Shown here: piece by piece, positions 1 through 64,000 of the stretch
Numbering within the stretch: position 1 is the stretch's first letter
Layout of the letters: each line of letters starts with the position of its first letter
Origin: Christiangramia portivictoriae DSM 23547
Lineage (GTDB): Bacteria; Bacteroidota; Bacteroidia; Flavobacteriales; Flavobacteriaceae
Direction: 5' to 3'
NCBI RefSeq assembly: GCF_000423045.1
Contig: NZ_KE383972.1
Location: 515,670-579,669 of the forward strand
Length of the DNA stretch: 64,000 nt
The notes under the pieces: generated by a model
What the model was told of the DNA's origin: nothing
Seen by the model: the letters and a program-made list of their open reading frames with translations, nothing else
The model's database searches: none
Made by a program: the position numbers and the translations under genes

Positions 1-1207
1 GTACTGGTGGCGGAGGAGGTGGTGGTGTTCCAGCTGTATCTGGAATGCTTGGCGCTAAAAATTCAGTTCCCGAAATTCTGGATAGTTCTGTTTTACGATA
101 CTCCGCATTAAGTTTTTCAATAAAACCGGTAGTTGAATTAGCGAAATCTGCATAAAAGTATGGATATTTCAGCTGCCATTCGTTCCAGTTCTTTGTAACC
201 TTATCCAACTCCTCTGCAAAATTTTCAAGGGAAACAGGCTGATCGTACAAAAGAATATCTTCATTGTTCACAGTGATATTAACCGACTTTTTCTTCTGAA
301 GTTCGATCAATTCAAGGCTCTCATCAATAGACAGCACTGGTTTCGCTACAATTTCCTCATTGAAAGTGTAGATGCAGCCGCCAAGAATTGGTGCCAGCAG
401 CAGCATTTTCATACTCAGTCGTCTGGCTGAAAGATTTTTTGTCATCATAAGTATTCGTTTTTTGATTAATGAATGATTAATGGGACTAGCCAGAACATTA
501 GGTTCCTGTCCCCGGCTGTAACCTAAAAGAAGCTCACTATAATCTCTCAGGTTTTGATGTTTATTAAGCACCTGCTCATCGGCAAGGAACTCGTGATTTA
601 ATTTGACACTCTTTTTGATAAAAATGAACAAAGGGTTAAACCAGAAAATTACATGCATCAATTCCAGAAGTAGCAAGTCCCAGGAATGCTTCTGGTCTAC
701 ATGCGCTTTTTCATGTGCAATTACTGCTTCTGAAATTTCTGAACTCTCAAACTCACTTTTTCTGAAGAATATGTAATGTAGGAAACTAAAAGGATTTGTC
801 GCGGTGAGTAGCAGCACATAGATATATGGCAAATCTTCTTTTCGCTCTGCAGACTTTATTATTCGAAGCATTTTATTGATATTCCGAAGAAACCGGAATA
901 AGAATATTATAAATCCAACGAGATAAACTGTCAGCCAAATTGTATTTCCATGCTGCTCATAAAAACCTGGGTCTGAAACGACAGATGAATTCTGGGTCTG
1001 GGTAATTATCATAGAAGGTTCTTCAGTAATGTCTGGAGCTGCAACCTCGTATGAGAAACTGATAAGCGGCAGGATAGCTGATAATATCAGAATAAAGAGC
1101 AGGTAAAAACGCTTGAACATGTTGGACTTTTCAGCTTCCAGGAAAATTTTATAGAAACCGAAAAGGACCACTAAACAGCCCGCAGATTTTAAGACATACT
1201 CCAGCAT
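1..1207 (-). CDS. M56 family (BlaR1-like) sensor metallopeptidase, C-terminus beyond window
   Basis: Reads leftward and has no stop before the window edge, so the protein is partial (about 402 residues visible). Hydrophobic segments lie near residues 5-22, 34-52 and 90-105, and the zinc protease motif HEKAH is near residue 167, followed by WD and a further membrane-side segment; this is the BlaR1/MecR1 M56 layout. After a periplasmic stretch the visible part ends in a run of seven prolines, which in Bacteroidota often leads into another domain, sometimes TonB-like; that part is outside the window. The ATG lies one base after the stop of the BlaI gene, so the two are co-transcribed. By family it would sense an envelope or cell-wall signal and cleave BlaI. 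The ligand cannot be inferred. Confidence 0.9.
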   Translation of the reverse strand, partial: MLEYVLKSAGCLVVLFGFYKIFLEAEKSNMFKRFYLLFILILSAILPLISFSYEVAAPDITEEPSMIITQTQNSSVVSDPGFYEQHGNTIWLTVYLVGFIIFLFRFLRNINKMLRIIKSAERKEDLPYIYVLLLTATNPFSFLHYIFFRKSEFESSEISEAVIAHEKAHVDQKHSWDLLLLELMHVIFWFNPLFIFIKKSVKLNHEFLADEQVLNKHQNLRDYSELLLGYSRGQEPNVLASPINHSLIKKRILMMTKNLSARRLSMKMLLLAPILGGCIYTFNEEIVAKPVLSIDESLELIELQKKKSVNITVNNEDILLYDQPVSLENFAEELDKVTKNWNEWQLKYPYFYADFANSTTGFIEKLNAEYRKTELSRISGTEFLAPSIPDTAGTPPPPPPPV

Positions 1208-1208
1208 C

Positions 1209-1574
1209 TCAGTCCTTTTTTAATTTATCATCAATCAGTTTTCTCAATTTTTTCAGCTCTTCATCTGTAAGATCGGTCTCTTCTGTAAAAAATGAAGCAA
1301 ACTGAGCGGCTGAGTTGTCAAAGAAGGATTTGATCATTCCATTCATTCTCTTCGAAAAATAGGTTTTCTTACTCACTATGGGATAATATTCCCTCGACCT
1401 GCCTATTTGCTCATAGGCGACAAAACGTTTATCCTGCATTCTTCTAAGCAAAGTTGCAATAGTCGTCGTAGCAGGTTTGGGATCTGGATAAGCTTCAATG
1501 AGATCCTTCATAAATGCTCTCTCCTTTTTCCAGAGGTGTTGCATTAATTCTTCTTCAGCATTCGAAAGTGACAT
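1209..1574 (-). CDS. BlaI/MecI/CopY family transcriptional repressor
   Basis: A 121-residue winged-helix repressor of the Penicillinase_R family. The N-terminal segment (SNAEEELMQHLWKKE) and the helix-turn-helix with TTTIATLLRRMQDKRFV match the DNA-binding half; the C-terminal half is helical and would dimerise. Length equals the family norm. It is the first gene of a two-gene unit with the M56 peptidase, which by family knowledge inactivates it by cleavage. Two palindromes directly upstream (1593-1633) fit its TACA/TGTA operators, so autorepression is likely. No beta-lactamase or other obvious target lies next to it on this side; further targets could lie left of the window. Confidence 0.93.
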   Translation of the reverse strand: MSLSNAEEELMQHLWKKERAFMKDLIEAYPDPKPATTTIATLLRRMQDKRFVAYEQIGRSREYYPIVSKKTYFSKRMNGMIKSFFDNSAAQFASFFTEETDLTDEELKKLRKLIDDKLKKD

Positions 1575-1592
1575 AAAGCTATAGATTGATTC

Positions 1593-1633
1593 TCTACAAA
1601 TGTAGAATAAATATTTATTTCTACAAACATAGA
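1593..1633 (-). promoter_or_regulatory. blaI promoter with two BlaI-type operators
   Basis: Two related 14-base elements start 27 bases apart. 1593-1606 (TCTACAAATGTAGA) is palindromic except its two central bases; 1620-1633 (TCTACAAACATAGA) keeps one arm. Read leftward, the proximal element contains TACATTTG (1597-1604) and the distal one TTTG (1624-1627), separated by exactly 19 bases, which is the Bacteroidota promoter pattern. Repressor bound at both would cover both promoter elements. Confidence 0.75.
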
Positions 1634-1651
1634 ATGAAAATATTATAAAAA

Positions 1652-1674
1652 AACCCTCTATGGTTAAGAGGGTT
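1652..1674 (-). terminator. Rho-independent terminator of the lpx operon
   Basis: AACCCTCT (1652-1659) and AGAGGGTT (1667-1674) form a perfect 8-bp stem with a 7-base loop. Read leftward it is followed by a run of T. It lies just after the stop of the gene at 1683 and isolates the operon from blaI. Confidence 0.85.
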
Positions 1675-1682
1675 AAAAAATT

Positions 1683-2078
1683 TTAGGACCAGGGATCTTC
1701 GTCGATCTCTTCACCAAGCTGACTTATCTGTACTCCTTTGAATAGCTTTCCGTCTTTGAGTTCCCACATCGCGACGAAATGCGCCAGTGGCATTTCTTCT
1801 TCAGGGTTTTCAATGGTACGTACGAAATAGGTGAAATGAATTGCAGCTTCACTGCCGTTGGAGATGATCTTTTCAGTCTCAGCTCGTAATGATTCGTATG
1901 TTTCTGAAATCTCTCTGGTAATCTCAGAAATACCTTCCAGGTTTAATTTTCTGAATCCTGTAGAACCGTACCAACGTAACTCAACATCTTCATGAAGATA
2001 AGCCTTTAAAACCTCCTCATCTTTGTAGAAATTGGATTCGTAAAATTTGGATACAATATCTTTAGTCTCTAGATCCAT
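1683..2078 (-). CDS. SnoaL-like / NTF2-like domain protein
   Basis: A 131-residue protein with the cone-shaped NTF2/SnoaL pattern: N-terminal helix (DIVSKFYESNFYKDEEVLKAY), a strand with DVELRWYGS, a helix and then long strands (AIHFTYFVRTIE, HFVAMWELKDGKLFKGVQI). Members act as small-ligand-binding proteins or isomerases, or as enzymes of unknown substrate; no specific function can be read here. It is the last gene of the leftward lpx operon, 5 bases after the LpxD paralogue, and ends at a strong terminator. The ATG was taken because no other start fits between the two genes. Confidence 0.75.
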   Translation of the reverse strand: MDLETKDIVSKFYESNFYKDEEVLKAYLHEDVELRWYGSTGFRKLNLEGISEITREISETYESLRAETEKIISNGSEAAIHFTYFVRTIENPEEEMPLAHFVAMWELKDGKLFKGVQISQLGEEIDEDPWS

Positions 2079-2083
2079 AAATC

Positions 2084-3013
2084 TTATTTTAATTTTTTGA
2101 CAATCTCCGGCAACTGTTTGATCGCCGCATATTCTCTTAGTTTTGTTCGTACTTCACCAAAAGGCGTGCCCCAATAAGTGGTACCAGGTTCGGTATCTTT
2201 TGAAACGCCGCATTGTGCCATTAAAACCGTTCCGGTAGCAATTCGAACATCGCTTCTAATTCCAACCTGTCCCCAGATAGTGACATCATCTTCTACCACC
2301 ACACAACCTGCAATTCCAATTTGAGATGCTAATAAACAATTTTTTCCGATAATAGTATCATGCCCTATCTGAATTAAATTATCCAGCTTGGAACCCTGCC
2401 CTATAGTAGTATCTCCAGTTACACCACGATCTATCGAACAATTGGTGCCAATTTCGACCTGATCTTCCACCACTACTCTACCACCAGATAGTAATTTATC
2501 AAAACCTTCCGACCGCTTTTTATAATAAAAAGCATCTCCTCCAAGCACCGTTCCACTATGAATGATCACATGATCACCAATCACGCAATTATCGCCAATA
2601 GTCACATTTGCGTGGATCAAACAGTTCTTGCCAATAGTAACATTGTTGCCTATAACGGCATTAGGCTGCACGACTGAACCCTCTCCTATCCTGGCAGATT
2701 CTGCAATGCTCGTGTGAAGTTTTGCAAATGGTTTAAAAAATCGTGTTAGCTTATTAAAATCACGAAAGGGATCATCAGAAATCAGCAAGGCTTTCCCTTC
2801 TGGACAGTCTACTTCTTTATTGATAAGAATTACCGTTGCTGCAGAACTCAAGGCTTTATCATAGTACTTCGGGTGATCTACGAATACGATATCTCCTGGA
2901 TTTACCACGTGGATTTCATTCATGCCCAGAACAGGAAAATCTGCTGGACCTACAAATGAACAATCCAAAAGTTCTGCAATTTGGGAAAGCTTGTGTTCTT
3001 GAGGGAACTTCAT
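2084..3013 (-). CDS. LpxD-like acyltransferase (second paralogue)
   Basis: A 309-residue left-handed beta-helix protein. Residues 1-95 resemble the LpxD uridine-binding domain (HVVNPGDIVFVDHPKYYDKA), then hexapeptide repeats run from about 100 to 285. The histidine equivalent to the LpxD catalytic base is kept in QIGHDT, inside DNLIQIGHDTIIGKN. It is shorter and diverged compared with the canonical LpxD at 5771-6796, and sits after efp in the same operon. It is probably an N-acyltransferase acting on a UDP-sugar, either in lipid A synthesis with another chain preference or in another envelope sugar. A role as a redundant LpxD cannot be excluded. Confidence 0.85.
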   Translation of the reverse strand: MKFPQEHKLSQIAELLDCSFVGPADFPVLGMNEIHVVNPGDIVFVDHPKYYDKALSSAATVILINKEVDCPEGKALLISDDPFRDFNKLTRFFKPFAKLHTSIAESARIGEGSVVQPNAVIGNNVTIGKNCLIHANVTIGDNCVIGDHVIIHSGTVLGGDAFYYKKRSEGFDKLLSGGRVVVEDQVEIGTNCSIDRGVTGDTTIGQGSKLDNLIQIGHDTIIGKNCLLASQIGIAGCVVVEDDVTIWGQVGIRSDVRIATGTVLMAQCGVSKDTEPGTTYWGTPFGEVRTKLREYAAIKQLPEIVKKLK

Positions 3014-3016
3014 AAA

Positions 3017-3583
3017 TTACTCCTTAATTCTCTCTTTATAGGTACCTTTTTCAGTCTCGATCTTAATCTTGTCTCCTTCATTAATAAACAAGGGTACGTT
3101 CACCTCATATCCAGTTTCTACGGTTGCAGGTTTAGTCGCATTGGTAGCTGTATTACCTTTAACTCCTGGTTCAGTATGCGTAACTTCCAGGACAACACTT
3201 CCTGGCATTTCTACTGAAAGTGGCATATTATCTTCTGTATTGATAAGGATCGTAACCACTTCGCCTTCCTTCAAAAGCTTCGGCATATCCAGGGCATTTT
3301 CTGTAAGCCTGATCTGTGTATAATCCTCCACGTTCATGAAATGAAAGAATTCACCATCTTCATAAAGAAACTGAAACTTATGAGTTTCAACACGAATATC
3401 TTCGATCTTATGCCCTGCGGAAAATGTATTATCAAGAACTTTCCCTGTAGTAACACTTTTCAACTTGGTTCTAACAAAGGCAGGACCTTTTCCCGGTTTT
3501 ACATGTAAAAATTCAATGATCTTATAAATATCGTGATTATAACGAATACATAGACCATTTCTAATATCACTGGTAGTAGCCAT
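3017..3583 (-). CDS. efp: Elongation factor P
   Basis: A 188-residue translation factor, the usual EF-P length. It rescues ribosomes stalled at proline runs by binding between the P and E sites. The N-terminal KOW-like domain carries the tip loop KPGKGPAF with the modifiable lysine at position 32; two OB domains follow, including the conserved C-terminal FINEGDKIKIET segment. It is embedded in the lipid A operon between lpxA (7 bases upstream) and the LpxD paralogue (3 bases downstream), an arrangement seen widely in Bacteroidota. No lysine-modification gene (epmA/epmB) lies in the window. Confidence 0.97.
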   Translation of the reverse strand: MATTSDIRNGLCIRYNHDIYKIIEFLHVKPGKGPAFVRTKLKSVTTGKVLDNTFSAGHKIEDIRVETHKFQFLYEDGEFFHFMNVEDYTQIRLTENALDMPKLLKEGEVVTILINTEDNMPLSVEMPGSVVLEVTHTEPGVKGNTATNATKPATVETGYEVNVPLFINEGDKIKIETEKGTYKERIKE

Positions 3584-3589
3584 AAATTT

Positions 3590-4375
3590 TTAATTTGAAC
3601 TGAAGTATCCTTTCATGATACCCCTTTGTGAGTTTTTAATAAATTCTAATATTTCGTCCCTTTCTGCGGTTGCCTGCATTTCAGCTTCGATGATCGCGAC
3701 CGCTTGGGTATTGTTATAGTTTTTCTGATACAAAATCCTGTAGATATCCTGGATTTCCCTGATCTTTTCCGTAGAAAAACCTCTTCTTCTTAGTCCGATG
3801 GAATTAATCCCAACGTAACTCAAAGGTTCCCTACCTGCCTTTACAAATGGCGGAACATCTTTTCTCACCATGGATCCTCCGGTAACGAAAGCATGCTTAC
3901 CAATACTGCAAAACTGCTGGATCGCTGCCATTCCCGCTAGAACCACATGATCTCCAACGTTTATATGTCCGGCCAGGGTACTGTTATTCGAAAAAATGCA
4001 GTTATCTCCAACAATACAGTCATGAGCCACATGGCAATACGCCATAATCCAGCAGTTGTTTCCAATCACTGTCTTCATTCTATCTGTAGTTCCCCTGTTA
4101 ATGGTCACACATTCCCGAATGGTAGTGTTATCGCCAATTACAGTAAGCGTATCTTCGTCGTTGAATTTCTTGTCCTGAGGCACCGCTGAAATAACCGCTC
4201 CTGGAAAAATACTACAATTCTTACCAATACGCGCACCTTCCATGATGCTAACATTGGAACCAATCCAGGTACCTTCTCCAATCACTACATTATTATGTAT
4301 GGTCGCGAAAGGTTCGATCACCACGTTCTTGGCGATCTTGGCTCCCGGATGCACATATGCTAAAGGTTGGTTCAT
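3590..4375 (-). CDS. lpxA: Acyl-ACP:UDP-N-acetylglucosamine O-acyltransferase
   Basis: LpxA of 261 residues, the family length. It transfers a 3-hydroxyacyl chain from ACP to the 3-position of UDP-GlcNAc, the first step of lipid A synthesis in the cytoplasm. Residues 1-190 are hexapeptide repeats (beta helix) and the rest is the helical trimer-clamping tail. The catalytic histidine is in YCHVAHDC, and the TINRGT segment typical of LpxA is present. It lies 5 bases after lpxC-fabZ. Confidence 0.96.
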   Translation of the reverse strand: MNQPLAYVHPGAKIAKNVVIEPFATIHNNVVIGEGTWIGSNVSIMEGARIGKNCSIFPGAVISAVPQDKKFNDEDTLTVIGDNTTIRECVTINRGTTDRMKTVIGNNCWIMAYCHVAHDCIVGDNCIFSNNSTLAGHINVGDHVVLAGMAAIQQFCSIGKHAFVTGGSMVRKDVPPFVKAGREPLSYVGINSIGLRRRGFSTEKIREIQDIYRILYQKNYNNTQAVAIIEAEMQATAERDEILEFIKNSQRGIMKGYFSSN

Positions 4376-4380
4376 AGTTA

Positions 4381-5778
4381 TTATTTTGATTTTACAATTT
4401 GTGCCATCAGGATAGCTTCAGTCGCTAATTGTCCATTTACATAGGCATAACCCTGCATCTGGCATATCCCCCGACGAATTGGAGCCAGTAACTCCAACTT
4501 GAATATTAGGGTATCTCCAGGCACTACCTGTCTTTTAAACTTTACATTATCGATCTTCATAAAGAAGGTTAGATAATTTTCAGGATCCGGCACCGATTTC
4601 AGTGCGAGTATACCACCGGTTTGAGCCATCGCCTCTACCTGTAATACTCCTGGCATGACTGGTTTTCCCGGGAAGTGGCCCACGAAGAATGGTTCGTTCA
4701 TGGTTACATTCTTCATCCCGATCACGTGACTATCTGTAAGCTCGTAGATCTTGTCTACCAAAAGAAACGGAGATCTGTGCGGGAGCGTATTCATAATATC
4801 GTTCACATCCATTAAAGGAGGTTGTGAAAGATCGATCTTAGGAACATTATTTCGTTTTTCAGCCTTGATGACCTTGGCTAATTTTTTAGCAAATTCGGTA
4901 TTAATAAAATGACCAGGTTTGGTCGCGATGATCTTACCTCTAATTCTTGTACCAGCCAGAGCCACATCTCCAATCACATCCAGCAGTTTGTGTCTTGCTG
5001 CTTCATTTGGATGATGTAAGGTCAGGTTGTCCAGAATCCCGTTAGGTTTAACTGAAATATCATCTCTATCGAAAGCCACTCTCAGTTTCTCTAGAGTATT
5101 TTCACTAATCTCCTTGTCTACGTATACAATAGCATTATTAAGGTCCCCCCCTTTAATAAGCCCATGCTCCAGTAAAGTTTCTATTTCATGCAGAAAACTA
5201 AATGTCCTGGAATCGGCAATCTCCGTCTTAAATTCTGAAATGTGCTCGATAGAAGCATTCTGAGTACCCAGTACTTTCGTTCCAAAATCAACCATGGTCG
5301 TCACCTGGTATTCATCTGCAGGCATTAGTATAATTTCTGAACCATTATCATCACGATAGCAAATGATGTCGGTCACAACAAATTCATCTCTGTCTTCTTC
5401 CTGTTCTTCAGTACCAGCTTTCTCAAGAGCTTCTACAAAAAATTTGGACGAACCATCCATAATTGGAGGTTCAGGAGCGTTCAGCTCGATGTATAAGTTA
5501 TCAATTTCCAGTCCTACACATGCAGCTAGCACATGTTCTGAAGTCTGTATGGTCACACCCTTTTTATCAAGATTGGTTCCACGCTGTGTATTCACAACAT
5601 AGTTCACATCTGCCTCTACTTCTGGCGACCCTTCCAGATCTGTTCTTCTGAAAACGTATCCGGTATTTACCGGCGCTGGTTTAAACGTCAGCGTTACTTC
5701 TTTTCCAGTATGCAGGCCAACGCCCTCAAGAGAAATCTCTTCCCTTATGGTTCTTTGTTTTGAAACCTTATTAGCCAT
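4381..5778 (-). CDS. lpxC-fabZ: Bifunctional UDP-3-O-acyl-GlcNAc deacetylase / 3-hydroxyacyl-ACP dehydratase
   Basis: A 465-residue fusion characteristic of Bacteroidota. Residues 1 to about 305 are LpxC, the zinc deacetylase that commits to lipid A, with SEHVLAA and [12 protein letters not shown] holding the metal-binding residues. Residues from about 315 are FabZ, a hotdog-fold dehydratase, with [10 protein letters not shown] and the catalytic [16 protein letters not shown] (His and Glu). FabZ makes unsaturated acyl-ACP for fatty acid elongation and competes with LpxA/LpxD for hydroxyacyl-ACP, so fusion ties the two fluxes together. The start overlaps the end of lpxD by 8 bases, implying translational coupling. 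Confidence 0.97.
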
Positions 5779-6796
5779 TATTAATCTTTTTTTCCAGTTG
5801 GTGAATTAAATTCATAGTTTTAGGTAGGTTTTTGAAATGTATATAGGATTTATTGTAATCGCCGTAACCAAATGCCGGTGATCCCTGAAGCATTTCGTCA
5901 TCCTTGATATCTCTACCTATCCCAGATTGTGCCTGTATCTTGACACGATTTCCTATCGTTAAGTGACCGGCGATACCAACCTGACCTCCAATAAGGCAAT
6001 TCTTACCGATCTTGGTAGACCCGGCTACACCCGTTTGTGCGGCAATGGCTGTATTTTCACCAATTTCCACGTTATGCGCTATTTGTATATGATTGTCCAG
6101 TTTCACACCTTTTCTAATAATCGTGGAACCTAAAGTTGCCCGATCTATGGTGGTCCCGGCACCAATGTCTACATGATCTTCTATAATCACATTTCCAATT
6201 TGAGGAACCTTGCTGTAAGCACCGGTTTCTTCAGGACTAAATCCAAAACCATCAGCGCCCACGACAGCACCACTGTGAATGGTCACATCATTGCCAATGA
6301 TACTTTCAGAATAGATCTTCACTCCGGCAAAGATGGTGGTGTTGTCTCCTATCTGTACATTATCACCTATATAAGCATTCGGATAGATCTTTACATTTTC
6401 ACCCAGTTTTACCTGGTCTCCTATATATGCAAAAGCACCGAGATAAAGTCCGTCACCGTAAGTGGCAGATTCAGCTACAAAACTGGGATTTTCGATTCCC
6501 GACTTATTCAATTTGATCTGGTTGTAATATTCCAGTAAAGTTGAAAAAGCCTTGTAGGCATCCTTTACTTTAATTAGAGTGGTATTTACCGTTTGCTCAA
6601 CTTCGAAGTCTTCATTAACGATCGTAACGCTGGCGTTCGTAGTATACAAAAAGCTATTATATTTAGGATTACTTAGAAAGGTGAGAGAGCCTTCACTCCC
6701 CTCTTCTATTTTGGCAAGTTCAGAAACTTCGGCTTCCGGATTCCCTTCCACCGTACCTTCCAATATCTCGGCAATTTGTTTTGCTTTAAATTTCAT
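5771..6796 (-). CDS. lpxD: UDP-3-O-(3-hydroxyacyl)glucosamine N-acyltransferase
   Basis: Canonical LpxD of 341 residues, third enzyme of lipid A synthesis, which adds the N-linked hydroxyacyl chain. The N-terminal uridine-binding domain (EGSLTFLSNPKYNSFLY) is followed by about ten hexapeptide turns and a C-terminal helix. Diagnostic parts are GADGFGF, the TTIDRATLG segment and the catalytic histidine in QIAHNV. It is the first gene of the leftward lpx-efp operon. The -7 box (6802-6809) is only a few bases before the ATG, so the message is probably almost leaderless. Confidence 0.97.
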   Translation of the reverse strand: MKFKAKQIAEILEGTVEGNPEAEVSELAKIEEGSEGSLTFLSNPKYNSFLYTTNASVTIVNEDFEVEQTVNTTLIKVKDAYKAFSTLLEYYNQIKLNKSGIENPSFVAESATYGDGLYLGAFAYIGDQVKLGENVKIYPNAYIGDNVQIGDNTTIFAGVKIYSESIIGNDVTIHSGAVVGADGFGFSPEETGAYSKVPQIGNVIIEDHVDIGAGTTIDRATLGSTIIRKGVKLDNHIQIAHNVEIGENTAIAAQTGVAGSTKIGKNCLIGGQVGIAGHLTIGNRVKIQAQSGIGRDIKDDEMLQGSPAFGYGDYNKSYIHFKNLPKTMNLIHQLEKKINNG

Positions 6797-6801
6797 TCTG
6801 G

Positions 6802-6809
6802 CAAAAGTA
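6802..6809 (-). promoter_or_regulatory. -7 box of the lpx operon
   Basis: Read leftward the bases are TACTTTTG, a perfect TAnnTTTG. Its last base is 6 bases from the lpxD ATG at 6796, so transcription should begin at or next to the start codon. Confidence 0.6.
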
Positions 6810-6820
6810 AAAAAAATGAA

Positions 6821-8050
6821 CTAATCTTTAACTTTTGGATAACACATATAGTATTTGGTCACTGTATTCGTAAGAGCTTTGAGATTAAACTGGTCTGAAA
6901 CCTTTACTACATCGCATATTTTACCATTTTTATGTAAAATATTTATATTATCCTTTTCTCTTTTGTAGGCCAGATTTGCAATCTCGCCATCGAATACAAA
7001 ATAGGACGCTTCTTTTTCTGAAATATTATATTTTTTCTGAAGCGCTTTTTTGCGTTGTTCCAGTTTTTCCCTTGATGGACGCTTCTTTTTGATCTTACTC
7101 TTCAGAAGCTTACGATTAATGATCATTTCACAGAGATTACTGAGCACAAAATCTTCTGAATACATCCATTCTTTCATCGCTGAGATCACGTCATTATCAT
7201 CCAGCCTTGAAAACATTTCCAATGTGTGAGCATCAAAATGCTGTCGCTCCACTTTATTCTGAAGAAAATACAATAGGCTACCACTTGCGTGCAACTGATG
7301 GCCATCGTCTATTAATTCCTTGGCGCGTTTCAAAACTCGAATAAGCAATTGCTCTGCCGCCAGACTGGTTTTATGCAAATAGACCTGCCAGTACATCAAA
7401 CGCCTTCCTATCAAAAATTTTTCTACGGAATAAATACCCTTTTCCTCTACCACCAATTCATCATTTACCACATTAAGCATGGTGATAAGGCGTTCGCTAT
7501 TGATATTCCCTTCTACAGCACCAGTATAGAAACTATCGCGTTTCAGGTAATCCAGACGGTCCATGTCCATCTGACTGCTAATTAACTGATTCATAAATTT
7601 ACGCTCATAACTACCCTTAAAGATCTGAATCGCCAGAGTTAAACTTTGGTTAAATTCAGCATTCATCTGTTCCATGAACAACAGTGAAATAGTTTCATGA
7701 TCTACTCCTTCCACCAGGCTGTGCTCCATCGCATGACTAAAAGGACCATGCCCGATGTCATGCATTAGAATAGCAATAAGTAAAGCCTCTTCTTCTTTAT
7801 CTGAAATCTCTACGCCTTTAATTCTTAGTATTCTAACAGCCTTCAACATTAGGTGCACACAGCCCAGAGCATGATGAAATCTGGTATGATGGGCACCAGG
7901 ATAGACCAGATAGGATAAACCCATCTGGGAAATTCTTCGTAGTCTCTGGAAATATGGATGCTCGATGATCTTAAAGATCCGTTCATTGGGAATGGTAATA
8001 AAACCGTAAATTGGATCGTTTAATATTTTGAGTTTAGTTTGTGAAGCCAA
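6821..8050 (-). CDS. HD-domain phosphohydrolase (dGTPase-like)
   Basis: A 409-residue HD superfamily protein. The metal site is visible as H...HHALGCVHL, then HDIGHGPFSHAMEH, and a later aspartate in SQMDMDRLDYLKRD. The N-terminal NDPIYGFI motif is shared with the family of HD proteins annotated as putative dNTPases or phosphohydrolases; substrate unknown. It begins with TTG: no ATG or GTG exists between the upstream in-frame stop and this codon, and the protein starts right at the conserved KLKILNDPIYG segment. Divergent from porX. Not part of the lpx operon, since lpxD has its own -7 box in the 24-base gap. Confidence 0.85.
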   Translation of the reverse strand: MASQTKLKILNDPIYGFITIPNERIFKIIEHPYFQRLRRISQMGLSYLVYPGAHHTRFHHALGCVHLMLKAVRILRIKGVEISDKEEEALLIAILMHDIGHGPFSHAMEHSLVEGVDHETISLLFMEQMNAEFNQSLTLAIQIFKGSYERKFMNQLISSQMDMDRLDYLKRDSFYTGAVEGNINSERLITMLNVVNDELVVEEKGIYSVEKFLIGRRLMYWQVYLHKTSLAAEQLLIRVLKRAKELIDDGHQLHASGSLLYFLQNKVERQHFDAHTLEMFSRLDDNDVISAMKEWMYSEDFVLSNLCEMIINRKLLKSKIKKKRPSREKLEQRKKALQKKYNISEKEASYFVFDGEIANLAYKREKDNINILHKNGKICDVVKVSDQFNLKALTNTVTKYYMCYPKVKD

Positions 8051-8074
8051 GCTTTTATGATCTAATGTTCAAAA

Positions 8075-8082
8075 CAAAGATA
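8075..8082 (-). promoter_or_regulatory. -7 box of the HD-domain gene
   Basis: TATCTTTG read leftward, matching TAnnTTTG, 25 bases before the TTG start at 8050. It lies in the porX divergent region. Confidence 0.5.
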
Positions 8083-8160
8083 CATATATGAACTTAGCCG
8101 CGGTAATAAGTTCTGTTTCAATTATAATGGTTCTCTTCGGAAGCCATAACAATCAAAATT

Positions 8161-9708
8161 ATGACGATAAAGATTCTTTGGGTCGATGATGAAATTGACC
8201 TTTTAAAACCACATATATTATTTCTTCAGAAGAAAAACTACGAGGTACAAACCTGTAAAAGTGGAACTGAAGCGCTGGAACTGATCGAAGAGGAAAATTT
8301 TGACATTATTTTCCTGGACGAAAATATGCCTGGTCTTACCGGTTTGGAAACCCTGGCTGAAATCAAAGAGCGCCGGGAAACGGTTCCAGTGGTAATGATC
8401 ACTAAAAGTGAAGAGGAATATATAATGGAAGAAGCGATAGGCTCAAAGATCGCAGATTATCTAATCAAGCCGGTTAATCCTAATCAGATCTTGCTGAGTT
8501 TAAAGAAAAATCTGGATCACTCCCGACTCATTTCTGAAAAAACTACATCTAACTACCAGCAGGAATTTCGAAAAATAGCCATGGAATTATCTCAGGTGAA
8601 CTCTTATGAGGAATGGGTTGATCTATATCAGAAATTGATCTACTGGGAAATTCAGTTAGAAGAAATAGAAGACTCAGGTATGTTCGAAATCTTGGAATCT
8701 CAGAAACAGGAAGCAAACAACCAGTTCTTTAAGTTTATTTCAAGGAACTATGAAGATTGGTTTCAACAGGGAGGTGAGCCTCCAGTGATGTCTCATACTT
8801 TATTTCAGAAAAAAATACTGCCGGAAATCAAATCTGGAGAACCAACATTACTAGTGGTCGTCGATAATTTAAGATATGACCAATGGAAATCTCTGGAGCC
8901 AATTGTTACCACGCATTACAAGAAAGAAAAGGAAGATGCCTACTTCAGTATTTTACCAACCGCAACTCAATATGCACGAAACGCTATTTTCTCCGGAATG
9001 ATGCCAAGTGAGATGGAAAAGCTATTTCCAGAATATTGGAAGAACGATACTGAAGAAGGAGGTAAAAATTTACACGAAGCTGATTTCTTAAGAGAGCAAT
9101 TAAAACGTTTAGGAAAAGATCTCAGATATGAGTATCACAAGATCACCAGTTTAAAGGCAGGAAGAAAACTGGCAGATAATTTCAAAAGTCAGAAATCCAA
9201 CGATCTTACGGTAGTTGTTTACAATTTTGTGGATATGCTCTCTCATTCTAAGACCGAAATGGAGGTGATCAAGGAGCTTGCTTCTAATGACAAGTCCTAT
9301 CGCAGTCTAACTCAAAGCTGGTTTAAGAATTCACCCTTGCTGGATATTATCCAAAAAGCACAGCAACAAGGTTTTAAATTGATCATTACCACAGATCATG
9401 GAACGATAAATGTGAAGAATCCTTCAAAGGTCATTGGTGATAAGAATACAAGTTTGAACCTAAGATACAAAACAGGCAGGAGTCTGACTTACGAGAACAA
9501 GGAAGTGTTTGCTATAGAGAACCCAAAATCAGTTCATCTACCAACCATTAATATGAGTAGCTCTTATATATTCGCCAAGGAAGATCTGTTCTTTGCATAT
9601 CCTAATAATTTCAATCATTATGTAAGCTATTATAAGAATACATATCAGCATGGAGGAATTTCGTTAGAAGAAGTTGTAATCCCGTTTGTAGTCTTAAATC
9701 CAAAATAA
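8161..9708 (+). CDS. porX: PorX-type response regulator with PglZ phosphodiesterase domain
   Basis: A 515-residue protein. Residues 1-120 form a receiver domain: acidic pair in VDDE, phosphoacceptor Asp in FLDENMPG (about 53), conserved Thr/Lys in MITK. A helical linker follows. From about 200 comes a PglZ/alkaline-phosphatase-superfamily domain with metal-site residues in VVVDNLRYDQW, the TATQYARN nucleophile region, ITTDHGT and the late QHGGISLEE. By family knowledge PorX controls type IX secretion with histidine kinase PorY and sigma factor SigP, and hydrolyses cyclic or linear oligonucleotides. No PorY or T9SS structural gene is nearby. Divergent from the HD-domain gene. Confidence 0.92.
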   Translation: MTIKILWVDDEIDLLKPHILFLQKKNYEVQTCKSGTEALELIEEENFDIIFLDENMPGLTGLETLAEIKERRETVPVVMITKSEEEYIMEEAIGSKIADYLIKPVNPNQILLSLKKNLDHSRLISEKTTSNYQQEFRKIAMELSQVNSYEEWVDLYQKLIYWEIQLEEIEDSGMFEILESQKQEANNQFFKFISRNYEDWFQQGGEPPVMSHTLFQKKILPEIKSGEPTLLVVVDNLRYDQWKSLEPIVTTHYKKEKEDAYFSILPTATQYARNAIFSGMMPSEMEKLFPEYWKNDTEEGGKNLHEADFLREQLKRLGKDLRYEYHKITSLKAGRKLADNFKSQKSNDLTVVVYNFVDMLSHSKTEMEVIKELASNDKSYRSLTQSWFKNSPLLDIIQKAQQQGFKLIITTDHGTINVKNPSKVIGDKNTSLNLRYKTGRSLTYENKEVFAIENPKSVHLPTINMSSSYIFAKEDLFFAYPNNFNHYVSYYKNTYQHGGISLEEVVIPFVVLNPK

Positions 9709-9837
9709 TCGATAAACGGCATTTATATAGGTTGAAATACATGCTTCTTCATTGTACTTATTTGAATATCAAAAACATACGGCGGTATAACCTTTTTTTA
9801 TATATCTTTATCATCCCAAATCTGACATTTTGAATTT

Positions 9838-10242
9838 ATGGAGTTAACCTACGAACTTCACGAACTGGATCGAGCGGTAGAACACATTCTACAGAACACA
9901 AAGAGTAGAACACTACTTTTCTACGGCGAGATGGGTGCAGGCAAGACGACTCTTATAAAAGAGTTAGCAAGAGCACTTGGCGTCCAGGACGCCGTTTCCA
10001 GTCCTACGTTTTCATTAGTTAACCATTACGAGTCAGATCAGGGTGCGGTATATCATTTCGATTTTTATAGAATTGAATCTGATATTGAAGCATTAGATAT
10101 AGGATTTGAAGATTATCTTGATTCTGGAGACTGGAATTTCATAGAATGGCCTCAAAAAGTAGGGAAACTACTTAGCGAAGACCATCAAAAAGTGCATATT
10201 CGGGTAGCTTCGGAAAATTCAAGAGTGTTAAACTTAAGTTAA
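9838..10242 (+). CDS. tsaE: tRNA threonylcarbamoyladenosine biosynthesis ATPase TsaE
   Basis: A 134-residue P-loop ATPase, slightly short of the usual 140-160. Walker A is GEMGAGKTT near residue 29; the family-specific SSPTFSLVNHY and HFDFYRIE segments and the FIEWPQKVG Walker B-like motif follow. It works with TsaB and TsaD to attach threonylcarbamoyl to A37 of tRNAs reading ANN codons. It is transcribed alone: 278 bases without a long gene separate it from the next gene. Confidence 0.95.
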   Translation: MELTYELHELDRAVEHILQNTKSRTLLFYGEMGAGKTTLIKELARALGVQDAVSSPTFSLVNHYESDQGAVYHFDFYRIESDIEALDIGFEDYLDSGDWNFIEWPQKVGKLLSEDHQKVHIRVASENSRVLNLS

Positions 10243-10394
10243 CGAAATCAAAAAAAGTGAAATTCGCTGCTAAAAAAAGTTTGTAAGAATATTATTACTT
10301 TTAGAGATATTTTATAAACCTGATTTAATAATTTATATTCGTTAAACGATTTATAAACAGATTTAAACTAACATATTTAAAGTTTTAAAAGCGA

Positions 10395-10435
10395 TTTTTC
10401 AGGTATTTTATGCCCTGAAAAAGGGCGCAAAGGTA
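10395..10435 (-). promoter_or_regulatory. Inverted repeat next to a leftward promoter-like box
   Basis: TTTTTCAGG (10395-10403) and CCTGAAAAA (10414-10422) form a perfect 9-bp inverted repeat with a 10-base loop. Immediately upstream on the minus strand is TACCTTTG (10428-10435), a perfect TAnnTTTG box. A transcript starting there would begin with this hairpin and run through the AT-rich region 10243-10420, antisense to the end of tsaE. No coding sequence is evident on either strand of 10243-10470. Confidence 0.4.
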
Positions 10436-10472
10436 CGATTAATGTTTTAAACCACAGGATTTTAAGTTGTTC

Positions 10473-10480
10473 TATGTTTG
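10473..10480 (+). promoter_or_regulatory. -7 box of the micropeptide gene
   Basis: TATGTTTG matches TAnnTTTG, about 41 bases before the ATG at 10522. The upstream in-frame ATG at 10474 lies inside this box and is therefore not a credible start. Confidence 0.55.
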
Positions 10481-10521
10481 TCTCAGAACAAAACGAAACA
10501 ACCATATTAAAATCTTATATT

Positions 10522-10668
10522 ATGAAACTTAAAGCAGTACTTTTCGCAGCAGCAATATTTGGAGCAGGATTTTTTGTAACTTCAACTACAAATGAAAACG
10601 ACACCAAGAATGAAATTCAAAAACAAGCTGTCGACAGAAGGCTCATCAGGGTTCCTACTAACGGGTAG
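10522..10668 (+). CDS. Putative exported 48-residue peptide
   Basis: Starts MKLKAVLFAAAIFGAGFF, a clean signal-peptide-like segment (basic start, 12-15 hydrophobic residues), followed by a polar tail ending in DRRLIRVPTNG. A cleavage site around TSTTNE is possible. I do not recognise the family. The start was set at 10522 because the longer reading frame begins within the promoter box. Its last 59-77 bases overlap, in another frame, the start of the four-TM protein downstream. It may be a secreted or processed peptide, but function is unknown. A leader peptide that only sets translation of the next gene is the main alternative. Confidence 0.6.
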   Translation: MKLKAVLFAAAIFGAGFFVTSTTNENDTKNEIQKQAVDRRLIRVPTNG

Positions 10669-11209
10669 TATTATCGCAATATTTATTGCTTTTACACCAT
10701 ACTTGTTTTATATATATGAAATTTTCCCAAACGGGCCCGTTTGGGAAACTTCTTTTTTTACATATGAGTCTAAATATTATCTAGATGTTTTAACTGCCGC
10801 TTGGACTTATACTAGCAAGCTGGTCCCTCTCTCCTTGCTTTTGATATGGTTCTTTACCTGCAAACATTGGTGGTATCATGTGATTTTGGTACCTCTAATA
10901 ATGTATACCTATCAGCTTCTATCAGTATTTTATGAAGATGTTTATCTAGATGTAATTGCAATGGACAGTGGTGACTTAGTGTTCATGGCTCCATTCTTCA
11001 TCATTATTCTATCAATTGTATATCTAGTACGTATAAAAATTTTCGATAGAATTTATGGATTGGATCTCTCAGAATTAGATGAAACTGAAGTTTCTGTATT
11101 TTCCAATATTTCGGATAAAGACCGAAAAGAATTAAAAGAGTTCCAGGAATATGATGAACACCTGGAACACTCCAATGTACTTGTTGAAGACTACTACCGT
11201 AAACTTTAG
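10592..11209 (+). CDS. Four-helix integral membrane protein of unknown function
   Basis: A protein of 205 residues (or 199 from the second ATG at 10610). Hydrophobic segments lie about residues 20-43, 72-90, 93-115 and 128-147; then comes a cytosolic-looking acidic tail (LDLSELDETEVSVF to the end). No enzymatic motif is visible and I do not recognise the family. Its start lies within the preceding micropeptide gene in a different frame, so both are probably translated from one message. Followed 55 bases later by alanine dehydrogenase. The pairing with an exported peptide makes a partner, receptor or protease-adaptor role conceivable, but that is speculation. Confidence 0.75.
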   Translation: MKTTPRMKFKNKLSTEGSSGFLLTGSIIAIFIAFTPYLFYIYEIFPNGPVWETSFFTYESKYYLDVLTAAWTYTSKLVPLSLLLIWFFTCKHWWYHVILVPLIMYTYQLLSVFYEDVYLDVIAMDSGDLVFMAPFFIIILSIVYLVRIKIFDRIYGLDLSELDETEVSVFSNISDKDRKELKEFQEYDEHLEHSNVLVEDYYRKL

Positions 11210-11264
11210 TTTATATTTTCCAATTCCATATTAAGTTGTAATTTAACTGCTTTAACCAATCACT

Positions 11265-12467
11265 ATGGGCAAACAGCAGGTTTCACCTTTTACTAAAGAA
11301 CAACTAATACCACAGGAAGAAACTCTTGAAATCTACAAGAAAAAAGGTGAGTTATTCATAGGCATCCCGAAGGAAACCGCATACCAGGAAAAAAGGATAT
11401 GTTTAAGTCCAGATGCGGTTGCTGCCATCACCGCACATGGCCATCGAGTGATGATAGAATCTGGCGCTGGGAAATGGGCCCGGTTTAGTGATAAGGATTA
11501 TTCAGATGCCGGGGCAGAAATCACCAAAGACACTCGAAAGGTATTCTCCTGCCCTACTATATTAAAAATCGAACCGCCATCTCTGGAGGAACTCGAGAGT
11601 ATTAATCCGCAAACAACAATTATTTCTGCCCTCCAGATTAAAACCCAATGCAAAGAATATTTTCAGAAGCTGGCAGAGAAAAGAATTACCGCTCTTGGCT
11701 TTGAATTTATACGGGATGACGATGGCTCCTATCCAATTGTAAGAGCCTTAAGCGAGATTGCCGGAACAGCCTCTGTACTTATAGCATCAGAGATCATGAG
11801 TAATCATGCAGATGGAAACGGACTCATGTTTGGAAATATTAGCGGGGTTCCACCCGTAGAGGTGGTCATCATAGGCGCGGGCACCGTAGGTGAATTTGCA
11901 ACCAGATCTGCTATTGGTTTAGGAGCCGGTGTTAAGGTCTTTGATTCTTCGCTAACAAAACTCCGAAATATTCAGGCAAATCTTAGCAATACATTCTATA
12001 CCAGTACCATCCAACCAAAAAATTTATCAAAAGCTCTCAAACGTGCAGATGTTGTGATTGGTGCTGTTCGAGGCAAAGATCGCAGTCCGGTGTTAATTAC
12101 CGAGAATATGGTGCAAAGCATGAAAAGAGGAGCAGTCATCATTGATGTAAGCATCGATATGGGTGGTTGTGTAGAAACCAGCGAAATCACCAGTCACGAT
12201 GAACCTATTTTTACCAAGCATAATGTAATTCATTATTGCGTTCCCAATATTCCTTCCAGGTATGCCAGAACCAGTTCTCTCTCAATTAGTAATATTTTCA
12301 CTCCTTATTTACTACACATTGGTGAAGAAGGCGGACTGGAAAATACATTAAGATTTGATCGTGGTTTACGCAATGGTTTGTACTTTTACCACGGAATTTT
12401 GACCAACAAATCGATAGCAGAATGGTTCAATCTTTCCTACCGTGATATAAATCTTCTGATTTTTTAA
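11265..12467 (+). CDS. ald: Alanine dehydrogenase
   Basis: A 400-residue NAD-dependent enzyme of the alanine dehydrogenase/transhydrogenase family, interconverting L-alanine and pyruvate with ammonia. The N-terminal substrate domain has IGIPKETAYQEKRICLSP (the conserved Arg and the Lys that binds substrate), and the central Rossmann fold has VVIIGAGTVGEFATRSA, then KVFDSS. The catalytic histidine region differs somewhat from Bacillus Ald, as is common in Bacteroidota copies. ATG has 4 bases to the end of CACT and no better start. The DUF4258 gene begins 4 bases after its stop, so they share an operon. Confidence 0.9.
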   Translation: MGKQQVSPFTKEQLIPQEETLEIYKKKGELFIGIPKETAYQEKRICLSPDAVAAITAHGHRVMIESGAGKWARFSDKDYSDAGAEITKDTRKVFSCPTILKIEPPSLEELESINPQTTIISALQIKTQCKEYFQKLAEKRITALGFEFIRDDDGSYPIVRALSEIAGTASVLIASEIMSNHADGNGLMFGNISGVPPVEVVIIGAGTVGEFATRSAIGLGAGVKVFDSSLTKLRNIQANLSNTFYTSTIQPKNLSKALKRADVVIGAVRGKDRSPVLITENMVQSMKRGAVIIDVSIDMGGCVETSEITSHDEPIFTKHNVIHYCVPNIPSRYARTSSLSISNIFTPYLLHIGEEGGLENTLRFDRGLRNGLYFYHGILTNKSIAEWFNLSYRDINLLIF

Positions 12468-12470
12468 TTA

Positions 12471-12851
12471 ATGAAACTGATACATCGCTTTGGCTATTTT
12501 GGCATCGGACTATTCTTCGGAATTGTGCTTTTAATTTTCTTTCTAGGTGGCAAGAATGCATCCTGCGATTATTCTCCGAATGCCCGTGTACTCAAAAACA
12601 TAAAGATCAAAGAAAGAAAATGGTCTCAAGAATCTTTAAGTTTCTTCCAGGATCAAAAAATAGATACTTCCTACATTTCTGAAGTACTGGAAAAAGGCGA
12701 TGTTGACTTCAACTTAAGTGATACCGACGCGAAACCATGTAATGTTTATTTTGTTACCGGAACTCGTGAAACCCAAGAATTAGAATTCAGAATCCAGAAT
12801 TGCGATAGTATTGCTACGATTCAGAAAGTAAAAATTAGAACGGTCGAATAA
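12471..12851 (+). CDS. DUF4258 domain membrane-anchored protein
   Basis: A 126-residue protein with one N-terminal membrane segment (about residues 8-27) and a soluble domain with two cysteines (CDY near 32, PCNVYF near 89) and a third in QNCDS. The RVLKNIKIKERKWS segment is typical of the flavobacterial DUF4258-type proteins found after alanine dehydrogenase. Function unknown. The stop codon lies inside the loop-side of the terminator hairpin at 12839-12862. Confidence 0.75.
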   Translation: MKLIHRFGYFGIGLFFGIVLLIFFLGGKNASCDYSPNARVLKNIKIKERKWSQESLSFFQDQKIDTSYISEVLEKGDVDFNLSDTDAKPCNVYFVTGTRETQELEFRIQNCDSIATIQKVKIRTVE

Positions 12852-12864
12852 ATTCGACCGTTTT
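12839..12864. terminator. Bidirectional terminator between DUF4258 gene and bcp
   Basis: AACGGTCGAA (12839-12848) pairs perfectly with TTCGACCGTT (12853-12862), a 10-bp stem with a 4-base loop, flanked by short T runs on both strands. The genes on either side converge on it and the rightward stop codon sits in the loop. Confidence 0.9.
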
Positions 12865-12869
12865 ATAAA

Positions 12870-13322
12870 CTATTCCATGATTTGCTCTGCGTGAGCCTTG
12901 GTTTTCACCTTTTCTATCACCTCTTCAATTATTCCATTTTCATCAATAATAAAGGTAGTACGGTGAATACCTTCATATTCCTTTCCCATAAATTTTTTGG
13001 GTCCCCAAACTCCGTAAGCCTGGATTACTTTTTTATCCTCATCGGCCAATAAAGGATATTTAAATTCATACTTGTTTCTGAAGTTTTGCTGCCTTTTTTT
13101 GGAATCGGCACTAACACCCAGAATATCATAGCCTTTAGCACTCATCGCTTCATAGTTGTCACTTAGATTGCAGGCTTCTGCAGTACAACCAGGCGTACTA
13201 GCCTTCGGGTAAAAAAATAAAACAAGCTTTTTACCTTTATAATCACTTAATGCGATGTTATTACCATCCTGATCTTCAGCTTTAAAATCGGGTGCCTTGT
13301 CCCCGGCCTTTAATGTTGTCAT
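12870..13322 (-). CDS. bcp: Thioredoxin-dependent peroxiredoxin (Bcp/PrxQ)
   Basis: A 150-residue atypical 2-Cys peroxiredoxin. The peroxidatic Cys is in PKASTPGCTAEAC with the resolving Cys five residues later, the PrxQ spacing. It reduces hydroperoxides in the cytosol using thioredoxin. KAPDFKAEDQDG at the start is also typical. Its ATG is only 31 bases from the divergent nth start, so the two promoters must interleave with coding sequence. Confidence 0.95.
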   Translation of the reverse strand: MTTLKAGDKAPDFKAEDQDGNNIALSDYKGKKLVLFFYPKASTPGCTAEACNLSDNYEAMSAKGYDILGVSADSKKRQQNFRNKYEFKYPLLADEDKKVIQAYGVWGPKKFMGKEYEGIHRTTFIIDENGIIEEVIEKVKTKAHAEQIME

Positions 13323-13328
13323 AATTCT

Positions 13329-13336
13329 TACTTTTG
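13329..13336 (+). promoter_or_regulatory. -7 box of nth
   Basis: TACTTTTG matches TAnnTTTG, 17 bases before the nth ATG. It lies in the 31-base divergent gap with bcp, so its -33 region must fall within the bcp coding sequence. Confidence 0.5.
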
Positions 13337-13353
13337 CTTAAAAATAATGCTTT

Positions 13354-14013
13354 ATGACCAAAAAGGAAAAGGTTCAGTTTGTTATTGATACGCTGAATGA
13401 AATTTATCCTGAAATTCCAATTCCTCTGGATCACAAAGATCCCTACACCTTATTGATCGCTGTTTTGCTTTCAGCACAAAGTACAGATGTAAAGGTGAAT
13501 CAAATCACACCTTTGCTATTTGAAATCGCAGATACACCTGAAAAAATGGTAAAATTAAGCGTCGAAGAGATTCGGGAGATCATTAAACCTGTTGGGCTGT
13601 CGCCCATGAAGTCTAAAGGAATTCATGGACTTTCCCAGATACTTCTCGATAAGTACGATGGACAGGTCCCAAAGAGCATTGAAGCCTTGGAAGAACTTCC
13701 GGCAGTTGGTCACAAAACCGCCAGTGTGGTAGTTGCTCAGGCATTTAATATACCTGCATTCCCTGTGGATACCCATATTCACCGACTCATGTATCGCTGG
13801 AATTTAACCAATGGGAAGAATGTGGTACAGACTGAAAAAGATGCAAAAAGACTATTCCCGGAAGATCTCTGGAACCGCCTTCATTTGCAAATTATCTGGT
13901 ATGGCAGGCAATATTCACCGGCACGTGGCTGGAACCTGGATAAAGATATCATTACCAAAACTATAGGAAGAAAAAGCGTCATAGCCGAATACAACAAAAA
14001 GGCAAAAAAATAA
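13354..14013 (+). CDS. nth: Endonuclease III lacking the iron-sulfur cluster
   Basis: A 219-residue HhH-GPD DNA glycosylase/AP lyase that removes oxidised pyrimidines. The helix-hairpin-helix is LPAVGHKTASVV with the catalytic lysine, and the catalytic aspartate is in PVDTHIHR. LLSAQSTDVKVN matches the substrate-facing helix. The usual C-terminal four-cysteine [4Fe-4S] loop is absent: the whole protein contains no cysteine, and the equivalent segment reads YGRQYSPARGWNLDKD. Otherwise of normal length, so this is a cluster-less variant rather than a truncation. Confidence 0.93.
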   Translation: MTKKEKVQFVIDTLNEIYPEIPIPLDHKDPYTLLIAVLLSAQSTDVKVNQITPLLFEIADTPEKMVKLSVEEIREIIKPVGLSPMKSKGIHGLSQILLDKYDGQVPKSIEALEELPAVGHKTASVVVAQAFNIPAFPVDTHIHRLMYRWNLTNGKNVVQTEKDAKRLFPEDLWNRLHLQIIWYGRQYSPARGWNLDKDIITKTIGRKSVIAEYNKKAKK

Positions 14014-14040
14014 AACCTGCCATTTGATGACAGGTTTCTT
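14013..14040 (+). terminator. Terminator after nth
   Basis: AAACCTG (14013-14019) pairs with CAGGTTT (14031-14037), with a partly paired CAT/ATG inside, then TCTT. It overlaps the nth stop and separates it from the convergent gene ending at 14042. Confidence 0.75.
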
Positions 14041-14041
14041 A

Positions 14042-14194
14042 CTAGTTGAGAAGTGTTTCAAACTTCATGTTTCGATATTCAACGACTTCCAAAGCTTTAG
14101 AATAATTGAGTAAAAACTCTATTGTTTCTTTTGCTGGTTGTGGTTGAACATTTTTTGCTTCTTTCGAAGATTTTTTAAAGTAGAGTTTCCCCAT
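14042..14194 (-). CDS. Conserved-looking 50-residue protein downstream of the sigma factor
   Basis: A 50-residue protein, MGKLYFKKSSKEAKN at the start and NMKFETLLN at the end, predicted soluble, basic at its N-terminus with an amphipathic helix (TIEFLLNYSKALEVVEY). It follows the sigma factor gene by 58 bases on the same strand and shares its message, in the place where an anti-sigma gene might be expected; it has no membrane segment. Its ATG directly abuts the 3' arm of a 9-bp inverted repeat (14195-14231). Codon use and a strong convergent terminator beyond its stop support a real gene. Function unknown. Confidence 0.7.
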   Translation of the reverse strand: MGKLYFKKSSKEAKNVQPQPAKETIEFLLNYSKALEVVEYRNMKFETLLN

Positions 14195-14231
14195 ATGTCG
14201 TTATCTTTTGGTATTTATAGATTAACGACAT
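14195..14231 (-). promoter_or_regulatory. Inverted repeat abutting the start codon of the 50-residue protein
   Basis: ATGTCGTTA (14195-14203) and TAACGACAT (14223-14231) are perfect 9-base inverted repeats with a 19-base loop. In the leftward message the 3' arm ends at the base before the AUG at 14194, so folding would limit initiation. Confidence 0.55.
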
Positions 14232-14252
14232 TCACTTCATATTATTGCGAAA

Positions 14253-14837
14253 TTAGTTCGTTAAGATTAAATTTCGTTTCTCGATTATTTTACGAAGATT
14301 GATCAAAGCATAACGCATTCTACCCAAAGCCGTATTAATGCTTACACCTGTACGGTCTGAAATTTCCTTAAAACTCATGTCCTTGTAAATTCTCATGGTT
14401 AGCACTTCCAATTGATCTTCCGGCAGCTCTTTAATTAGTTCCTGCACATCAGACTCGATCTGTTCTTTTATAATCTGAGTTTCTGCGTTGTGGTTACCAT
14501 CGCTAAGAACTGAGAAAATATTGAAGTCTCCACTATTGTCAAACTTGGGCATTCTCTTGTTTCTTCGGAAATGGTCGATTACAAGATTATGTGCAATTCT
14601 CATCACCCAGGGAAGAAATTTACCTTCTTCGTTATATTTACCGCGCTTCAATGTTCGAATAACTTTTATAAAGGTATCCTGAAAAATATCTTCAGAGATA
14701 TCTTTATCGTAGACCTTTGAATAAATAAAGCTGTAAATTCTTTGTTGATGACGACTAATAAGAGTTCCTAGTGCGTTCTCGTTTCCTTCCAGATAATCAC
14801 GTACAAGTGAGGCATCGGTGACCTTAGTGTTATTCAT
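14253..14837 (-). CDS. ECF-type RNA polymerase sigma factor
   Basis: A 194-residue sigma-70 family protein with region 2 (DYLEGNENALGTLISRHQQRIYSFIY through DIFQDTFIKVI and WVMRIAHNLVIDHFRR) and region 4 (LPEDQLEVLTMRIYKDMSFKEISDRTGVSINTALGRMRYAL). It would direct core RNA polymerase to its own promoter class; the regulon is unknown. No FecR-like or zinc anti-sigma gene is adjacent, only the 50-residue protein. The message has a housekeeping-type promoter at 14936-14968 and about 90 bases of leader that can fold into a long hairpin (14840-14902) ending 2 bases before the start, so translational control seems likely. Confidence 0.92.
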   Translation of the reverse strand: MNNTKVTDASLVRDYLEGNENALGTLISRHQQRIYSFIYSKVYDKDISEDIFQDTFIKVIRTLKRGKYNEEGKFLPWVMRIAHNLVIDHFRRNKRMPKFDNSGDFNIFSVLSDGNHNAETQIIKEQIESDVQELIKELPEDQLEVLTMRIYKDMSFKEISDRTGVSINTALGRMRYALINLRKIIEKRNLILTN

Positions 14838-14839
14838 AC

Positions 14840-14902
14840 CAGTTACTTTAAATTTCAGGAACAGATCCTGAGGTTAGGTTATTTAGAGTTTAAAAGTAAC
14901 TG
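14840..14902 (-). promoter_or_regulatory. Long leader hairpin before the sigma factor start codon
   Basis: CAGTTACTTTAAA (14840-14852) and TTTAAAAGTAACTG (14889-14902) pair over 13 bp with one bulged base, and enclose a 6-bp hairpin TCAGGA/TCCTGA (14855-14860, 14866-14871). In the message the outer 3' arm ends 2 bases before the AUG at 14837, which would hide the initiation region. Confidence 0.6.
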
Positions 14903-14935
14903 TGTTGTATAGGCGTATAAATATTGGTTATGCAC

Positions 14936-14968
14936 CAAATATAGCAACTAAAATTTGAGAAATGCAAA
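14936..14968 (-). promoter_or_regulatory. Promoter of the sigma factor operon
   Basis: Read leftward: TTTG (14965-14968), 21 bases, then TATATTTG (14936-14943). Both elements match the Bacteroidota housekeeping consensus. It predicts a start near 14929 and a leader of about 92 bases. Confidence 0.7.
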
Positions 14969-15033
14969 CAAAAGCTTAATATTTTAACAATACTATAGGC
15001 TTTTCTCAGCTTTCCACTCCGCTTGATAATGAG

Positions 15034-15041
15034 TAACTTTG
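15034..15041 (+). promoter_or_regulatory. -7 box of uvrA
   Basis: TAACTTTG matches TAnnTTTG. The TTG at 15039-15041 that would extend the uvrA frame lies inside it, so the ATG at 15060 is preferred, giving a leader of roughly 12 bases. Confidence 0.6.
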
Positions 15042-15059
15042 CAGCCTTATAAAGAGAGA

Positions 15060-17849
15060 ATGACTGTAGATATAGCCAATGTTGACCCGAAGAAAAATAT
15101 TGTTATTAAAGGTGCAAAACTGCACAACCTTAAGAACATAAATGCAATTATTCCAAGAAACAAGCTTGTTGTAATTACAGGACTATCCGGCTCGGGAAAG
15201 TCCAGTCTTGCATTTGATACACTTTACGCGGAAGGTCAGCGGCGCTATGTGGAAAGTCTTAGCTCTTATGCCAGGCAATTCCTGGGAAGACTGAACAAGC
15301 CTAAAGTTGATTCGATCAAAGGGATTGCTCCTGCAATTGCCATTGAACAAAAAGTCAATTCAACAAACCCAAGATCCACGGTTGGTACTTCTACTGAAAT
15401 TTATGATTATCTAAAATTATTATTTGCCAGAATCGGTAGGACCTATTCTCCAGTTTCTGGTAACGAAGTCAAAAAGGATACTGTTACAGATGTAATTAAC
15501 TATGTAAAGGCATTTCCTGAGCGTGAGAAACTACTTCTGCTCGCTCCTATACATCTGGAAGAGGGACGTTCACTGGAAAATAAGATTAAAGTGCTGGCTC
15601 AACAGGGCTATAGCAGGATTAAAACGGGTGATTCGGTTGTACGTATTGATGAGACCGATCTAACTTCAGCGAAAATTGATGACACATTTCTAGTTGTAGA
15701 TCGTATTATCACAAAAGATGAAGAAGATTTTTTTAATCGACTGGCAGACGCCGTCGAAGCAGCATTTTTTGAAGGTAAGGGTGAATTGTATATAGAGAGA
15801 ATATCAGATAACAGCTCAAGACACTTCAGCAATAAATTCGAATTGGACGGCATTAGTTTCCTGGAGCCAAATGTACATTTGTTCAGCTTCAATAATCCAT
15901 ATGGAGCCTGTCCAAAATGTGAAGGCTATGGGGATGTTATTGGAATCGATGAAGATTTGGTGATACCTAATACTGGTTTGTCGATTTATGAAAATGCGAT
16001 TTTCCCATGGCGAGGTGATAGTATGAGCTGGTACAAAGATCAATTGATCAAGAACTCTCACAAATTCGATTTTCCTGTACATAAACCATACTTCGAGCTA
16101 ACGGAGGAACAGAAAGATCTGGTCTGGAATGGTAATCAATATTTCGAAGGATTGAACCAGTTTTTTGAATTTCTGGAAAGTAAAGCGTATAAAATTCAGA
16201 ATCGGGTGATGCTTTCCAGGTATCGTGGAAAAACAAAATGTTCCGCCTGTAAAGGGAAACGTCTTCGACAGGAAGCCCATTATGTAAAAATTAATGGTCA
16301 TAATATTACAGACCTGGTTGAAAAACCTTTGGACAAAGTTCGGGCATTCTTTGAAGATCTTCACCTCAATGAATATGAAGAGACAATTGCCAAAAGACTA
16401 CTTCAGGAGATAAGAAACCGACTTCAATTTCTGTCCAATGTAGGTCTTGACTATCTTACTTTGAATCGTAAATCCAATACGCTTTCTGGTGGTGAATCTC
16501 AAAGGATCAACCTGGCTACATCTCTTGGTAGCAGTCTCGTGGGTTCTATGTATATTCTTGATGAACCTTCTATTGGTTTACATCCTAAAGACACAGAAAA
16601 ATTGATTGGGGTGCTACAACATTTAAGGGATCTTGGGAACACGGTCATTGTAGTAGAACACGATGAGGAGATCATGAACGCGGCAGATGAGATTATCGAT
16701 ATTGGACCGGAAGCTGGAACCAATGGCGGCCAAGTAGTTGCTACGGGTAATCTTAAAGAAATTCTCAAGTCCAATTCCCTTACTGCTGAATATCTGAACG
16801 GTAAAAAGACCATTGAAGTCCCCGCAAAAAGAAGAACTTCCAAAAATTTTATCAAAATTCTTGGAGCAAGGGAAAACAACCTTAAAAATATAGACGTTCA
16901 GATTCCATTAGGTGTATTTACGGCCATCACAGGGGTTTCAGGAAGTGGTAAAAGTACCCTGGTTAAAAGGATATTTTATCCCGCCATTCAGAAAGAATTG
17001 GGAGGCTACGGGGAAAAAGCAGGTCAGTTTTCTGGAATTGAGGGAAATTTTAAAAATCTTGGAAGTGTCGAGTTCGTGGATCAAAATCCAATTGGTAGAT
17101 CTTCAAGATCGAATCCGGTGACATACATTAAAGCATACGATGATATCCGCAATCTTTTTGCTTCTCAGAGACTGGCAAAATTACGCGGATTTCAGCCAAA
17201 ACATTTTTCCTTTAATGTAGACGGTGGAAGGTGTGAAACCTGTAAAGGAGAAGGCGAAGTGACCATTGAAATGCAATTTATGGCAGATGTCCACCTGGAG
17301 TGTGAGACCTGTAATGGTAAGCGTTTTAAAAAGGATGTACTGGAAGTAAACTTTCACGATAAGAATATCGATGATGTACTGAATATGACCATCGATGATG
17401 CAACCGCATTTTTTGAAGATCATGATCAGGATAAGATCGTCAAAAAATTGAAGCCATTGAAGGATGTAGGATTGGGTTATGTGCAATTGGGACAAAGCTC
17501 TTCTACTCTTTCTGGTGGTGAAGCGCAGCGAATCAAACTGGCATCTTTCTTAGTAAAAGGAACCACAAAAAGCAAGGCTCTTTTCATTTTTGACGAACCA
17601 ACTACAGGTTTACATTTTCATGATATCAAAAAGTTGTTGAAATCCTTCAATGCACTCATTTCCAAAGGTCATTCAGTCGTGGTAATAGAACATAACATGG
17701 ATCTTGTAAAATGTGCAGATCATGTGATCGATCTGGGACCTGTAGGTGGAGAAAACGGTGGTTATTTAATTGCCACTGGTACTCCGGAAGAAGTTGCTAG
17801 AGATAAAAATTCAGTAACCTCCCCATATCTTCTAGAAAAATTAAAATAA
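15060..17849 (+). CDS. uvrA: Excinuclease ABC subunit A
   Basis: UvrA of 929 residues from the ATG (an upstream TTG seven codons earlier is inside the promoter box). It scans DNA for bulky lesions and loads UvrB in nucleotide excision repair. Two ABC modules are seen: Walker [14 protein letters not shown] with signature [12 protein letters not shown], and Walker [14 protein letters not shown] with signature [12 protein letters not shown]. Zinc modules show as CPKCEGYGD...CSACKGKR and CETCKGEGE...CETCNGKR. The UvrB-binding region follows the first Walker A ([19 protein letters not shown]). Single-gene unit. Confidence 0.98.
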
Positions 17850-17981
17850 CTCAACCTATAGTTTCCCAGTAGTTTAGCTCCATAAATTATCTGATAGTCA
17901 AGACCTGAATTGTTAGCAGTTTGCTTTTGGCATGAGCTTTGTATTTCGTTAAGAAATGTTCTTAATTAAAATACTACTACT

Positions 17982-19211
17982 ATGAGAAATCTGACCCTAT
18001 TTATCGTTTGCCTGTTTGTGGGATGGTCAGTTAGCGCTGAAAACTCGCATTCCGAAATATCTCAAAAAGCTACTTATCCTAATTTTTTTGATGATTCATT
18101 CATCTTTATTGAAGGCGGAGTAGAATTCGCTGTTTATCCAAATGGAGAATTCGATTTCTTTTATAATCCAGAATTTCGAAGAGGAAATCATGTTAGTATT
18201 TCAACACCCAATGTAAATATTAGTTATAACTCAGGATACAATTATGAGCCTTTTATCCAGTATGATGATTATGGCGCAGTGATCCAGATCGAGAACGTTC
18301 CAGTTTATTATGACTATTATGGCAGGATCATCCAGGCCGGGAATGTTGTAATGAATTATAATCAATTTGGAATGCTCGCCCACGTAGGATCATTGAAATT
18401 GTATTATAATAATTTTGGACGGGTGATTCGACGTACTGGTTATATCAATAATTATAATCGTCACTATGTACGCAGACCATGGCATTCGTATTATCGTAGA
18501 CCTTCAGTAAATGTTAGCATCGTTTTTAATCAGCCGTACAGAGCTTATTATCAACCGCATCGTGTAAGCTACAATCATTACACGACGATTTACAATAACT
18601 ATTATAAAACAAATAAGCGTCAAAGGAACTTTTACAGACCTTCCCAGCGTGTTACTCAGTATCACTACGGAAAGCAGGTAAAACAGAAACGTGATCTTGC
18701 ACAGTATCGAGGTCGTACTACTAAAAGTGATCAATTGGTTAGGAACAGGCAACAAGCTGCCCGATCAAAAGCTTTTGAGAACCGTTCCAGAAACTCTAGA
18801 AGCAATAGGATACCTACTATTGATCGTACTTTGACTAAGAATAAGAGATCTAATGATTACAGCGCAAGATCTGAAAGAAGTACCAATTCCAGAGGGCGTG
18901 TCTCTTCAGAAAGTAAAAAAGCAGATTCCAGATCGATCAATAGAAACACACGATTGGATACCAGGCCTGCTAATAATAGCGTGCAAAATTCCGGTCGTTC
19001 TACAGCTGTCCGGAAGAATGAAAGATCTCCAAAAGTTCAGAATAAAGCTCGTTCTGCTGAAAGAAATACAAGGGTGCAACGTCCAACCAGACAGAGATCT
19101 GAATCGACAAATGCAAGATCTTCAAGCAGGTCTAAACCTTCTGTACAAGAGAGAGAAAATAATTCTTCCAGAACTAGAAGTTCGGCACGAAAAATGAATA
19201 ATATAAAATAG
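17982..19211 (+). CDS. Exported protein with Tyr/Asn-rich body and Arg/Ser-rich tail
   Basis: A 409-residue protein with a signal peptide (about 1-19, ending SVSAEN). Residues 30-150 hold repeated strands of the form YDxYGxIxxxxNVxxxYN, about 20 residues each (VIQIENVPVYYDYYGRI, RIIQAGNVVMNYNQFG, LKLYYNNFGRVI), suggesting a small beta repeat domain. Residues 160-250 are rich in Tyr, Arg and His, and 250-409 are disordered and strongly basic (Arg, Ser, Asn, Lys). I do not recognise a named family, though similar exported proteins occur in flavobacteria. A basic tail of this kind suggests binding to nucleic acid, lipopolysaccharide or acidic polysaccharide. 132 bases separate it from uvrA. Confidence 0.7.
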   Translation: MRNLTLFIVCLFVGWSVSAENSHSEISQKATYPNFFDDSFIFIEGGVEFAVYPNGEFDFFYNPEFRRGNHVSISTPNVNISYNSGYNYEPFIQYDDYGAVIQIENVPVYYDYYGRIIQAGNVVMNYNQFGMLAHVGSLKLYYNNFGRVIRRTGYINNYNRHYVRRPWHSYYRRPSVNVSIVFNQPYRAYYQPHRVSYNHYTTIYNNYYKTNKRQRNFYRPSQRVTQYHYGKQVKQKRDLAQYRGRTTKSDQLVRNRQQAARSKAFENRSRNSRSNRIPTIDRTLTKNKRSNDYSARSERSTNSRGRVSSESKKADSRSINRNTRLDTRPANNSVQNSGRSTAVRKNERSPKVQNKARSAERNTRVQRPTRQRSESTNARSSSRSKPSVQERENNSSRTRSSARKMNNIK

Positions 19212-19250
19212 ATGACGAGTTCATAATTTAATTTTTTGGTTGGTTAGTTA

Positions 19251-19288
19251 GAAAACCCCTGATGCTGCCTTGCGGATGGGGTTTTCTC
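19251..19288. terminator. Bidirectional terminator
   Basis: GAAAACCCC (19251-19259) pairs with GGGGTTTTC (19278-19286), with an 18-base partly paired loop. It lies between the ends of two convergent genes, 3 bases before the flippase stop. Confidence 0.8.
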
Positions 19289-19290
19289 GT

Positions 19291-20748
19291 TTATGATATT
19301 TTGAGAAGTTTATCGATGATCACATTAATTTCCGAAGAAATTTTAGAGAAATAAATGATCAATGCATATATAATCCCTGAAATCGAAACTTTCAAAAAGA
19401 TGTCAAGCAACGGAATTTCTGAAAGATTGATGAAGTAAAATATAGCTGTTAAAGCAGTTGTTAGCAACAACATGTACCATGTGGACCTTGAGAAAGGCTG
19501 AATCCTGAATTTTGTATAGACCAGGAAAATTTTGAAAGTATTGTATATAAAGAAAGCGAGAAAACTGGCCAGCGCGGCACCTTCCAGCCCGAATGCAGGA
19601 ATCATTAAATAATTCAGAATAAAGGCGAGCAGGACGAGTATAACTCCTATTCCCAGTACAATCCTGTAATAATCTGAGTTAAAAAGAATACTATTGTTAT
19701 TACCCAACAGGTTGTCGTAGAGCTTAACAACTGATATAAGAAGTACTACCAGCACAGAAATCTGATATTGTTTGGGTATTAATAAATAGAGAGCTTCGAC
19801 ATTGGTAATAATCCAGATAAAAATCAGTGCACTTATAATTAGAAGATTGAGAGAGCTTTTTCGATAGAGACTTTTTAAACCTTCTTTGTCTTTATTATTC
19901 AGCATTTCTGCAGTCATTGGGTGTGTGATCTGGTGCATTGCCTTTTGCGGTACAGAGATCACGGTCGCGATATACACCGCAATTCCATAGATCGCGACAT
20001 TTTCGATAGGCATATAATACTCTATCATTACCTTATCAAGATCCAGCAATACGGTAGCGACAGATGCAGCGATTAGTATCAATGCGGAGTACTTCAGTAA
20101 TCTGGAAAGATTTTCAGGAGCTTGGAGGCTAATCCTGGGAGGATGCAAAGAGAAGGCATACAAAGCCATCACAAGCATTCTGAACACGAAAACACCAGAG
20201 ATAGCGTAGATAAATGCAGCAACACTAATCCAGTTCTTATAAACCATTAGCAGGAGCACACTTATACAAAATCTATGAAACACCTCTTTCATAAAATTTC
20301 CAAAAGAACTCTTGTAATAAATCTTTGACCAGGCAAAAAACACTTCGAAATAAGCAGTGGCAAAAGCGATCAAAAAGATTAACCAGATATAGGGCTGTAT
20401 CAAACTGTTTTCACCCTTAAAATATTCCATTAATTCGGAGTAAAATAATACTCCGCATATTCCAATAATCAGGGCAGATATCGCAGGCAGTACCAGTATT
20501 AATGTTAGCAGGCGATCTTGCTCAATCCTGGTTTTGTATGAGGTAAAGAATTTAATTAAAGTACTGTGCACCCCGAATACGAGAAAAGGCCAGATGAGAT
20601 TTGCTGCTGAAAGCAGATAACTTACTAAGCCATAATATTCCTTGGTAAGAAAGTAAGTGAACAAAAAGAGCGTATTTACAGCACCAATGGCAAAACCGAG
20701 GTAGGTAGTCACCATGTTTTTTATGGACTGATTAATGATTATTCCCAT
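19291..20748 (-). CDS. Oligosaccharide flippase (polysaccharide biosynthesis family)
   Basis: A 485-residue membrane protein with about 14 hydrophobic helices, the MATE/MOP-type Wzx layout. The start IIINQSIKNMVTTYLGFAIG and the GLEGAALASFLAFFIYNTFKIFLV segment near 390 are typical of PST family flippases. By family it moves lipid-linked glycans across the inner membrane. Its ATG overlaps the stop of the glycosyltransferase gene by one base (TAATG), so the two are translationally coupled. No polymerase (Wzy) or full glycan cluster is present, so the substrate is unknown. Confidence 0.88.
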   Translation of the reverse strand: MGIIINQSIKNMVTTYLGFAIGAVNTLFLFTYFLTKEYYGLVSYLLSAANLIWPFLVFGVHSTLIKFFTSYKTRIEQDRLLTLILVLPAISALIIGICGVLFYSELMEYFKGENSLIQPYIWLIFLIAFATAYFEVFFAWSKIYYKSSFGNFMKEVFHRFCISVLLLMVYKNWISVAAFIYAISGVFVFRMLVMALYAFSLHPPRISLQAPENLSRLLKYSALILIAASVATVLLDLDKVMIEYYMPIENVAIYGIAVYIATVISVPQKAMHQITHPMTAEMLNNKDKEGLKSLYRKSSLNLLIISALIFIWIITNVEALYLLIPKQYQISVLVVLLISVVKLYDNLLGNNNSILFNSDYYRIVLGIGVILVLLAFILNYLMIPAFGLEGAALASFLAFFIYNTFKIFLVYTKFRIQPFSRSTWYMLLLTTALTAIFYFINLSEIPLLDIFLKVSISGIIYALIIYFSKISSEINVIIDKLLKIS

Positions 20749-22028
20749 TAGATTCGCTCTATTAGATCTGCCAGGTCTCTGGTGAGTTCCCTACGATGAA
20801 ATTTGGAAATATCACTATTTAATTTCTCCAATCCATACGTTTGTTGTCTTTTAAATTGATCGAGAATCCAGGATTTAATTTCGATTTTATCACTGAATAA
20901 AAAGTAATTTCCGCTTTGGGTATCCCGCACCATGTTGCCCGCTTCCCAGTTTTTAGGACCTATGGCCAGAATTGGTCGTTTGGATGCAAAATATTCGAAG
21001 ACCTTACCCGGAATGATACCCCTGGTTTCCATGCTGTCTATCTCTAAAAGTAATAGAATCGAAGCCTGGTTTTGCATTCTTAAAGCTTCTTTATGAGTTA
21101 CGTAACCTTCAATTTGGAGATGCTCCTGTAATCCCAGATCTTCAATAGTTCTTTTCACTTCTGAACTAATTTTTCCAGCCAATCGTATCTTAAGCTTATT
21201 TCTGAAATCTGAATTTTCCTTCGCAATTTCAGCTATAGCCTTCCACAAAACTTCTGGACTTCTTCCTGCAAGCAACGATCCGATATGGGAAATCTCAAAA
21301 TCTTCTGAAGTGTATGATACTTCCGGCAATTGATCGAAACCGTTGGTGATTACGTGAACAGGTCTATTGGTTTTTGACTCAAATTCTGCTTTGGTGGTCT
21401 GGCTGGTAGTAATTAACAGATCTGCTTTGTTTAGTACATCATGTTCCAGGTTGAGATGCTTTTGTCTGCTAGCTTTTGTAAGCTTCAGTTTTTTGTGGTA
21501 ACCAATTTCAGTCCAGGGGTCTCTAAAGTCGGCAATCCATTTTACACCTGTTTGTTTCTGAAGTTCGAGTCCTATTAAATGTAAACTATGAGGCGGCCCG
21601 GTTGTTATAAGTACATCAAAATCCTCTTTCCCCAGTATGGAGTTTAGAAAAGCAACGGAAGGTTTGATCCAGAATTTTCTGGCATCCGGAATAAAGAAGT
21701 TCCCGCGTATATATATCATTAATTTTTGCAGAGCGCTTTGCTCCTGCTCTTTGGCTATAATCCCGGAGCTAATTGTTTTAGAATCTGCTTTCGAAAATAT
21801 CTCTGCAAATCTATAGGGCTCAAAAATTGGCTGTTTTATAATTTGTAATTCCTGAGGAACTTCAGCAACAAGACTTTCATCTGCCAGGGGATAACTGGGA
21901 TTTTCAGGAATGTATACTACCGGTTCAATATTAAATTCTCTTAGATAGGTTACGAATTTCAACCAGCGCTGAACTCCCGGTCCTCCGGCAGGTGGCCAAT
22001 AATAAGTAACAATAAGAGCCTTTTTCAT
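20748..22028 (-). CDS. Glycosyltransferase family 4-type protein
   Basis: A 426-residue GT-B enzyme. The N-terminus ALIVTYYWPPAGGPGVQRWLKF is the acceptor-side glycine loop typical of flavobacterial GT4 proteins; DVLITTGPPHSLHLIGL, WIADFRDPWTEIG and ITTSQTTKAEF follow. The C-terminal donor half has ISHIGSLLAGRSPEVL, IEGYVTHKEALRMQNQASILLLLE and GIIPGKVFEYFASKRPILAI with the conserved Glu. It likely adds a hexose to a membrane-linked glycan in the cytosol. It is 8 bases after the YfhO gene and overlaps the flippase start. Confidence 0.88.
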   Translation of the reverse strand: MKKALIVTYYWPPAGGPGVQRWLKFVTYLREFNIEPVVYIPENPSYPLADESLVAEVPQELQIIKQPIFEPYRFAEIFSKADSKTISSGIIAKEQEQSALQKLMIYIRGNFFIPDARKFWIKPSVAFLNSILGKEDFDVLITTGPPHSLHLIGLELQKQTGVKWIADFRDPWTEIGYHKKLKLTKASRQKHLNLEHDVLNKADLLITTSQTTKAEFESKTNRPVHVITNGFDQLPEVSYTSEDFEISHIGSLLAGRSPEVLWKAIAEIAKENSDFRNKLKIRLAGKISSEVKRTIEDLGLQEHLQIEGYVTHKEALRMQNQASILLLLEIDSMETRGIIPGKVFEYFASKRPILAIGPKNWEAGNMVRDTQSGNYFLFSDKIEIKSWILDQFKRQQTYGLEKLNSDISKFHRRELTRDLADLIERI

Positions 22029-22036
22029 TCAAAGAT

Positions 22037-24466
22037 TTAAATTCGATTACGATTTTTGAACTCGTAGCCAATACCACCCAGAAGTACCAATCCAAACAAT
22101 ACAGAACTAACGAGCGCAATGGTACTTCCTGTCTTGACAACCGCAGGTTCAAATTTGAAGGTTATCTCATGTGTGCCTGCTGGAACGTTCATAGCTCGTA
22201 AAGTGTAATTTGCCTGTATATGTTCTACTTCTTTACCATCAATATATGCCTGCCATCCAGGTTGATAATAGTTTTCAGAGAATACAATAAACTGAGCAGA
22301 ATCAGACTCGTACGAATACTTTAATTCATTCGGCTGCTGTGACACCAGGTCAATTTTAGTATCAGAGCTATATACAAATTCGTTACTTACAAGATCTCTA
22401 AACTCGGTATTAACAACCGCCGTATTTCGCAGGTTGACGTTCTTTAACATGAGAATCTCTTCATTCTGTGTGTTCACCCATTTGATCGCCTCGACCGCCC
22501 AGGCATTCCCGAAAGCTTCAGGATTTTGCTGCGCCTGCACACCGTTCTCCGTAGGAACTATAAAGTATTTCACATGAAGCATGCTTAAAATCTCCATGTC
22601 ATTCTTTGCGATATAGAAGTCAAAAAGATCCTGAATCCGGCCAGGTTTTGCGGCATGGTATCCACCTAAAGCATTATGATAATAGGAAGTTCTACCCGTA
22701 TTAAACGGACTTCCGGAAAGGTCGAAAACCCGGTAATGGGTTGTATCCTGCATGATCTGATCATCTGCTTCATACCGCTCGTATGGCTGGTCTATTTTCC
22801 TGGATTGTACAAAGTCATTACTGTTCACATAGCGTCTGTCTACTCCTATTAAGTCTACAAGGAATAGAATTGCAAAACCTGCAATTAGTAAATTTGACTG
22901 TATTTTATCTTTCAAATAGGCCCAGATCAAACCGACTGCTATACCAATAAATAGCAAAGATCTCATGACATCATTAAAGAAAATGTCTTTTCGATCTTCT
23001 TTCAAAGCGTTGATAAAGTCCATTCCAAATTGCTCCCTGTACAAAGAGTCATTAGCACCCGCAAAATCGAATACCGAACTTAGCAGTAAAAATAGTATCA
23101 ACAGTCCTCCGGAAATAAAACCAGAATATTTAAGGGCATTCAACTTAGCTTCAAATGATATTTTCATGGATAACAATTTATGAAGCCCTACGATCGCCAG
23201 AAGTGGTAAACATAATTCAAGCAATACCTGTATTGATGAAACCGCACGAAATTTATCATATAATGGCACAAAGTCTATAAAAGCGCTGGTCACGGGATTG
23301 GATCCGCCAAACCAGTTTTTTCCCCAACTAAGGATCAATGCGAGAATACTACCTCCAGCGACCCACCATTTAAGTTTGCCTTTGATAAGAAATAACGCAA
23401 ATATGAACAAAAAAATCACACTTGCTCCAATATAAGCAGGTGCACCTACAAAAGGCTGATCTCCCCAGTACGTTGGTGCAGATTTCACGAAATCACCGGC
23501 CTGGGCCGGGGCAGCACCGAGCTTTAGAATGGCTTCATATAAATTGGAATCGTTTCCAATATTTTCTGAACTCCCGCCTCCAAGCAATCTTGGAACCATC
23601 AAATTAAAGCTCTCAAATATCCCGTAGCTATATTCAGTAATATAATCGTAACTAAGACCCGATTCTGGTTTAGAAGACCCATCAGGTGTAATATTTAAAT
23701 CAGACTCTCCTCTGGTGCTGTAATTTGCGTATTCGCTCGTAGCCAGCAGGCTTGTAGCGTTCATGGCCAGTGCGAGAATCACGGCAAGCACCATAACTCC
23801 AAGCGATTTGAAATAATTCGCGATCCAGGCCTTTTTAAAAGCATCTATAAAGTACACGATACCAAGAACTATGACCAGAAGCAATAGGTAATAGGTCATT
23901 TGGTAATGGTTTGCCTGAATCTCAAGAGCCATTCCTATGCTTAATAGTAAAAATCCCCAGACATTCCGATTTCGAAAGATGGAAATGATCCCTGCAAGAA
24001 CTACAGGCATATAGGCAATGGCATGAGCCTTTGCATTGTGTCCTATTCCCAGTATTATGATGAGATAGGTGGAAAAACCAAATGCAAGAGAACCAACAAA
24101 AGCTACCCGATAATCTACTTTTAGACAAAGAAGTAAAATATAAAAGCCAATAAAATACAGAAATAGATAATCTGCTGGTCTCGGTAAAAATCTTAAAACA
24201 GAATCCAGCTTTTTGATGTAGTTATGAGGATAGTATGCCCCAAGCTGAAAGGTTGGCATTCCACCAAAGGCAGCGTCTGTCCAGTAAGGCTCTTCACCCG
24301 TTTTTTCCCTGAAGTCTGTCTGCTCTTTTGCCATCCCGATATACTGAATGATATCGCTTTGATAGATTTCTTTTCCCTGCAAAACAGGATGAAAGTAGAA
24401 AAGGGATAAAACAACAAATCCTGCCAGAACTAGCAGGTGTGGTATGAATTTCTTAATATCGGGCAT
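22037..24466 (-). CDS. YfhO family membrane protein (GT-C-like)
   Basis: An 809-residue protein with about 12 membrane helices in the first 560 residues and a soluble C-terminal beta domain ending in another helix (SVLFGLVLLGGIGY). SYYHNALGGYHAAKPGRIQDLFDFY and FVVFSENYYQPGWQAYIDG-type segments are characteristic of YfhO. By family it resembles lipid-linked sugar transferases; in Bacillus YfhO glycosylates teichoic acid. First gene of a three-gene leftward unit with a GT4 and a flippase. Confidence 0.88.
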   Translation of the reverse strand: MPDIKKFIPHLLVLAGFVVLSLFYFHPVLQGKEIYQSDIIQYIGMAKEQTDFREKTGEEPYWTDAAFGGMPTFQLGAYYPHNYIKKLDSVLRFLPRPADYLFLYFIGFYILLLCLKVDYRVAFVGSLAFGFSTYLIIILGIGHNAKAHAIAYMPVVLAGIISIFRNRNVWGFLLLSIGMALEIQANHYQMTYYLLLLVIVLGIVYFIDAFKKAWIANYFKSLGVMVLAVILALAMNATSLLATSEYANYSTRGESDLNITPDGSSKPESGLSYDYITEYSYGIFESFNLMVPRLLGGGSSENIGNDSNLYEAILKLGAAPAQAGDFVKSAPTYWGDQPFVGAPAYIGASVIFLFIFALFLIKGKLKWWVAGGSILALILSWGKNWFGGSNPVTSAFIDFVPLYDKFRAVSSIQVLLELCLPLLAIVGLHKLLSMKISFEAKLNALKYSGFISGGLLILFLLLSSVFDFAGANDSLYREQFGMDFINALKEDRKDIFFNDVMRSLLFIGIAVGLIWAYLKDKIQSNLLIAGFAILFLVDLIGVDRRYVNSNDFVQSRKIDQPYERYEADDQIMQDTTHYRVFDLSGSPFNTGRTSYYHNALGGYHAAKPGRIQDLFDFYIAKNDMEILSMLHVKYFIVPTENGVQAQQNPEAFGNAWAVEAIKWVNTQNEEILMLKNVNLRNTAVVNTEFRDLVSNEFVYSSDTKIDLVSQQPNELKYSYESDSAQFIVFSENYYQPGWQAYIDGKEVEHIQANYTLRAMNVPAGTHEITFKFEPAVVKTGSTIALVSSVLFGLVLLGGIGYEFKNRNRI

Positions 24467-24528
24467 TCACAAGTGTTTTAAAACTGAAAATTTTAAGAGC
24501 AAGTTCGATAACCTGCTGAGTCTCGAAA

Positions 24529-24822
24529 TTAATCAATTTCTTCGTAATCGATATATTCCCCTACTTTTTTATCCTTATTAGATGTAACTTTAGGTTTCTT
24601 ACCAATAGTTGTAGACTTTGAGCTCGATCTTTTTGAAGTCGTGCCGCCAAATTGCTGACCGAACTGTTGTCCGAATTGTTGTTCGAACTTTCTGCCCATT
24701 TTCCGCATGAAATATTTCAGAATCATAGGGCCAAAAAATCGAATGATTATTTTAAATCCGAAATATATAAGTAGTACAACGAGAACAAATTTCAATACTC
24801 CAGATAAGGATGCTTCTAACAT
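24529..24822 (-). CDS. DUF4834 family small membrane protein
   Basis: A 97-residue protein: one membrane helix (about 9-35), a basic stretch FMRKMGRKFEQ, three QQFG repeats (about 47-58), then a Ser/Lys-rich linker ending in the conserved acidic VGEYIDYEEID. This is the DUF4834 layout seen in Bacteroidota; function unknown. A -7 box at 24837-24844 (TACTTTTG leftward) lies 15 bases upstream, so the leader is very short. Divergent from the outer membrane protein gene. Confidence 0.8.
   Translation of the reverse strand: MLEASLSGVLKFVLVVLLIYFGFKIIIRFFGPMILKYFMRKMGRKFEQQFGQQFGQQFGGTTSKRSSSKSTTIGKKPKVTSNKDKKVGEYIDYEEID
24648..24686 (-). repeat. Short tandem repeat encoding QQFG
   Basis: Three imperfect 12-base units (caaattgctgac, cgaactgttgtc, cgaattgttgtt) inside the DUF4834 gene, encoding repeated Gln-Gln-Phe-Gly. 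Copy number changes would stay in frame. Confidence 0.65.
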
Positions 24823-24836
24823 TCTAATGCTTTTGA

Positions 24837-24907
24837 CAAAAGTAAAAATTAGCGTTCAGATTGAAAGCCGCTTCATCAATAAAATTATAATAAAACTTAT
24901 ATCTTTG
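24837..24907. promoter_or_regulatory. Divergent promoter boxes
   Basis: TACTTTTG on the minus strand (24837-24844) serves the DUF4834 gene and TATCTTTG on the plus strand (24900-24907) serves the gene starting at 24929. Both match TAnnTTTG. Confidence 0.55.
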
Positions 24908-24928
24908 ATACAATTAACCCCGCAAGTT

Positions 24929-25894
24929 ATGCGCACTACATGCATCTACAGCCTGTTTTTTCTACTAGCAGGCTTCAGTGTTCAGGCACAATATACTGAA
25001 ACCATAAACTCCAATCGCCCGGGACAGTCTCAGGGTGCTTTTTCAGTAGGAACCAATGTAATACAGCTCGAATCTGGCTTCTATCTCGGGAATGATATGC
25101 ACGAGGGTCTTGGAGCAGACATCGATATCTGGGGTGTGGATTATCAACTTCGTTATGGGTTGCTAATGGAAAACCTGGAGATCAATCTTACCGGTGCGTT
25201 CGAGAATCAGGATATTGTTCGGAATTTTCTTGGCAATACAGTAGAAACTTCAGGAAGAAATTTCAAATCCAATACGCTTGGTCTTAAATATTTATTCTAC
25301 GATCCATATAAGAATATGGAAGAGGAGAAACCAAACATTCGAAGCTGGTACGCAAACAGAAAATTCAAATGGAAAACCCTGATCCCTGCAGTTTCGATCT
25401 ACGCCGGGGCGAACTTTGCGTTTGGTGACAATCCTTACCTGTTCGAAGGAGAGAATAAATTTAGCCCGAAGGTAGCTCTTATCACGCAAAACAATTGGGG
25501 TCGGTGGGTATTGGTGATGAACATTATTGCCGATAAATTAACTGAAGAATACAGAAGCTATAATGGAATTGCAACTGTAACTCATACGGTCACTCCTAAC
25601 TTTGCGATCTTTGGAGAATACCAAGGAATTAAAAGCGACCTATATGCAGATGATCTTCTGCGTGGCGGTGGTGCTTATCTTGTAGGCGATAATTTGCAAT
25701 TTGATGTTAGCGGACTAGTCAATTTTAAGAATACCCCCTCCCGTTGGCAGGTTGCCCTAGGAGTTTCCTACAGATTGGATCTTCATAAAGTTGATGAATA
25801 CCTGGAGGAGTCTAATGAAGGCAATAAGCGCCGTGCCAGAAGCAAGAAACTAAGCCGGGAAGCCGAAGAAGATTCAGAAGAAAATGATCAATAA
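24929..25894 (+). CDS. Outer-membrane transporter-like protein (phenol MetA-pathway family)
   Basis: A 321-residue exported protein with a signal peptide ending AGFSVQAQ. The body starts with the family-typical TINSNRPGQSQGAFSVGTN and then alternates amphipathic strands ending in aromatic residues (VALGVSYRLDLHK), as in outer-membrane beta barrels of the Phenol_MetA_deg/transporter family. The C-terminus is an acidic-basic tail (RRARSKKLSREAEEDSEEN). Substrate unknown. Start chosen at ATG 24929: the upstream extension lacks a signal peptide at its own start and crosses the promoter box at 24900. Confidence 0.78.
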   Translation: MRTTCIYSLFFLLAGFSVQAQYTETINSNRPGQSQGAFSVGTNVIQLESGFYLGNDMHEGLGADIDIWGVDYQLRYGLLMENLEINLTGAFENQDIVRNFLGNTVETSGRNFKSNTLGLKYLFYDPYKNMEEEKPNIRSWYANRKFKWKTLIPAVSIYAGANFAFGDNPYLFEGENKFSPKVALITQNNWGRWVLVMNIIADKLTEEYRSYNGIATVTHTVTPNFAIFGEYQGIKSDLYADDLLRGGGAYLVGDNLQFDVSGLVNFKNTPSRWQVALGVSYRLDLHKVDEYLEESNEGNKRRARSKKLSREAEEDSEENDQ

Positions 25895-25899
25895 ATAAT

Positions 25900-25922
25900 A
25901 AAGGCCGGAGTTACCGGCCTTT
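25900..25922. terminator. Bidirectional terminator
   Basis: AAAGGCCGG (25900-25908) and CCGGCCTTT (25914-25922) form a perfect 9-bp stem with a 5-base loop between convergent genes. Confidence 0.88.
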
Positions 25923-25949
25923 ATTGTTAATTATATGCTTACTGGGAGC

Positions 25950-27212
25950 TTATTTGTTGGACATTGCGGCTTCTACTGAAGCAGAAAGTCTTTTATAAGT
26001 TCCATTCTCAAGTCTTTCTCTAATCGCGGAAAAAGCTGTAAGTGTTTCTTCTACATCTTGCAAAGTGTGCGTAGCTGTTGGAATCATTCTTAAAAGAATA
26101 AGACCTTTAGGAATCACTGGATAAACCACAATTGAACAGAATATCCCATGATTCTCACGTAAATCTTTTACAAGCGCCATTGCCTCCGGAATGCTTCCTT
26201 TAAGATACACCGGCGTTACACAACTTTGAGTAGTTCCTATATCAAAGCCGTTATCCTTCAATCCATTTTGCAAGGCATTTACATTCTCCCAAAGTTTCTC
26301 TTTAAGCTCAGGCATGGTTCTAAGCATATCCAGACGCTTTAAGGCACCTACAACCAGCTGCATTTGCAGTGATTTAGCAAACATTTGAGACCTAAGGTTA
26401 TATTTTAGATAATCGATAATTTCTTTATCACCAGCGATAAATGCACCAGTACTTGCTAAAGACTTAGCAAAAGTTGCAAAATATACATCAATATCATCCT
26501 GCACACCCTGCTCCTCACCTGCTCCGGCTCCGGTTTTTCCAAGCGTCCCGAAACCATGGGCGTCATCTACGAAAAGTCTAAAATTGTATTTCTTCTTCAG
26601 TTCAACGATTTCCTTCAGTTTACCCTGCTCACCTCGCATTCCAAAAACACCTTCAGAAATAAGCAATATACCACCACCAGTTTGCTCAGCGATCTTGGTT
26701 GCGCGCTGCAGGTTCTTCTCGATACTTTCCATATCGTTATGCTTATAGGTGAATCGCTGTCCAAGATGTAAACGAACCCCGTCTATGATACATGCGTGAG
26801 CATCTACATCATAAACGATAACATCCTGCTTTGATACCAAAGCATCTATGGTAGAAACCATTCCCTGGTATCCAAAGTTCAACAGGTAAGCGGCCTGTTT
26901 GTTAACAAAAGATGCAAGTTCATCCTGCAACTTTTCGTGAAGATCTGTATGACCACTCATCATTCTGGCTCCCATTGGGTACGCCGATCCATAATCTGCA
27001 GCTGCCTGGGCATCTACTTTACGAACTTCAGGATGATTGGCAAGACCAAGGTAATCGTTAATACTCCAGGTAATTACATTCTTACCTCGAAACTTCATTC
27101 TATTGGAAATAGGCCCTTCCAGTTTAGGAAATACAAAATATCCTTCTGCCTGCTCCGCCCATTTTCCTAACGGTCCTTTATCTTTATAAATCTTATCAAA
27201 TAAATCCTTCAT
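25950..27212 (-). CDS. Alpha-oxoamine synthase family PLP enzyme, probable cysteate C-acyltransferase
   Basis: A 420-residue fold-type I PLP enzyme of the family of serine palmitoyltransferase, KBL and BioF. Seen: N-terminal SINDYLGLANHP, MGARMMSGHTDLHEKLQ, the PLP-binding VDDAHGFGTLG and the Schiff-base lysine in FATFAKSLAST. It is longer than typical bacterial KBL/BioF and has the N-terminal KDLFDKIYKDKGPLGKWAEQ extension that I associate with flavobacterial cysteate acyltransferases making 3-ketocapnine. The next gene upstream is a cysteine-synthase-like PLP protein, which could supply cysteate. Sulfonolipid synthesis is therefore the favoured role; sphingolipid synthesis or an amino-acid role remains possible. 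Confidence 0.85.
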   Translation of the reverse strand: MKDLFDKIYKDKGPLGKWAEQAEGYFVFPKLEGPISNRMKFRGKNVITWSINDYLGLANHPEVRKVDAQAAADYGSAYPMGARMMSGHTDLHEKLQDELASFVNKQAAYLLNFGYQGMVSTIDALVSKQDVIVYDVDAHACIIDGVRLHLGQRFTYKHNDMESIEKNLQRATKIAEQTGGGILLISEGVFGMRGEQGKLKEIVELKKKYNFRLFVDDAHGFGTLGKTGAGAGEEQGVQDDIDVYFATFAKSLASTGAFIAGDKEIIDYLKYNLRSQMFAKSLQMQLVVGALKRLDMLRTMPELKEKLWENVNALQNGLKDNGFDIGTTQSCVTPVYLKGSIPEAMALVKDLRENHGIFCSIVVYPVIPKGLILLRMIPTATHTLQDVEETLTAFSAIRERLENGTYKRLSASVEAAMSNK

Positions 27213-27301
27213 CGGTCATTTTTTAGACGAGCCGCAAAAATACTGAAAATTGGCCCAATTTTACAAGGTAAATTATTAACATCGAAATCTAATAAAAACA
27301 G

Positions 27302-27328
27302 AAGCATCCTGCAAAGAACAGGATGCTT
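27302..27328 (-). terminator. Terminator between the two PLP enzyme genes
   Basis: AAGCATCCTG and CAGGATGCTT (27302-27311 and 27319-27328) form a perfect 10-bp stem with a 7-base loop; leftward it is followed by CTGTTTTTATT. It implies separate transcription units for the two neighbours. Confidence 0.8.
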
Positions 27329-27350
27329 TTTGTTAATAATTGTTAATCTT

Positions 27351-28391
27351 TTATTTGATGATCTCTATGGATTGAGATTTTGAATCCTTCTGAGTATCGA
27401 GAAAACCCTGCTCATTCATCCAGTCATCGCTATAGATCTTACTCATATACCTGGAACCATGATCTGGAAAGATCAGAACTACATTGGAGTTTGCATTAAA
27501 CTCTCCTTCTTCCTGATATTGTTTTAATCCCTGCATGGCAGCTCCACTTGTATAACCTACGAACAGACCTTCAGTCCTGGCAAGTTCTCTGGCAGTATGT
27601 GCTGCATCTTCGTCACTAACCTTCATAAATTTATCGATCTTATCAAAATCTGTAGCAGATGGAATAAGATTTTTACCAAGTCCTTCTATTCTGTATGGAT
27701 AGATCTCATCTTTATCGAACTCTTTGGTTTCGTGATACTTTTTAAGAACGGAGCCAAATGCGTCAATTCCGAGGATTTTAATATCCGGATTTTGAGACTT
27801 CAAAAATCTTGCGGTTCCAGAGATAGTACCACCGGTACCGCTACAAGCCACAAGGTGCGTAATAGTTCCTTCGGTTTGTTTCCAAATCTCTGGCCCTGTA
27901 GAATTAAAATGAGCATCTATATTCAGTTCATTAAAGTACTGATTGATATAAACAGAACCTTTAATTTCAGAATGAAGTCTTTTCGCTACTTCGTAATAAG
28001 ACCGCGGGTCATCTGCAGGAACGTTTGCCGGGCAAACATGAACCTTCGCACCCATGGTCTTCAGCATATCGATCTTGTCTTTAGATGACTTTGAACTTAC
28101 AGCAAGGATACAATCGTAACCTTTTATGCAACTTACCATGGCAATACTAAAACCTGTATTTCCTGAAGTAGTTTCAATGATAGTATCACCGGGTTTCAAG
28201 ATTCCTTTTCTTTCGGCTTCTTCAATAATATATAAAGCGATCCTATCCTTCGAAGAATGGCCTGGATTAAAAGCTTCTATCTTAGCGGAGTACTTTCCGG
28301 GGAAATCTTTAGTGATTTTATTTAAGTTGATCAACGGGGTGTTTCCAACTAGTTGCAATACGTTATCGTAAACATGCAAATCTTCTCTCAT
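27351..28391 (-). CDS. Cysteine-synthase-like fold-type II PLP enzyme, candidate cysteate synthase
   Basis: A 346-residue member of the cysteine synthase/cystathionine beta-synthase family. Visible: [10 protein letters not shown], the PLP lysine in [12 protein letters not shown] (the usual VKDR is SKDR here), the phosphate-binding substrate loop [11 protein letters not shown], the [13 protein letters not shown] loop and a C-terminal [13 protein letters not shown]. There is no CBS domain. It performs beta-replacement on an activated serine; the nucleophile could be sulfide or, given the neighbouring oxoamine synthase, sulfite to give cysteate. About 140 bases separate it from that gene, with a terminator between them. 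Confidence 0.85.
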
Positions 28392-28461
28392 AAAATGATC
28401 TTTAAATAAAACGCGTTCTCACACATTTTACTAATCGACAAATTTAAGCCAAATTTTTTAA

Positions 28462-30588
28462 TTACTCCTTAATCCCTTCAAGATCCAGTAAAAATGCGTA
28501 CTCTTCAGCTACTTCCTTTAAAGCTTCAAACCTTCCCGAAGCACCACCATGGCCGGCATCCATATTGGTATGTAATAGCAAAATGTTCCTGTCTGTCTTC
28601 AACTCCCTGAGTTTGGCAACCCATTTAGCAGGTTCCCAGTATTGCACCTGGCTATCATGCAAACCTGTAGTAACCAGCATATTTGGATAATCCTGCGCCA
28701 CCACGTTATCATAAGGAGAGTATGATTTCATATAATCATAATAAGATTTTTCATTAGGATTACCCCACTCATCATATTCGCCCGTAGTAAGTGGAATGCT
28801 ATCATCCAGCATCGTGGTAATAACATCTACAAACGGTACGGCGGCTATTACCCCGTTATATAGGTTTGGAGCCATGTTCACGACGGCCCCCATTAGTAAA
28901 CCTCCGGCTGAACCACCCATCGCGTACAAATGATTCGAAGAAGTGTAATTCTCCTGTATGAGAAATTCAGAAACATCTATAAAATCTGTAAACGTATTTT
29001 TCTTCTGAAAAAGTTTTCCATTCTCATACCATTCCCTTCCCAGATATTCACCACCACGAATATGTGCAATGGCATAAATAAATCCGCGATCCAGCAAACT
29101 GAGCCGTACGGTGGAGAAATATGGATCTATCGTAGAGCCGTAAGAGCCGTAAGCATATTGTAAAAGAGGATTTTTTTGATCCTTCTGAAGTCCTTTCTTG
29201 TATACCAGAGAGACGGGAATACTTGTTCCATCTTTAGCGGTAGCCCAAATACGTTCGGAAGTATAATTATTCTTATCAAATTTACCACCCAGTACTTCCT
29301 GTTCTTTTAAAACTTTCTTGTCTCCGTTCTTCATGTTATATTCCACGACTGAAGTTGGAGTAGTTAGACTATTATAGGTATACCTCAACAAATCTGTATC
29401 AAAATCTGGATTTATGGACGTGTAAGCTGTATAAGTCTCATTATCAAAAGGAATATAGTATTCTTTATTTCCTTCCCATTCAATAATCCTTATTTTGTTG
29501 AGACCATTTGTTCTTTCACTTACCACAAGGTATTTCTGAAAGATATCTATATCCTCCAATAAAAAATCCTTTCGATGAGGGATCACATCTTCCCAGTGCT
29601 CTTTTTCTGTTTGAGCTAGCGAAGTCTTCATCAATTTGAAGTTGGTGGCATCATCCTTATTGGTTACTATATAAAAGTGGTCCTTGTAATGTGCAATGCT
29701 ATATTCAAGTCCTCGCTCACGAGGCTGGAAAACTTTAAATTCTTGATCTGGCGTATTAGCATCAAGAATACGATACTCGGTAGTCAAGGTACTATGAGAA
29801 CCTATAATGATAAATTCCCTGGATTTGGATTTGTAAACATAGGAATTGAATGTTTCGTCCTCCTCTTCATAAATAAGCTCATCGGTTTCAGGATCGGTTC
29901 CCAGAATGTGCTTATATATTCTGAAAGATCTTAAAGTTTGAGGATCCTTTTTGGTATAATAGAGCGTTTTATTATCGTTCGCCCAGGTAGAACCACCTGT
30001 AGTATTTTCAATGTTTTCATCATATATCTCACCGGTCTCCAGGTTTTTGATCCTGATGGTATACTGTCTCCTGCTTACCGTGTCGGTTCCAAATGCCACC
30101 ATCGTATTGTCTGGCGAGACATTTAGACCTCCAAGACTATAGTATTCGAATTCCTTCGCCATGTCATTGACGTTGAACATCACTTCTTCATCTGCCTCGA
30201 GAGTTCCTTTTTTCCGACTATATATCGGGTAATCATATCCCTTCTCGAACCTGGTGATATACCAGTATCCATTGAGCTTATAAGGAACTGACTCATCATC
30301 TTCCTTGATGCGGCCCTTCATCTCCAAAAATAATTTCTCCTGAAATTCTTTGGTATGGGAAGTCATTTGATCATTATAGCTGTTTTCAGCATTTAAATAA
30401 TCCAGAACTTCCTGGTCTTCCCGCTGATTCATCCAGAAATAATTATCGATACGCACATCGCCATGCTTCTCTAATCTTTTCTCAACCTTTTTGGCGATTG
30501 GAGCCTGTAATTTCTTTTCCAAATCATTGTTATTTTGAGCGCCTGCAAATGTAATGCATCCTAACAGAATAAAGAATAGTCTTTTCAT
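28462..30588 (-). CDS. Oligopeptidase B-like S9 family peptidase
   Basis: A 708-residue serine peptidase with an N-terminal seven-bladed propeller (to about 430) and a C-terminal hydrolase domain. Catalytic residues: Ser in MGGSAGGLLMG, Asp in TTGLHDSQVQYWEP, His in DAGHGGASGRF. ARG-type basic specificity is suggested by the oligopeptidase B motif DDSIPLTTGEYDEWGNP. Begins with a signal peptide (MKRLFFILLGCITFAGAQ), so it is periplasmic or envelope-located, unlike cytosolic E. coli PtrB. The ATG at 30588 was preferred to an upstream extension of 42 codons that would overlap the ybaB gene and lose the signal peptide. Confidence 0.92.
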   Translation of the reverse strand: MKRLFFILLGCITFAGAQNNNDLEKKLQAPIAKKVEKRLEKHGDVRIDNYFWMNQREDQEVLDYLNAENSYNDQMTSHTKEFQEKLFLEMKGRIKEDDESVPYKLNGYWYITRFEKGYDYPIYSRKKGTLEADEEVMFNVNDMAKEFEYYSLGGLNVSPDNTMVAFGTDTVSRRQYTIRIKNLETGEIYDENIENTTGGSTWANDNKTLYYTKKDPQTLRSFRIYKHILGTDPETDELIYEEEDETFNSYVYKSKSREFIIIGSHSTLTTEYRILDANTPDQEFKVFQPRERGLEYSIAHYKDHFYIVTNKDDATNFKLMKTSLAQTEKEHWEDVIPHRKDFLLEDIDIFQKYLVVSERTNGLNKIRIIEWEGNKEYYIPFDNETYTAYTSINPDFDTDLLRYTYNSLTTPTSVVEYNMKNGDKKVLKEQEVLGGKFDKNNYTSERIWATAKDGTSIPVSLVYKKGLQKDQKNPLLQYAYGSYGSTIDPYFSTVRLSLLDRGFIYAIAHIRGGEYLGREWYENGKLFQKKNTFTDFIDVSEFLIQENYTSSNHLYAMGGSAGGLLMGAVVNMAPNLYNGVIAAVPFVDVITTMLDDSIPLTTGEYDEWGNPNEKSYYDYMKSYSPYDNVVAQDYPNMLVTTGLHDSQVQYWEPAKWVAKLRELKTDRNILLLHTNMDAGHGGASGRFEALKEVAEEYAFLLDLEGIKE

Positions 30589-30615
30589 AATGACAGATTT
30601 CAAAGCTGAATTTAG

Positions 30616-30623
30616 TAATTTTG
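30616..30623 (+). promoter_or_regulatory. -7 box of the YbaB gene
   Basis: TAATTTTG matches TAnnTTTG, 28 bases before the ATG at 30652, in the divergent gap with the S9 peptidase gene. Confidence 0.5.
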
Positions 30624-30651
30624 AGCTTACCAATTTTAAAACGAAATAGAT

Positions 30652-30975
30652 ATGTTTGGAGATATGATGGGCATGATGAATAAGCTGAAAGAAGCCCAGG
30701 AAAAAGTAGAACAAACCAAGAAAAGACTCGATACGGTATTAATAGATGAACAATCTGCAGATGGACTGCTAAAGGTGACCATCACCGCAAATCGTGAAGT
30801 GAAAAATATTAGTGTAGATGAGCAATTGCTACAGGATAAAGAGCAGTTGGAAGACTACCTTGTTCTTACAATGAACAAAGCGATTAAAAAAGCTACAGAA
30901 ATCAATGAAGCTGAAATTGGTTCTGCAGCGAAAGACGGAATGCCAGACATTCCTGGAATGGACATGTTCAAATAA
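30652..30975 (+). CDS. YbaB/EbfC family nucleoid-associated protein
   Basis: A 107-residue DNA-binding protein of the YbaB/EbfC family. The start [28 protein letters not shown] is the coiled-coil arm, followed by the strands [19 protein letters not shown] and the helical tail. By family it binds DNA as a dimer and shapes the nucleoid. It is not beside recR or dnaX here, which is the usual place in other phyla. Single-gene unit with its own terminator. Confidence 0.9.
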
Positions 30976-30976
30976 T

Positions 30977-31002
30977 AAAAGCGGGCAATGCCCGCTTTTT
31001 TT
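30977..31002 (+). terminator. Terminator after the YbaB gene
   Basis: AAAAGCGGGC (30977-30986) pairs with GCCCGCTTTT (30990-30999), a perfect 10-bp stem with a 3-base loop, then more T. Confidence 0.92.
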
Positions 31003-31018
31003 TGTTGCTTTTCAAGTT

Positions 31019-31534
31019 TTATGCCTCTCCTCTGGCAGGATAATCTTCTTTATTCACAAAAGAGATCGACTTGATAAGATCCACAAATTGTGGCCTTGCG
31101 AAAGGCATAGATTGTATACTCGCAGAATACAGCGTGCTGTCAGGTCTAATCAGGAATAGTGCCGGCTCTACAAATTCTGAAGGTTCAGAATCTTTGATCC
31201 CTTCAGAAATATAAAGATCCCATTTTCTACCGTCTTCCACATCAAAACTATGACCTATGGTAAGGTTGTCAACATCCCATTCTTCCACAGTTTTTTCAGC
31301 TAACTCCTTAGTATTGGAACTTACACAAATAATATTCACTCCTTTATCCTTAAAATCGTTCACCATCGTATTTAACTCCTCCAGGTATTTTTTACAAACC
31401 GGGCAATGTATACCCCTGTAAAAAATGACCATGGTGAAATTCTCAGGTTGGCTATCTCGAAGGTTCCAGTCCATACCGTTAGTAGTTTTTACTATAAGTT
31501 CGGGAACCGCCTGTCTTGGTCTTAAATTTTTCAT
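31019..31534 (-). CDS. Peroxiredoxin-like (AhpC/TSA) protein
   Basis: A 171-residue thioredoxin-fold protein. The active region FYRGIHCPVCKKYLEEL holds a CxxC instead of the usual peroxiredoxin TxxC, as in the peroxiredoxin-like RGxxCPxC family. FSDVEDGRKW-type and FVEPALFLIRPDSTLY strands complete the fold. Likely reduces peroxides or acts as a thiol oxidoreductase in the cytosol; no signal peptide. The ORF is bounded by the YbaB terminator and an upstream 79-base gap. Confidence 0.85.
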   Translation of the reverse strand: MKNLRPRQAVPELIVKTTNGMDWNLRDSQPENFTMVIFYRGIHCPVCKKYLEELNTMVNDFKDKGVNIICVSSNTKELAEKTVEEWDVDNLTIGHSFDVEDGRKWDLYISEGIKDSEPSEFVEPALFLIRPDSTLYSASIQSMPFARPQFVDLIKSISFVNKEDYPARGEA

Positions 31535-31613
31535 TGCTTTCTATTTTTTTGAAAATTAAAAGAAAGTCAAATTCTTCTGTGATAAAGCCCTGCTAATATT
31601 TAGTTAATAAACT

Positions 31614-32642
31614 CTAGAATCGTAATTTTTCCAAAGTATCAATGAAATAATGGTGCATCTCTTCAGTATAATCGAGATGAGTTACAATCCTCAGTTTTCC
31701 CTGCCCCATGTTACTAATTCTTATATTTTTCTCCTCGAGCTTATGCATGAACTCTAATTCCTTAACATCATCCTGAAGATAAAATATAATAATATTGGTT
31801 TCTGTTGGTTCCAGGCTTTTCACATATGCCTGTTTTTTTAAAACTGCTGAAAGTTCTGCTGCACGCTCATTATCTTTTTTCAACTGTTCGAGATGATGAT
31901 CCAGGGCATAAATTCCCGCTGCGGCCATGAATCCTACCTGGCGCATTCCACCTCCAAGCACTTTTCTTACTCTAATGGCATTTTTCATCAAAGATTTCTT
32001 TCCTATAAGCACTGAACCCATAGGAGTACCCAAACCTTTCGATAGACAAACCGAAATGGTGTCGAATACTTTTCCGAAGTCTTTAGGAGTATACTCTTTT
32101 TCTGCAAAGGCATTGAACAACCTGGCGCCATCCAAGTGTAAGCCCAGATCATGTTGATCACAGACTTTTCGAATCTCCTGAATGGTTTCAAGCTCATAGC
32201 AGGCTCCCCCGCCCTTGTTCGTTGTATTCTCAAGACAAACGAGGCTGGTTAGCGGACTATGATAAAAATCTGGAGCATTAATGTTCTCTTCTACCTGAGC
32301 AGCGGTAATCATCCCTCGATCGCCATCTACCAGTTTACAGGAAACCCCGCTATTAAAGGAAACACCACCGCCTTCATAATTAAAAACATGAGCCCATTTA
32401 TCACAGATGAGCTGTTCCCCGGGTTGTGTATGCAATTTGATTGCTGCCTGGTTCGCCATACTTCCGGTAGGAAAAAATAAGGCTTCATCCATCCCGAACA
32501 TATCAGCTAACTTTTTCTCCAGAGCGTTAATCGTTGGATCTTCTTTATATACATCATCGCCAACTTCAGCATTCATCATCGCCTCCATCATTCCTTTCGT
32601 TGGTCTGGTCACCGTATCACTTCTTAGGTCTATTTCTTTCAT
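31614..32642 (-). CDS. Threonine aldolase family PLP enzyme
   Basis: A 342-residue fold-type I enzyme, standard length for low-specificity L-threonine aldolase (LtaE/GntG family). Visible: MKEIDLRSDTVTRPTKGM start, VGDDVYKEDPTI, the LHLDGARLFNA aspartate that holds PLP nitrogen, and the Schiff-base lysine in CLSKGLGTPMGS. It splits threonine or allo-threonine to glycine and acetaldehyde. Confidence 0.93.
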   Translation of the reverse strand: MKEIDLRSDTVTRPTKGMMEAMMNAEVGDDVYKEDPTINALEKKLADMFGMDEALFFPTGSMANQAAIKLHTQPGEQLICDKWAHVFNYEGGGVSFNSGVSCKLVDGDRGMITAAQVEENINAPDFYHSPLTSLVCLENTTNKGGGACYELETIQEIRKVCDQHDLGLHLDGARLFNAFAEKEYTPKDFGKVFDTISVCLSKGLGTPMGSVLIGKKSLMKNAIRVRKVLGGGMRQVGFMAAAGIYALDHHLEQLKKDNERAAELSAVLKKQAYVKSLEPTETNIIIFYLQDDVKELEFMHKLEEKNIRISNMGQGKLRIVTHLDYTEEMHHYFIDTLEKLRF

Positions 32643-32717
32643 TGCATCGTTTTTACTGCTCGCTAAGTTAAAAACTTAAAATCTCCTGCCAATCCTAATT
32701 ACGCCTGAATAAAACAT

Positions 32718-35105
32718 TTAGTTACCAATCGGCGATCCATCGGGTATCTTCGGAATATTCAGTTCTAACTGAAATTGATCTGGATGTTCCCTGAATTCTT
32801 CAATATTTCTCAGCATTTCCCTGTTAACCGCATTGTTGTTCTTCCGAAGCCATTGTTGTAGAGCATCAATTTCAGCATTTGTAATGGACTTCACCAGGCT
32901 CGTGGATCTATCATTGGCTGCGAGATTGAGCAGATGTTCAAAAACTACGAAATTTACTGTTTGCTGCACCTTATCAAGGTATTCATCATTATAGTCTGTT
33001 TTAATCGTACTGCTAAGGATTTCCCGAAGCAAATACTCCAGCCCTGGATTCTTATCATCTACTGCTTTTTGCTGAATCAACCTTTCAGCTCTGGCCGGAT
33101 GCAACAGGAATTGCATGGTCATTGCTGCTGCGGTCGCCGGTGCTCCAAAGATATCAAACGCAACATCGGTATTGCTTTTAAAACTTTCCCGATCGCGACC
33201 ATATCCAAATGCTCTGGGTGGAAAAAGCTGAAGTTTATCCTGCGGGATCGCAATTTCTTCTGCCTTCAAAGTATTTAAAACTCCGTCTATTGCTTTCTTC
33301 TGAAGATCGGCATCCAGGATTTTAACATTCAGATTGCCGGCTCCTTTCACTGCATAATCGTATTCGAGTCCGCCAACAAGTTTAACTGCAGCTTCCGTTT
33401 GATACCGATGGAAAAAATACAAAGGCACAAATACGTCCTCAAGTACTGTTAGTGGCTCTCCAGTCCTTATATTATCAATAGAGAAGTTTTTGATAGCCTG
33501 TTTCCGTATTTTCAAAACATCCTTAAGTTCATCAACTGCATTTTCCCCATTATCCCACAAATGAGCCTGGGCGTTGGCACCGCCCGCAGCCCTGGCATCG
33601 CTATCAGAAATGAATAGGAGTCCGTTTCTTTGAGCTTCTTCAAGAGTTTCATTTAAATATTCACTTTCGTTCTCACCCTTCGGAATATCACCATAACTAT
33701 ATTGAACGGTGACCATGTCCCATGCTCCTATACCGGTATCATAGGCATCTTCAGCAGAAATCTGTCCGTTCTTTAAACTAAATTGTGGATGAGGATAATC
33801 CATCACAGAGGCTCTGTCTTTGGTACTTGCTGCAAAATTATGAGCAAATCCCAAAGTGTGTCCAACTTCATGGGCAGATAATTGTCGGATTCTCGCCAGC
33901 GCCAGATCCATCATGGGTTTAATATTTTCATCAGATGCTGCAAAAGGTTTATTGAGAAGCGCCTGCGCGATCATAAAGTCCTGTCGAATTCTTAAACTAC
34001 CCAAACTAACATGGCCTTTAATGATCTCTCCGGTTCTTGGATCTACAACGCTTGCACCATAGCTCCAGCCCCTGGTAGACCTGTGCACCCACTGGATCAC
34101 ATTATATCTGGAATCAAGAGGATCTGCAAATTCTGGTAACATTTTGACCTGGAACGCGTTTTTATAACCAATGGCTTCGTAAGCCTCGTTCCACCAGGAA
34201 GCACCTTCCAGTAAAGCAGAACGAACAGGTTCAGGTGTACCCGGATCCAGGTAATAAATAATAGGCTCAACCACCTCGCTTACTAATGAATCTGGCGTCT
34301 TTTTTTCCAGCCTGTGTCTTATTGCGTAGCGTTTGGTAATAGGTTCGTGAACCGGACTTGCATAGTCCTGGTAGGAGATGAATATCGCACCACTTCTTGG
34401 ATCAAATGGCCTTTTTTTATAATGATCGTCTGGCAACTTTACAAAAGAATGATGCTGTCTTACTGTAATGTTTTTTGCATCTGGTACTACCGAATTAATG
34501 GTTCTTCCTGTAGATGTTCCCGAAAAGGTTAGAAGCGCTTCAAATTCCACGTTCTCTGGATAAGCCTTCGTTCTGTCCAGACCAAGGGCACTTTTGGATT
34601 TATCCAGATTATAGGAACCAAACTTGCCTCTCTTCAGCTTTTCGCTTACACCGTGAGCATCTTCCATTAGAAATGATGTAAGATCGATTATATATTTGTT
34701 CCCATTGGTTTCTTTAATTTCAAAACCAAAAATGACCGACTCTGCAAAAGCTTCTTTCACACTACTTCTTTCTGCCTCATTGGAGGTGATCGCGCGATAT
34801 TTTTGATTAGGTTCAATTAACAGAAGCTTATTCCCGGCTTTTCTGAATTCGAGAATCTTTGTATTTCCCAGCTGTCCCCTGTCAAGCCCAATATCATTTG
34901 ATCCCACACCGGTAGTCAAAAACTGTGTATATAAAAATGGTGTATCCAGGCTGTCCACTTCCAGGTATATTTCGTCCTTGTCTTCATGATAATGGAAATT
35001 GAAAAATCCCTGGTAAGTTTTAAGATCTTTCATTTTTTCAAGGAACTGTGCATTCATTGGTATCGAAATGCTGAAAGCCAGAAAGATAGATAGTACGTAG
35101 CGCAT
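32718..35105 (-). CDS. Exported zinc-dependent metalloprotease (DUF5117/DUF5118 type)
   Basis: A 795-residue exported protein with signal peptide MRYVLSIFLAFSISIPMNA. The zinc site is HEVGHTLGFAHNF near residue 410, an extended HExxHxxGxxH metzincin motif. The N-terminal half (DEIYLEVDSLDTPFLY, VGSNDIGLDRGQLG) fits DUF5117, and the tail matches the DUF4953-like region. Such large metzincins are common in Bacteroidota and are probably periplasmic or surface proteases; substrate unknown. Transcribed alone and divergent from prfB. Confidence 0.88.
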   Translation of the reverse strand: MRYVLSIFLAFSISIPMNAQFLEKMKDLKTYQGFFNFHYHEDKDEIYLEVDSLDTPFLYTQFLTTGVGSNDIGLDRGQLGNTKILEFRKAGNKLLLIEPNQKYRAITSNEAERSSVKEAFAESVIFGFEIKETNGNKYIIDLTSFLMEDAHGVSEKLKRGKFGSYNLDKSKSALGLDRTKAYPENVEFEALLTFSGTSTGRTINSVVPDAKNITVRQHHSFVKLPDDHYKKRPFDPRSGAIFISYQDYASPVHEPITKRYAIRHRLEKKTPDSLVSEVVEPIIYYLDPGTPEPVRSALLEGASWWNEAYEAIGYKNAFQVKMLPEFADPLDSRYNVIQWVHRSTRGWSYGASVVDPRTGEIIKGHVSLGSLRIRQDFMIAQALLNKPFAASDENIKPMMDLALARIRQLSAHEVGHTLGFAHNFAASTKDRASVMDYPHPQFSLKNGQISAEDAYDTGIGAWDMVTVQYSYGDIPKGENESEYLNETLEEAQRNGLLFISDSDARAAGGANAQAHLWDNGENAVDELKDVLKIRKQAIKNFSIDNIRTGEPLTVLEDVFVPLYFFHRYQTEAAVKLVGGLEYDYAVKGAGNLNVKILDADLQKKAIDGVLNTLKAEEIAIPQDKLQLFPPRAFGYGRDRESFKSNTDVAFDIFGAPATAAAMTMQFLLHPARAERLIQQKAVDDKNPGLEYLLREILSSTIKTDYNDEYLDKVQQTVNFVVFEHLLNLAANDRSTSLVKSITNAEIDALQQWLRKNNNAVNREMLRNIEEFREHPDQFQLELNIPKIPDGSPIGN

Positions 35106-35199
35106 GAGTGTTTTTTTAAAGCTGTCTAAATCTAAAAATTATTCGTTAAATACTTTTCCGAAACACCCCTAAATTCTATTTTTACGCTAAATCGAACAC

Positions 35200-36298
35200 A
35201 TGATAACTACAGAGAATATACGAGATCTCAAAGAGCGCCTGGTTGCGTTAAGGAGGTATCTTTGACATTGATGCCAAGAAGATCGAAATAACCAACATGG
35301 AAGAAAAGACCTTTGCTCCAGATTTTTGGGATGACCCCAAAAAAGCAGAGCAGATCATGAAGGAGGTCAATGCTGAAAAAAGTTGGGTCAGTGATTATGA
35401 AAAAGCGGAAACTTTAGTAGAAGATCTTGAGGTTCTTTACGAATTTTATAAAGAGGACGAGGCTTCTGTGGAAGATGTCCAGCAAAGGAATGATGATGCT
35501 CTGGATCTTATAGAAGAACTGGAGTTTAAAAACATGCTTTCCGAAGAAGGAGACAGCATGAGTGCCGTTTTGCAGATCACTGCCGGTGCAGGTGGTACTG
35601 AAAGTTGTGACTGGGCAGAAATGCTTATGCGCATGTACATGATGTGGGCTGAAAAGCGAAACTTTAAAATAAGGGAATTAAACTACCAGGGAGGTGATGT
35701 GGCTGGAATCAAGACAGTGACACTGGAAATTGAAGGTGAATTTGCCTTTGGCTGGCTTAAAGGTGAAAACGGTGTGCACAGGCTGGTAAGAATATCGCCA
35801 TTTGATAGTAACGCTAAACGTCATACTTCGTTTGCTTCAGTTTATGTATATCCACTGGTAGATGATACGATAGAAATCGACATCAATCCATCACACCTTA
35901 GCTGGGAAACTATGCGATCATCTGGTGCTGGTGGACAGAACGTAAATAAGGTGGAGACCGCGGTTAGGCTACGCCATGAACCTACGGGAATTGTCATTGA
36001 AAATTCTGAAACCAGGTCACAGCTTGAGAATAAGAACAAGGCGATGCAGTTATTAAAGAGCCAGTTGTTTGAAATTGAACTCCAGAAACGGCAGGCACAG
36101 CGAAGAGAAATTGAGGATTCTAAAATGAAAATTGAATGGGGATCGCAAATTCGCAACTATGTGATGCATCCTTACAAACTGGTAAAAGATGTTAGAACAG
36201 CGGAAGAAACCGGAAATGTAGATGCTGTGATGGATGGTGCAATTGATCCATTTCTGAAAGCGTTCCTGATGATGATGGGACAAAAAAATGAAGATTAG
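35200..36298 (+). CDS. prfB: Peptide chain release factor 2 with programmed +1 frameshift
   Basis: RF2 of about 365 residues made from two frames. Translation starts at ATG 35200; 21 codons later a UGA (35263-35265) interrupts it, and a +1 shift at CTT-T gives Leu-Asp and continues to 36298. The site has an internal Shine-Dalgarno-like AAGGAGG (35250-35256) and reads AGG-TAT-CTT-TGA-C, matching the classical RF2 autoregulatory slippage signal. The codon-recognition motif SPF is in RISPFDSNA and the hydrolysis motif GGQ in SSGAGGQNVNKVET. It releases peptides at UGA and UAA. Confidence 0.97.
35250..35266 (+). promoter_or_regulatory. Programmed frameshift site of prfB
   Basis: AAGGAGG followed by TATCTTTGAC: a ribosome-pausing SD-like sequence 3 bases before CTT-TGA-C. 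When RF2 is scarce the ribosome pauses at UGA and slips forward one base. Confidence 0.95.
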
Positions 36299-36349
36299 TT
36301 AATGCTATGGCTTTTTTTAATTAATCTGAAATGTTTATATTAAGATTTA

Positions 36350-36694
36350 ATGAAATATACTATTTATCATAATGCCAGGTGTAGAAAATCCAGAGATGGA
36401 CTTGAACTTTTAAAGGATTCTGGTAAGGATTTTGAAATCAGGGAATACCTCAAAGAGCCACTTACAAAAGATGAGTTGAGGCAGATTTTAAATAAACTGA
36501 ATTACACCCCTCTTCAGTTAGTGCGCACCAGTGAAAAGATCTGGAAGGAAAATTATAAAGGAAAAGATCTTAGCGAAGAGGAATTGATGCAGGCTATGGT
36601 GGAACATCCAAAGTTGATTGAAAGACCTATCGTTGAGAACGATCAAAATGCAGTAGTTGGAAGACCAGCTACTGAAATTAATAAATTGCTATAA
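36350..36694 (+). CDS. Arsenate reductase-like (ArsC/Spx family) protein
   Basis: A 114-residue thioredoxin-fold protein of the glutaredoxin-linked ArsC family. The nucleophile Cys is near position 11 in HNARCRKSRDGLELL, and the anion-binding Arg residues are in IERPIVENDQNAVVGRP. Length matches the family. It could reduce arsenate, but in the absence of an arsenite efflux gene or ArsR nearby, a general oxidoreductase role is as likely. It is 52 bases after prfB and 11 bases before the next gene. Confidence 0.85.
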   Translation: MKYTIYHNARCRKSRDGLELLKDSGKDFEIREYLKEPLTKDELRQILNKLNYTPLQLVRTSEKIWKENYKGKDLSEEELMQAMVEHPKLIERPIVENDQNAVVGRPATEINKLL

Positions 36695-36705
36695 TAACCA
36701 ATTAT

Positions 36706-37074
36706 ATGAAACTACAACACAGGATTACAATTATTGGTCTGGCCGCTGCGGCAGTAGCTGGTTTCGTATATTCTCAAATACATATTCACGAGAAGAACCG
36801 GCGAGAAATTAGAGAGATTGCAGCTGAGCTTGCTTATACCTGGAGAAATCAGTTAAATCTTTCTATTGACCAGACGCAGCTTCTGGAAGATGCGATTATT
36901 GAATTCACAATAAAAAAGAATGAGATCATCAATTCCAGCCTGGGAACCGGACAACAAGTCAATAAGTTAAAGACCATTCAAAAAAGTGAACATAAGTCTC
37001 TTCAGAAATTTTTAACCCAGGAGCAGTTTGAAAATTATATTTTTTTGAATAAACAGCTTACCAGAAAATCCTGA
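36706..37074 (+). CDS. Small exported or membrane-anchored helical protein
   Basis: A 122-residue protein with one N-terminal hydrophobic segment (about 8-25), then long amphipathic helices. The tail LTQEQFENYIFLNKQL resembles Spy/CpxP-like periplasmic helical proteins, and the body is rich in Glu, Lys and Gln. I do not recognise a family with confidence. Shares an operon with the ArsC-like gene. Periplasmic location is inferred from the anchor only. Confidence 0.6.
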   Translation: MKLQHRITIIGLAAAAVAGFVYSQIHIHEKNRREIREIAAELAYTWRNQLNLSIDQTQLLEDAIIEFTIKKNEIINSSLGTGQQVNKLKTIQKSEHKSLQKFLTQEQFENYIFLNKQLTRKS

Positions 37075-37105
37075 TATTCATTACAGTGCGTTTGTTGATT
37101 GAAAT

Positions 37106-37172
37106 TAATTTTGCGCTTAACAATATTTTAACCCTCGTTCATTAAACTAAGTGGGTTTCCTATGGTCATAGG
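37106..37172 (+). promoter_or_regulatory. -7 box and palindrome upstream of the TonB receptor
   Basis: TAATTTTG (37106-37113) matches TAnnTTTG. CCTATGGTCATAGG (37159-37172) is a 14-base palindrome, exact except its two central bases, 14 bases before the ATG, and would lie in the leader of the transcript. It could be an operator or an RNA hairpin. Confidence 0.5.
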
Positions 37173-37185
37173 GTAAAATTATATA

Positions 37186-39687
37186 ATGACCAGTCGGAAG
37201 ATCTATACCCTAAATTTACTCTTACTATTTATTGGCCTGTTGAGTTTCAAAACCTACGCTCAGGGTCCTTCACCTCTTAAAAAATATACCATCTCTGGAA
37301 AAGTAATGGATGATGAACTAAACGTTCCTCTTGAATATGCTACTGTAGCCATCCAGAATTCCAATGACCCATCAAAAATTGACGGTACGGTAACGAATAT
37401 TGATGGTGAATTCGAGATTACGGTTCAGGAAGGTACTTACACTATTACAGTAGAATTCATCTCTTACGAATCCAAAGTTTTTAAAGATCGCCAGGTGAAT
37501 GCAGATCTGGATCTGGGGACAATTATGCTGGGTCTTGGTTCTGAAAACCTTGATGAGGTGGTTGTAAGAGCAGAAACGACGCAGGTAGATGTAAGACTGG
37601 ATAAAAAGATCTATAATATTGGAAAGGATCTTACTACTGCTGGTGGAACTGTAAGTGATGCATTAAATAATGTACCATCGGTAACCGTTGATATCGATGG
37701 AGGAATTAGCCTTCGTGGGAACGAAAATGTGAAAATTCTGATTAATGGAAAACCTTCGGCAATGGCTGGATTTGGCGATACGAACGTTTTGAACAATTTG
37801 CCTGCGGATGCCATCCAGCGGGTTGAAGTGATCACTTCACCTTCCGCGAGATATGATGCTGAAGGTACAGCGGGGATTCTGAACATTATTCTTACTCAAA
37901 AGGAAACTTTAGGATTCAATGGTTCTTTTACAGCCAACCTGGGTACTCCAACAAATGCTGGAGCGAATGCTAACCTGAATTATCGTACAGAGAAATTCAA
38001 CCTGTTTACTACAACCGGTGTTCGTTATAACGAATCTCCAGGTGGCGGATTCTTTGATACCAGGTACTTTGAGAACAGCTCTACAGACTATTCCAGAATC
38101 TACGAAGACAGAGATATCGACAGGCTTAGCAGAAATTTCAATACCAATTTTGGGATGGAATATTTCCTGAACGATCAATCCTCTCTAACCGGAACCATAT
38201 TTTACAGAGGTGGCGATGATGTAGATATCACTACCAATAATTCTGATTATTACACAAGTGAATCGGGTCTGGTTCTACAAACAGAACGCCGTGAAAGACA
38301 GGCGGAGATTGACAATAGCTGGCAATTTGCTCTAAATTATATCAATAACTTTGATGATAAAGGCCATACGCTCACTGCAGATTTCCAATATGAGATCGAT
38401 GGCGAGACACAGGCTACCAGGATTACAGAGGATATTTTCAATAACCCGGGCAATATAGATTTTGCTTTGATCGGGGAAAATGTAAACCAGATCGAGGATC
38501 AAACAGAAATACTGATCCAGTCAGATTATGTACTTCCACTAGGTGAGGATGCTCAATTCGAAGCCGGTTACCGTGGTAATTTTGAAAATTCGATTACAGA
38601 TTACGACTTGTTTCAACAGGACGTAAATACAGGTTCTTTTTTTCTGAATGAAACCCTAACCAACGAATTTGATTATACTGAAAATGTAAATGCTCTTTAT
38701 ACTCAGTATGGAAGTAAATTTGGGTCCTTGTCTTTCTTACTTGGTTTGCGATTGGAAAATACACAATTGAAAGGTAAAATTGAAAGTGAATTGACAGACG
38801 AGCAGCTGGAAGAAGCTTTTGGAATTCCTATTGATACCGATTTTGATAACAACTACCTGGGACTATTCCCAACGGTAAACCTTATTTACGAAGTTGCTGA
38901 AGAAGAAAATATTACTTTAGGCTATAACAGGAGGATCAACAGGCCAAGAGGCTGGTTTATCAATCCATTCCCTTCTCGTAGTAGTACTAATAACGTATTC
39001 CAGGGAAACCCTAACTTAAGTCCGGCCTACTCCAACGCTTTTGATCTTGGATACTTAAAAAGATGGGAAAAGCTTACATTGACTTCATCGATCTACTACC
39101 AGCATGAAACCGATTCATTCGAAAGGATCGAAGACAATGTCGCTGGAACAAATATCGTTAGAACGATTCCAGTGAATCTTTCAAGCAATGATCGTACTGG
39201 TGCAGAACTTGGTCTTCTTTACAATCCTGCTGACTGGCTAAGATTAAATGGAAGTTTCAATTTCTTCAGATTTAAAACCGAGGGGGATTATAATGGTAGA
39301 AGTTATGATGCTGAAAACAATAGCTGGTTCGCCCGCTTTAGTTCAAAAGTAACCTTGCCTGCGAAAATCGACTGGCAAACCAATGCATTTTACAGAGGAG
39401 CTTTTGAAGGCGTACAGGGAACACAGGAAGGTATTCTATCTCTGGATCTTGCTTTTAGTAAGGATATCTTTAAAGAGAAAGCTACAATTTCACTGAATGT
39501 TCGCGACTTGTTGAATTCACGTAAAAGAGATTCTTATACATTGACAGATACGTACGAGAGAGATAGTGAGTTCCAGTGGAGACAGGGACAAAACGTAACA
39601 GTGTCCATGATCTACAGATTTAATCAGAAGAAACAGAGACAAAGCCGAAGAGGTGGCGAAGAAGATTTTGAAGAAGGAGAATACTAG
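37186..39687 (+). CDS. TonB-dependent receptor (outer membrane beta-barrel family)
   Basis: An 833-residue outer-membrane protein with signal peptide ending FKTYAQG. Residues 32-120 are a carboxypeptidase-regulatory-like beta domain (ISGKVMDDELNVPLEYATVAI). A plug domain covers about 130-240 (DALNNVPSVTVDIDGGISLRG, VEVITSPSARYDAEGTAGILN). The rest is a barrel of about 22 strands, ending RRGGEEDFEEGEY. No SusD partner is adjacent, so the nutrient is not set by context; the type is common for metal, peptide or unknown substrates. The arsC-like gene and a small helical protein precede it. Confidence 0.92.
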   Translation: MTSRKIYTLNLLLLFIGLLSFKTYAQGPSPLKKYTISGKVMDDELNVPLEYATVAIQNSNDPSKIDGTVTNIDGEFEITVQEGTYTITVEFISYESKVFKDRQVNADLDLGTIMLGLGSENLDEVVVRAETTQVDVRLDKKIYNIGKDLTTAGGTVSDALNNVPSVTVDIDGGISLRGNENVKILINGKPSAMAGFGDTNVLNNLPADAIQRVEVITSPSARYDAEGTAGILNIILTQKETLGFNGSFTANLGTPTNAGANANLNYRTEKFNLFTTTGVRYNESPGGGFFDTRYFENSSTDYSRIYEDRDIDRLSRNFNTNFGMEYFLNDQSSLTGTIFYRGGDDVDITTNNSDYYTSESGLVLQTERRERQAEIDNSWQFALNYINNFDDKGHTLTADFQYEIDGETQATRITEDIFNNPGNIDFALIGENVNQIEDQTEILIQSDYVLPLGEDAQFEAGYRGNFENSITDYDLFQQDVNTGSFFLNETLTNEFDYTENVNALYTQYGSKFGSLSFLLGLRLENTQLKGKIESELTDEQLEEAFGIPIDTDFDNNYLGLFPTVNLIYEVAEEENITLGYNRRINRPRGWFINPFPSRSSTNNVFQGNPNLSPAYSNAFDLGYLKRWEKLTLTSSIYYQHETDSFERIEDNVAGTNIVRTIPVNLSSNDRTGAELGLLYNPADWLRLNGSFNFFRFKTEGDYNGRSYDAENNSWFARFSSKVTLPAKIDWQTNAFYRGAFEGVQGTQEGILSLDLAFSKDIFKEKATISLNVRDLLNSRKRDSYTLTDTYERDSEFQWRQGQNVTVSMIYRFNQKKQRQSRRGGEEDFEEGEY

Positions 39688-39710
39688 AAAATCTGGAATA
39701 GAGGAAATAA

Positions 39711-39738
39711 AAAAAGGGACTTAAATAAGTCCCTTTTT
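39711..39738. terminator. Bidirectional terminator
   Basis: AAAAAGGGACTT (39711-39722) and AAGTCCCTTTTT (39727-39738) form a perfect 12-bp stem with a 4-base loop, with flanking A and T runs, between convergent genes. Confidence 0.93.
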
Positions 39739-39739
39739 T

Positions 39740-39916
39740 TTATGCTTTTTCCGCTTTGGCTTTTTTACGAGCCTCACGTTTTTCTTTGATCAATTCTCCA
39801 ACAGACCCACCGATCCAGTAAGGAACGAAAGCTACCAGGAAGATCATAAGCCAGAAACCCATCGTTAATATCGTAAGGAACGCTAAAAATCCAAGGTATT
39901 GATCGAATTCGAACAT
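39740..39916 (-). CDS. 58-residue membrane protein
   Basis: Starts MFEFDQYLGFLAFLTI and has one long hydrophobic stretch (about 9-35, possibly a hairpin), then WIGGSVGELIKEKREARKKAKAEKA, a strongly basic helix that should stay in the cytosol. The stop overlaps the edge of a strong terminator, as expected for a real gene end. I do not recognise the family. It stands alone, with about 590 bases of apparently non-coding DNA upstream. Confidence 0.65.
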   Translation of the reverse strand: MFEFDQYLGFLAFLTILTMGFWLMIFLVAFVPYWIGGSVGELIKEKREARKKAKAEKA

Positions 39917-40484
39917 AATGGTATAGTTTGATTTAAATCAGGTCAAAGATATAAATACCTGTTCGCTTATCACAGAAAATCATACAATTTTTCCAGAATT
40001 AATATATCTCAATATTCAAGCTGCCATCATTTTTATATTTTGAATGGAAGTTGAGCAAACCAGATTGTAAAAAAATAAATCTTGCAACTGGATAATACAG
40101 GAATATTTGCAGAGCCAATGTTCTTCAACATTTGCTGAAATTCTTTCTTAGGATGTTATCGCTTGCGGTTGGTCAATGATACGGCATCACCTCGCCTATT
40201 TTTAAGAAATCATTATTCTATGTTGACTTCTGAAGATCTGATGATTACAGTTTATTCTATAAAAACTTCAGTTGTCACGGCAAAGCGCCTATAATAGATT
40301 CCGAAGAAAATAATTGCTAACAGAACTTAGAGTCATTTGAATTCTATGTCCTAAAAGGTCAGCAGGAACTGATGTCCTTTGATTCAGACTAAAATTACAA
40401 TCTGTAACTGAGATATTCAGAATAACGGAAGCGCCAATTTTAAAGTTTTTTTTTGATCATTAAGATTAGTGAAATCTTAACTTT
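39917..40484. other. Long intergenic region with no gene
   Basis: About 570 bases between the 58-residue gene and fumC with no reading frame of note; the longest seen is 24 codons (40220-40294) without support. No tRNA, SRP RNA, tmRNA or 6S RNA signature was recognised. The right end holds the fumC promoter. Small stem candidates exist but none is long. Confidence 0.6.
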
Positions 40485-40485
40485 G
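40451..40485 (+). promoter_or_regulatory. Promoter of fumC
   Basis: TTTTG at 40451-40455 and TAACTTTG at 40478-40485 are 22 bases apart. The GTG at 40485 that would lengthen the frame begins with the last base of the -7 box, so it is not a usable start. Confidence 0.6.
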
Positions 40486-40508
40486 TGAAACAACCAATAT
40501 TTACAAAT

Positions 40509-41906
40509 ATGGATTATAGAATAGAGAAAGATACCATGGGAGAAGTTAAAGTCCCTTCAGATAAACTCTGGGGTGCTCAAACTGAACGTTCCCGCAATAA
40601 TTTCAAAATCGGGCCCGCGTCCTCCATGCCGCTGGATATCATTTATGGCTTTGCATATCTTAAGAAAGCTGCTGCTTATACCAATTGTGAACTTGGAGTT
40701 CTTCCAGTGGAAAAAAGAGATCTTATTGCCCAGGTGTGTGACGAGATTCTTGCTGGGAAGCATGACGACCAATTTCCTTTGGTGATCTGGCAAACCGGTA
40801 GTGGTACGCAGAGCAACATGAACGTGAACGAAGTTATTGCGAACAGAGCTCACCAGATCGCAGGTAAGAATATTGGAGAAGGAGAGAAAACACTTCAGCC
40901 AAATGATGATGTGAATAAATCTCAATCTTCGAACGATACTTTTCCAACCGGAATGCATATCGCAGCTTATAAAAAGGTTACTACGATCACCCTTCCCGGT
41001 TTAAGAAAACTTAGAGACACGCTAAAGAAGAAATCTGAAGAATTCAAACAAACAGTCAAAATTGGGCGTACACATTTTATGGACGCCACTCCCCTAACTC
41101 TTGGACAGGAATTTAGTGGATATGTTGCGCAACTGGATTATGGTATCAAGGCACTGGAGAACACTCTGCCGCATTTATCTGAACTTGCCCTGGGTGGAAC
41201 TGCGGTAGGAACCGGTCTTAATACACCAAAAGGATATTCTAAAAGAGTCGCCGAGTTTATCGCCAAATTTACGGAGATGCCATTCGTATCTGCCGGAAAC
41301 AAATTCGAAGCCTTGGCCGCTCACGATGCCTTTGTGGAAACACATGGTGCACTGAAACAGATCGCCGTTTCGCTTAACAAAATTGGAAATGATATTAGAA
41401 TGCTAGCTTCAGGTCCACGTAGTGGAATTGGCGAAATTAATATTCCAGCCAACGAGCCTGGTTCTTCGATCATGCCTGGAAAGGTTAATCCAACCCAGTG
41501 CGAGGCGCTTACCATGGTTTGCGCACAAATCATGGGGAACGATGTCACCATGAGCGTTGGAGGAATGCAGGGTCAGTTTGAACTGAATGTATTCAAACCT
41601 GTAATGGCGAATGCTTTATTGCAAAGTGCTCAATTAATTGGTGATGCCTGTCTTTCTTTTGAAGAACACTGCGCTCGCGGAATCGAAGCGAACGAAAAAC
41701 GCATCAAAGAACACCTGAACAATTCTCTAATGTTAGTAACAGCCTTAAATACGAAGATTGGCTATTACAAAGCTGCTGAGATCGCGAATACTGCTCATAA
41801 AAATGGTACAACGCTTAGAGAAGAAGCGGCCAATCTTGGGTATGTAAGCAATGATGAATTTGATGAATGGGTAGATCCAAAAGATATGGTAGGAACCATC
41901 AAATAA
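40509..41906 (+). CDS. fumC: Fumarate hydratase class II
   Basis: A 465-residue class II fumarase, interconverting fumarate and malate in the citric acid cycle, iron-independent. The N-terminus [20 protein letters not shown] aligns with the family, and the signature [11 protein letters not shown] at about 318-328 holds the catalytic serine loop. [14 protein letters not shown] and SSNDTFPT are also seen. ATG 40509 was chosen over a GTG 24 bases upstream that lies in the promoter. Followed by a terminator. Confidence 0.97.
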
Positions 41907-41926
41907 TTGCATCAGCATTATAAATA

Positions 41927-41955
41927 AAAAGCCTGGTTTAAAACCGGGCTTTTTT
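41927..41955 (+). terminator. Terminator after fumC
   Basis: AAAAGCCTGGTT (41927-41938) pairs with AACCGGGCTTTT (41942-41953), with one G-T pair and a 3-base loop, followed by T. It also serves the convergent cytochrome gene. Confidence 0.88.
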
Positions 41956-41979
41956 GTTGTTTGAAATTAAACCAATCGG

Positions 41980-44900
41980 CTATTTCCTAGCAAAGTGTTT
42001 TTTATACTTTAGGTAAGAAATGGTACCCAGAATTGCTACCGCACCTAAAGTGTAATATATAAAGGTTGGAGTAATAACCTTGTCTCCACTGGCATAAGAA
42101 TGCAGCCCGCTTAAATAAAAGTTCACACCAAAATAGGTCATCATGATACTTGCGAAAGCTACAATCGCCATTAAGTTAAATAGCCATCTGCTTCTAAGCC
42201 CTGGAACGAGTCTCATATGGATCACAAATGCATAAACCATGATGCTTATTAACGCCCAGGTTTCTTTTGGATCCCAACCCCAGTAACGTCCCCAGCTTTC
42301 ATTCGCCCACTGGCCACCTAAGAAGTTTCCAATAGTTAACATGACTAAACCAACGGTTAGGGCCATTTCAGTAATGATGGTGATCTCTTTTATATTAATG
42401 TCCATCTTCTTCTTATTCTTCTCATTGGTAAGAATCATGAGAAGCAGGGAAACCACTCCCAGGATCATTCCAAGTGTAAACGGACCATAACTACCAACAA
42501 TAACAGAAACATGAATCATTAACCAATAGGAATTAAGCACCGGTTGCAGATTGGCAATTGCCGGATCCATCCAGTTCCAGTGTGCGATCATAAGGATCAT
42601 GGAAGCTACAAAAGCGGTAGACGCGATCGTAAGATTTGATTTTCTACCAAATGCCAGACCAAAGAACATAGTCGCCCAGGCTACGTAGATCATCGACTCA
42701 TAGGCATCACTCCAGGGAGCATGACCAGAAATATACCACCTGGCTGCGAGTCCTGCCGTATGCACTATAAAAAGTACGATAATCGTAGCGGCTCCGGCGT
42801 AGATAAGACCTCGTATCGCTTTGTTATCTTTAAAGATCTGCACAATCACAAAAACGAGCATGACCAGTCCTGCCAGCATGTACATCCAGAACAGGTTTCT
42901 AAATACGTCATATTTGTTGTAAAGAATCTCAGCATTTACTTTGTCTTCTGAAGGCATTACCTCGCCTCCAAACTTTTCCTGAAAACTCTGAATACTTTCC
43001 AGGTACTGATTTGCTTTTTCGTAATCGCTCGTTTCCCGTGCTGTTTTAAGCGCACTCATGTACAGCGGAAGGATTTGCTTCGTATAAACCGAATCCATTC
43101 CCGTGAAACTAGCTTCTCCAAGCTCAGGGTAAGAGACCCACTTGTTATTTTCATCTTCAGGTACAGGAAAAATTTTGAGTACTTTACCCTGAACCGCCTG
43201 GTACAAAAGGTTTACTTTTTTATCGGTTTCAATAAAATCCTTTTGAAATTTATTCGGAACTGCAGCTTTATAAGCACCTTCAAGATACGGGGACAGTTTG
43301 TAACCACCTTTTTCATCGAAGAAATCCATCAGGGCCAGGTACTTTCTACCTTCCTCCACATCCAGGATCTGGTGCAGACTGTCATTCTTTTTCTCTACAT
43401 AAATCACCTGCGCCTGGTACCAGAAGGCAGGATTTTCAGTAATGGAAACCAATACCTGGTCTGAACTTAGACCGGCGTACGTATCGCTTTTGCTTAGTTT
43501 ACGAAGTAATTCTGAAGAATACGTATTAGCAGGTTTCATTCTACCACCTGCATCCTGGATAATTAATCTTCCAAATTTATCGGCGTGCTCCTCTTTTACC
43601 GCGTTAGAAACAATGATGCTATCGATCTGCTGCTTGGAATTCTGATTATGTGCATGATCGTCATTTTGGGTAAATCCAACTGAAGACAGGAACATAAGCG
43701 CCAAAACTGCCAGTGCTTTTTTCTTATCCTTGATCTTTTCCAGCATAACCTTTAAATTCCCGAAGCGAGAACCCTTATCAAACAATATCCACATTAGTCC
43801 AAAGTAAAGTAAGAAATAACCTATGTAGGTAATCCAGGTTCCCCAGAAATCACGGTTTATAGAAAGCACCGTGCCCTTTTCATCGGGATCAAAACTTGAT
43901 TGAAAAAACCTGTAACCTTGATGATCCAGTACATGGTTCATATATATAGAATATGGTTCAGGCTCTTCTCCTTCTTCAACGATTTCCACCTCACTTCTAA
44001 AACTCGCGTAACCAGGTGTTGCTCTATCGGCAGTTCCGGGATATTTTTCTGCAATGAAATCATTCAGTTTCAAGGCAAACGGAAGTTCTTTTTCTATACT
44101 TCCGTAGTTAACAAAGACTTCGAGTCCGTCAAAATTAATCGCCTGTGGATCTGCTACAGTTCCCTGTCCGCCCAATAAAGTAATGGTTTCAGTCTTTCCA
44201 TTGGCTGTAATATCCAGGGTTACCGCATCAAGATCCTGCTTTGTTTTTGGATTGGTAGGCACTACATCATATTCCCCTGTAACAATCGGTTCCGGAATCA
44301 CGAACTGCATGCTACCAATATTATACAGCGACCTCAGCATAAGAGTTTGCGTGGAATCACTAACCAATGTCCCCTGCTGTTGATCTGCCATTCGCATATA
44401 TGTTCCTTCAAACGGGGAGTCTATCTGGTATTCTCCATCTTCAGTAACCTGAATATTAATGGCACCATCCTGCGGACTATTAAGCGTAAACAAGGTGTTA
44501 TGTATATTGCTTACTTCGCCCTGCTTAAGGTAATGATCGTGGCGCGAACCATCCCCAGCTTCCACGATCTTAAGATAATTCTCACCGTCCTCTGTAGGCA
44601 CAAGCGTCTCTTCAGCGCCGTGAATAAAGTTTGTCACTTCAAATTTTACTGGTGTTCCATTAAAATCTGTATCCAGTACATAATCGTTCTCCACTTCCGG
44701 CCCAAACAGTACATCCTCCTGTAAAACCCTTCTTCGTGGCTCACCGTCTATCTCTCCATCGATAAAAAAAGTAAGATAAGTTTCATAGGTCATGAACTTG
44801 TTCGTAGTCTCTCCTTCGCGAATAGGCATCACTCCTTCATAGCTTATATACCTTGTTACAAAGGCACCAATCAAAATGAGAATAAAGGAAAGGTGTAACA

Positions 44901-45141
44901 AAAGACTGCTCCATTTTTCTTTTTCATGAAGCTTGTATCGCTTGATATTACCAATAAAATTGATGAGAAGAAATAACATGATCCCTTCGAACCACCAGGT
45001 ATTGTAAATAAGAATTCTTGCCGTTTCGATACTGTACCAGCTTTCTATAAAAGTTCCCATGGCCATGGCAATTGCAAAGATGATAAACAGGACGGCCATT
45101 ATTCGGGTAGAAAAAAGGATAGAGGCTATTTTTTTCTGCAT
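41980..45141 (-). CDS. Fused ResB/CcsA cytochrome c biogenesis protein
   Basis: A 1053-residue membrane protein fusing both System II components. The N-terminal ResB-like part has three early helices (AVLFIIFAIAMAMGTFIE), a large periplasmic domain to about 430 and a further helix. The C-terminal CcsA part has about eight helices, the haem-handling WANESWGRYWGWDPKETWAL and histidines in the helices. It exports and attaches haem to CxxCH motifs. The ATG at 45141 is used; a TTG nine codons earlier lies in the -7 box (45166-45173). Large insert regions with no cysteine motif separate the two halves. Confidence 0.92.
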   Translation of the reverse strand: MQKKIASILFSTRIMAVLFIIFAIAMAMGTFIESWYSIETARILIYNTWWFEGIMLFLLINFIGNIKRYKLHEKEKWSSLLLHLSFILILIGAFVTRYISYEGVMPIREGETTNKFMTYETYLTFFIDGEIDGEPRRRVLQEDVLFGPEVENDYVLDTDFNGTPVKFEVTNFIHGAEETLVPTEDGENYLKIVEAGDGSRHDHYLKQGEVSNIHNTLFTLNSPQDGAINIQVTEDGEYQIDSPFEGTYMRMADQQQGTLVSDSTQTLMLRSLYNIGSMQFVIPEPIVTGEYDVVPTNPKTKQDLDAVTLDITANGKTETITLLGGQGTVADPQAINFDGLEVFVNYGSIEKELPFALKLNDFIAEKYPGTADRATPGYASFRSEVEIVEEGEEPEPYSIYMNHVLDHQGYRFFQSSFDPDEKGTVLSINRDFWGTWITYIGYFLLYFGLMWILFDKGSRFGNLKVMLEKIKDKKKALAVLALMFLSSVGFTQNDDHAHNQNSKQQIDSIIVSNAVKEEHADKFGRLIIQDAGGRMKPANTYSSELLRKLSKSDTYAGLSSDQVLVSITENPAFWYQAQVIYVEKKNDSLHQILDVEEGRKYLALMDFFDEKGGYKLSPYLEGAYKAAVPNKFQKDFIETDKKVNLLYQAVQGKVLKIFPVPEDENNKWVSYPELGEASFTGMDSVYTKQILPLYMSALKTARETSDYEKANQYLESIQSFQEKFGGEVMPSEDKVNAEILYNKYDVFRNLFWMYMLAGLVMLVFVIVQIFKDNKAIRGLIYAGAATIIVLFIVHTAGLAARWYISGHAPWSDAYESMIYVAWATMFFGLAFGRKSNLTIASTAFVASMILMIAHWNWMDPAIANLQPVLNSYWLMIHVSVIVGSYGPFTLGMILGVVSLLLMILTNEKNKKKMDINIKEITIITEMALTVGLVMLTIGNFLGGQWANESWGRYWGWDPKETWALISIMVYAFVIHMRLVPGLRSRWLFNLMAIVAFASIMMTYFGVNFYLSGLHSYASGDKVITPTFIYYTLGAVAILGTISYLKYKKHFARK

Positions 45142-45165
45142 GAGAAAGTGTCGTTTTAACGGCTG

Positions 45166-45189
45166 CAAATTTAACGATTTTTTATCGTT
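45166..45189 (-). promoter_or_regulatory. Promoter of the ResB/CcsA gene with an inverted repeat
   Basis: TAAATTTG read leftward (45166-45173) is a -7 box. Directly upstream lies AACGAT (45173-45178)/ATCGTT (45184-45189), a 6-bp inverted repeat with a 5-base spacer. Its position between the promoter elements suits an operator. Confidence 0.45.
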
Positions 45190-45267
45190 TAAAGACAGTG
45201 AACTACTCGAATATCAAGTCAACAGCTGTTAATTTCTACACCTTGATTTTTTTGGTAATTTAGCCGC

Positions 45268-46029
45268 ATGATAAAAGTAGTGATCCTGGGTGCGGGCAAT
45301 GTTGGAATTCACCTGTACCAAAGCTTCAAATTAACTCCTGAAGTTGATGTTATTCAATTGTTTAGCCGAAATCCATCCAGGCTGGACTTTATAGGTAACA
45401 CTACTGAAGTTATTAGTGATTACGAGCAACTGGCTGAAGCAGATATTTACATACTTTCGGTGCGGGATTCGGCAATTACTGAAGTCGCACAGAATTTAAA
45501 AGCTTCGAAAGCCCTGGTGGTTCATACCTCCGGAAGTGTAGCTATGGAAGATTTGTCTATGCTGGATAACTTCGGAATATTTTATCCGTTGCAAACCTTC
45601 AGTAAAAATAAAGAGGTAAATTTTTCAGAAATACCTTTATGCATAGAAGCCAATTCTGAAGAAAACCTTATTAAACTGAAGGAGCTGGGATCGTTGATTT
45701 CAACCAAAGTTTTCGAAGTAAATTCAGAGCAGCGACGAGCTTTGCATCTTTCCGCAGTGATCGTCAATAATTTTACAAATCACCTATTCACATTAGCGGC
45801 AGATTACTGCAATGAAAATGAATTGCCATTTGACATTTTAAGACCGCTTATCCAGGAAACTTTTGAAAAGATTCAGGATCTGCCGCCCTATGACGCTCAA
45901 ACTGGTCCTGCCCTTAGAAATGACATTAACACGATCGAGACTCATTTGCAGATGCTCAATGAAGACCGACAAAAAATTTATAAAACCCTAACCGACTCTA
46001 TTCAGAAAACACATGGAAAAAAATTATAA
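45268..46029 (+). CDS. Rossmann-fold / DUF2520 protein
   Basis: A 253-residue protein: N-terminal NAD(P)-binding fold (VVILGAGNVGIHLYQSF, SVRDSAITEVA) and a helical C-terminal DUF2520 domain (RRALHLSAVIVNNFTNHLFTLA). The organisation is that of 6-phosphogluconate dehydrogenase-like oxidoreductases; the substrate is unknown. First gene of a rightward operon: it overlaps the KdsC gene by 17 bases. Confidence 0.88.
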   Translation: MIKVVILGAGNVGIHLYQSFKLTPEVDVIQLFSRNPSRLDFIGNTTEVISDYEQLAEADIYILSVRDSAITEVAQNLKASKALVVHTSGSVAMEDLSMLDNFGIFYPLQTFSKNKEVNFSEIPLCIEANSEENLIKLKELGSLISTKVFEVNSEQRRALHLSAVIVNNFTNHLFTLAADYCNENELPFDILRPLIQETFEKIQDLPPYDAQTGPALRNDINTIETHLQMLNEDRQKIYKTLTDSIQKTHGKKL

Positions 46030-46528
46030 AGAATATCTAAACCAGATCACGACCTTCGTATTTGATGTTGATGGCGTCCTTACCGATGGCTCCTTGCAGG
46101 TATCAACGAAAGGAGAACTTTTAAGAACGATGAACACAAAAGACGGTTATGCCATGAAGATGGCGTTGCGTGCAGGGTTTACCGTTTGTATTATTAGTGG
46201 CGGTAAAAACGAAGGAGTACGTGAACGACTTCGTGGACTGGGTATTACAGATATTTACCTTGGAGTAGATGATAAAGTGGAGCAAATGGATGAGTTTTTA
46301 GACGTCTATGATATTAAACCAGAGCAGGTATTATATATGGGTGACGATATTCCAGATTACTATCCAATGAAAATAGTAGGACTGCCTTGCTGCCCTCAGG
46401 ATGCCGTACCAGAACTCAAGGAAATTTCACTTTACGTATCACACAAAAATGGCGGGGAAGGCTGTGTTCGTGATGTGATCGAGCAGGTTATGAAAGTTCA
46501 GGGTAAATGGATGGAAAAGACTTCTTAA
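46013..46528 (+). CDS. kdsC: KdsC-type HAD phosphatase (Kdo 8-phosphate phosphatase)
   Basis: A 171-residue HAD hydrolase without a cap insertion, as in KdsC. Motif I is VFDVDGVLTDG, motif II is IISGGKNEG, and motif IV is YMGDDIPDYY. It removes phosphate from Kdo 8-phosphate before CMP activation by KdsB, encoded in this window at 58390. Overlaps the upstream gene and is followed by the prenyltransferase gene without a gap. Assignment as kdsC versus a general sugar phosphatase rests on family fit. Confidence 0.85.
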   Translation: MEKNYKEYLNQITTFVFDVDGVLTDGSLQVSTKGELLRTMNTKDGYAMKMALRAGFTVCIISGGKNEGVRERLRGLGITDIYLGVDDKVEQMDEFLDVYDIKPEQVLYMGDDIPDYYPMKIVGLPCCPQDAVPELKEISLYVSHKNGGEGCVRDVIEQVMKVQGKWMEKTS

Positions 46529-47443
46529 ATGCTGAATTACGTTAAACTGGTAAGACCGGGAAATCTACTATTCATTGCCCTTACCATGTATCTTATAAAA
46601 TATGGTTTGTTCGAACCATTTGGAGTGGCGATCACCTTAAACCTCTTTGGATTTTCGATGTTAGTTCTGGCCGTAGTCTCGGTTGCTGCCTCCGGCTACG
46701 TGATTAACGACATTTTTGATGTAGAAGCAGATCAAAAGAACAAACCTTCCAAAACCTATGTTCAGTCTGGCATTTCAGAAAAAAGTGCCTACAGCATGTT
46801 CTTCTTATTGAGCATCATTGGTGTAGGATTAGGGTTTTATGTATCGAACATGATTGGTGTACCGGGATTTTCAGCATTCTTTATATTTGGCTCTGCCATT
46901 TTATACCTCTACAACTCCCAGTTTCAACAAAGTGTTTTGATTGGCAATATCCTGGTAAGTCTTATCGTAGGATTGATTCCGGTAGGTGTTGGCTTATACG
47001 ATCTGTTACCGGCGATCACCCCTCAAAACCAACCCACTCAGTCCACGATCTTTTCAATATTGATCGATTATTCCATATTTGCATTCCTGGTGAATCTGCT
47101 TCGTGAGATAGTAAAAGATCAGGAAGATATCGATGGTGATTACAATGCAGGCTACAAAACCCTTCCTATCGTGCTTGGCAAAAAACGTACAAATCAGTTA
47201 CTTTTTTTATTGGGTCTGGCTCCCATAGGTTTCCTGATCTATTATGTTTATGAATATCTCTTCGGAAATACGGCGGCAGTGCTATACGCCCTCTTTCTAT
47301 TGCTGGCGCCCTTGTTGTTTTTTGAAGTTAATATCTGGACAGCGTCAAGAAAATCTGAGTACTCAAGGTTAAGCACACTATTAAAAGCTGTTTTGTTTTT
47401 TGGTCTTTTATCCATAGGACTATTACAATTCATAATTCTATAA
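46529..47443 (+). CDS. UbiA family prenyltransferase
   Basis: A 304-residue protein with about nine membrane helices. The two metal-binding motifs are NDIFDVEADQKNK (about 68) and DQEDIDGDYNAGYKTLP (about 196). In Bacteroidota such genes are annotated as geranylgeranylglycerol-phosphate transferase-like or UbiA-type enzymes, but the acceptor is uncertain. Sits in an operon with kdsC and maf, three bases before maf. Confidence 0.85.
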   Translation: MLNYVKLVRPGNLLFIALTMYLIKYGLFEPFGVAITLNLFGFSMLVLAVVSVAASGYVINDIFDVEADQKNKPSKTYVQSGISEKSAYSMFFLLSIIGVGLGFYVSNMIGVPGFSAFFIFGSAILYLYNSQFQQSVLIGNILVSLIVGLIPVGVGLYDLLPAITPQNQPTQSTIFSILIDYSIFAFLVNLLREIVKDQEDIDGDYNAGYKTLPIVLGKKRTNQLLFLLGLAPIGFLIYYVYEYLFGNTAAVLYALFLLLAPLLFFEVNIWTASRKSEYSRLSTLLKAVLFFGLLSIGLLQFIIL

Positions 47444-47445
47444 AC

Positions 47446-48042
47446 ATGATTCAGAATTTGCTTAAAGACCACGAAATCATTCTTGCTTCGGGTTCACCAC
47501 GAAGACAGAAATTCTTTGAAGATCTCCTAATTCCTGTCACCATAGATGTTCGTTCTGTAAAAGAGATCTATCCTGAACATCTCGAAGGCCAGGAGATCAC
47601 AGATTATCTTTCAAAATTAAAAGCTGAAGCATTTACCAATCTTAAGGATCATCAAATCCTGATTACCAGTGACACCATTGTTTATGCTGAAGAAAAAGCT
47701 TTGGGAAAACCTAAAGATCATGACCACGCGGTGGAGATGATTCGAATGCTTTCTGGCAAAGAACACGAAGTGATCACTTCTGTATGTTTTACTTATAAAA
47801 ACCGGCAGGACATACTCAATTACACCACCAAAGTAAAGTTTGCAGACCTTAGTGAAGAAGAGATCCAATTCTACGTCACTAATTATAAACCATTTGATAA
47901 AGCTGGTGGCTATGCCATCCAGGAATGGATAGGTTTAATAGGAATAGAATCCATCAGCGGTAGCTATTTTAACGTGGTAGGCTTACCTACAAATCTGGTC
48001 TACAAGAGCTTAATAAACATATTGAAAGAGGAAAATTCGTAA
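47446..48042 (+). CDS. Maf-like nucleotide pyrophosphatase
   Basis: A 198-residue Maf protein, standard length. Signature ILASGSPRRQKFFEDL, the catalytic DTIVYAEEKALGKPKD and GGYAIQEWIGLIG are present. It hydrolyses non-canonical or dTTP/UTP nucleotides and is linked to septum inhibition in Bacillus. It is followed by a lipoprotein gene, sometimes mislabelled with the same product name. Confidence 0.93.
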   Translation: MIQNLLKDHEIILASGSPRRQKFFEDLLIPVTIDVRSVKEIYPEHLEGQEITDYLSKLKAEAFTNLKDHQILITSDTIVYAEEKALGKPKDHDHAVEMIRMLSGKEHEVITSVCFTYKNRQDILNYTTKVKFADLSEEEIQFYVTNYKPFDKAGGYAIQEWIGLIGIESISGSYFNVVGLPTNLVYKSLINILKEENS

Positions 48043-48057
48043 ATTGTCATCAATACG

Positions 48058-48948
48058 ATGAAACGACTCCTTACAATTTTCACATTTTCGATACTTATAA
48101 TCTCCTGTACAGACCGGGAATTTAATCGAAACGATTTCAGTTTAACTGAAGACTTTAAAGATTACTGGTACTCGGGCAAGGCTGAAATAACTACCTATGA
48201 CCTCGAACAATCCAGGTATGGTGAGCTGCGAAAAGGCACAGCAACCCTTATATATGTTACTGAAGATTTTTCGATTACAGAACAGGTAAAAGCAGATGAT
48301 GCAACATTAAGTAAGGCATCGGTCCTCAAATTGAACAGCACTAAAAATTTTAATACTGGCATCTACCCTTATAGTATCATGCAAAGTAGCTTCTTTCCTC
48401 TTAACGGGAATGATCATGCCCTGAAGATTGCCGCCTCAGTTCAGGAATGGTGTGGCCAGGTATACATGCAATTGAACAACCGGGAAGATTTTGACATTAG
48501 CAGTCACTCCTATTTTGCGGGTGAAGCAGACCAGTATTTGAAATTAAATCCAATCAATCTTGAAAATGAGATCTGGAATCTATTAAGAATTGATCTCGAT
48601 CGGGTGCCGGTAGGATCTTTTAAAATGCTTCCCTCGTTTGAGTTTATAAGACTTCAGCACATTGCAGTGCGTCCCTTTGAAGCTGAAGGACAATTTATTA
48701 CCAGTGAACGATATCATATATACCAGTTGTTTTATCCAGAATTGAACAGAACACTGAAAATTTACCTCAATAAATCCGCACCTTATACCATAGAAAGATG
48801 GGAGGAATCAGCTCCTGTGGGAAATGGTGAACAGTCTGAAATTTTAACGACTACGGCCACCAAAAAAGCACGATTAAGAACCGATTACTGGAATAAAAAT
48901 TCGAATAAAGATTTACATTTGCGCGAGAAATTAGAACTTGATCAATGA
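48058..48948 (+). CDS. Lipoprotein of unknown function
   Basis: A 296-residue protein with a lipoprotein signal: MKRLLTIFTFSILIISCTDRE, lipobox IISC at Cys 17. The mature part is mostly beta strand (GKAEITTYDLEQSRYGE, GTATLIYVTEDF, ALKIAASVQEWCGQVYMQL) and ends with charged segments. I recognise no enzymatic motif. It lies in an operon between maf and the MscS gene, whose start overlaps its stop by 4 bases. Anchoring to the inner face of the outer membrane is likely. Confidence 0.82.
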   Translation: MKRLLTIFTFSILIISCTDREFNRNDFSLTEDFKDYWYSGKAEITTYDLEQSRYGELRKGTATLIYVTEDFSITEQVKADDATLSKASVLKLNSTKNFNTGIYPYSIMQSSFFPLNGNDHALKIAASVQEWCGQVYMQLNNREDFDISSHSYFAGEADQYLKLNPINLENEIWNLLRIDLDRVPVGSFKMLPSFEFIRLQHIAVRPFEAEGQFITSERYHIYQLFYPELNRTLKIYLNKSAPYTIERWEESAPVGNGEQSEILTTTATKKARLRTDYWNKNSNKDLHLREKLELDQ

Positions 48949-49484
48949 AGGAATTGCTTCTCACCTATCGCTATGAATTACTGTATTCTCTCGCAGTACT
49001 TATCATTTTATTGCTAATACAATTTTTACTGAGAACGGCCGCAAACAAAGTTGGTCGTAGAGGAGAGATCAACATCACCCGCACCAGGTTGATGTTTAAA
49101 TACATTAATATTCTTATCATATTAATTGCAGCTTTTCTCCTGGCTCTTGCCTGGGGTGTAGGAATTACAGATCTCTCCTTGATATTCTCATCTGTATTTG
49201 CAGTAATAGGAGTAGCTTTATTCGCCATCTGGTCGATCCTGAGTAATGTTACCAGTGGGATCATCCTGTTTTTTTCCTTTCCCTATAAGATTGGTGACAC
49301 CATCAAGATCCATGACAAAGACCTGGATATTGAAGCTGAGATCGAAGATATCAAAGCTTTTCACCTTCATCTACGCACCCGTGAGGGCGAACTTGTGACC
49401 TATCCCAATAACCTTATTCTTCAAAAAGCGGTTACCTTAAAACATCGGTTAGATGGCCGGGATGAAGGAAAAGACGCTCTCTAG
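48945..49484 (+). CDS. Small MscS-family mechanosensitive channel protein
   Basis: A 179-residue protein with three membrane helices (about 10-30, 50-70, 76-98) and the start of the MscS beta domain (PYKIGDTIKIHDK, EGELVTYPNNLILQKAV). It lacks the large cytosolic cage of E. coli MscS, so it is a short version. It probably releases solutes on osmotic downshock. Last gene of the operon; overlaps the lipoprotein gene by 4 bases. Confidence 0.88.
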   Translation: MKELLLTYRYELLYSLAVLIILLLIQFLLRTAANKVGRRGEINITRTRLMFKYINILIILIAAFLLALAWGVGITDLSLIFSSVFAVIGVALFAIWSILSNVTSGIILFFSFPYKIGDTIKIHDKDLDIEAEIEDIKAFHLHLRTREGELVTYPNNLILQKAVTLKHRLDGRDEGKDAL

Positions 49485-49527
49485 TCTAAAAGATCTGAAA
49501 TAGGCTTCAGGACGATGTGAAAACTTT

Positions 49528-49535
49528 TATATTTG
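49528..49535 (+). promoter_or_regulatory. -7 box of the PIG-L gene
   Basis: TATATTTG matches TAnnTTTG, 18 bases before the ATG at 49553. The upstream in-frame start at 49517 would precede it and is rejected. Confidence 0.5.
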
Positions 49536-49552
49536 ATGAAACCTATTATTCA

Positions 49553-52042
49553 ATGCGGAAAATACTTTTTACCCTATTCTTATTAGGCTGTACTTTCTCC
49601 AATGCGCAGGCTCCCGAAAAATGGAGTTCTTCAGATATTTATTCCGAAATCCAGAAACTGAACTTTTTAGGTTCTGTTCTCTACGTAGCAGCTCATCCAG
49701 ACGATGAGAATACCAGGCTGATCTCTCATTTTTCAAATGAAGTGAATGCCAGAACAGCTTATCTTTCATTAACCAGGGGTGACGGAGGTCAGAATCTTGT
49801 AGGACCAGAACTTAGAGAGCAACTGGGAATGATTAGAACTCAGGAATTACTGGCTGCAAGAAAAATTGATGGTGGAGAACAGTTCTTTACCCGGGCCAAC
49901 GATTTTGGTTATTCCAAAACTCCTTCAGAGACATTAGAGATCTGGAACAAAAATGAGGTGCTCAGTGATGTGGTATGGATCATTCGAAAATTCAGACCAG
50001 ATGTGATCATCAACAGGTTTGACCATCGTACTCCGGGAAGTACGCACGGCCACCATACATCCTCTGCCATGCTAAGCGTGGAAGCTTTTAATCTGGCTGG
50101 TGATGCCACTAAGTATCCAGATCAACTAAATTTGGTTACGACCTATAACCCAAAAAGACTTTTCTTCAATACCTCTCCATGGTTTTATGGTGGAACTGAA
50201 GCTTTTGAAAACGCAGACAAGTCGAGGTTTATCACCTTTGATACCGGAACATATTTCCCGTTAAAAGGACTTTCCAATCCAGAGATCGCCAGCCTGAGCA
50301 GAAGTGAACATAAGTCACAAGGCTTCGGAAGCACCGGTACTCGTGGTAAGCAAACTGAATTTATTGAACTTATCAAAGGTGAAATGCCAAATGATGAAAC
50401 CAATATTTTCGACGGAATTGATACCAGCTGGAACAGGATTCAGGGAGGTAACAAAATAGGTGCTATTTTGAAAGAAGTTCAGGAAAACTTTGATTTTGAA
50501 GATCCTTCTAAAAGCCTTCCAGAACTTCTAAAAGCTTACCGTCTAATCGAGACCCTTGAGGACAATCATTGGAGAGAGCTTAAAACCCGGCAAATCAAAG
50601 ATATTATCTATGCCTGTTCCGGGCTTTATCTTGAAGCCATTGCAGATCGAGCTTCGGTTACACCTTCAGAGGATGTGAATATAAAGCTGGAAGCCATTCA
50701 TAGAAGCAACTCGCAGGTCCGTTTAGTTTCCGTAGAACTCATTCCGAATAATACAAAAACAGAACCTGCAGAAGATCTTACCAACAATGAGACCTGGAAT
50801 CAAAATCTCGTATTCAGACTTCCGGATGATGCAGATTTTACAAATCCATACTGGCTGGAAGCTGATGGTTCCATAGGAATGTACAAGGTAGATGATCAAC
50901 ATCTTAGAGGCCTGCCTCAAACACCTCTTCAGAATAAAGCAGTTTTCAATCTTGAAATCAATGGTACTCCAATTATTTTTGAGAAACCAATACTTTACAA
51001 ATATAACGACCCGGTACTTGGAGAAACCTATGAGAATTTTGAGGTCATTCCTAAGGCTGAGCTCAGTTTGCAGGACGATATTCTTGTTTTTAACTCATCA
51101 GAATCGAAAACAACAGACATTACTATAAAGGCTAACCAGGCAAACCTTTCTGGTGTTCTAAAATTAAAATCTGAAAAAGGCTGGAACATTGAACCACAAG
51201 AATTCGAGGTAAACATTGCTGAGAAAGGTGGTTTGCAATCTTTTAAGTTTTCCATCATTCCTCCGGAAGGTCAGAGTGAAACAACCTTAACTCCGGTGCT
51301 GCAAACACAAACTGAGCGTTATGATCAAAACATCATCAATATTGATTATGATTATATTCCCTCGCAAAATCTGATTCAAAAGGCAAAACTGGAACTGGTT
51401 AAGTTGAATATCAAGAAAAAAGGAGAACTTGTAGGTTACATTGCTGGTGCTGGCGATATGGTACCGGAAGCCATAAGTCAGATGGGTTACAGAGTTGATA
51501 TGCTTGATCCTTCCAGCATCACGATAAACTCATTAAAGAAATATGACGCTGTGGTTTTAGGGATTAGATCCTTTAATATAATAGAAGATCTGAAAACTCA
51601 GAATAGCGTATTATTTGAATACGTTCATCAAGGTGGAAATCTTATCGTGCAGTATAATACCAATCGCGGTTTGGTCACAGACGATATTGCTCCTTTCAAG
51701 CTACAGCTTTCACGCGACCGGGTGACCAATGAGTATGCGGAAGTGAACTTTAACCTGCCGGAACACGAAATCCTGAATTCTCCTAACAAACTGGAAAGTT
51801 CAGATTTTGAAAATTGGGTTCAGGAAAGAGGTTTGTATTTTGCAGATTCTTGGTCTGAAGACTTTGAAGCTCCTCTATCCATGAATGACCCTTCAGAAGA
51901 GTCAACTGCAGGAAGTTTACTGGTGGCCAAATATGGCAAAGGTTATTATATCTATACGGGACTAAGCTTTTTCAGACAATTTCCGGAGGCAGTTCCAGGA
52001 GCTTATAGACTATTTGCTAACTTGATCTCGATTGGAAAATAA
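49553..52042 (+). CDS. PIG-L family deacetylase with C-terminal ThuA/GATase-like domain
   Basis: An 829-residue exported protein with signal peptide ending CTFSNAQA. Residues 30-330 are a PIG-L/LmbE zinc deacetylase with AAHPDDEN (metal site) and GHHTSSAM. The middle part is beta-rich (Ig-like) and residues 600-829 form a glutamine-amidotransferase-like ThuA-type domain (VVLGIRSFNI, YVHQGGNLIVQYN). It likely removes acetyl groups from GlcNAc-type sugars outside the cytosol. The stop overlaps the ATG of the 35-residue peptide gene (TAATG), which leads to a symporter, so deacetylation and uptake look linked. Confidence 0.88.
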   Translation: MRKILFTLFLLGCTFSNAQAPEKWSSSDIYSEIQKLNFLGSVLYVAAHPDDENTRLISHFSNEVNARTAYLSLTRGDGGQNLVGPELREQLGMIRTQELLAARKIDGGEQFFTRANDFGYSKTPSETLEIWNKNEVLSDVVWIIRKFRPDVIINRFDHRTPGSTHGHHTSSAMLSVEAFNLAGDATKYPDQLNLVTTYNPKRLFFNTSPWFYGGTEAFENADKSRFITFDTGTYFPLKGLSNPEIASLSRSEHKSQGFGSTGTRGKQTEFIELIKGEMPNDETNIFDGIDTSWNRIQGGNKIGAILKEVQENFDFEDPSKSLPELLKAYRLIETLEDNHWRELKTRQIKDIIYACSGLYLEAIADRASVTPSEDVNIKLEAIHRSNSQVRLVSVELIPNNTKTEPAEDLTNNETWNQNLVFRLPDDADFTNPYWLEADGSIGMYKVDDQHLRGLPQTPLQNKAVFNLEINGTPIIFEKPILYKYNDPVLGETYENFEVIPKAELSLQDDILVFNSSESKTTDITIKANQANLSGVLKLKSEKGWNIEPQEFEVNIAEKGGLQSFKFSIIPPEGQSETTLTPVLQTQTERYDQNIINIDYDYIPSQNLIQKAKLELVKLNIKKKGELVGYIAGAGDMVPEAISQMGYRVDMLDPSSITINSLKKYDAVVLGIRSFNIIEDLKTQNSVLFEYVHQGGNLIVQYNTNRGLVTDDIAPFKLQLSRDRVTNEYAEVNFNLPEHEILNSPNKLESSDFENWVQERGLYFADSWSEDFEAPLSMNDPSEESTAGSLLVAKYGKGYYIYTGLSFFRQFPEAVPGAYRLFANLISIGK

Positions 52043-52149
52043 TGGAAAAGCCAGAAACCTATCAATGGAAGAAAAGTTATACGATCGTATTGATCGCCAA
52101 CCTTTTCTATATCATCATTTTTTATTTTATCATGAACCTTTTCGCCTGA
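52042..52149 (+). CDS. 35-residue single-pass membrane peptide, candidate symporter small subunit
   Basis: Thirty-five residues: MEKPETYQWKKSY, then a hydrophobic helix (TIVLIANLFYIIIFYFIMNL) and FA. Its ATG shares a base with the deacetylase stop and its stop is 1 base before the symporter ATG, so translation is coupled on both sides. Position and the WKKSY plus hydrophobic pattern suggest a small subunit or stabiliser of the sodium symporter, analogous to small proteins encoded beside SSS family transporters. Only context supports a function. Confidence 0.7.
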   Translation: MEKPETYQWKKSYTIVLIANLFYIIIFYFIMNLFA

Positions 52150-52150
52150 T

Positions 52151-53851
52151 ATGGAATTAATCGACTGGATCATTTTAATTGGTACAATCGCGTTCATCGT
52201 CTGGTATGGAGTCTACCAGTCTCGGGGAAGTTCCAATGTCGAGGATTATGTGGGAGGTGGTAAAGATGCCAGGTGGTGGACCATTGGGTTATCTGTCATG
52301 GCTACACAGGCCAGTGCTATCACATTCCTGTCAACTCCAGGCCAGGCATTCCATGATGGAATGGGTTTTGTCCAGTTTTATTTTGGGCTACCCATAGCGA
52401 TCATTATTATCTGTATCGTTTTTATCCCCATCTATCACAGGCTAAAAGTCTATACTGCCTATGAATATCTGGAATCCCGGTTTGATCAGAAAACCAGGAC
52501 TTTAACCGCCATACTTTTTTTAATACAAAGAGGACTTGCAGCGGGAATCACCATTTTTGCGCCGGCGATCGTACTCTCTGCCGTTCTGGGCTGGAATCTT
52601 ACCTATCTCACCATTGCCATTGGTGTGCTCGTGATTATTTACACCGTTTCAGGCGGGACCAAAGCTGTGAGTGTTACCCATAAGCAACAAATGGCCGTGA
52701 TCCTCACCGGGATGTTCGTTGCTTTTTTTATCATTTTGAGTTACCTGCCGGAAGATGTCACTTTTACAAAGGCTCTTGAAATTGCCGGGACTAGCGGCAA
52801 GATGGATATCCTGGACTATAGCTTTGATTTCAACAACAGGTACACTATCTGGAGTGGGATCATTGGCGGTACTTTTCTCATGCTCTCCTATTTTGGAACA
52901 GATCAAAGTCAGGTCCAACGCTATCTCTCTGGTGGTTCTGTAAAAGAAAGTCAGTTAGGAATGATCTTTAACGGACTCCTGAAAGTGCCTTTACAATTTT
53001 TTATCCTGCTTGTGGGAGTGATGGTATTCGTTTTCTATCAATTTAATCCAGCGCCCTTAAATTTCAACCCTGCGGCGACCGAAACGGTTCTAAACTCAGA
53101 TTATGCCGAGCAATACAGGGATTTGATGCTGGAGCATGATGAAGTACAGCAGAAAAAAAAGGAACTTGGTCTTCAATTTGCTTCCAGTCCCTCGCAGACT
53201 AAAACTGAAACTGCCAGTTTTAAGGCACAATATTCCAATCTGGAGAAAGAACAGTTCGAGATACGGGAAAAAGCAAAGACTTTTATTGATGCTTCAGACG
53301 TTAAGGCAGAAAGCAATGATAAAGATTATGTATTTATTCATTTTATTCTAAATAATCTTCCGAGGGGATTCATTGGATTACTGCTTGCCGTTATATTATC
53401 TGCCGCGATGTCTTCCACAGCTTCAGAATTGAATGCGCTGGCGTCAACCACGGTGATCGATCTCTATCGCAGAAATCACAAAGAGAGCAAAAGCGATGAG
53501 CATTACCTGGTCGCTTCCAAATGGTTTACATTCATGTGGGGCGCCATAGCGATACTTTTCGCAAGTCTTGCTGAACTATTTGATAACCTGATTCAACTCG
53601 TAAACATCATTGGAAGTATCTTCTATGGAAACGTACTGGGTATTTTCCTGCTGGCCTTCTTCATAAAATATGTAAGAAGTAATGCCGTTTTTATAGCAGC
53701 CATTATCACCCAGATCATGGTGATCATTGTTTTTAAAATGAACATTATGCCTTATTTATGGCTGAATGTCCTGGGTTGCGTACTGGTAATGTCCATAGCG
53801 CTGCTAATACAACTCTTTAGAAATGATAAAAAAGAAGTAAGCACTACATGA
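52151..53851 (+). CDS. Sodium:solute symporter
   Basis: A 566-residue SSS family transporter with about 13 helices. Residues NVEDYVGGGKDARWW, SAITFLSTPGQAFHDGMGF, YEYLESRFDQKTRTLTA and GGTKAVSVTHKQQM are family features of the LeuT-fold core. A charged cytosolic insert near 310-400 contains a helical, Gln/Lys-rich stretch. The last helices include MSSTASELNALASTTVIDLY. Substrate is probably a sugar or sialic-acid-like compound given the neighbours, but this is an inference. Overlaps the following oxidoreductase gene by 4 bases. Confidence 0.9.
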   Translation: MELIDWIILIGTIAFIVWYGVYQSRGSSNVEDYVGGGKDARWWTIGLSVMATQASAITFLSTPGQAFHDGMGFVQFYFGLPIAIIIICIVFIPIYHRLKVYTAYEYLESRFDQKTRTLTAILFLIQRGLAAGITIFAPAIVLSAVLGWNLTYLTIAIGVLVIIYTVSGGTKAVSVTHKQQMAVILTGMFVAFFIILSYLPEDVTFTKALEIAGTSGKMDILDYSFDFNNRYTIWSGIIGGTFLMLSYFGTDQSQVQRYLSGGSVKESQLGMIFNGLLKVPLQFFILLVGVMVFVFYQFNPAPLNFNPAATETVLNSDYAEQYRDLMLEHDEVQQKKKELGLQFASSPSQTKTETASFKAQYSNLEKEQFEIREKAKTFIDASDVKAESNDKDYVFIHFILNNLPRGFIGLLLAVILSAAMSSTASELNALASTTVIDLYRRNHKESKSDEHYLVASKWFTFMWGAIAILFASLAELFDNLIQLVNIIGSIFYGNVLGIFLLAFFIKYVRSNAVFIAAIITQIMVIIVFKMNIMPYLWLNVLGCVLVMSIALLIQLFRNDKKEVSTT

Positions 53852-54819
53852 GTGAAAAAATAAAATGGGGAATTCTGGGTCTTGGAAAGATCGCCGGGAA
53901 ATTTTGTGATGGACTGCAACATGCTTCTAATGCTGAGCTTTATGCCGTGGCAAGTAGAGATTTAAACAAGGCTGAAGAATTTGCAGCAGAGTTTGAGGCA
54001 GAGAAATCATATGGAAGCTATGAAGAATTATTAAAGGATGAACAGGTACAGGTGGTTTACATCGCCACGCCACACGCGTTTCATCATGAACTCGCCATCC
54101 AATGCATTAAACATGGCAAAGCCGTACTCTGTGAAAAACCTTTCGCCTTAAACTACGAGCAGGCCAGTGAAATGATCACCCTGGCCAGGGAAAAGAACGT
54201 TTTTATCATGGAAGCTCTCTGGACCGCCTTCTTACCTCATTTTCGTGATCTGGAAAGCAAGTTTAAGAATAAAGAATATGGAAGCCTGAAATCCCTGAAA
54301 GCTGACTTTGGATTTCCTGCTAAATTTGACAAAACGAAAAGGCTGTTTAATAAATCTCTTGGTGGTGGCAGTCTTCTGGATATTGGAATTTATCCGGTAT
54401 TTCTTGCCTATCGCTTACTTGGTATGCCCAATAGAATTACTGCGGAAGCACAATTAGCAGAAACCGGAGTAGACGAATCCTGTGATATCAAATTTCATTA
54501 TGACCAGGACATAGAGGTTGAACTTACCTCTACTTTTAAGAAAAAAACTCCTACTGAAGCTATTCTGGAATTTGAAGAAACCAAAGTTATCATGAATTCC
54601 AGGTTCCATGAACCAACTTCTATTACCACTCATCAACATGATAAACATGAAGTGCGTGATTACGGAGTAGAAAACAATGGCTATACATTCGAAGCAGAGC
54701 ACGTGGGAGAAATGCTCTTAAAGAATAAAACTGAAAGTGATATCTGGTCTACAAAGAATACGCTTGAATTAATGCAATTACTTGATTCCATTAGAAAAGA
54801 GATCAAATTGGAATACTAA
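53848..54819 (+). CDS. Gfo/Idh/MocA family oxidoreductase
   Basis: A 323-residue NAD(P)-dependent sugar oxidoreductase. The Rossmann motif is GILGLGKIAGKF, and the catalytic lysine is in CEKPFALN. DIGIYPVFLAYRLLG supplies the downstream helix. It oxidises or reduces a pyranose or cyclitol, perhaps the sugar imported by the symporter. Its start overlaps the symporter stop and it ends before a terminator. Confidence 0.9.
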   Translation: MSEKIKWGILGLGKIAGKFCDGLQHASNAELYAVASRDLNKAEEFAAEFEAEKSYGSYEELLKDEQVQVVYIATPHAFHHELAIQCIKHGKAVLCEKPFALNYEQASEMITLAREKNVFIMEALWTAFLPHFRDLESKFKNKEYGSLKSLKADFGFPAKFDKTKRLFNKSLGGGSLLDIGIYPVFLAYRLLGMPNRITAEAQLAETGVDESCDIKFHYDQDIEVELTSTFKKKTPTEAILEFEETKVIMNSRFHEPTSITTHQHDKHEVRDYGVENNGYTFEAEHVGEMLLKNKTESDIWSTKNTLELMQLLDSIRKEIKLEY

Positions 54820-54823
54820 TATA

Positions 54824-54851
54824 AAAGGCTTCAGTTCCAACTGAAGCCTTT
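54824..54851. terminator. Bidirectional terminator
   Basis: AAAGGCTTCAG (54824-54834) pairs with CTGAAGCCTTT (54841-54851), an 11-bp perfect stem with a 6-base loop between convergent genes. Confidence 0.9.
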
Positions 54852-54873
54852 CTCTTATAAAAGCTGAAGCGAA

Positions 54874-55719
54874 TTATTTAGATTCCCACTCTGCGATGGA
54901 TTCTTTATTCATTTTTACATAGTCTGCATTGTTAGCAGCTTCTGCTGCTGCAAGTGATTTTTTTGCAGTAGCAATGGCTTCCTTCTTCTTACCCATTTCA
55001 GCTTCGATTAAGGATTGTCTTCTAAGCATCCAGTATGCTTTACCTTCACTCATCTCATTTGCCTTCTTCACCCAGGTATAAGCTTTCTCCATATCTTTTC
55101 CTGCTTCGTGGTAATAGGATGCTGCAGAGAAATAATCCTGAGCGGTTGGTCCATTCATTACCTTGTCTATACTTGCCATGGTACGATCATCTGTAGGTAC
55201 TTCGATTTCCAGAATGGCAACGGTATTCTCCCATAGAAAGTTCACATTCGCGCTATCATTTTTAAGCTCGTCGATCACAATGGTAAAAGTTTCCATATTG
55301 ATTGGCATCTCTTCCACGGCTGCAGTGGTGGTTAAGGCCACCTTGGAATCGTCCCAATCCTGAGGAACACCCCAGTTATTGGTGGTTTTATAGAACATCA
55401 CGGTCCACTGCTCCTTTTGAGGTTTGGTAAAAATAGCGTACGAGCCTTTAGCCAGCTCCTTCCCTCCTATTTTCACGTTGTCTGAAAAGCTTATAATGGT
55501 ATTGAGATTGGCACCCGTTCTCCATACCTTATCAAAAGGTACCAGGTCTCCAAAAATCTTACGGCCCCTCATGGCTGGTCGCGAATATTCAATCGTGATA
55601 TCGGTGAGACCAACTTTTTGTTCCATCTTTCCTAGCGGACTAGGTTGCGGTGCTTCTACTTGTGCAAAGCCGGAAAATCCGGTACACAGCACCAGTGTGA
55701 ATAGTAATAGTTTTTTCAT
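54874..55719 (-). CDS. DUF2911 domain exported protein
   Basis: A 281-residue protein with a signal peptide ending GFSGFAQVE. DUF2911 is recognised by EYSRPAMRGRKIFGDLVPFDKVWRTGAN followed by strands ending in VMFYKTTNNWG. The C-terminal 90 residues form helices like TPR repeats (AASYYHEAGKDMEKAYTWVKKANE). Function unknown; the protein should be periplasmic. ATG 55719 was preferred over a start seven codons upstream because it gives a proper signal peptide. Confidence 0.85.
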   Translation of the reverse strand: MKKLLLFTLVLCTGFSGFAQVEAPQPSPLGKMEQKVGLTDITIEYSRPAMRGRKIFGDLVPFDKVWRTGANLNTIISFSDNVKIGGKELAKGSYAIFTKPQKEQWTVMFYKTTNNWGVPQDWDDSKVALTTTAAVEEMPINMETFTIVIDELKNDSANVNFLWENTVAILEIEVPTDDRTMASIDKVMNGPTAQDYFSAASYYHEAGKDMEKAYTWVKKANEMSEGKAYWMLRRQSLIEAEMGKKKEAIATAKKSLAAAEAANNADYVKMNKESIAEWESK

Positions 55720-55882
55720 GTGTGGTTGTTTAAATTTCAATAAAGATAAGTTTAATCGTAATATAAAATCAAATACAAATCAGTGCTGAAATACGCTGCC
55801 CACACAGATTTACGTTTTGTTTAACTAATTAAATTTTACTTTAAACAACTTTGCATGTAATTTTATAAAAAACGAAACCCTG

Positions 55883-56392
55883 ATGAAGATCTATACTCTA
55901 AAAAGCAAACAAAAATTACCTGTTTCTGTGGAAGAAGCCTGGCAGTTTTTATCAGATCCACGAAATCTGAAGACGATTACACCAGATTATATGGGTTTTA
56001 AAATACTTTCAGGTGCAGACAGACCCATGTATCCAGGGCAGCTAATTCAGTATATAGTCACACCAATTGCAGGTATCAAAACAAAATGGGTTACAGAGAT
56101 CACACAGGTTCGTGACCATGAGTTCTTTATAGATGAACAAAAATTTGGCCCTTATGCATTATGGCATCACAAACATTTTATTAAAAAGATTCCAGGTGGT
56201 GTGGAAATGGAAGATATAGTAGATTATAAACTGCCCATGGGTTTTCTTGGCAGACTGGCACATCCAATTCTTGTCAAACCAAAACTGAAGGAAATCTTTG
56301 ACTACAGAAGAGAAAAACTTATTGAGTTATTTGGAGAATACACTGAACCGGAAATCCAGAGCCAGACTCAAAAACACGATATATTAAATTAA
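55883..56392 (+). CDS. SRPBCC family ligand-binding protein
   Basis: A 169-residue helix-grip protein beginning YTLKSKQKLPVSVEEAWQFLSDP, the START/SRPBCC first strand and helix. The C-terminal helix is KEIFDYRREKLIELFG. In flavobacteria it regularly lies before an SDR and a photolyase, as here (5 bases to the SDR gene), suggesting a linked photo- or lipid-response role. Ligand unknown. Confidence 0.85.
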   Translation: MKIYTLKSKQKLPVSVEEAWQFLSDPRNLKTITPDYMGFKILSGADRPMYPGQLIQYIVTPIAGIKTKWVTEITQVRDHEFFIDEQKFGPYALWHHKHFIKKIPGGVEMEDIVDYKLPMGFLGRLAHPILVKPKLKEIFDYRREKLIELFGEYTEPEIQSQTQKHDILN

Positions 56393-56397
56393 TTATT

Positions 56398-57096
56398 ATG
56401 AAAAAGAATATAGTCATTATAGGAGGAAGCAGCGGTATAGGAAATGAAATATCCGAAATGCTGAAGGAAGATCATGAAGTTTATGCACTTTCCAGATCGC
56501 AAGGAGATCTGGATACAGATAAGGTAAAACATTTTGAGTTTGACGTATTGGAAAATGATATTTCAGAAATTCATCTCCCGGAGCAAATTGACGGATTGGT
56601 TTATTGTCCTGGTTCCATTGATCTGAAACCATTCAAAATGATGAAGCCCGAAAGTTTTGAAAAGGAAATGAATCTTAATTTCTTCGGACTTGTACGCGCT
56701 GTTCACGGATTATTACCTAACTTAAAAAAATCTGACCAGGCTAGTCTCGTTTTCTTTAGCACAGTCGCAGTAAAAGTTGGAATGCCTTTTCATACCAGCG
56801 TTGCAGCAGCGAAAGGTGCGATTGAAGGATTTGCCAAATCACTGGCAGCCGAGTACGCTCCAAATTTTAGAGTTAATGTAATCGCTCCTTCTTTAACAGA
56901 TACACCACTGGCCGGTAAATTACTTTCCAGTGATGATAAGAAAAAGAAAATGGATCAACGCCACCCATTAAAAAGAGTTGGAGAAGCAAAAGATATTGCT
57001 AATCTTGCCGGCTTCCTGCTCACCGAAAAAAGTTCCTGGATCACCGGGCAGGTTTTAGGAGTAGACGGCGGATTATCTACATTAAACATTAATTAA
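56398..57096 (+). CDS. SDR family protein lacking the catalytic tyrosine
   Basis: A 232-residue short-chain dehydrogenase-like protein. The nucleotide motif is IIGGSSGIGNEIS. The catalytic serine is present in FFSTVAVK, but at the YxxxK position the sequence reads HTSVAAAKGAIEG, so the lysine is kept and the tyrosine is replaced by valine, with a nearby His. C-terminal GFLLTEKSSWITGQVLGVDGG is intact. It may bind cofactor without usual catalysis or use another base. Stop and photolyase ATG share a base (TAATG). Confidence 0.85.
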   Translation: MKKNIVIIGGSSGIGNEISEMLKEDHEVYALSRSQGDLDTDKVKHFEFDVLENDISEIHLPEQIDGLVYCPGSIDLKPFKMMKPESFEKEMNLNFFGLVRAVHGLLPNLKKSDQASLVFFSTVAVKVGMPFHTSVAAAKGAIEGFAKSLAAEYAPNFRVNVIAPSLTDTPLAGKLLSSDDKKKKMDQRHPLKRVGEAKDIANLAGFLLTEKSSWITGQVLGVDGGLSTLNIN

Positions 57097-58400
57097 TGAA
57101 CACAGTAAATATATTCTGGTTCCGAAGGGACCTTAGATTAGATGATAATGCGGGATTTAAGGCAGCATTGCGGGATGACCAACCTGTGCTGCCTATATTT
57201 ATTTTTGATTCTGAAATTCTTGAAAAGCTTCCGGAAGATGATGCAAGGGTCACTTTCATTTTTGAAAATTTACAGAAGATGCGCGATGAACTTCAGGACA
57301 AGCATGGGAGTTCGATTGCCATGTATCATGGAAAACCAAAAGATATATTTCAGGAATTACTGAATTCCTACGACATAAAGAAAGTTTTTACCAATCGTGA
57401 TTATGAACCTTACGCGAAAGAACGTGATAAGGAAATTTCAGAATTACTGGAAAAGGAAGATATAGAATTCTGTGATTTTAAGGACCAAGTGATTTTTGAA
57501 AAGGATGAGGTAGTCAAAGATGATGGCGACCCATATAAGGTTTACACTCCCTATAAAAATTTATGGATGGAGGAGTTCAAGAAGAAGGGTTTGGACTTCC
57601 ATTATACCACCAGGTATATGGATAATCTGTACGAAAACAGTCGGCTTCCTAATTTAAGCCTTAGTGACATTGGTTTTAAAAAATCAGATTTAAAAGTACC
57701 AGATTACCAGGTGACACCTGGCCTGATCAAGGACTATGAAGGCAAGCGTAATTTTCCAGCAGTAGAAGGAACATCGAGGTTGGGGCCACACCTTAGATTT
57801 GGTACGGTGAGCGTACGCCAGATGGTGAGAGATGCCGATAAGCAGCATAATAAAACTTTTCTGGAAGAATTGGTTTGGAGAGAATTTTTTATGCAGATCC
57901 TTTACCATTATCCAGATACGGTGACCGATGCCTTTAAATCTAAATACGACCGTATAAAATGGCGTAACAATAAAAAAGAGTTCGAGAAGTGGAAAAATGG
58001 AGAAACAGGCTACCCTTTAGTGGATGCGGGAATGCGGCAGCTGAATAAATCTGGGTTTATGCACAATCGCGTACGCATGCTGGTAGGATCCTTTCTTTGC
58101 AAACACCTGCTTATAGACTGGCGATGGGGAGAAGCCTATTTTGCTGAAAAACTTTTGGATTACGAAATGTCATCAAATGTTGGGAACTGGCAATGGATTG
58201 CGGGCAGTGGTGTAGATGCTACTCCATATTTTAGAATCTTTAATCCAACCACTCAAATCGATAAGTATGATGAAAATCATGAGTATATAAAAGAGTGGGT
58301 TCCAGAATTCGGAACCGATGAATATCCAGATAAAATGGTAGATCATAAGGAAGCTCGGGAAAGGGCATTGGAAACTTATAAGAAAGCTGTTAGCAATTAG
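57096..58400 (+). CDS. Class I CPD-type DNA photolyase/cryptochrome
   Basis: A 434-residue flavoprotein. The N-terminal antenna domain starts [15 protein letters not shown]; the FAD domain has [24 protein letters not shown] and the DNA-lesion and FAD site [21 protein letters not shown]...[12 protein letters not shown] with the electron-transfer tryptophans. It repairs cyclobutane pyrimidine dimers using blue light. Translationally coupled to the SDR gene, third in the SRPBCC-SDR-photolyase operon. Its last bases overlap the end of kdsB on the other strand by 11 bases. Confidence 0.93.
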
Positions 58401-58411
58401 CTAGCAGTTTT
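58387..58411. terminator. Hairpin terminator covering both convergent stop codons
   Basis: CTGTTAGC (58387-58394) pairs with GCTAGCAG (58400-58407), with one G-T pair and a 5-base loop, then TTTT. The photolyase stop (58398-58400) and the kdsB stop (58390-58392) both lie inside it. Confidence 0.65.
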
Positions 58412-59142
58412 CTGGCTTTTTCCAGGTCTTCCGGAGTATCGATCCCTATACTTTTTACACTGGTTTCCACCATCTTTATCTTTTTGCCATACTCAAGGTA
58501 ACGTATACATTCTATTTTTTCTGAAGCTTCTAAAGGCAGCATTGGCAAACGATGAAAATCCATTAGAGCAGATTTCCTGAAAGCATAAATGCCAATATGT
58601 TTGTAATAAACAGTCTCGACTGAAGCATCACGGGGATAAGGAATTGGAAATCTTGAAAAGTATAGTGCAGACTGGTCTTTACCGGTGATCACTTTCACAT
58701 TATTAGGATTGTTGATTTCCTCCAGGTCTTTAAGTTCGGTCTTCAGGCTGGCCAGATCAATTTCGTTTGATCCTGGTTGCTGGAAAACTTCCAGTAATTT
58801 GGTTAGACTATTCGTGTCGATAAACGGCTCATCTCCCTGTACATTTACCACTATATCCACATCCATGTTTTCCACAGCTTCTGCGATCCTGTCGCTACCG
58901 CATTCATGTTCTTTCTCGCTACGTACGACCTTTCCCCCAATTTGATTCACTTCATTATAGATGCGATCATCATCTGTTACTACATACACTTCATCAAAAA
59001 GACCCGTGTTTTTCGCAGCTTTATAAGTTGTAGCAATAACCGTTTGTCCATTGAGGTCCTGCATCAATTTACCAGGAAATCTTGAGGCTTCATAGCGCGC
59101 AGGGATCATCGCGATGATTCGTAATTTAGAAGGATCGTACAT
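58390..59142 (-). CDS. kdsB: 3-deoxy-manno-octulosonate cytidylyltransferase
   Basis: A 250-residue nucleotidyltransferase that activates Kdo as CMP-Kdo for the inner core of lipopolysaccharide. Motifs: [56 protein letters not shown] and [15 protein letters not shown] 59142 is used; a TTG nine codons earlier adds nothing conserved. It ends within the terminator hairpin shared with the photolyase gene and is 27 bases after the helicase gene on the same strand. It complements kdsC in this window. Confidence 0.96.
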
Positions 59143-59169
59143 AGGTATAATTTTATGTAAAAATAGCAA

Positions 59170-60606
59170 TTACTTACCAGCGAAAAAATCGTCTCCAAAA
59201 CCTATCAGGTATAATTTCTCCTGCGCCCTGGTGATTGCAGTGTATAACCATCTTAGGTATTCCTTCCCCACTCCGTTGGGAAGGTAGGGTTGCTCAATAA
59301 AAACATTTTTCCATTGTCCACCCTGGGATTTATGGCAGGTAATCGCATATGAAAACTTGATCTGTAAAGCATTGAAGTATTTGTTGTTCTTAATGTTCAT
59401 AAACTGCTTGTACTTCGATCTTTCGTTGGCATAATCTTTTTTTACCTCTTCATAAAGGCGGTTGGATTCTTCATAAGTAAGTGATGGTGTGTTGGTTGTA
59501 AGAGTATCCAGCATGATGACTGTTTCGAAAGGTCTCATTTTAGGGTAATCTACCATTTGAACCTGTACTTCAGCAAATCTAAAGCCGTAAAGTTCCTTGA
59601 ACCCAAAGATCTCCAGCACTTTTATAATATCTCCATTTGCGATAAATCCCGCTTCGCTGCTTGGCTTGATCCAGAAATAATTATTCTTTACAACCATTAA
59701 ATAATCTCCCGGGGAAAGCTCATCTTCCTGAAATAAAATACGGGATCTTATTTGCTGATTATACATATTCGCCCTTTTATTGGACCTTACTATAATACTG
59801 GTATCTTCATGCCCATTTTCTCCGTAAGAATCCTGGATGGCGTCCATGATCTCATAACCATCAGTTAATCGTATAACATCTGCGTTTCCAGAAATCTCGA
59901 ATTGAAAACTTTCGTAGAACTCCTCCTGCAGGCTTTCCCTGATTAGAGTTGCATTGTGCAGGATATCACTGCCTTCACTTTGCCGCACCACTTCATCCAG
60001 TTCTATAAAAGAAACCTCTTTGTCATAATTAAGTCCCAGTTTCTCCTCTTCCAACGCTGGGCTCAGCTCCATTTTCACTGGCGGTAACTGCGCGGTATCT
60101 CCTATAAGGATGAGCTGACAATTGTGTCCTGCATAAACATATTGAATAAGATCATCCAGCAAAGAGCCATTCTCAAAAAGTTTTGAATTCCCTCCATCAT
60201 CTGAGATCATAGAAGCTTCATCCACAATAAAGAGGCTATTCTTGTGCTTGTTGGGCTGTAATGTAAATTGAACTCCGCCGTTTCCCGACTTCTTCGGAAA
60301 ATAGATCTTCTTGTGTATGGTAAATGCTTCTTTCTTAGAGTAATTGGAGATCACTTTTGCCGCTCTTCCGGTTGGAGCGAGCAGAATTCCGGATTTCCGG
60401 ATCTTCCAGAGGTTTTTGGTAAGCGTACTTATAATGGTTGTTTTTCCGGTTCCGGCGAAACCCTTCAACAGGAACAATTTATCCTTTCCTCCTTCCACTA
60501 CAAATTTTGAAAGCATCTGCAGTGCGATATCCTGTTTTGCGGTTGGTTGAAATTCAAGGTCTTCAGCAAGGATTTTAAAGAAGGAATCCGGCGTGGGTAT
60601 GTCCAT
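59170..60606 (-). CDS. RecD-like ATP-dependent DNA helicase
   Basis: A 478-residue superfamily 1 helicase. Walker A is FLLKGFAGTGKTTIIST; then LAPTGRAAKVIS, Walker B FIVDEASMISDD, LILIGDTAQLPPV and the C-terminal UvrD-like ITCHKSQGGQWKNVFIE, LYTAITRAQEKLYLIG. It belongs to a compact RecD2-like group common in Bacteroidota, likely in recombination or repair. ATG 60606 is preferred to a TTG seven codons upstream, which lies inside the promoter box TATCTTTG (60625-60632, leftward). Confidence 0.93.
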   Translation of the reverse strand: MDIPTPDSFFKILAEDLEFQPTAKQDIALQMLSKFVVEGGKDKLFLLKGFAGTGKTTIISTLTKNLWKIRKSGILLAPTGRAAKVISNYSKKEAFTIHKKIYFPKKSGNGGVQFTLQPNKHKNSLFIVDEASMISDDGGNSKLFENGSLLDDLIQYVYAGHNCQLILIGDTAQLPPVKMELSPALEEEKLGLNYDKEVSFIELDEVVRQSEGSDILHNATLIRESLQEEFYESFQFEISGNADVIRLTDGYEIMDAIQDSYGENGHEDTSIIVRSNKRANMYNQQIRSRILFQEDELSPGDYLMVVKNNYFWIKPSSEAGFIANGDIIKVLEIFGFKELYGFRFAEVQVQMVDYPKMRPFETVIMLDTLTTNTPSLTYEESNRLYEEVKKDYANERSKYKQFMNIKNNKYFNALQIKFSYAITCHKSQGGQWKNVFIEQPYLPNGVGKEYLRWLYTAITRAQEKLYLIGFGDDFFAGK

Positions 60607-60624
60607 AAAAAGTGCGTAAAAACT

Positions 60625-60686
60625 CAAAGATACTAATGGATTTTTATGACAGAAACTTTTGCGAATAAAAAAAAGTTGTAGATTTG
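60625..60686. promoter_or_regulatory. Divergent promoter boxes
   Basis: TATCTTTG leftward (60625-60632) serves the helicase gene and TAGATTTG rightward (60679-60686) serves the pseudopilin-like gene at 60730. Both match TAnnTTTG. Confidence 0.55.
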
Positions 60687-60729
60687 CGTGTAACCCATTA
60701 ACCTTTAAACTAAACTAAATTTTAAAAGC

Positions 60730-61392
60730 ATGAGATTTGTAATTCAGATACTCCTTTGGTTGGTTATTATCTTCCTGGCATATCTTACTTTCAACGCGGT
60801 TTACGAACCACTACAATTTAATAAGATCAAGGAAAAACGATATACCAAAGTAATCAAAAATCTTAAGGATATTAGAGCTGCTGAGCTTGCTCATCAGGAA
60901 GTAACTGGAAGATTTACTGGCAACTGGGATAGCCTGGTACGTTTCATTGATACAGCTGAATTCGCGATTACTCAGAGACGCGATACTGTTATGCTTGATG
61001 AAGAGTACGCTAAAACATATGGAGTAGATAAGAACATTGAAAAAGTAATTATCGATACTTTGGATTTCGTTCCAGTTAGAGACTCCCTGTTTAAAGGTAA
61101 TAAAGAAAGATATCAAACAATGATGAATGTTCCTGTAGAAGGAGTTAACGAGAGGTTCGAACTTAGAGCAGGCACGATTCAAAAAGGAGATAATAAGATA
61201 CCGGTATTCGAAGCTAGAATACCTAAAGCCGTAGTCTTATCAGATCAGGATAGAACACTTATCCTTCAGGAAAATGAAGTACAGTCTGTAGATGATGTAA
61301 ACGGAAGATACATTAGCGTTGGTAGCATGACAGAAGTTAGTACCAGTGGTAATGGGTTTGACAGATATGGTGGAGATAGCGACAACGACTAA
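60730..61392 (+). CDS. Pseudopilin-like membrane-anchored protein of unknown function
   Basis: A 220-residue protein: N-terminal hydrophobic helix (FVIQILLWLVIIFLAYLTF) followed at once by a helix IKNLKDIRAAELAHQEVTGRFTGNWDSLVRFI. That pattern, hydrophobic helix then ALKDIRxAExAHxxxTGxxxxxWDSLV, resembles GspG-type major pseudopilins. The rest is strand-rich and ends in a Gly/Asp tail. It lacks the GFxxxE prepilin cleavage site, so processing is doubtful. It is followed by the DUF3822 gene, 22 bases away. Function unknown. Confidence 0.7.
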   Translation: MRFVIQILLWLVIIFLAYLTFNAVYEPLQFNKIKEKRYTKVIKNLKDIRAAELAHQEVTGRFTGNWDSLVRFIDTAEFAITQRRDTVMLDEEYAKTYGVDKNIEKVIIDTLDFVPVRDSLFKGNKERYQTMMNVPVEGVNERFELRAGTIQKGDNKIPVFEARIPKAVVLSDQDRTLILQENEVQSVDDVNGRYISVGSMTEVSTSGNGFDRYGGDSDND

Positions 61393-61414
61393 TATTACAA
61401 CAACAAAAAAGAAA

Positions 61415-62194
61415 ATGTCCATTCAGGTTAGCCTGAATGGACTTTCTTTTTGTATCCTGGATAAGGAGCGGCAGGAGATAGAATATTTAAAAAGATTTGA
61501 TTTCGAAAAACAACTGGATCCCGTAAAAGTACTTGCCAGGATTGAATTGATTATCGAACAGGAACCTTTGCTTCAACAGCAGGTCGAGGAAGCTAGTTTG
61601 TTTTTTACCAATACCCTCTTTACGCTGGTTCCTCTGGATTTATTTGATGAGGCACAGGCGGTAAGCTACCTGAAGTTTAATACCAAGATCCTGAAAACCG
61701 ACTTTATTGCTCATGACGAGATAAACCAGGAGCTTGTTAATGTTTATATCCCCTACGCCAATATTATCAATTACTTTTTTGACATGTTCGGGGAATTTGA
61801 ATATCGTCACAGTCTAAGTGTTCTAATTGAAAGTTTACTACATCACAAAACTTCGGAAGCACCTCAGGCTTACTTGCACACTCATTTGCAACATTATGAG
61901 CTAATTGTTATTCAGAATTCAAAATTGATCTTTGCCAATAGTTTCGAATTTGAAACCAAAGAAGATTTTATTTATTACCTGCTTTTTACTTTTGAACAAT
62001 TAGACCTGGATCCGGAAGTGGTAGAATTAACTCTGCTAGGAGACATTACGAAGAATTCAAAAGAATATGAGATAGCTTATAGATACATTAAAAATGTTTC
62101 TTTTTTAGGGATGTTTCATAATTATAGTTTTTCCGAGGCAGCAATGCCAGAGTATCCATTGGCAGATTATTTAACTATTAAAAGTTTGACATGA
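61415..62194 (+). CDS. DUF3822 family protein
   Basis: A 259-residue Bacteroidota protein. Visible are ILDKERQEIEYLKRFDF near the start, NTLFTLVPLDLFDEAQAVSYLKFN, and a second lobe LHTHLQHYELIVIQNSKLIFANSFEF, matching two similar lobes as in actin-like ATPase folds. I recall the family as having such a fold, without known function. Next to a pseudopilin-like gene it could play the PilM-like part. Start set at ATG 61415 as the upstream extension would overlap the previous gene and is low-complexity. Overlaps rsmD by 4 bases. Confidence 0.82.
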   Translation: MSIQVSLNGLSFCILDKERQEIEYLKRFDFEKQLDPVKVLARIELIIEQEPLLQQQVEEASLFFTNTLFTLVPLDLFDEAQAVSYLKFNTKILKTDFIAHDEINQELVNVYIPYANIINYFFDMFGEFEYRHSLSVLIESLLHHKTSEAPQAYLHTHLQHYELIVIQNSKLIFANSFEFETKEDFIYYLLFTFEQLDLDPEVVELTLLGDITKNSKEYEIAYRYIKNVSFLGMFHNYSFSEAAMPEYPLADYLTIKSLT

Positions 62195-62724
62195 GAATCA
62201 TATCTGGGAAGCATAAAGGAAGACGGATCACTGCACCATCTAAATTACCGGTTCGACCAACTACCGATATGGCAAAGGAAGCATTATTCAATATTCTGAA
62301 TAATCAGTATCGGCTGTCTGACCTTAAAGTTCTTGATCTGTTTTCAGGAACAGGTAATCTGGCATTCGAGTTTGGTTCCCGGGGTGCCGAAGACATTACT
62401 GCGGTAGACGCTCATTTTGATTGTGTGAAATTTATCAGGAAAACTTCAGAAGATCTTGATCTCCCAATCATGGCTATTAAAAGTGATGTCTTCAAATTTC
62501 TTGGAAAAACTGCGATTAAATCTGATCTTATTTTTGCAGATCCTCCATACGACTTCAGTACAGATCAATTTGGAAAGATCGCTGAAATTATCTTTGAACG
62601 TAAGCTTTTAAATGAGGATGGCTCGCTGATCATCGAGCACTCGAAACATACAGATCTAAGTAAATTTCCTCATTTCAGCCATTCAAGAAAATACGGAAGC
62701 AGTGTTTTTAGTTTCTTCGAATAA
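62191..62724 (+). CDS. rsmD: 16S rRNA (guanine(966)-N2)-methyltransferase
   Basis: A 177-residue Rossmann-fold methyltransferase. SAM-binding motif VLDLFSGTGNLAFEFGSRG and the catalytic FADPPYDF are present, and MRIISGKHKGRRITAP is the family start. It modifies the small subunit rRNA at the 30S stage. Translationally coupled to the DUF3822 gene. Confidence 0.95.
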   Translation: MRIISGKHKGRRITAPSKLPVRPTTDMAKEALFNILNNQYRLSDLKVLDLFSGTGNLAFEFGSRGAEDITAVDAHFDCVKFIRKTSEDLDLPIMAIKSDVFKFLGKTAIKSDLIFADPPYDFSTDQFGKIAEIIFERKLLNEDGSLIIEHSKHTDLSKFPHFSHSRKYGSSVFSFFE

Positions 62725-62740
62725 TTATTACCTTCATAGA

Positions 62741-63121
62741 ATGACACACCAAGTAAGAAGACTAAGACTCCCGTATGCCGAACTTGAACTGCATGAGCAA
62801 TATGTGATTTCTACTATCATGGAGGACCAGGTTCTGGACAAAGAACAGATAGAAGAGATGCGGGAAATCTTCTACGATCACTTTGGAGACAGAAAATGGG
62901 TATATCTAAGCAATAGAAAGAACAAATATAACGTTAACCCAATCATATATATCGATCTTATCCAAAGACAGTCTCTGGTGGGAATCGCTATTGTTCTACA
63001 TGAAAATGAGGCCGCACTTACCGCAAATTTTGAAAAACAATTTGCAACCATACCTTTTGAAATGTTCGTTGATACATCTGAAGCTCTTGCCTGGGCCAAT
63101 GGTTTACTTTCTCAGAACTAA
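62741..63121 (+). CDS. Small STAS/SEC14-like protein
   Basis: A 126-residue soluble protein, MTHQVRRLRLPYAELELHEQ at the start, with alternating helices and strands (KWVYLSNRKNKYNVNPIIYIDLI, LVGIAIVLHENEA, FATIPFEMFVDTSEALAWANG). The pattern suggests a SpoIIAA-like STAS fold, but I am not sure. Two bases after the ATG candidates there is no better start; an upstream start would overlap rsmD. Its end overlaps the start of the GH16 gene by 23 bases. Confidence 0.65.
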   Translation: MTHQVRRLRLPYAELELHEQYVISTIMEDQVLDKEQIEEMREIFYDHFGDRKWVYLSNRKNKYNVNPIIYIDLIQRQSLVGIAIVLHENEAALTANFEKQFATIPFEMFVDTSEALAWANGLLSQN

Positions 63122-63968
63122 GATTTTAAAAGCGTATTCGCTTATTCTATTTTCAATAATTTCTTGTGTAATAAGTTCCACTATGAGCGCCCAGCAAATG
63201 AAACTGGTCTGGCAGGATGAATTTGAGAAATCTGGAAAACCAGATCCGGAAAAATGGAGTTACGAGACCGGGTTCATAAGAAATCTGGAGGCCCAGTATT
63301 ATACTTCACGAAAGAAAAACGTACGTGTTAGAAATGGCAAGTTGATCATAACGGCCAGAAATGAATACTTCGAAAATCCAGATTATGATCCTGAGATCAA
63401 TGATTATCGCATTAACACCCCGGAAACCAACTACACCTCTGGCAGTATTCATACTTCAGGCAAATTTGATTTTAAATATGGACGCGTAGACGTTCGCGCC
63501 AGTTTACCTGGAGGTGCCGGCTCCTGGCCAGCAATATGGATGCTTGGATCAAACTTTATGGAAGTCGATTATCCAGAAGCTGGTGAGATCGACATTATGG
63601 AGCATGTTGGCAAAATCAAGGGAGAAATACACGGCAGTGTTCATTACGCCAGCAGGGACAATGAGATCGTTTCGAAAACCGATACTACTTTCATCGAAAG
63701 CGTTTCCGAAGAATTCCACGTGTATTCAATCGACTGGAATAGCGATCGTATCCAATTTCTGGTGGACAACAAAATTTATCACACATTTGAAATTGAAGCT
63801 GCCGGAGCAAATAACAACCCTTTTAGAAAACCATTTTTTATATTGATCAATTTAGCGCTTGGAGGAAAATGGGCTGGTAAGATTGACGACTCAAATTTTC
63901 CACAAAAATTCATCATAGACTATGTACGGGTGTATCAACACGTGGAAAGTAAAAAAGCAGACCTGTAA
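63099..63968 (+). CDS. Glycoside hydrolase family 16 glucanase
   Basis: A 289-residue exported enzyme of GH16, laminarinase-like. The catalytic motif is GEIDIMEHVG (nucleophile and acid/base Glu). WSYETGFIRNLEAQYYTSRKKNVRVRNG and GSWPAIWMLG are also typical. The N-terminus MVYFLRTKILKAYSLILFSII-SC has a lipobox-like IISC at Cys 22, so surface lipoprotein anchoring is plausible; cleavage before QQM is the alternative. It hydrolyses beta-1,3-glucans such as laminarin. Its start lies within the STAS-like gene and its end overlaps the rnpB 3' region. Confidence 0.9.
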   Translation: MVYFLRTKILKAYSLILFSIISCVISSTMSAQQMKLVWQDEFEKSGKPDPEKWSYETGFIRNLEAQYYTSRKKNVRVRNGKLIITARNEYFENPDYDPEINDYRINTPETNYTSGSIHTSGKFDFKYGRVDVRASLPGGAGSWPAIWMLGSNFMEVDYPEAGEIDIMEHVGKIKGEIHGSVHYASRDNEIVSKTDTTFIESVSEEFHVYSIDWNSDRIQFLVDNKIYHTFEIEAAGANNNPFRKPFFILINLALGGKWAGKIDDSNFPQKFIIDYVRVYQHVESKKADL

Positions 63969-64000
63969 GCCGGATTCTGTCATCCGATAAATAGATCGGA
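63951..64000 (-). ncRNA. rnpB: RNase P RNA, 3' end (partial)
   Basis: Leftward the sequence ends GACAGAATCCGGCTTACAGG, the conserved 3' region of bacterial class A RNase P RNA, then GTCTGC and six T (63951-63956) that form a terminator-like end. Only about 44 bases of the RNA are within the window; the rest lies to the right. It catalyses tRNA 5' maturation. The 3' end overlaps the last 12 bases of the GH16 gene on the other strand. Confidence 0.85.

Follow-up and report, generated by a model that had tools for sequence, protein, structure and literature searches.

Does a pair of minus-strand genes in the window (the whole 64,000-nucleotide stretch of DNA analysed here) encode enzymes of sulfonolipid (capnine) synthesis, and are the two genes transcribed together or apart? 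The first-pass annotation had placed a 420-residue alpha-oxoamine synthase beside a cysteine-synthase-like enzyme, and both open reading frames were found exactly, at 25950-27212 (-) (420 aa) and 27351-28391 (-) (346 aa), with families that fit this description. For both proteins, PDB homologues span almost the entire sequence. The source genome (G000) measures 3.27 Mb in eight contigs.

Sequence comparison indicates that the pair is very probably capA-capB of the sulfonolipid (capnine) pathway. The novelty of this assignment is low, as the pair is already known and represents a typical case of a pathway that was described in 2021-2022; the capA-capB system is ordinary for Flavobacteriaceae. 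The additions made here are modest and consist of comparative support for separate transcription of capA and capB, together with several neighbourhood leads. The evidence presented below consists of the family assignments, the catalytic and diagnostic residues, the conserved side-by-side position of the genes, and recurrent terminator and promoter signals.

The 420-residue protein groups with cysteate fatty acyltransferases

The 420-aa protein is the predicted cysteate fatty acyltransferase (gene capB, also sulA or cfat), with K250 as the catalytic lysine and K280 as the diagnostic one. Its top PDB chain was 28eh, deposited as 'Cysteate-C-fatty acyltransferase' (E 4.9e-214, 73% identity, full length), followed by the SulA chain of Alistipes finegoldii, 7u7h (E 5.9e-174), with 61% identity over 416 residues. 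Other members of the superfamily were more distant, the serine palmitoyltransferase (SPT) 3a2b at 34% identity and the KBL and BioF-like protein of the same genome at 32% and 29%, respectively. In a tree of 18 rows, the window CapB, SulA and 28eh formed a clade with support of 100/100, apart from SPT, KBL and BioF; the outgroup branches of this tree were long.

These data bear on the main alternative identity, namely that the 420-aa protein is an SPT, KBL or BioF and its neighbour a cysteine synthase or cystathionine beta-synthase (CBS), both serving ordinary sphingolipid or amino acid metabolism. The superfamilies are common to all of these enzymes and the corresponding models do match: the SPT model NF047600 gave 305.5 bits, the KBL (glycine C-acetyltransferase) model 286 bits and the BioF (8-amino-7-oxononanoate synthase) model 277 bits on the 420-aa protein, and the CBS model gave 385 bits on the 346-aa protein. 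However, these scores lie far under the curated cut-offs of 640, 460, 426 and 510 bits, respectively, and the genome already has a separate KBL, BioF-like protein and CysM. Moreover, the tree separates the 420-aa protein from SPT, KBL and BioF, and K280 stands in place of the alanine of SPT, the N of KBL and the T of BioF. Hence, the alternative is highly improbable, and the SPT, KBL, BioF, cysteine synthase and CBS identities were rejected on the basis of the curated cut-offs, the tree and the residues.

The lysine is informative in the CapB reading, as Lys281 is reported to separate SulA from SPT, which has alanine there, and the K281A variant to be inactive (Radka et al., PMC9304779). K280 of the window protein corresponds to SulA K281. 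K stood at this position in all 101 CapB rows, drawn from the window, from 80 named loci and from a further 20 regions, while the KBL of the same genome has N there and the BioF-like protein T. Equivalents of SulA N53, H140, D217, H220, K251 and R376 were likewise all present in the window CapB; since they also occur in the KBL and BioF rows, these residues test membership of the superfamily only. The NCBIfam scan of the 420-aa protein gave no CapB equivalog match, and the CapB assignment therefore rests on identity, tree and residues.

The genome contains a single CapB match at 1e-80. Among the examined loci, blastp found no alpha-oxoamine synthases of this genome beyond CapB, the KBL, which is above its cut-off, and the BioF-like protein; neither of the latter two reached the SPT cut-off. 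Four other genomes (G206, G080, G134 and G187) carry, beside the main protein, a second CapB-like protein with 49-59% identity to that of the window, which possibly acts on another substrate.

The 346-residue protein passes the cysteate synthase model

The 346-aa protein is a predicted fold-type II PLP enzyme, the cysteate synthase encoded by capA. On the curated NCBIfam equivalog NF053679 (cysteate synthase CapA) it scores 650 bits and so passes the cut-off of 600, and the CBS, CysK, CysM and SbnA models of the same collection match it under their cut-offs. The paralogues in the same genome all fall below the NF053679 cut-off, with 462 bits for a CBS-like protein (53% identical to the window CapA), 209 bits for CysM, which passes the CysM cut-off, and 163 bits for an SbnA-like protein. 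The nearest PDB chain to CapA, 9k2p_A (E 1.1e-159), was deposited under an uninformative name.

The first-pass annotation had further pointed to an altered SKDR loop in the active site. By our own, unpublished description, the CapA loop reads PGxSxKDR, with a small or polar residue, not V, before the PLP lysine. The window loop has this form, PGHSSKDR, in which S46-S47-K48-D49-R50 includes the PLP lysine K48. The alteration is real and typical of CapA, since 78 of 79 CapA relatives have S, T, A or N just before the lysine, whereas the genome's own CysM and CBS-like protein have V; the SbnA-like protein has L. The loop is not diagnostic by itself, because mycobacterial Rv1077, labelled as a cystathionine beta-synthase, carries PGGSSKDR, one of the 79 relatives has V, and V, I or M occurs in 4 of 8 more distant CapA-like neighbours of capB. 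Its use as sole proof of a cysteate synthase was rejected on the same grounds, as both Rv1077 and CapA relatives break the rule. The proposal that the pair makes cysteate and 3-ketocapnine is nevertheless supported at the level of sequence, by the NF053679 score for CapA and by identity, tree and lysine for CapB.

Conservation of the pair

Among the best 80 of 590 named CapB loci, where the closest protein to the window CapB was that of Gramella jeungdoensis (97% identity), capA lay directly upstream of capB on the same strand in 79; the remaining locus (L095) had no capA within it. A sample of 246 genomes of the order was surveyed as well; 126 of them had a CapB match at 1e-80, and CapA exceeded the NF053679 cut-off in 40 and reached at least 500 bits in 79. 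All 79 genomes with CapA of at least 500 bits also had CapB; by subtraction, 47 CapB genomes were without such a CapA. The two genes were within 1.5 kb on the same strand in 53 of the 79 genomes, including two (L176 and L177) with another gene between them. This close pairing was found in 0 of 22 assemblies of genus g2, in 16 of 18 from the rest of the window's family and in 37 of 39 from outside the family.

Twenty regions were selected for a wide gap, for genes lying apart or for the absence of a strong CapA. A CapA-like gene stood by capB in eight of them, an archaeal-type cysteate synthase homologue in two, and neither in ten. The two archaeal-type genes, both from family f2 (L178:4532-5860 (-) and L179:4227-5561 (-)), encode distant homologues that match TIGR03844 at about 130 bits, short of its cut-off of 324.9, and lie beside capB with no strong CapA. 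Their position suggests an apparent replacement of CapA by an archaeal-type cysteate synthase, like the one reported for Alistipes.

Two further arrangements around capB were observed. In L183, L184 and L185, which belong to three families, capB adjoins a common run of five genes (cl5 to cl9) and has no neighbouring CapA. A protein of about 350 aa is encoded near capB in three families (L178:9061-10110, L187:3155-4201, L188:3562-4608 and L189:3526-4584), directly after capB in L189; the four copies are 49-90% identical, and the two that were scanned match the glyoxalase/dioxygenase superfamily.

Terminator and promoter signals between capA and capB

The gap between capA and capB in the window measures 138 bp; in 79 related loci it ranged from a 4-base overlap to 503 bases, with a median of 152. 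The terminator that had been proposed here was located at 27302-27328 (-), as an intrinsic-terminator-like hairpin 22 nt past the capA stop with 11 pairs (5 G-C), a loop of 5 and a T-rich tract after it. Taken alone, this hairpin is within chance (4 hairpins in 24500-30000 versus 4.3 expected in shuffles). Its recurrence is beyond chance: terminator-like hairpins on the gene strand were present in 37 of the 79 related gaps. Thirty dinucleotide-shuffled sets gave 1.1 on average and never more than 3, while coding stretches matched in length gave 3 of 79 and the reverse strand of the gaps 6 of 79. The scan of the window for RNA elements gave no Rfam match at gathering thresholds. A second terminator-like hairpin, in minus orientation at 25897-25925, follows capB within a gap of 55 bp, and the frame beyond it at 24707-25894 (+), convergent to capB, matches Phenol_MetA_deg.

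The -7 element of Bacteroidota promoters has the consensus TAnnTTTG, which TATTTTTG in the window gap appears to fit. It forms part of a putative capB promoter, TTG-N21-TATTTTTG, at 27235-27266 (-), in which the -7 element begins 30 nt before the start codon. Of the 71 gaps of at least 100 bp, 45 had TAnnTTTG no more than 60 nt ahead of capB, versus 4.2 expected (maximum 11) in shuffles, and 25 had both this element and a hairpin. A TTG placed 17-23 nt upstream of TAnnTTTG was present in only 11 of 71, versus 0.7 expected in mononucleotide shuffles, and the window is one further case. A possible -7 element for capA itself, TAAATTTG at 28439-28446 (-), is weak, with no TTG at the right spacing.

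The recurrent hairpins and -7 elements imply that capA and capB likely form two transcription units in the window, with a tight operon in some relatives; a gap of at most 40 bp in 8 of the 79 relatives points to co-transcription there. The same short gaps, together with the 42 of 79 related gaps in which no terminator was detected, lend something to the competing reading of the window as a single operon, in which the hairpin would take part in mRNA 3'-end formation or processing, with readthrough, and would not serve separate tuning. The shared strand, the gap of 138 bp and the conserved gene order also agree with such an operon, but the TAnnTTTG element before capB in 45 of 71 gaps and the co-occurrence of both signals in 25 of them do not, and neither does genus g2, where none of the 22 assemblies places the genes within 1.5 kb of each other and co-transcription of capA and capB is thus not required. 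Overall, we consider the single operon somewhat unlikely. Separate transcription finds its support in the comparison of relatives, from the hairpins (37/79) and the -7 elements (45/71), and the separate tuning suggested in the first-pass annotation would build on it. That capA and capB are deliberately uncoupled in many Flavobacteriaceae, with lineages retaining different terminator sequences at roughly one position and a promoter close to capB, so that cysteate supply is controlled apart from lipid commitment, perhaps owing to some other use of cysteate, is in our view unlikely.

Predicted pathway and candidate reductase

In the pathway that we propose, CapA would combine sulfite with an activated serine, which is O-phosphoserine in the characterised relatives, to form L-cysteate. 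CapB, as a PLP-dependent alpha-oxoamine synthase, would then condense cysteate with a fatty acyl thioester to give 3-ketocapnine and CO2; the acyl donor may be acyl-ACP, which is preferred by the studied homologue SulA. A short-chain reductase (SDR) encoded elsewhere in the genome would convert 3-ketocapnine to capnine, which would in turn be N-acylated. The two genes would act as separate transcription units, with a terminator after capA and a promoter before capB. This scheme follows the one described in PMC10191378, where CapA sulfonates phosphoserine to cysteate, CapB uses acyl-ACP to form 3-ketocapnine and CapC yields capnine, followed by N-acylation. Substrates, product, outer-membrane location and a contribution to gliding are taken from relatives and would apply to the window pair by analogy.

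No reductase gene adjoins the window pair, whose flanking genes match Phenol_MetA_deg and prolyl oligopeptidase. Such genes are found in clusters of other lineages: in 4 of the 20 selected regions (L173, L175, L176 and L177), an SDR gene of about 285 aa lies between capA and capB. The SDR frame of L175 is short, and a cupin-family gene is also present between capA and capB there; in L182 an SDR lies beside capB without CapA. These cluster SDRs are likely the 3-ketocapnine reductase CapC.

A profile built from four of these cluster SDRs was used to search the source genome. Among 16 SDR matches, the best was G000:C2:485005-485796 (L155:1477-2295, +), which aligned over its full length with 134.9 bits (E 4e-39), the next scoring 110.5 bits. 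The protein shares 27-32% identity with the four cluster SDRs of other lineages. Its top NCBIfam match is the 3-ketodihydrosphingosine reductase KdsR, at 266 bits and thus under the cut-off of 400, although no SPT was found among the examined loci; on the same model the cluster SDR of L176 gave 149 bits, and KdsR was not its top match. When 12 of the 23 PF00106 matches of the genome were scanned against NCBIfam (best 25 families each), a 3-ketosphinganine-type top match appeared only in G000:C2:485005-485796. These results make this gene a candidate 3-ketocapnine reductase and are suggestive, not proof. An SDR within the window, at 56398-57096, was rejected as the reductase, with 41.1 bits on the cluster SDR model, far under the best match, and no NCBIfam cut-off reached.

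Gliding, lipids and other features of the window

The GldM and SprA models were matched above cut-off in the window's genome, and 14 control genomes gave no match to them. Gramella is described as gliding, with amino lipids in two type strains that are listed as unidentified and not named as sulfonolipids (PMC4891872). Among the papers listed in a literature search, the passages on Gramella report no sulfonolipid in it, which is not evidence of absence. Gliding, such amino lipids and the cap pair together make capnine-based lipids a concrete candidate for the amino-lipid spots. In a further genus, Leeuwenhoekiella polynyae (L093) has the capA-capB pair, and sulfobacin A is given as a putative dereplicated component of an extract of its congener L. 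parthenopeia (PMC9859067). At the level of genes, the pair speaks for a capacity to make sulfonolipids in a Gramella-like marine bacterium. The survey extends this by showing how tightly CapA and CapB are associated, and by its apparent cysteate synthase swaps and the reductases between capA and capB in several lineages.

Elsewhere in the window, a close run of six same-strand open reading frames occupies 45268-49484 (+) and includes a UbiA-type prenyltransferase at 46529-47443. Next to it, at 41980-45168 (-), a frame of 1062 aa matches ResB-like and cytochrome c assembly families and is apparently a fused cytochrome c maturation protein.

Comparison with known systems

One of the closest known systems is the CapA-CapB-CapC pathway of Capnocytophaga ochracea and Ornithobacterium rhinotracheale (PMC10191378, PMC12927429), for which CapA and CapB homologues are reported side by side, as in the window; the C. 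ochracea proteins have the consecutive accessions ACU93374.1 and ACU93375.1 (PMC12927429). Compared with this pathway, the window pair has no adjoining reductase gene. In the window's gap, a terminator-like hairpin and a putative promoter stand between the genes.

The same two enzymes as in the window are represented by Cys1 and CFAT of Chryseobacterium gleum (PMC11211663) and by the CFAT Fjoh_2419 of Flavobacterium johnsoniae (PMC9304779), deletion of which is cited in the latter source as having abolished sulfonolipids. Within the window's family, the genes lie apart in all 22 assemblies of genus g2, unlike the adjacent window pair. Alistipes differs in the first step, having, according to PMC10191378, a homologue of the archaeal cysteate synthase in place of CapA. 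In the second step, SulA of Alistipes finegoldii (7u7h, PMC9304779) matches the window CapB closely, with the 61% identity given above and the same active-site residues, including the diagnostic lysine.
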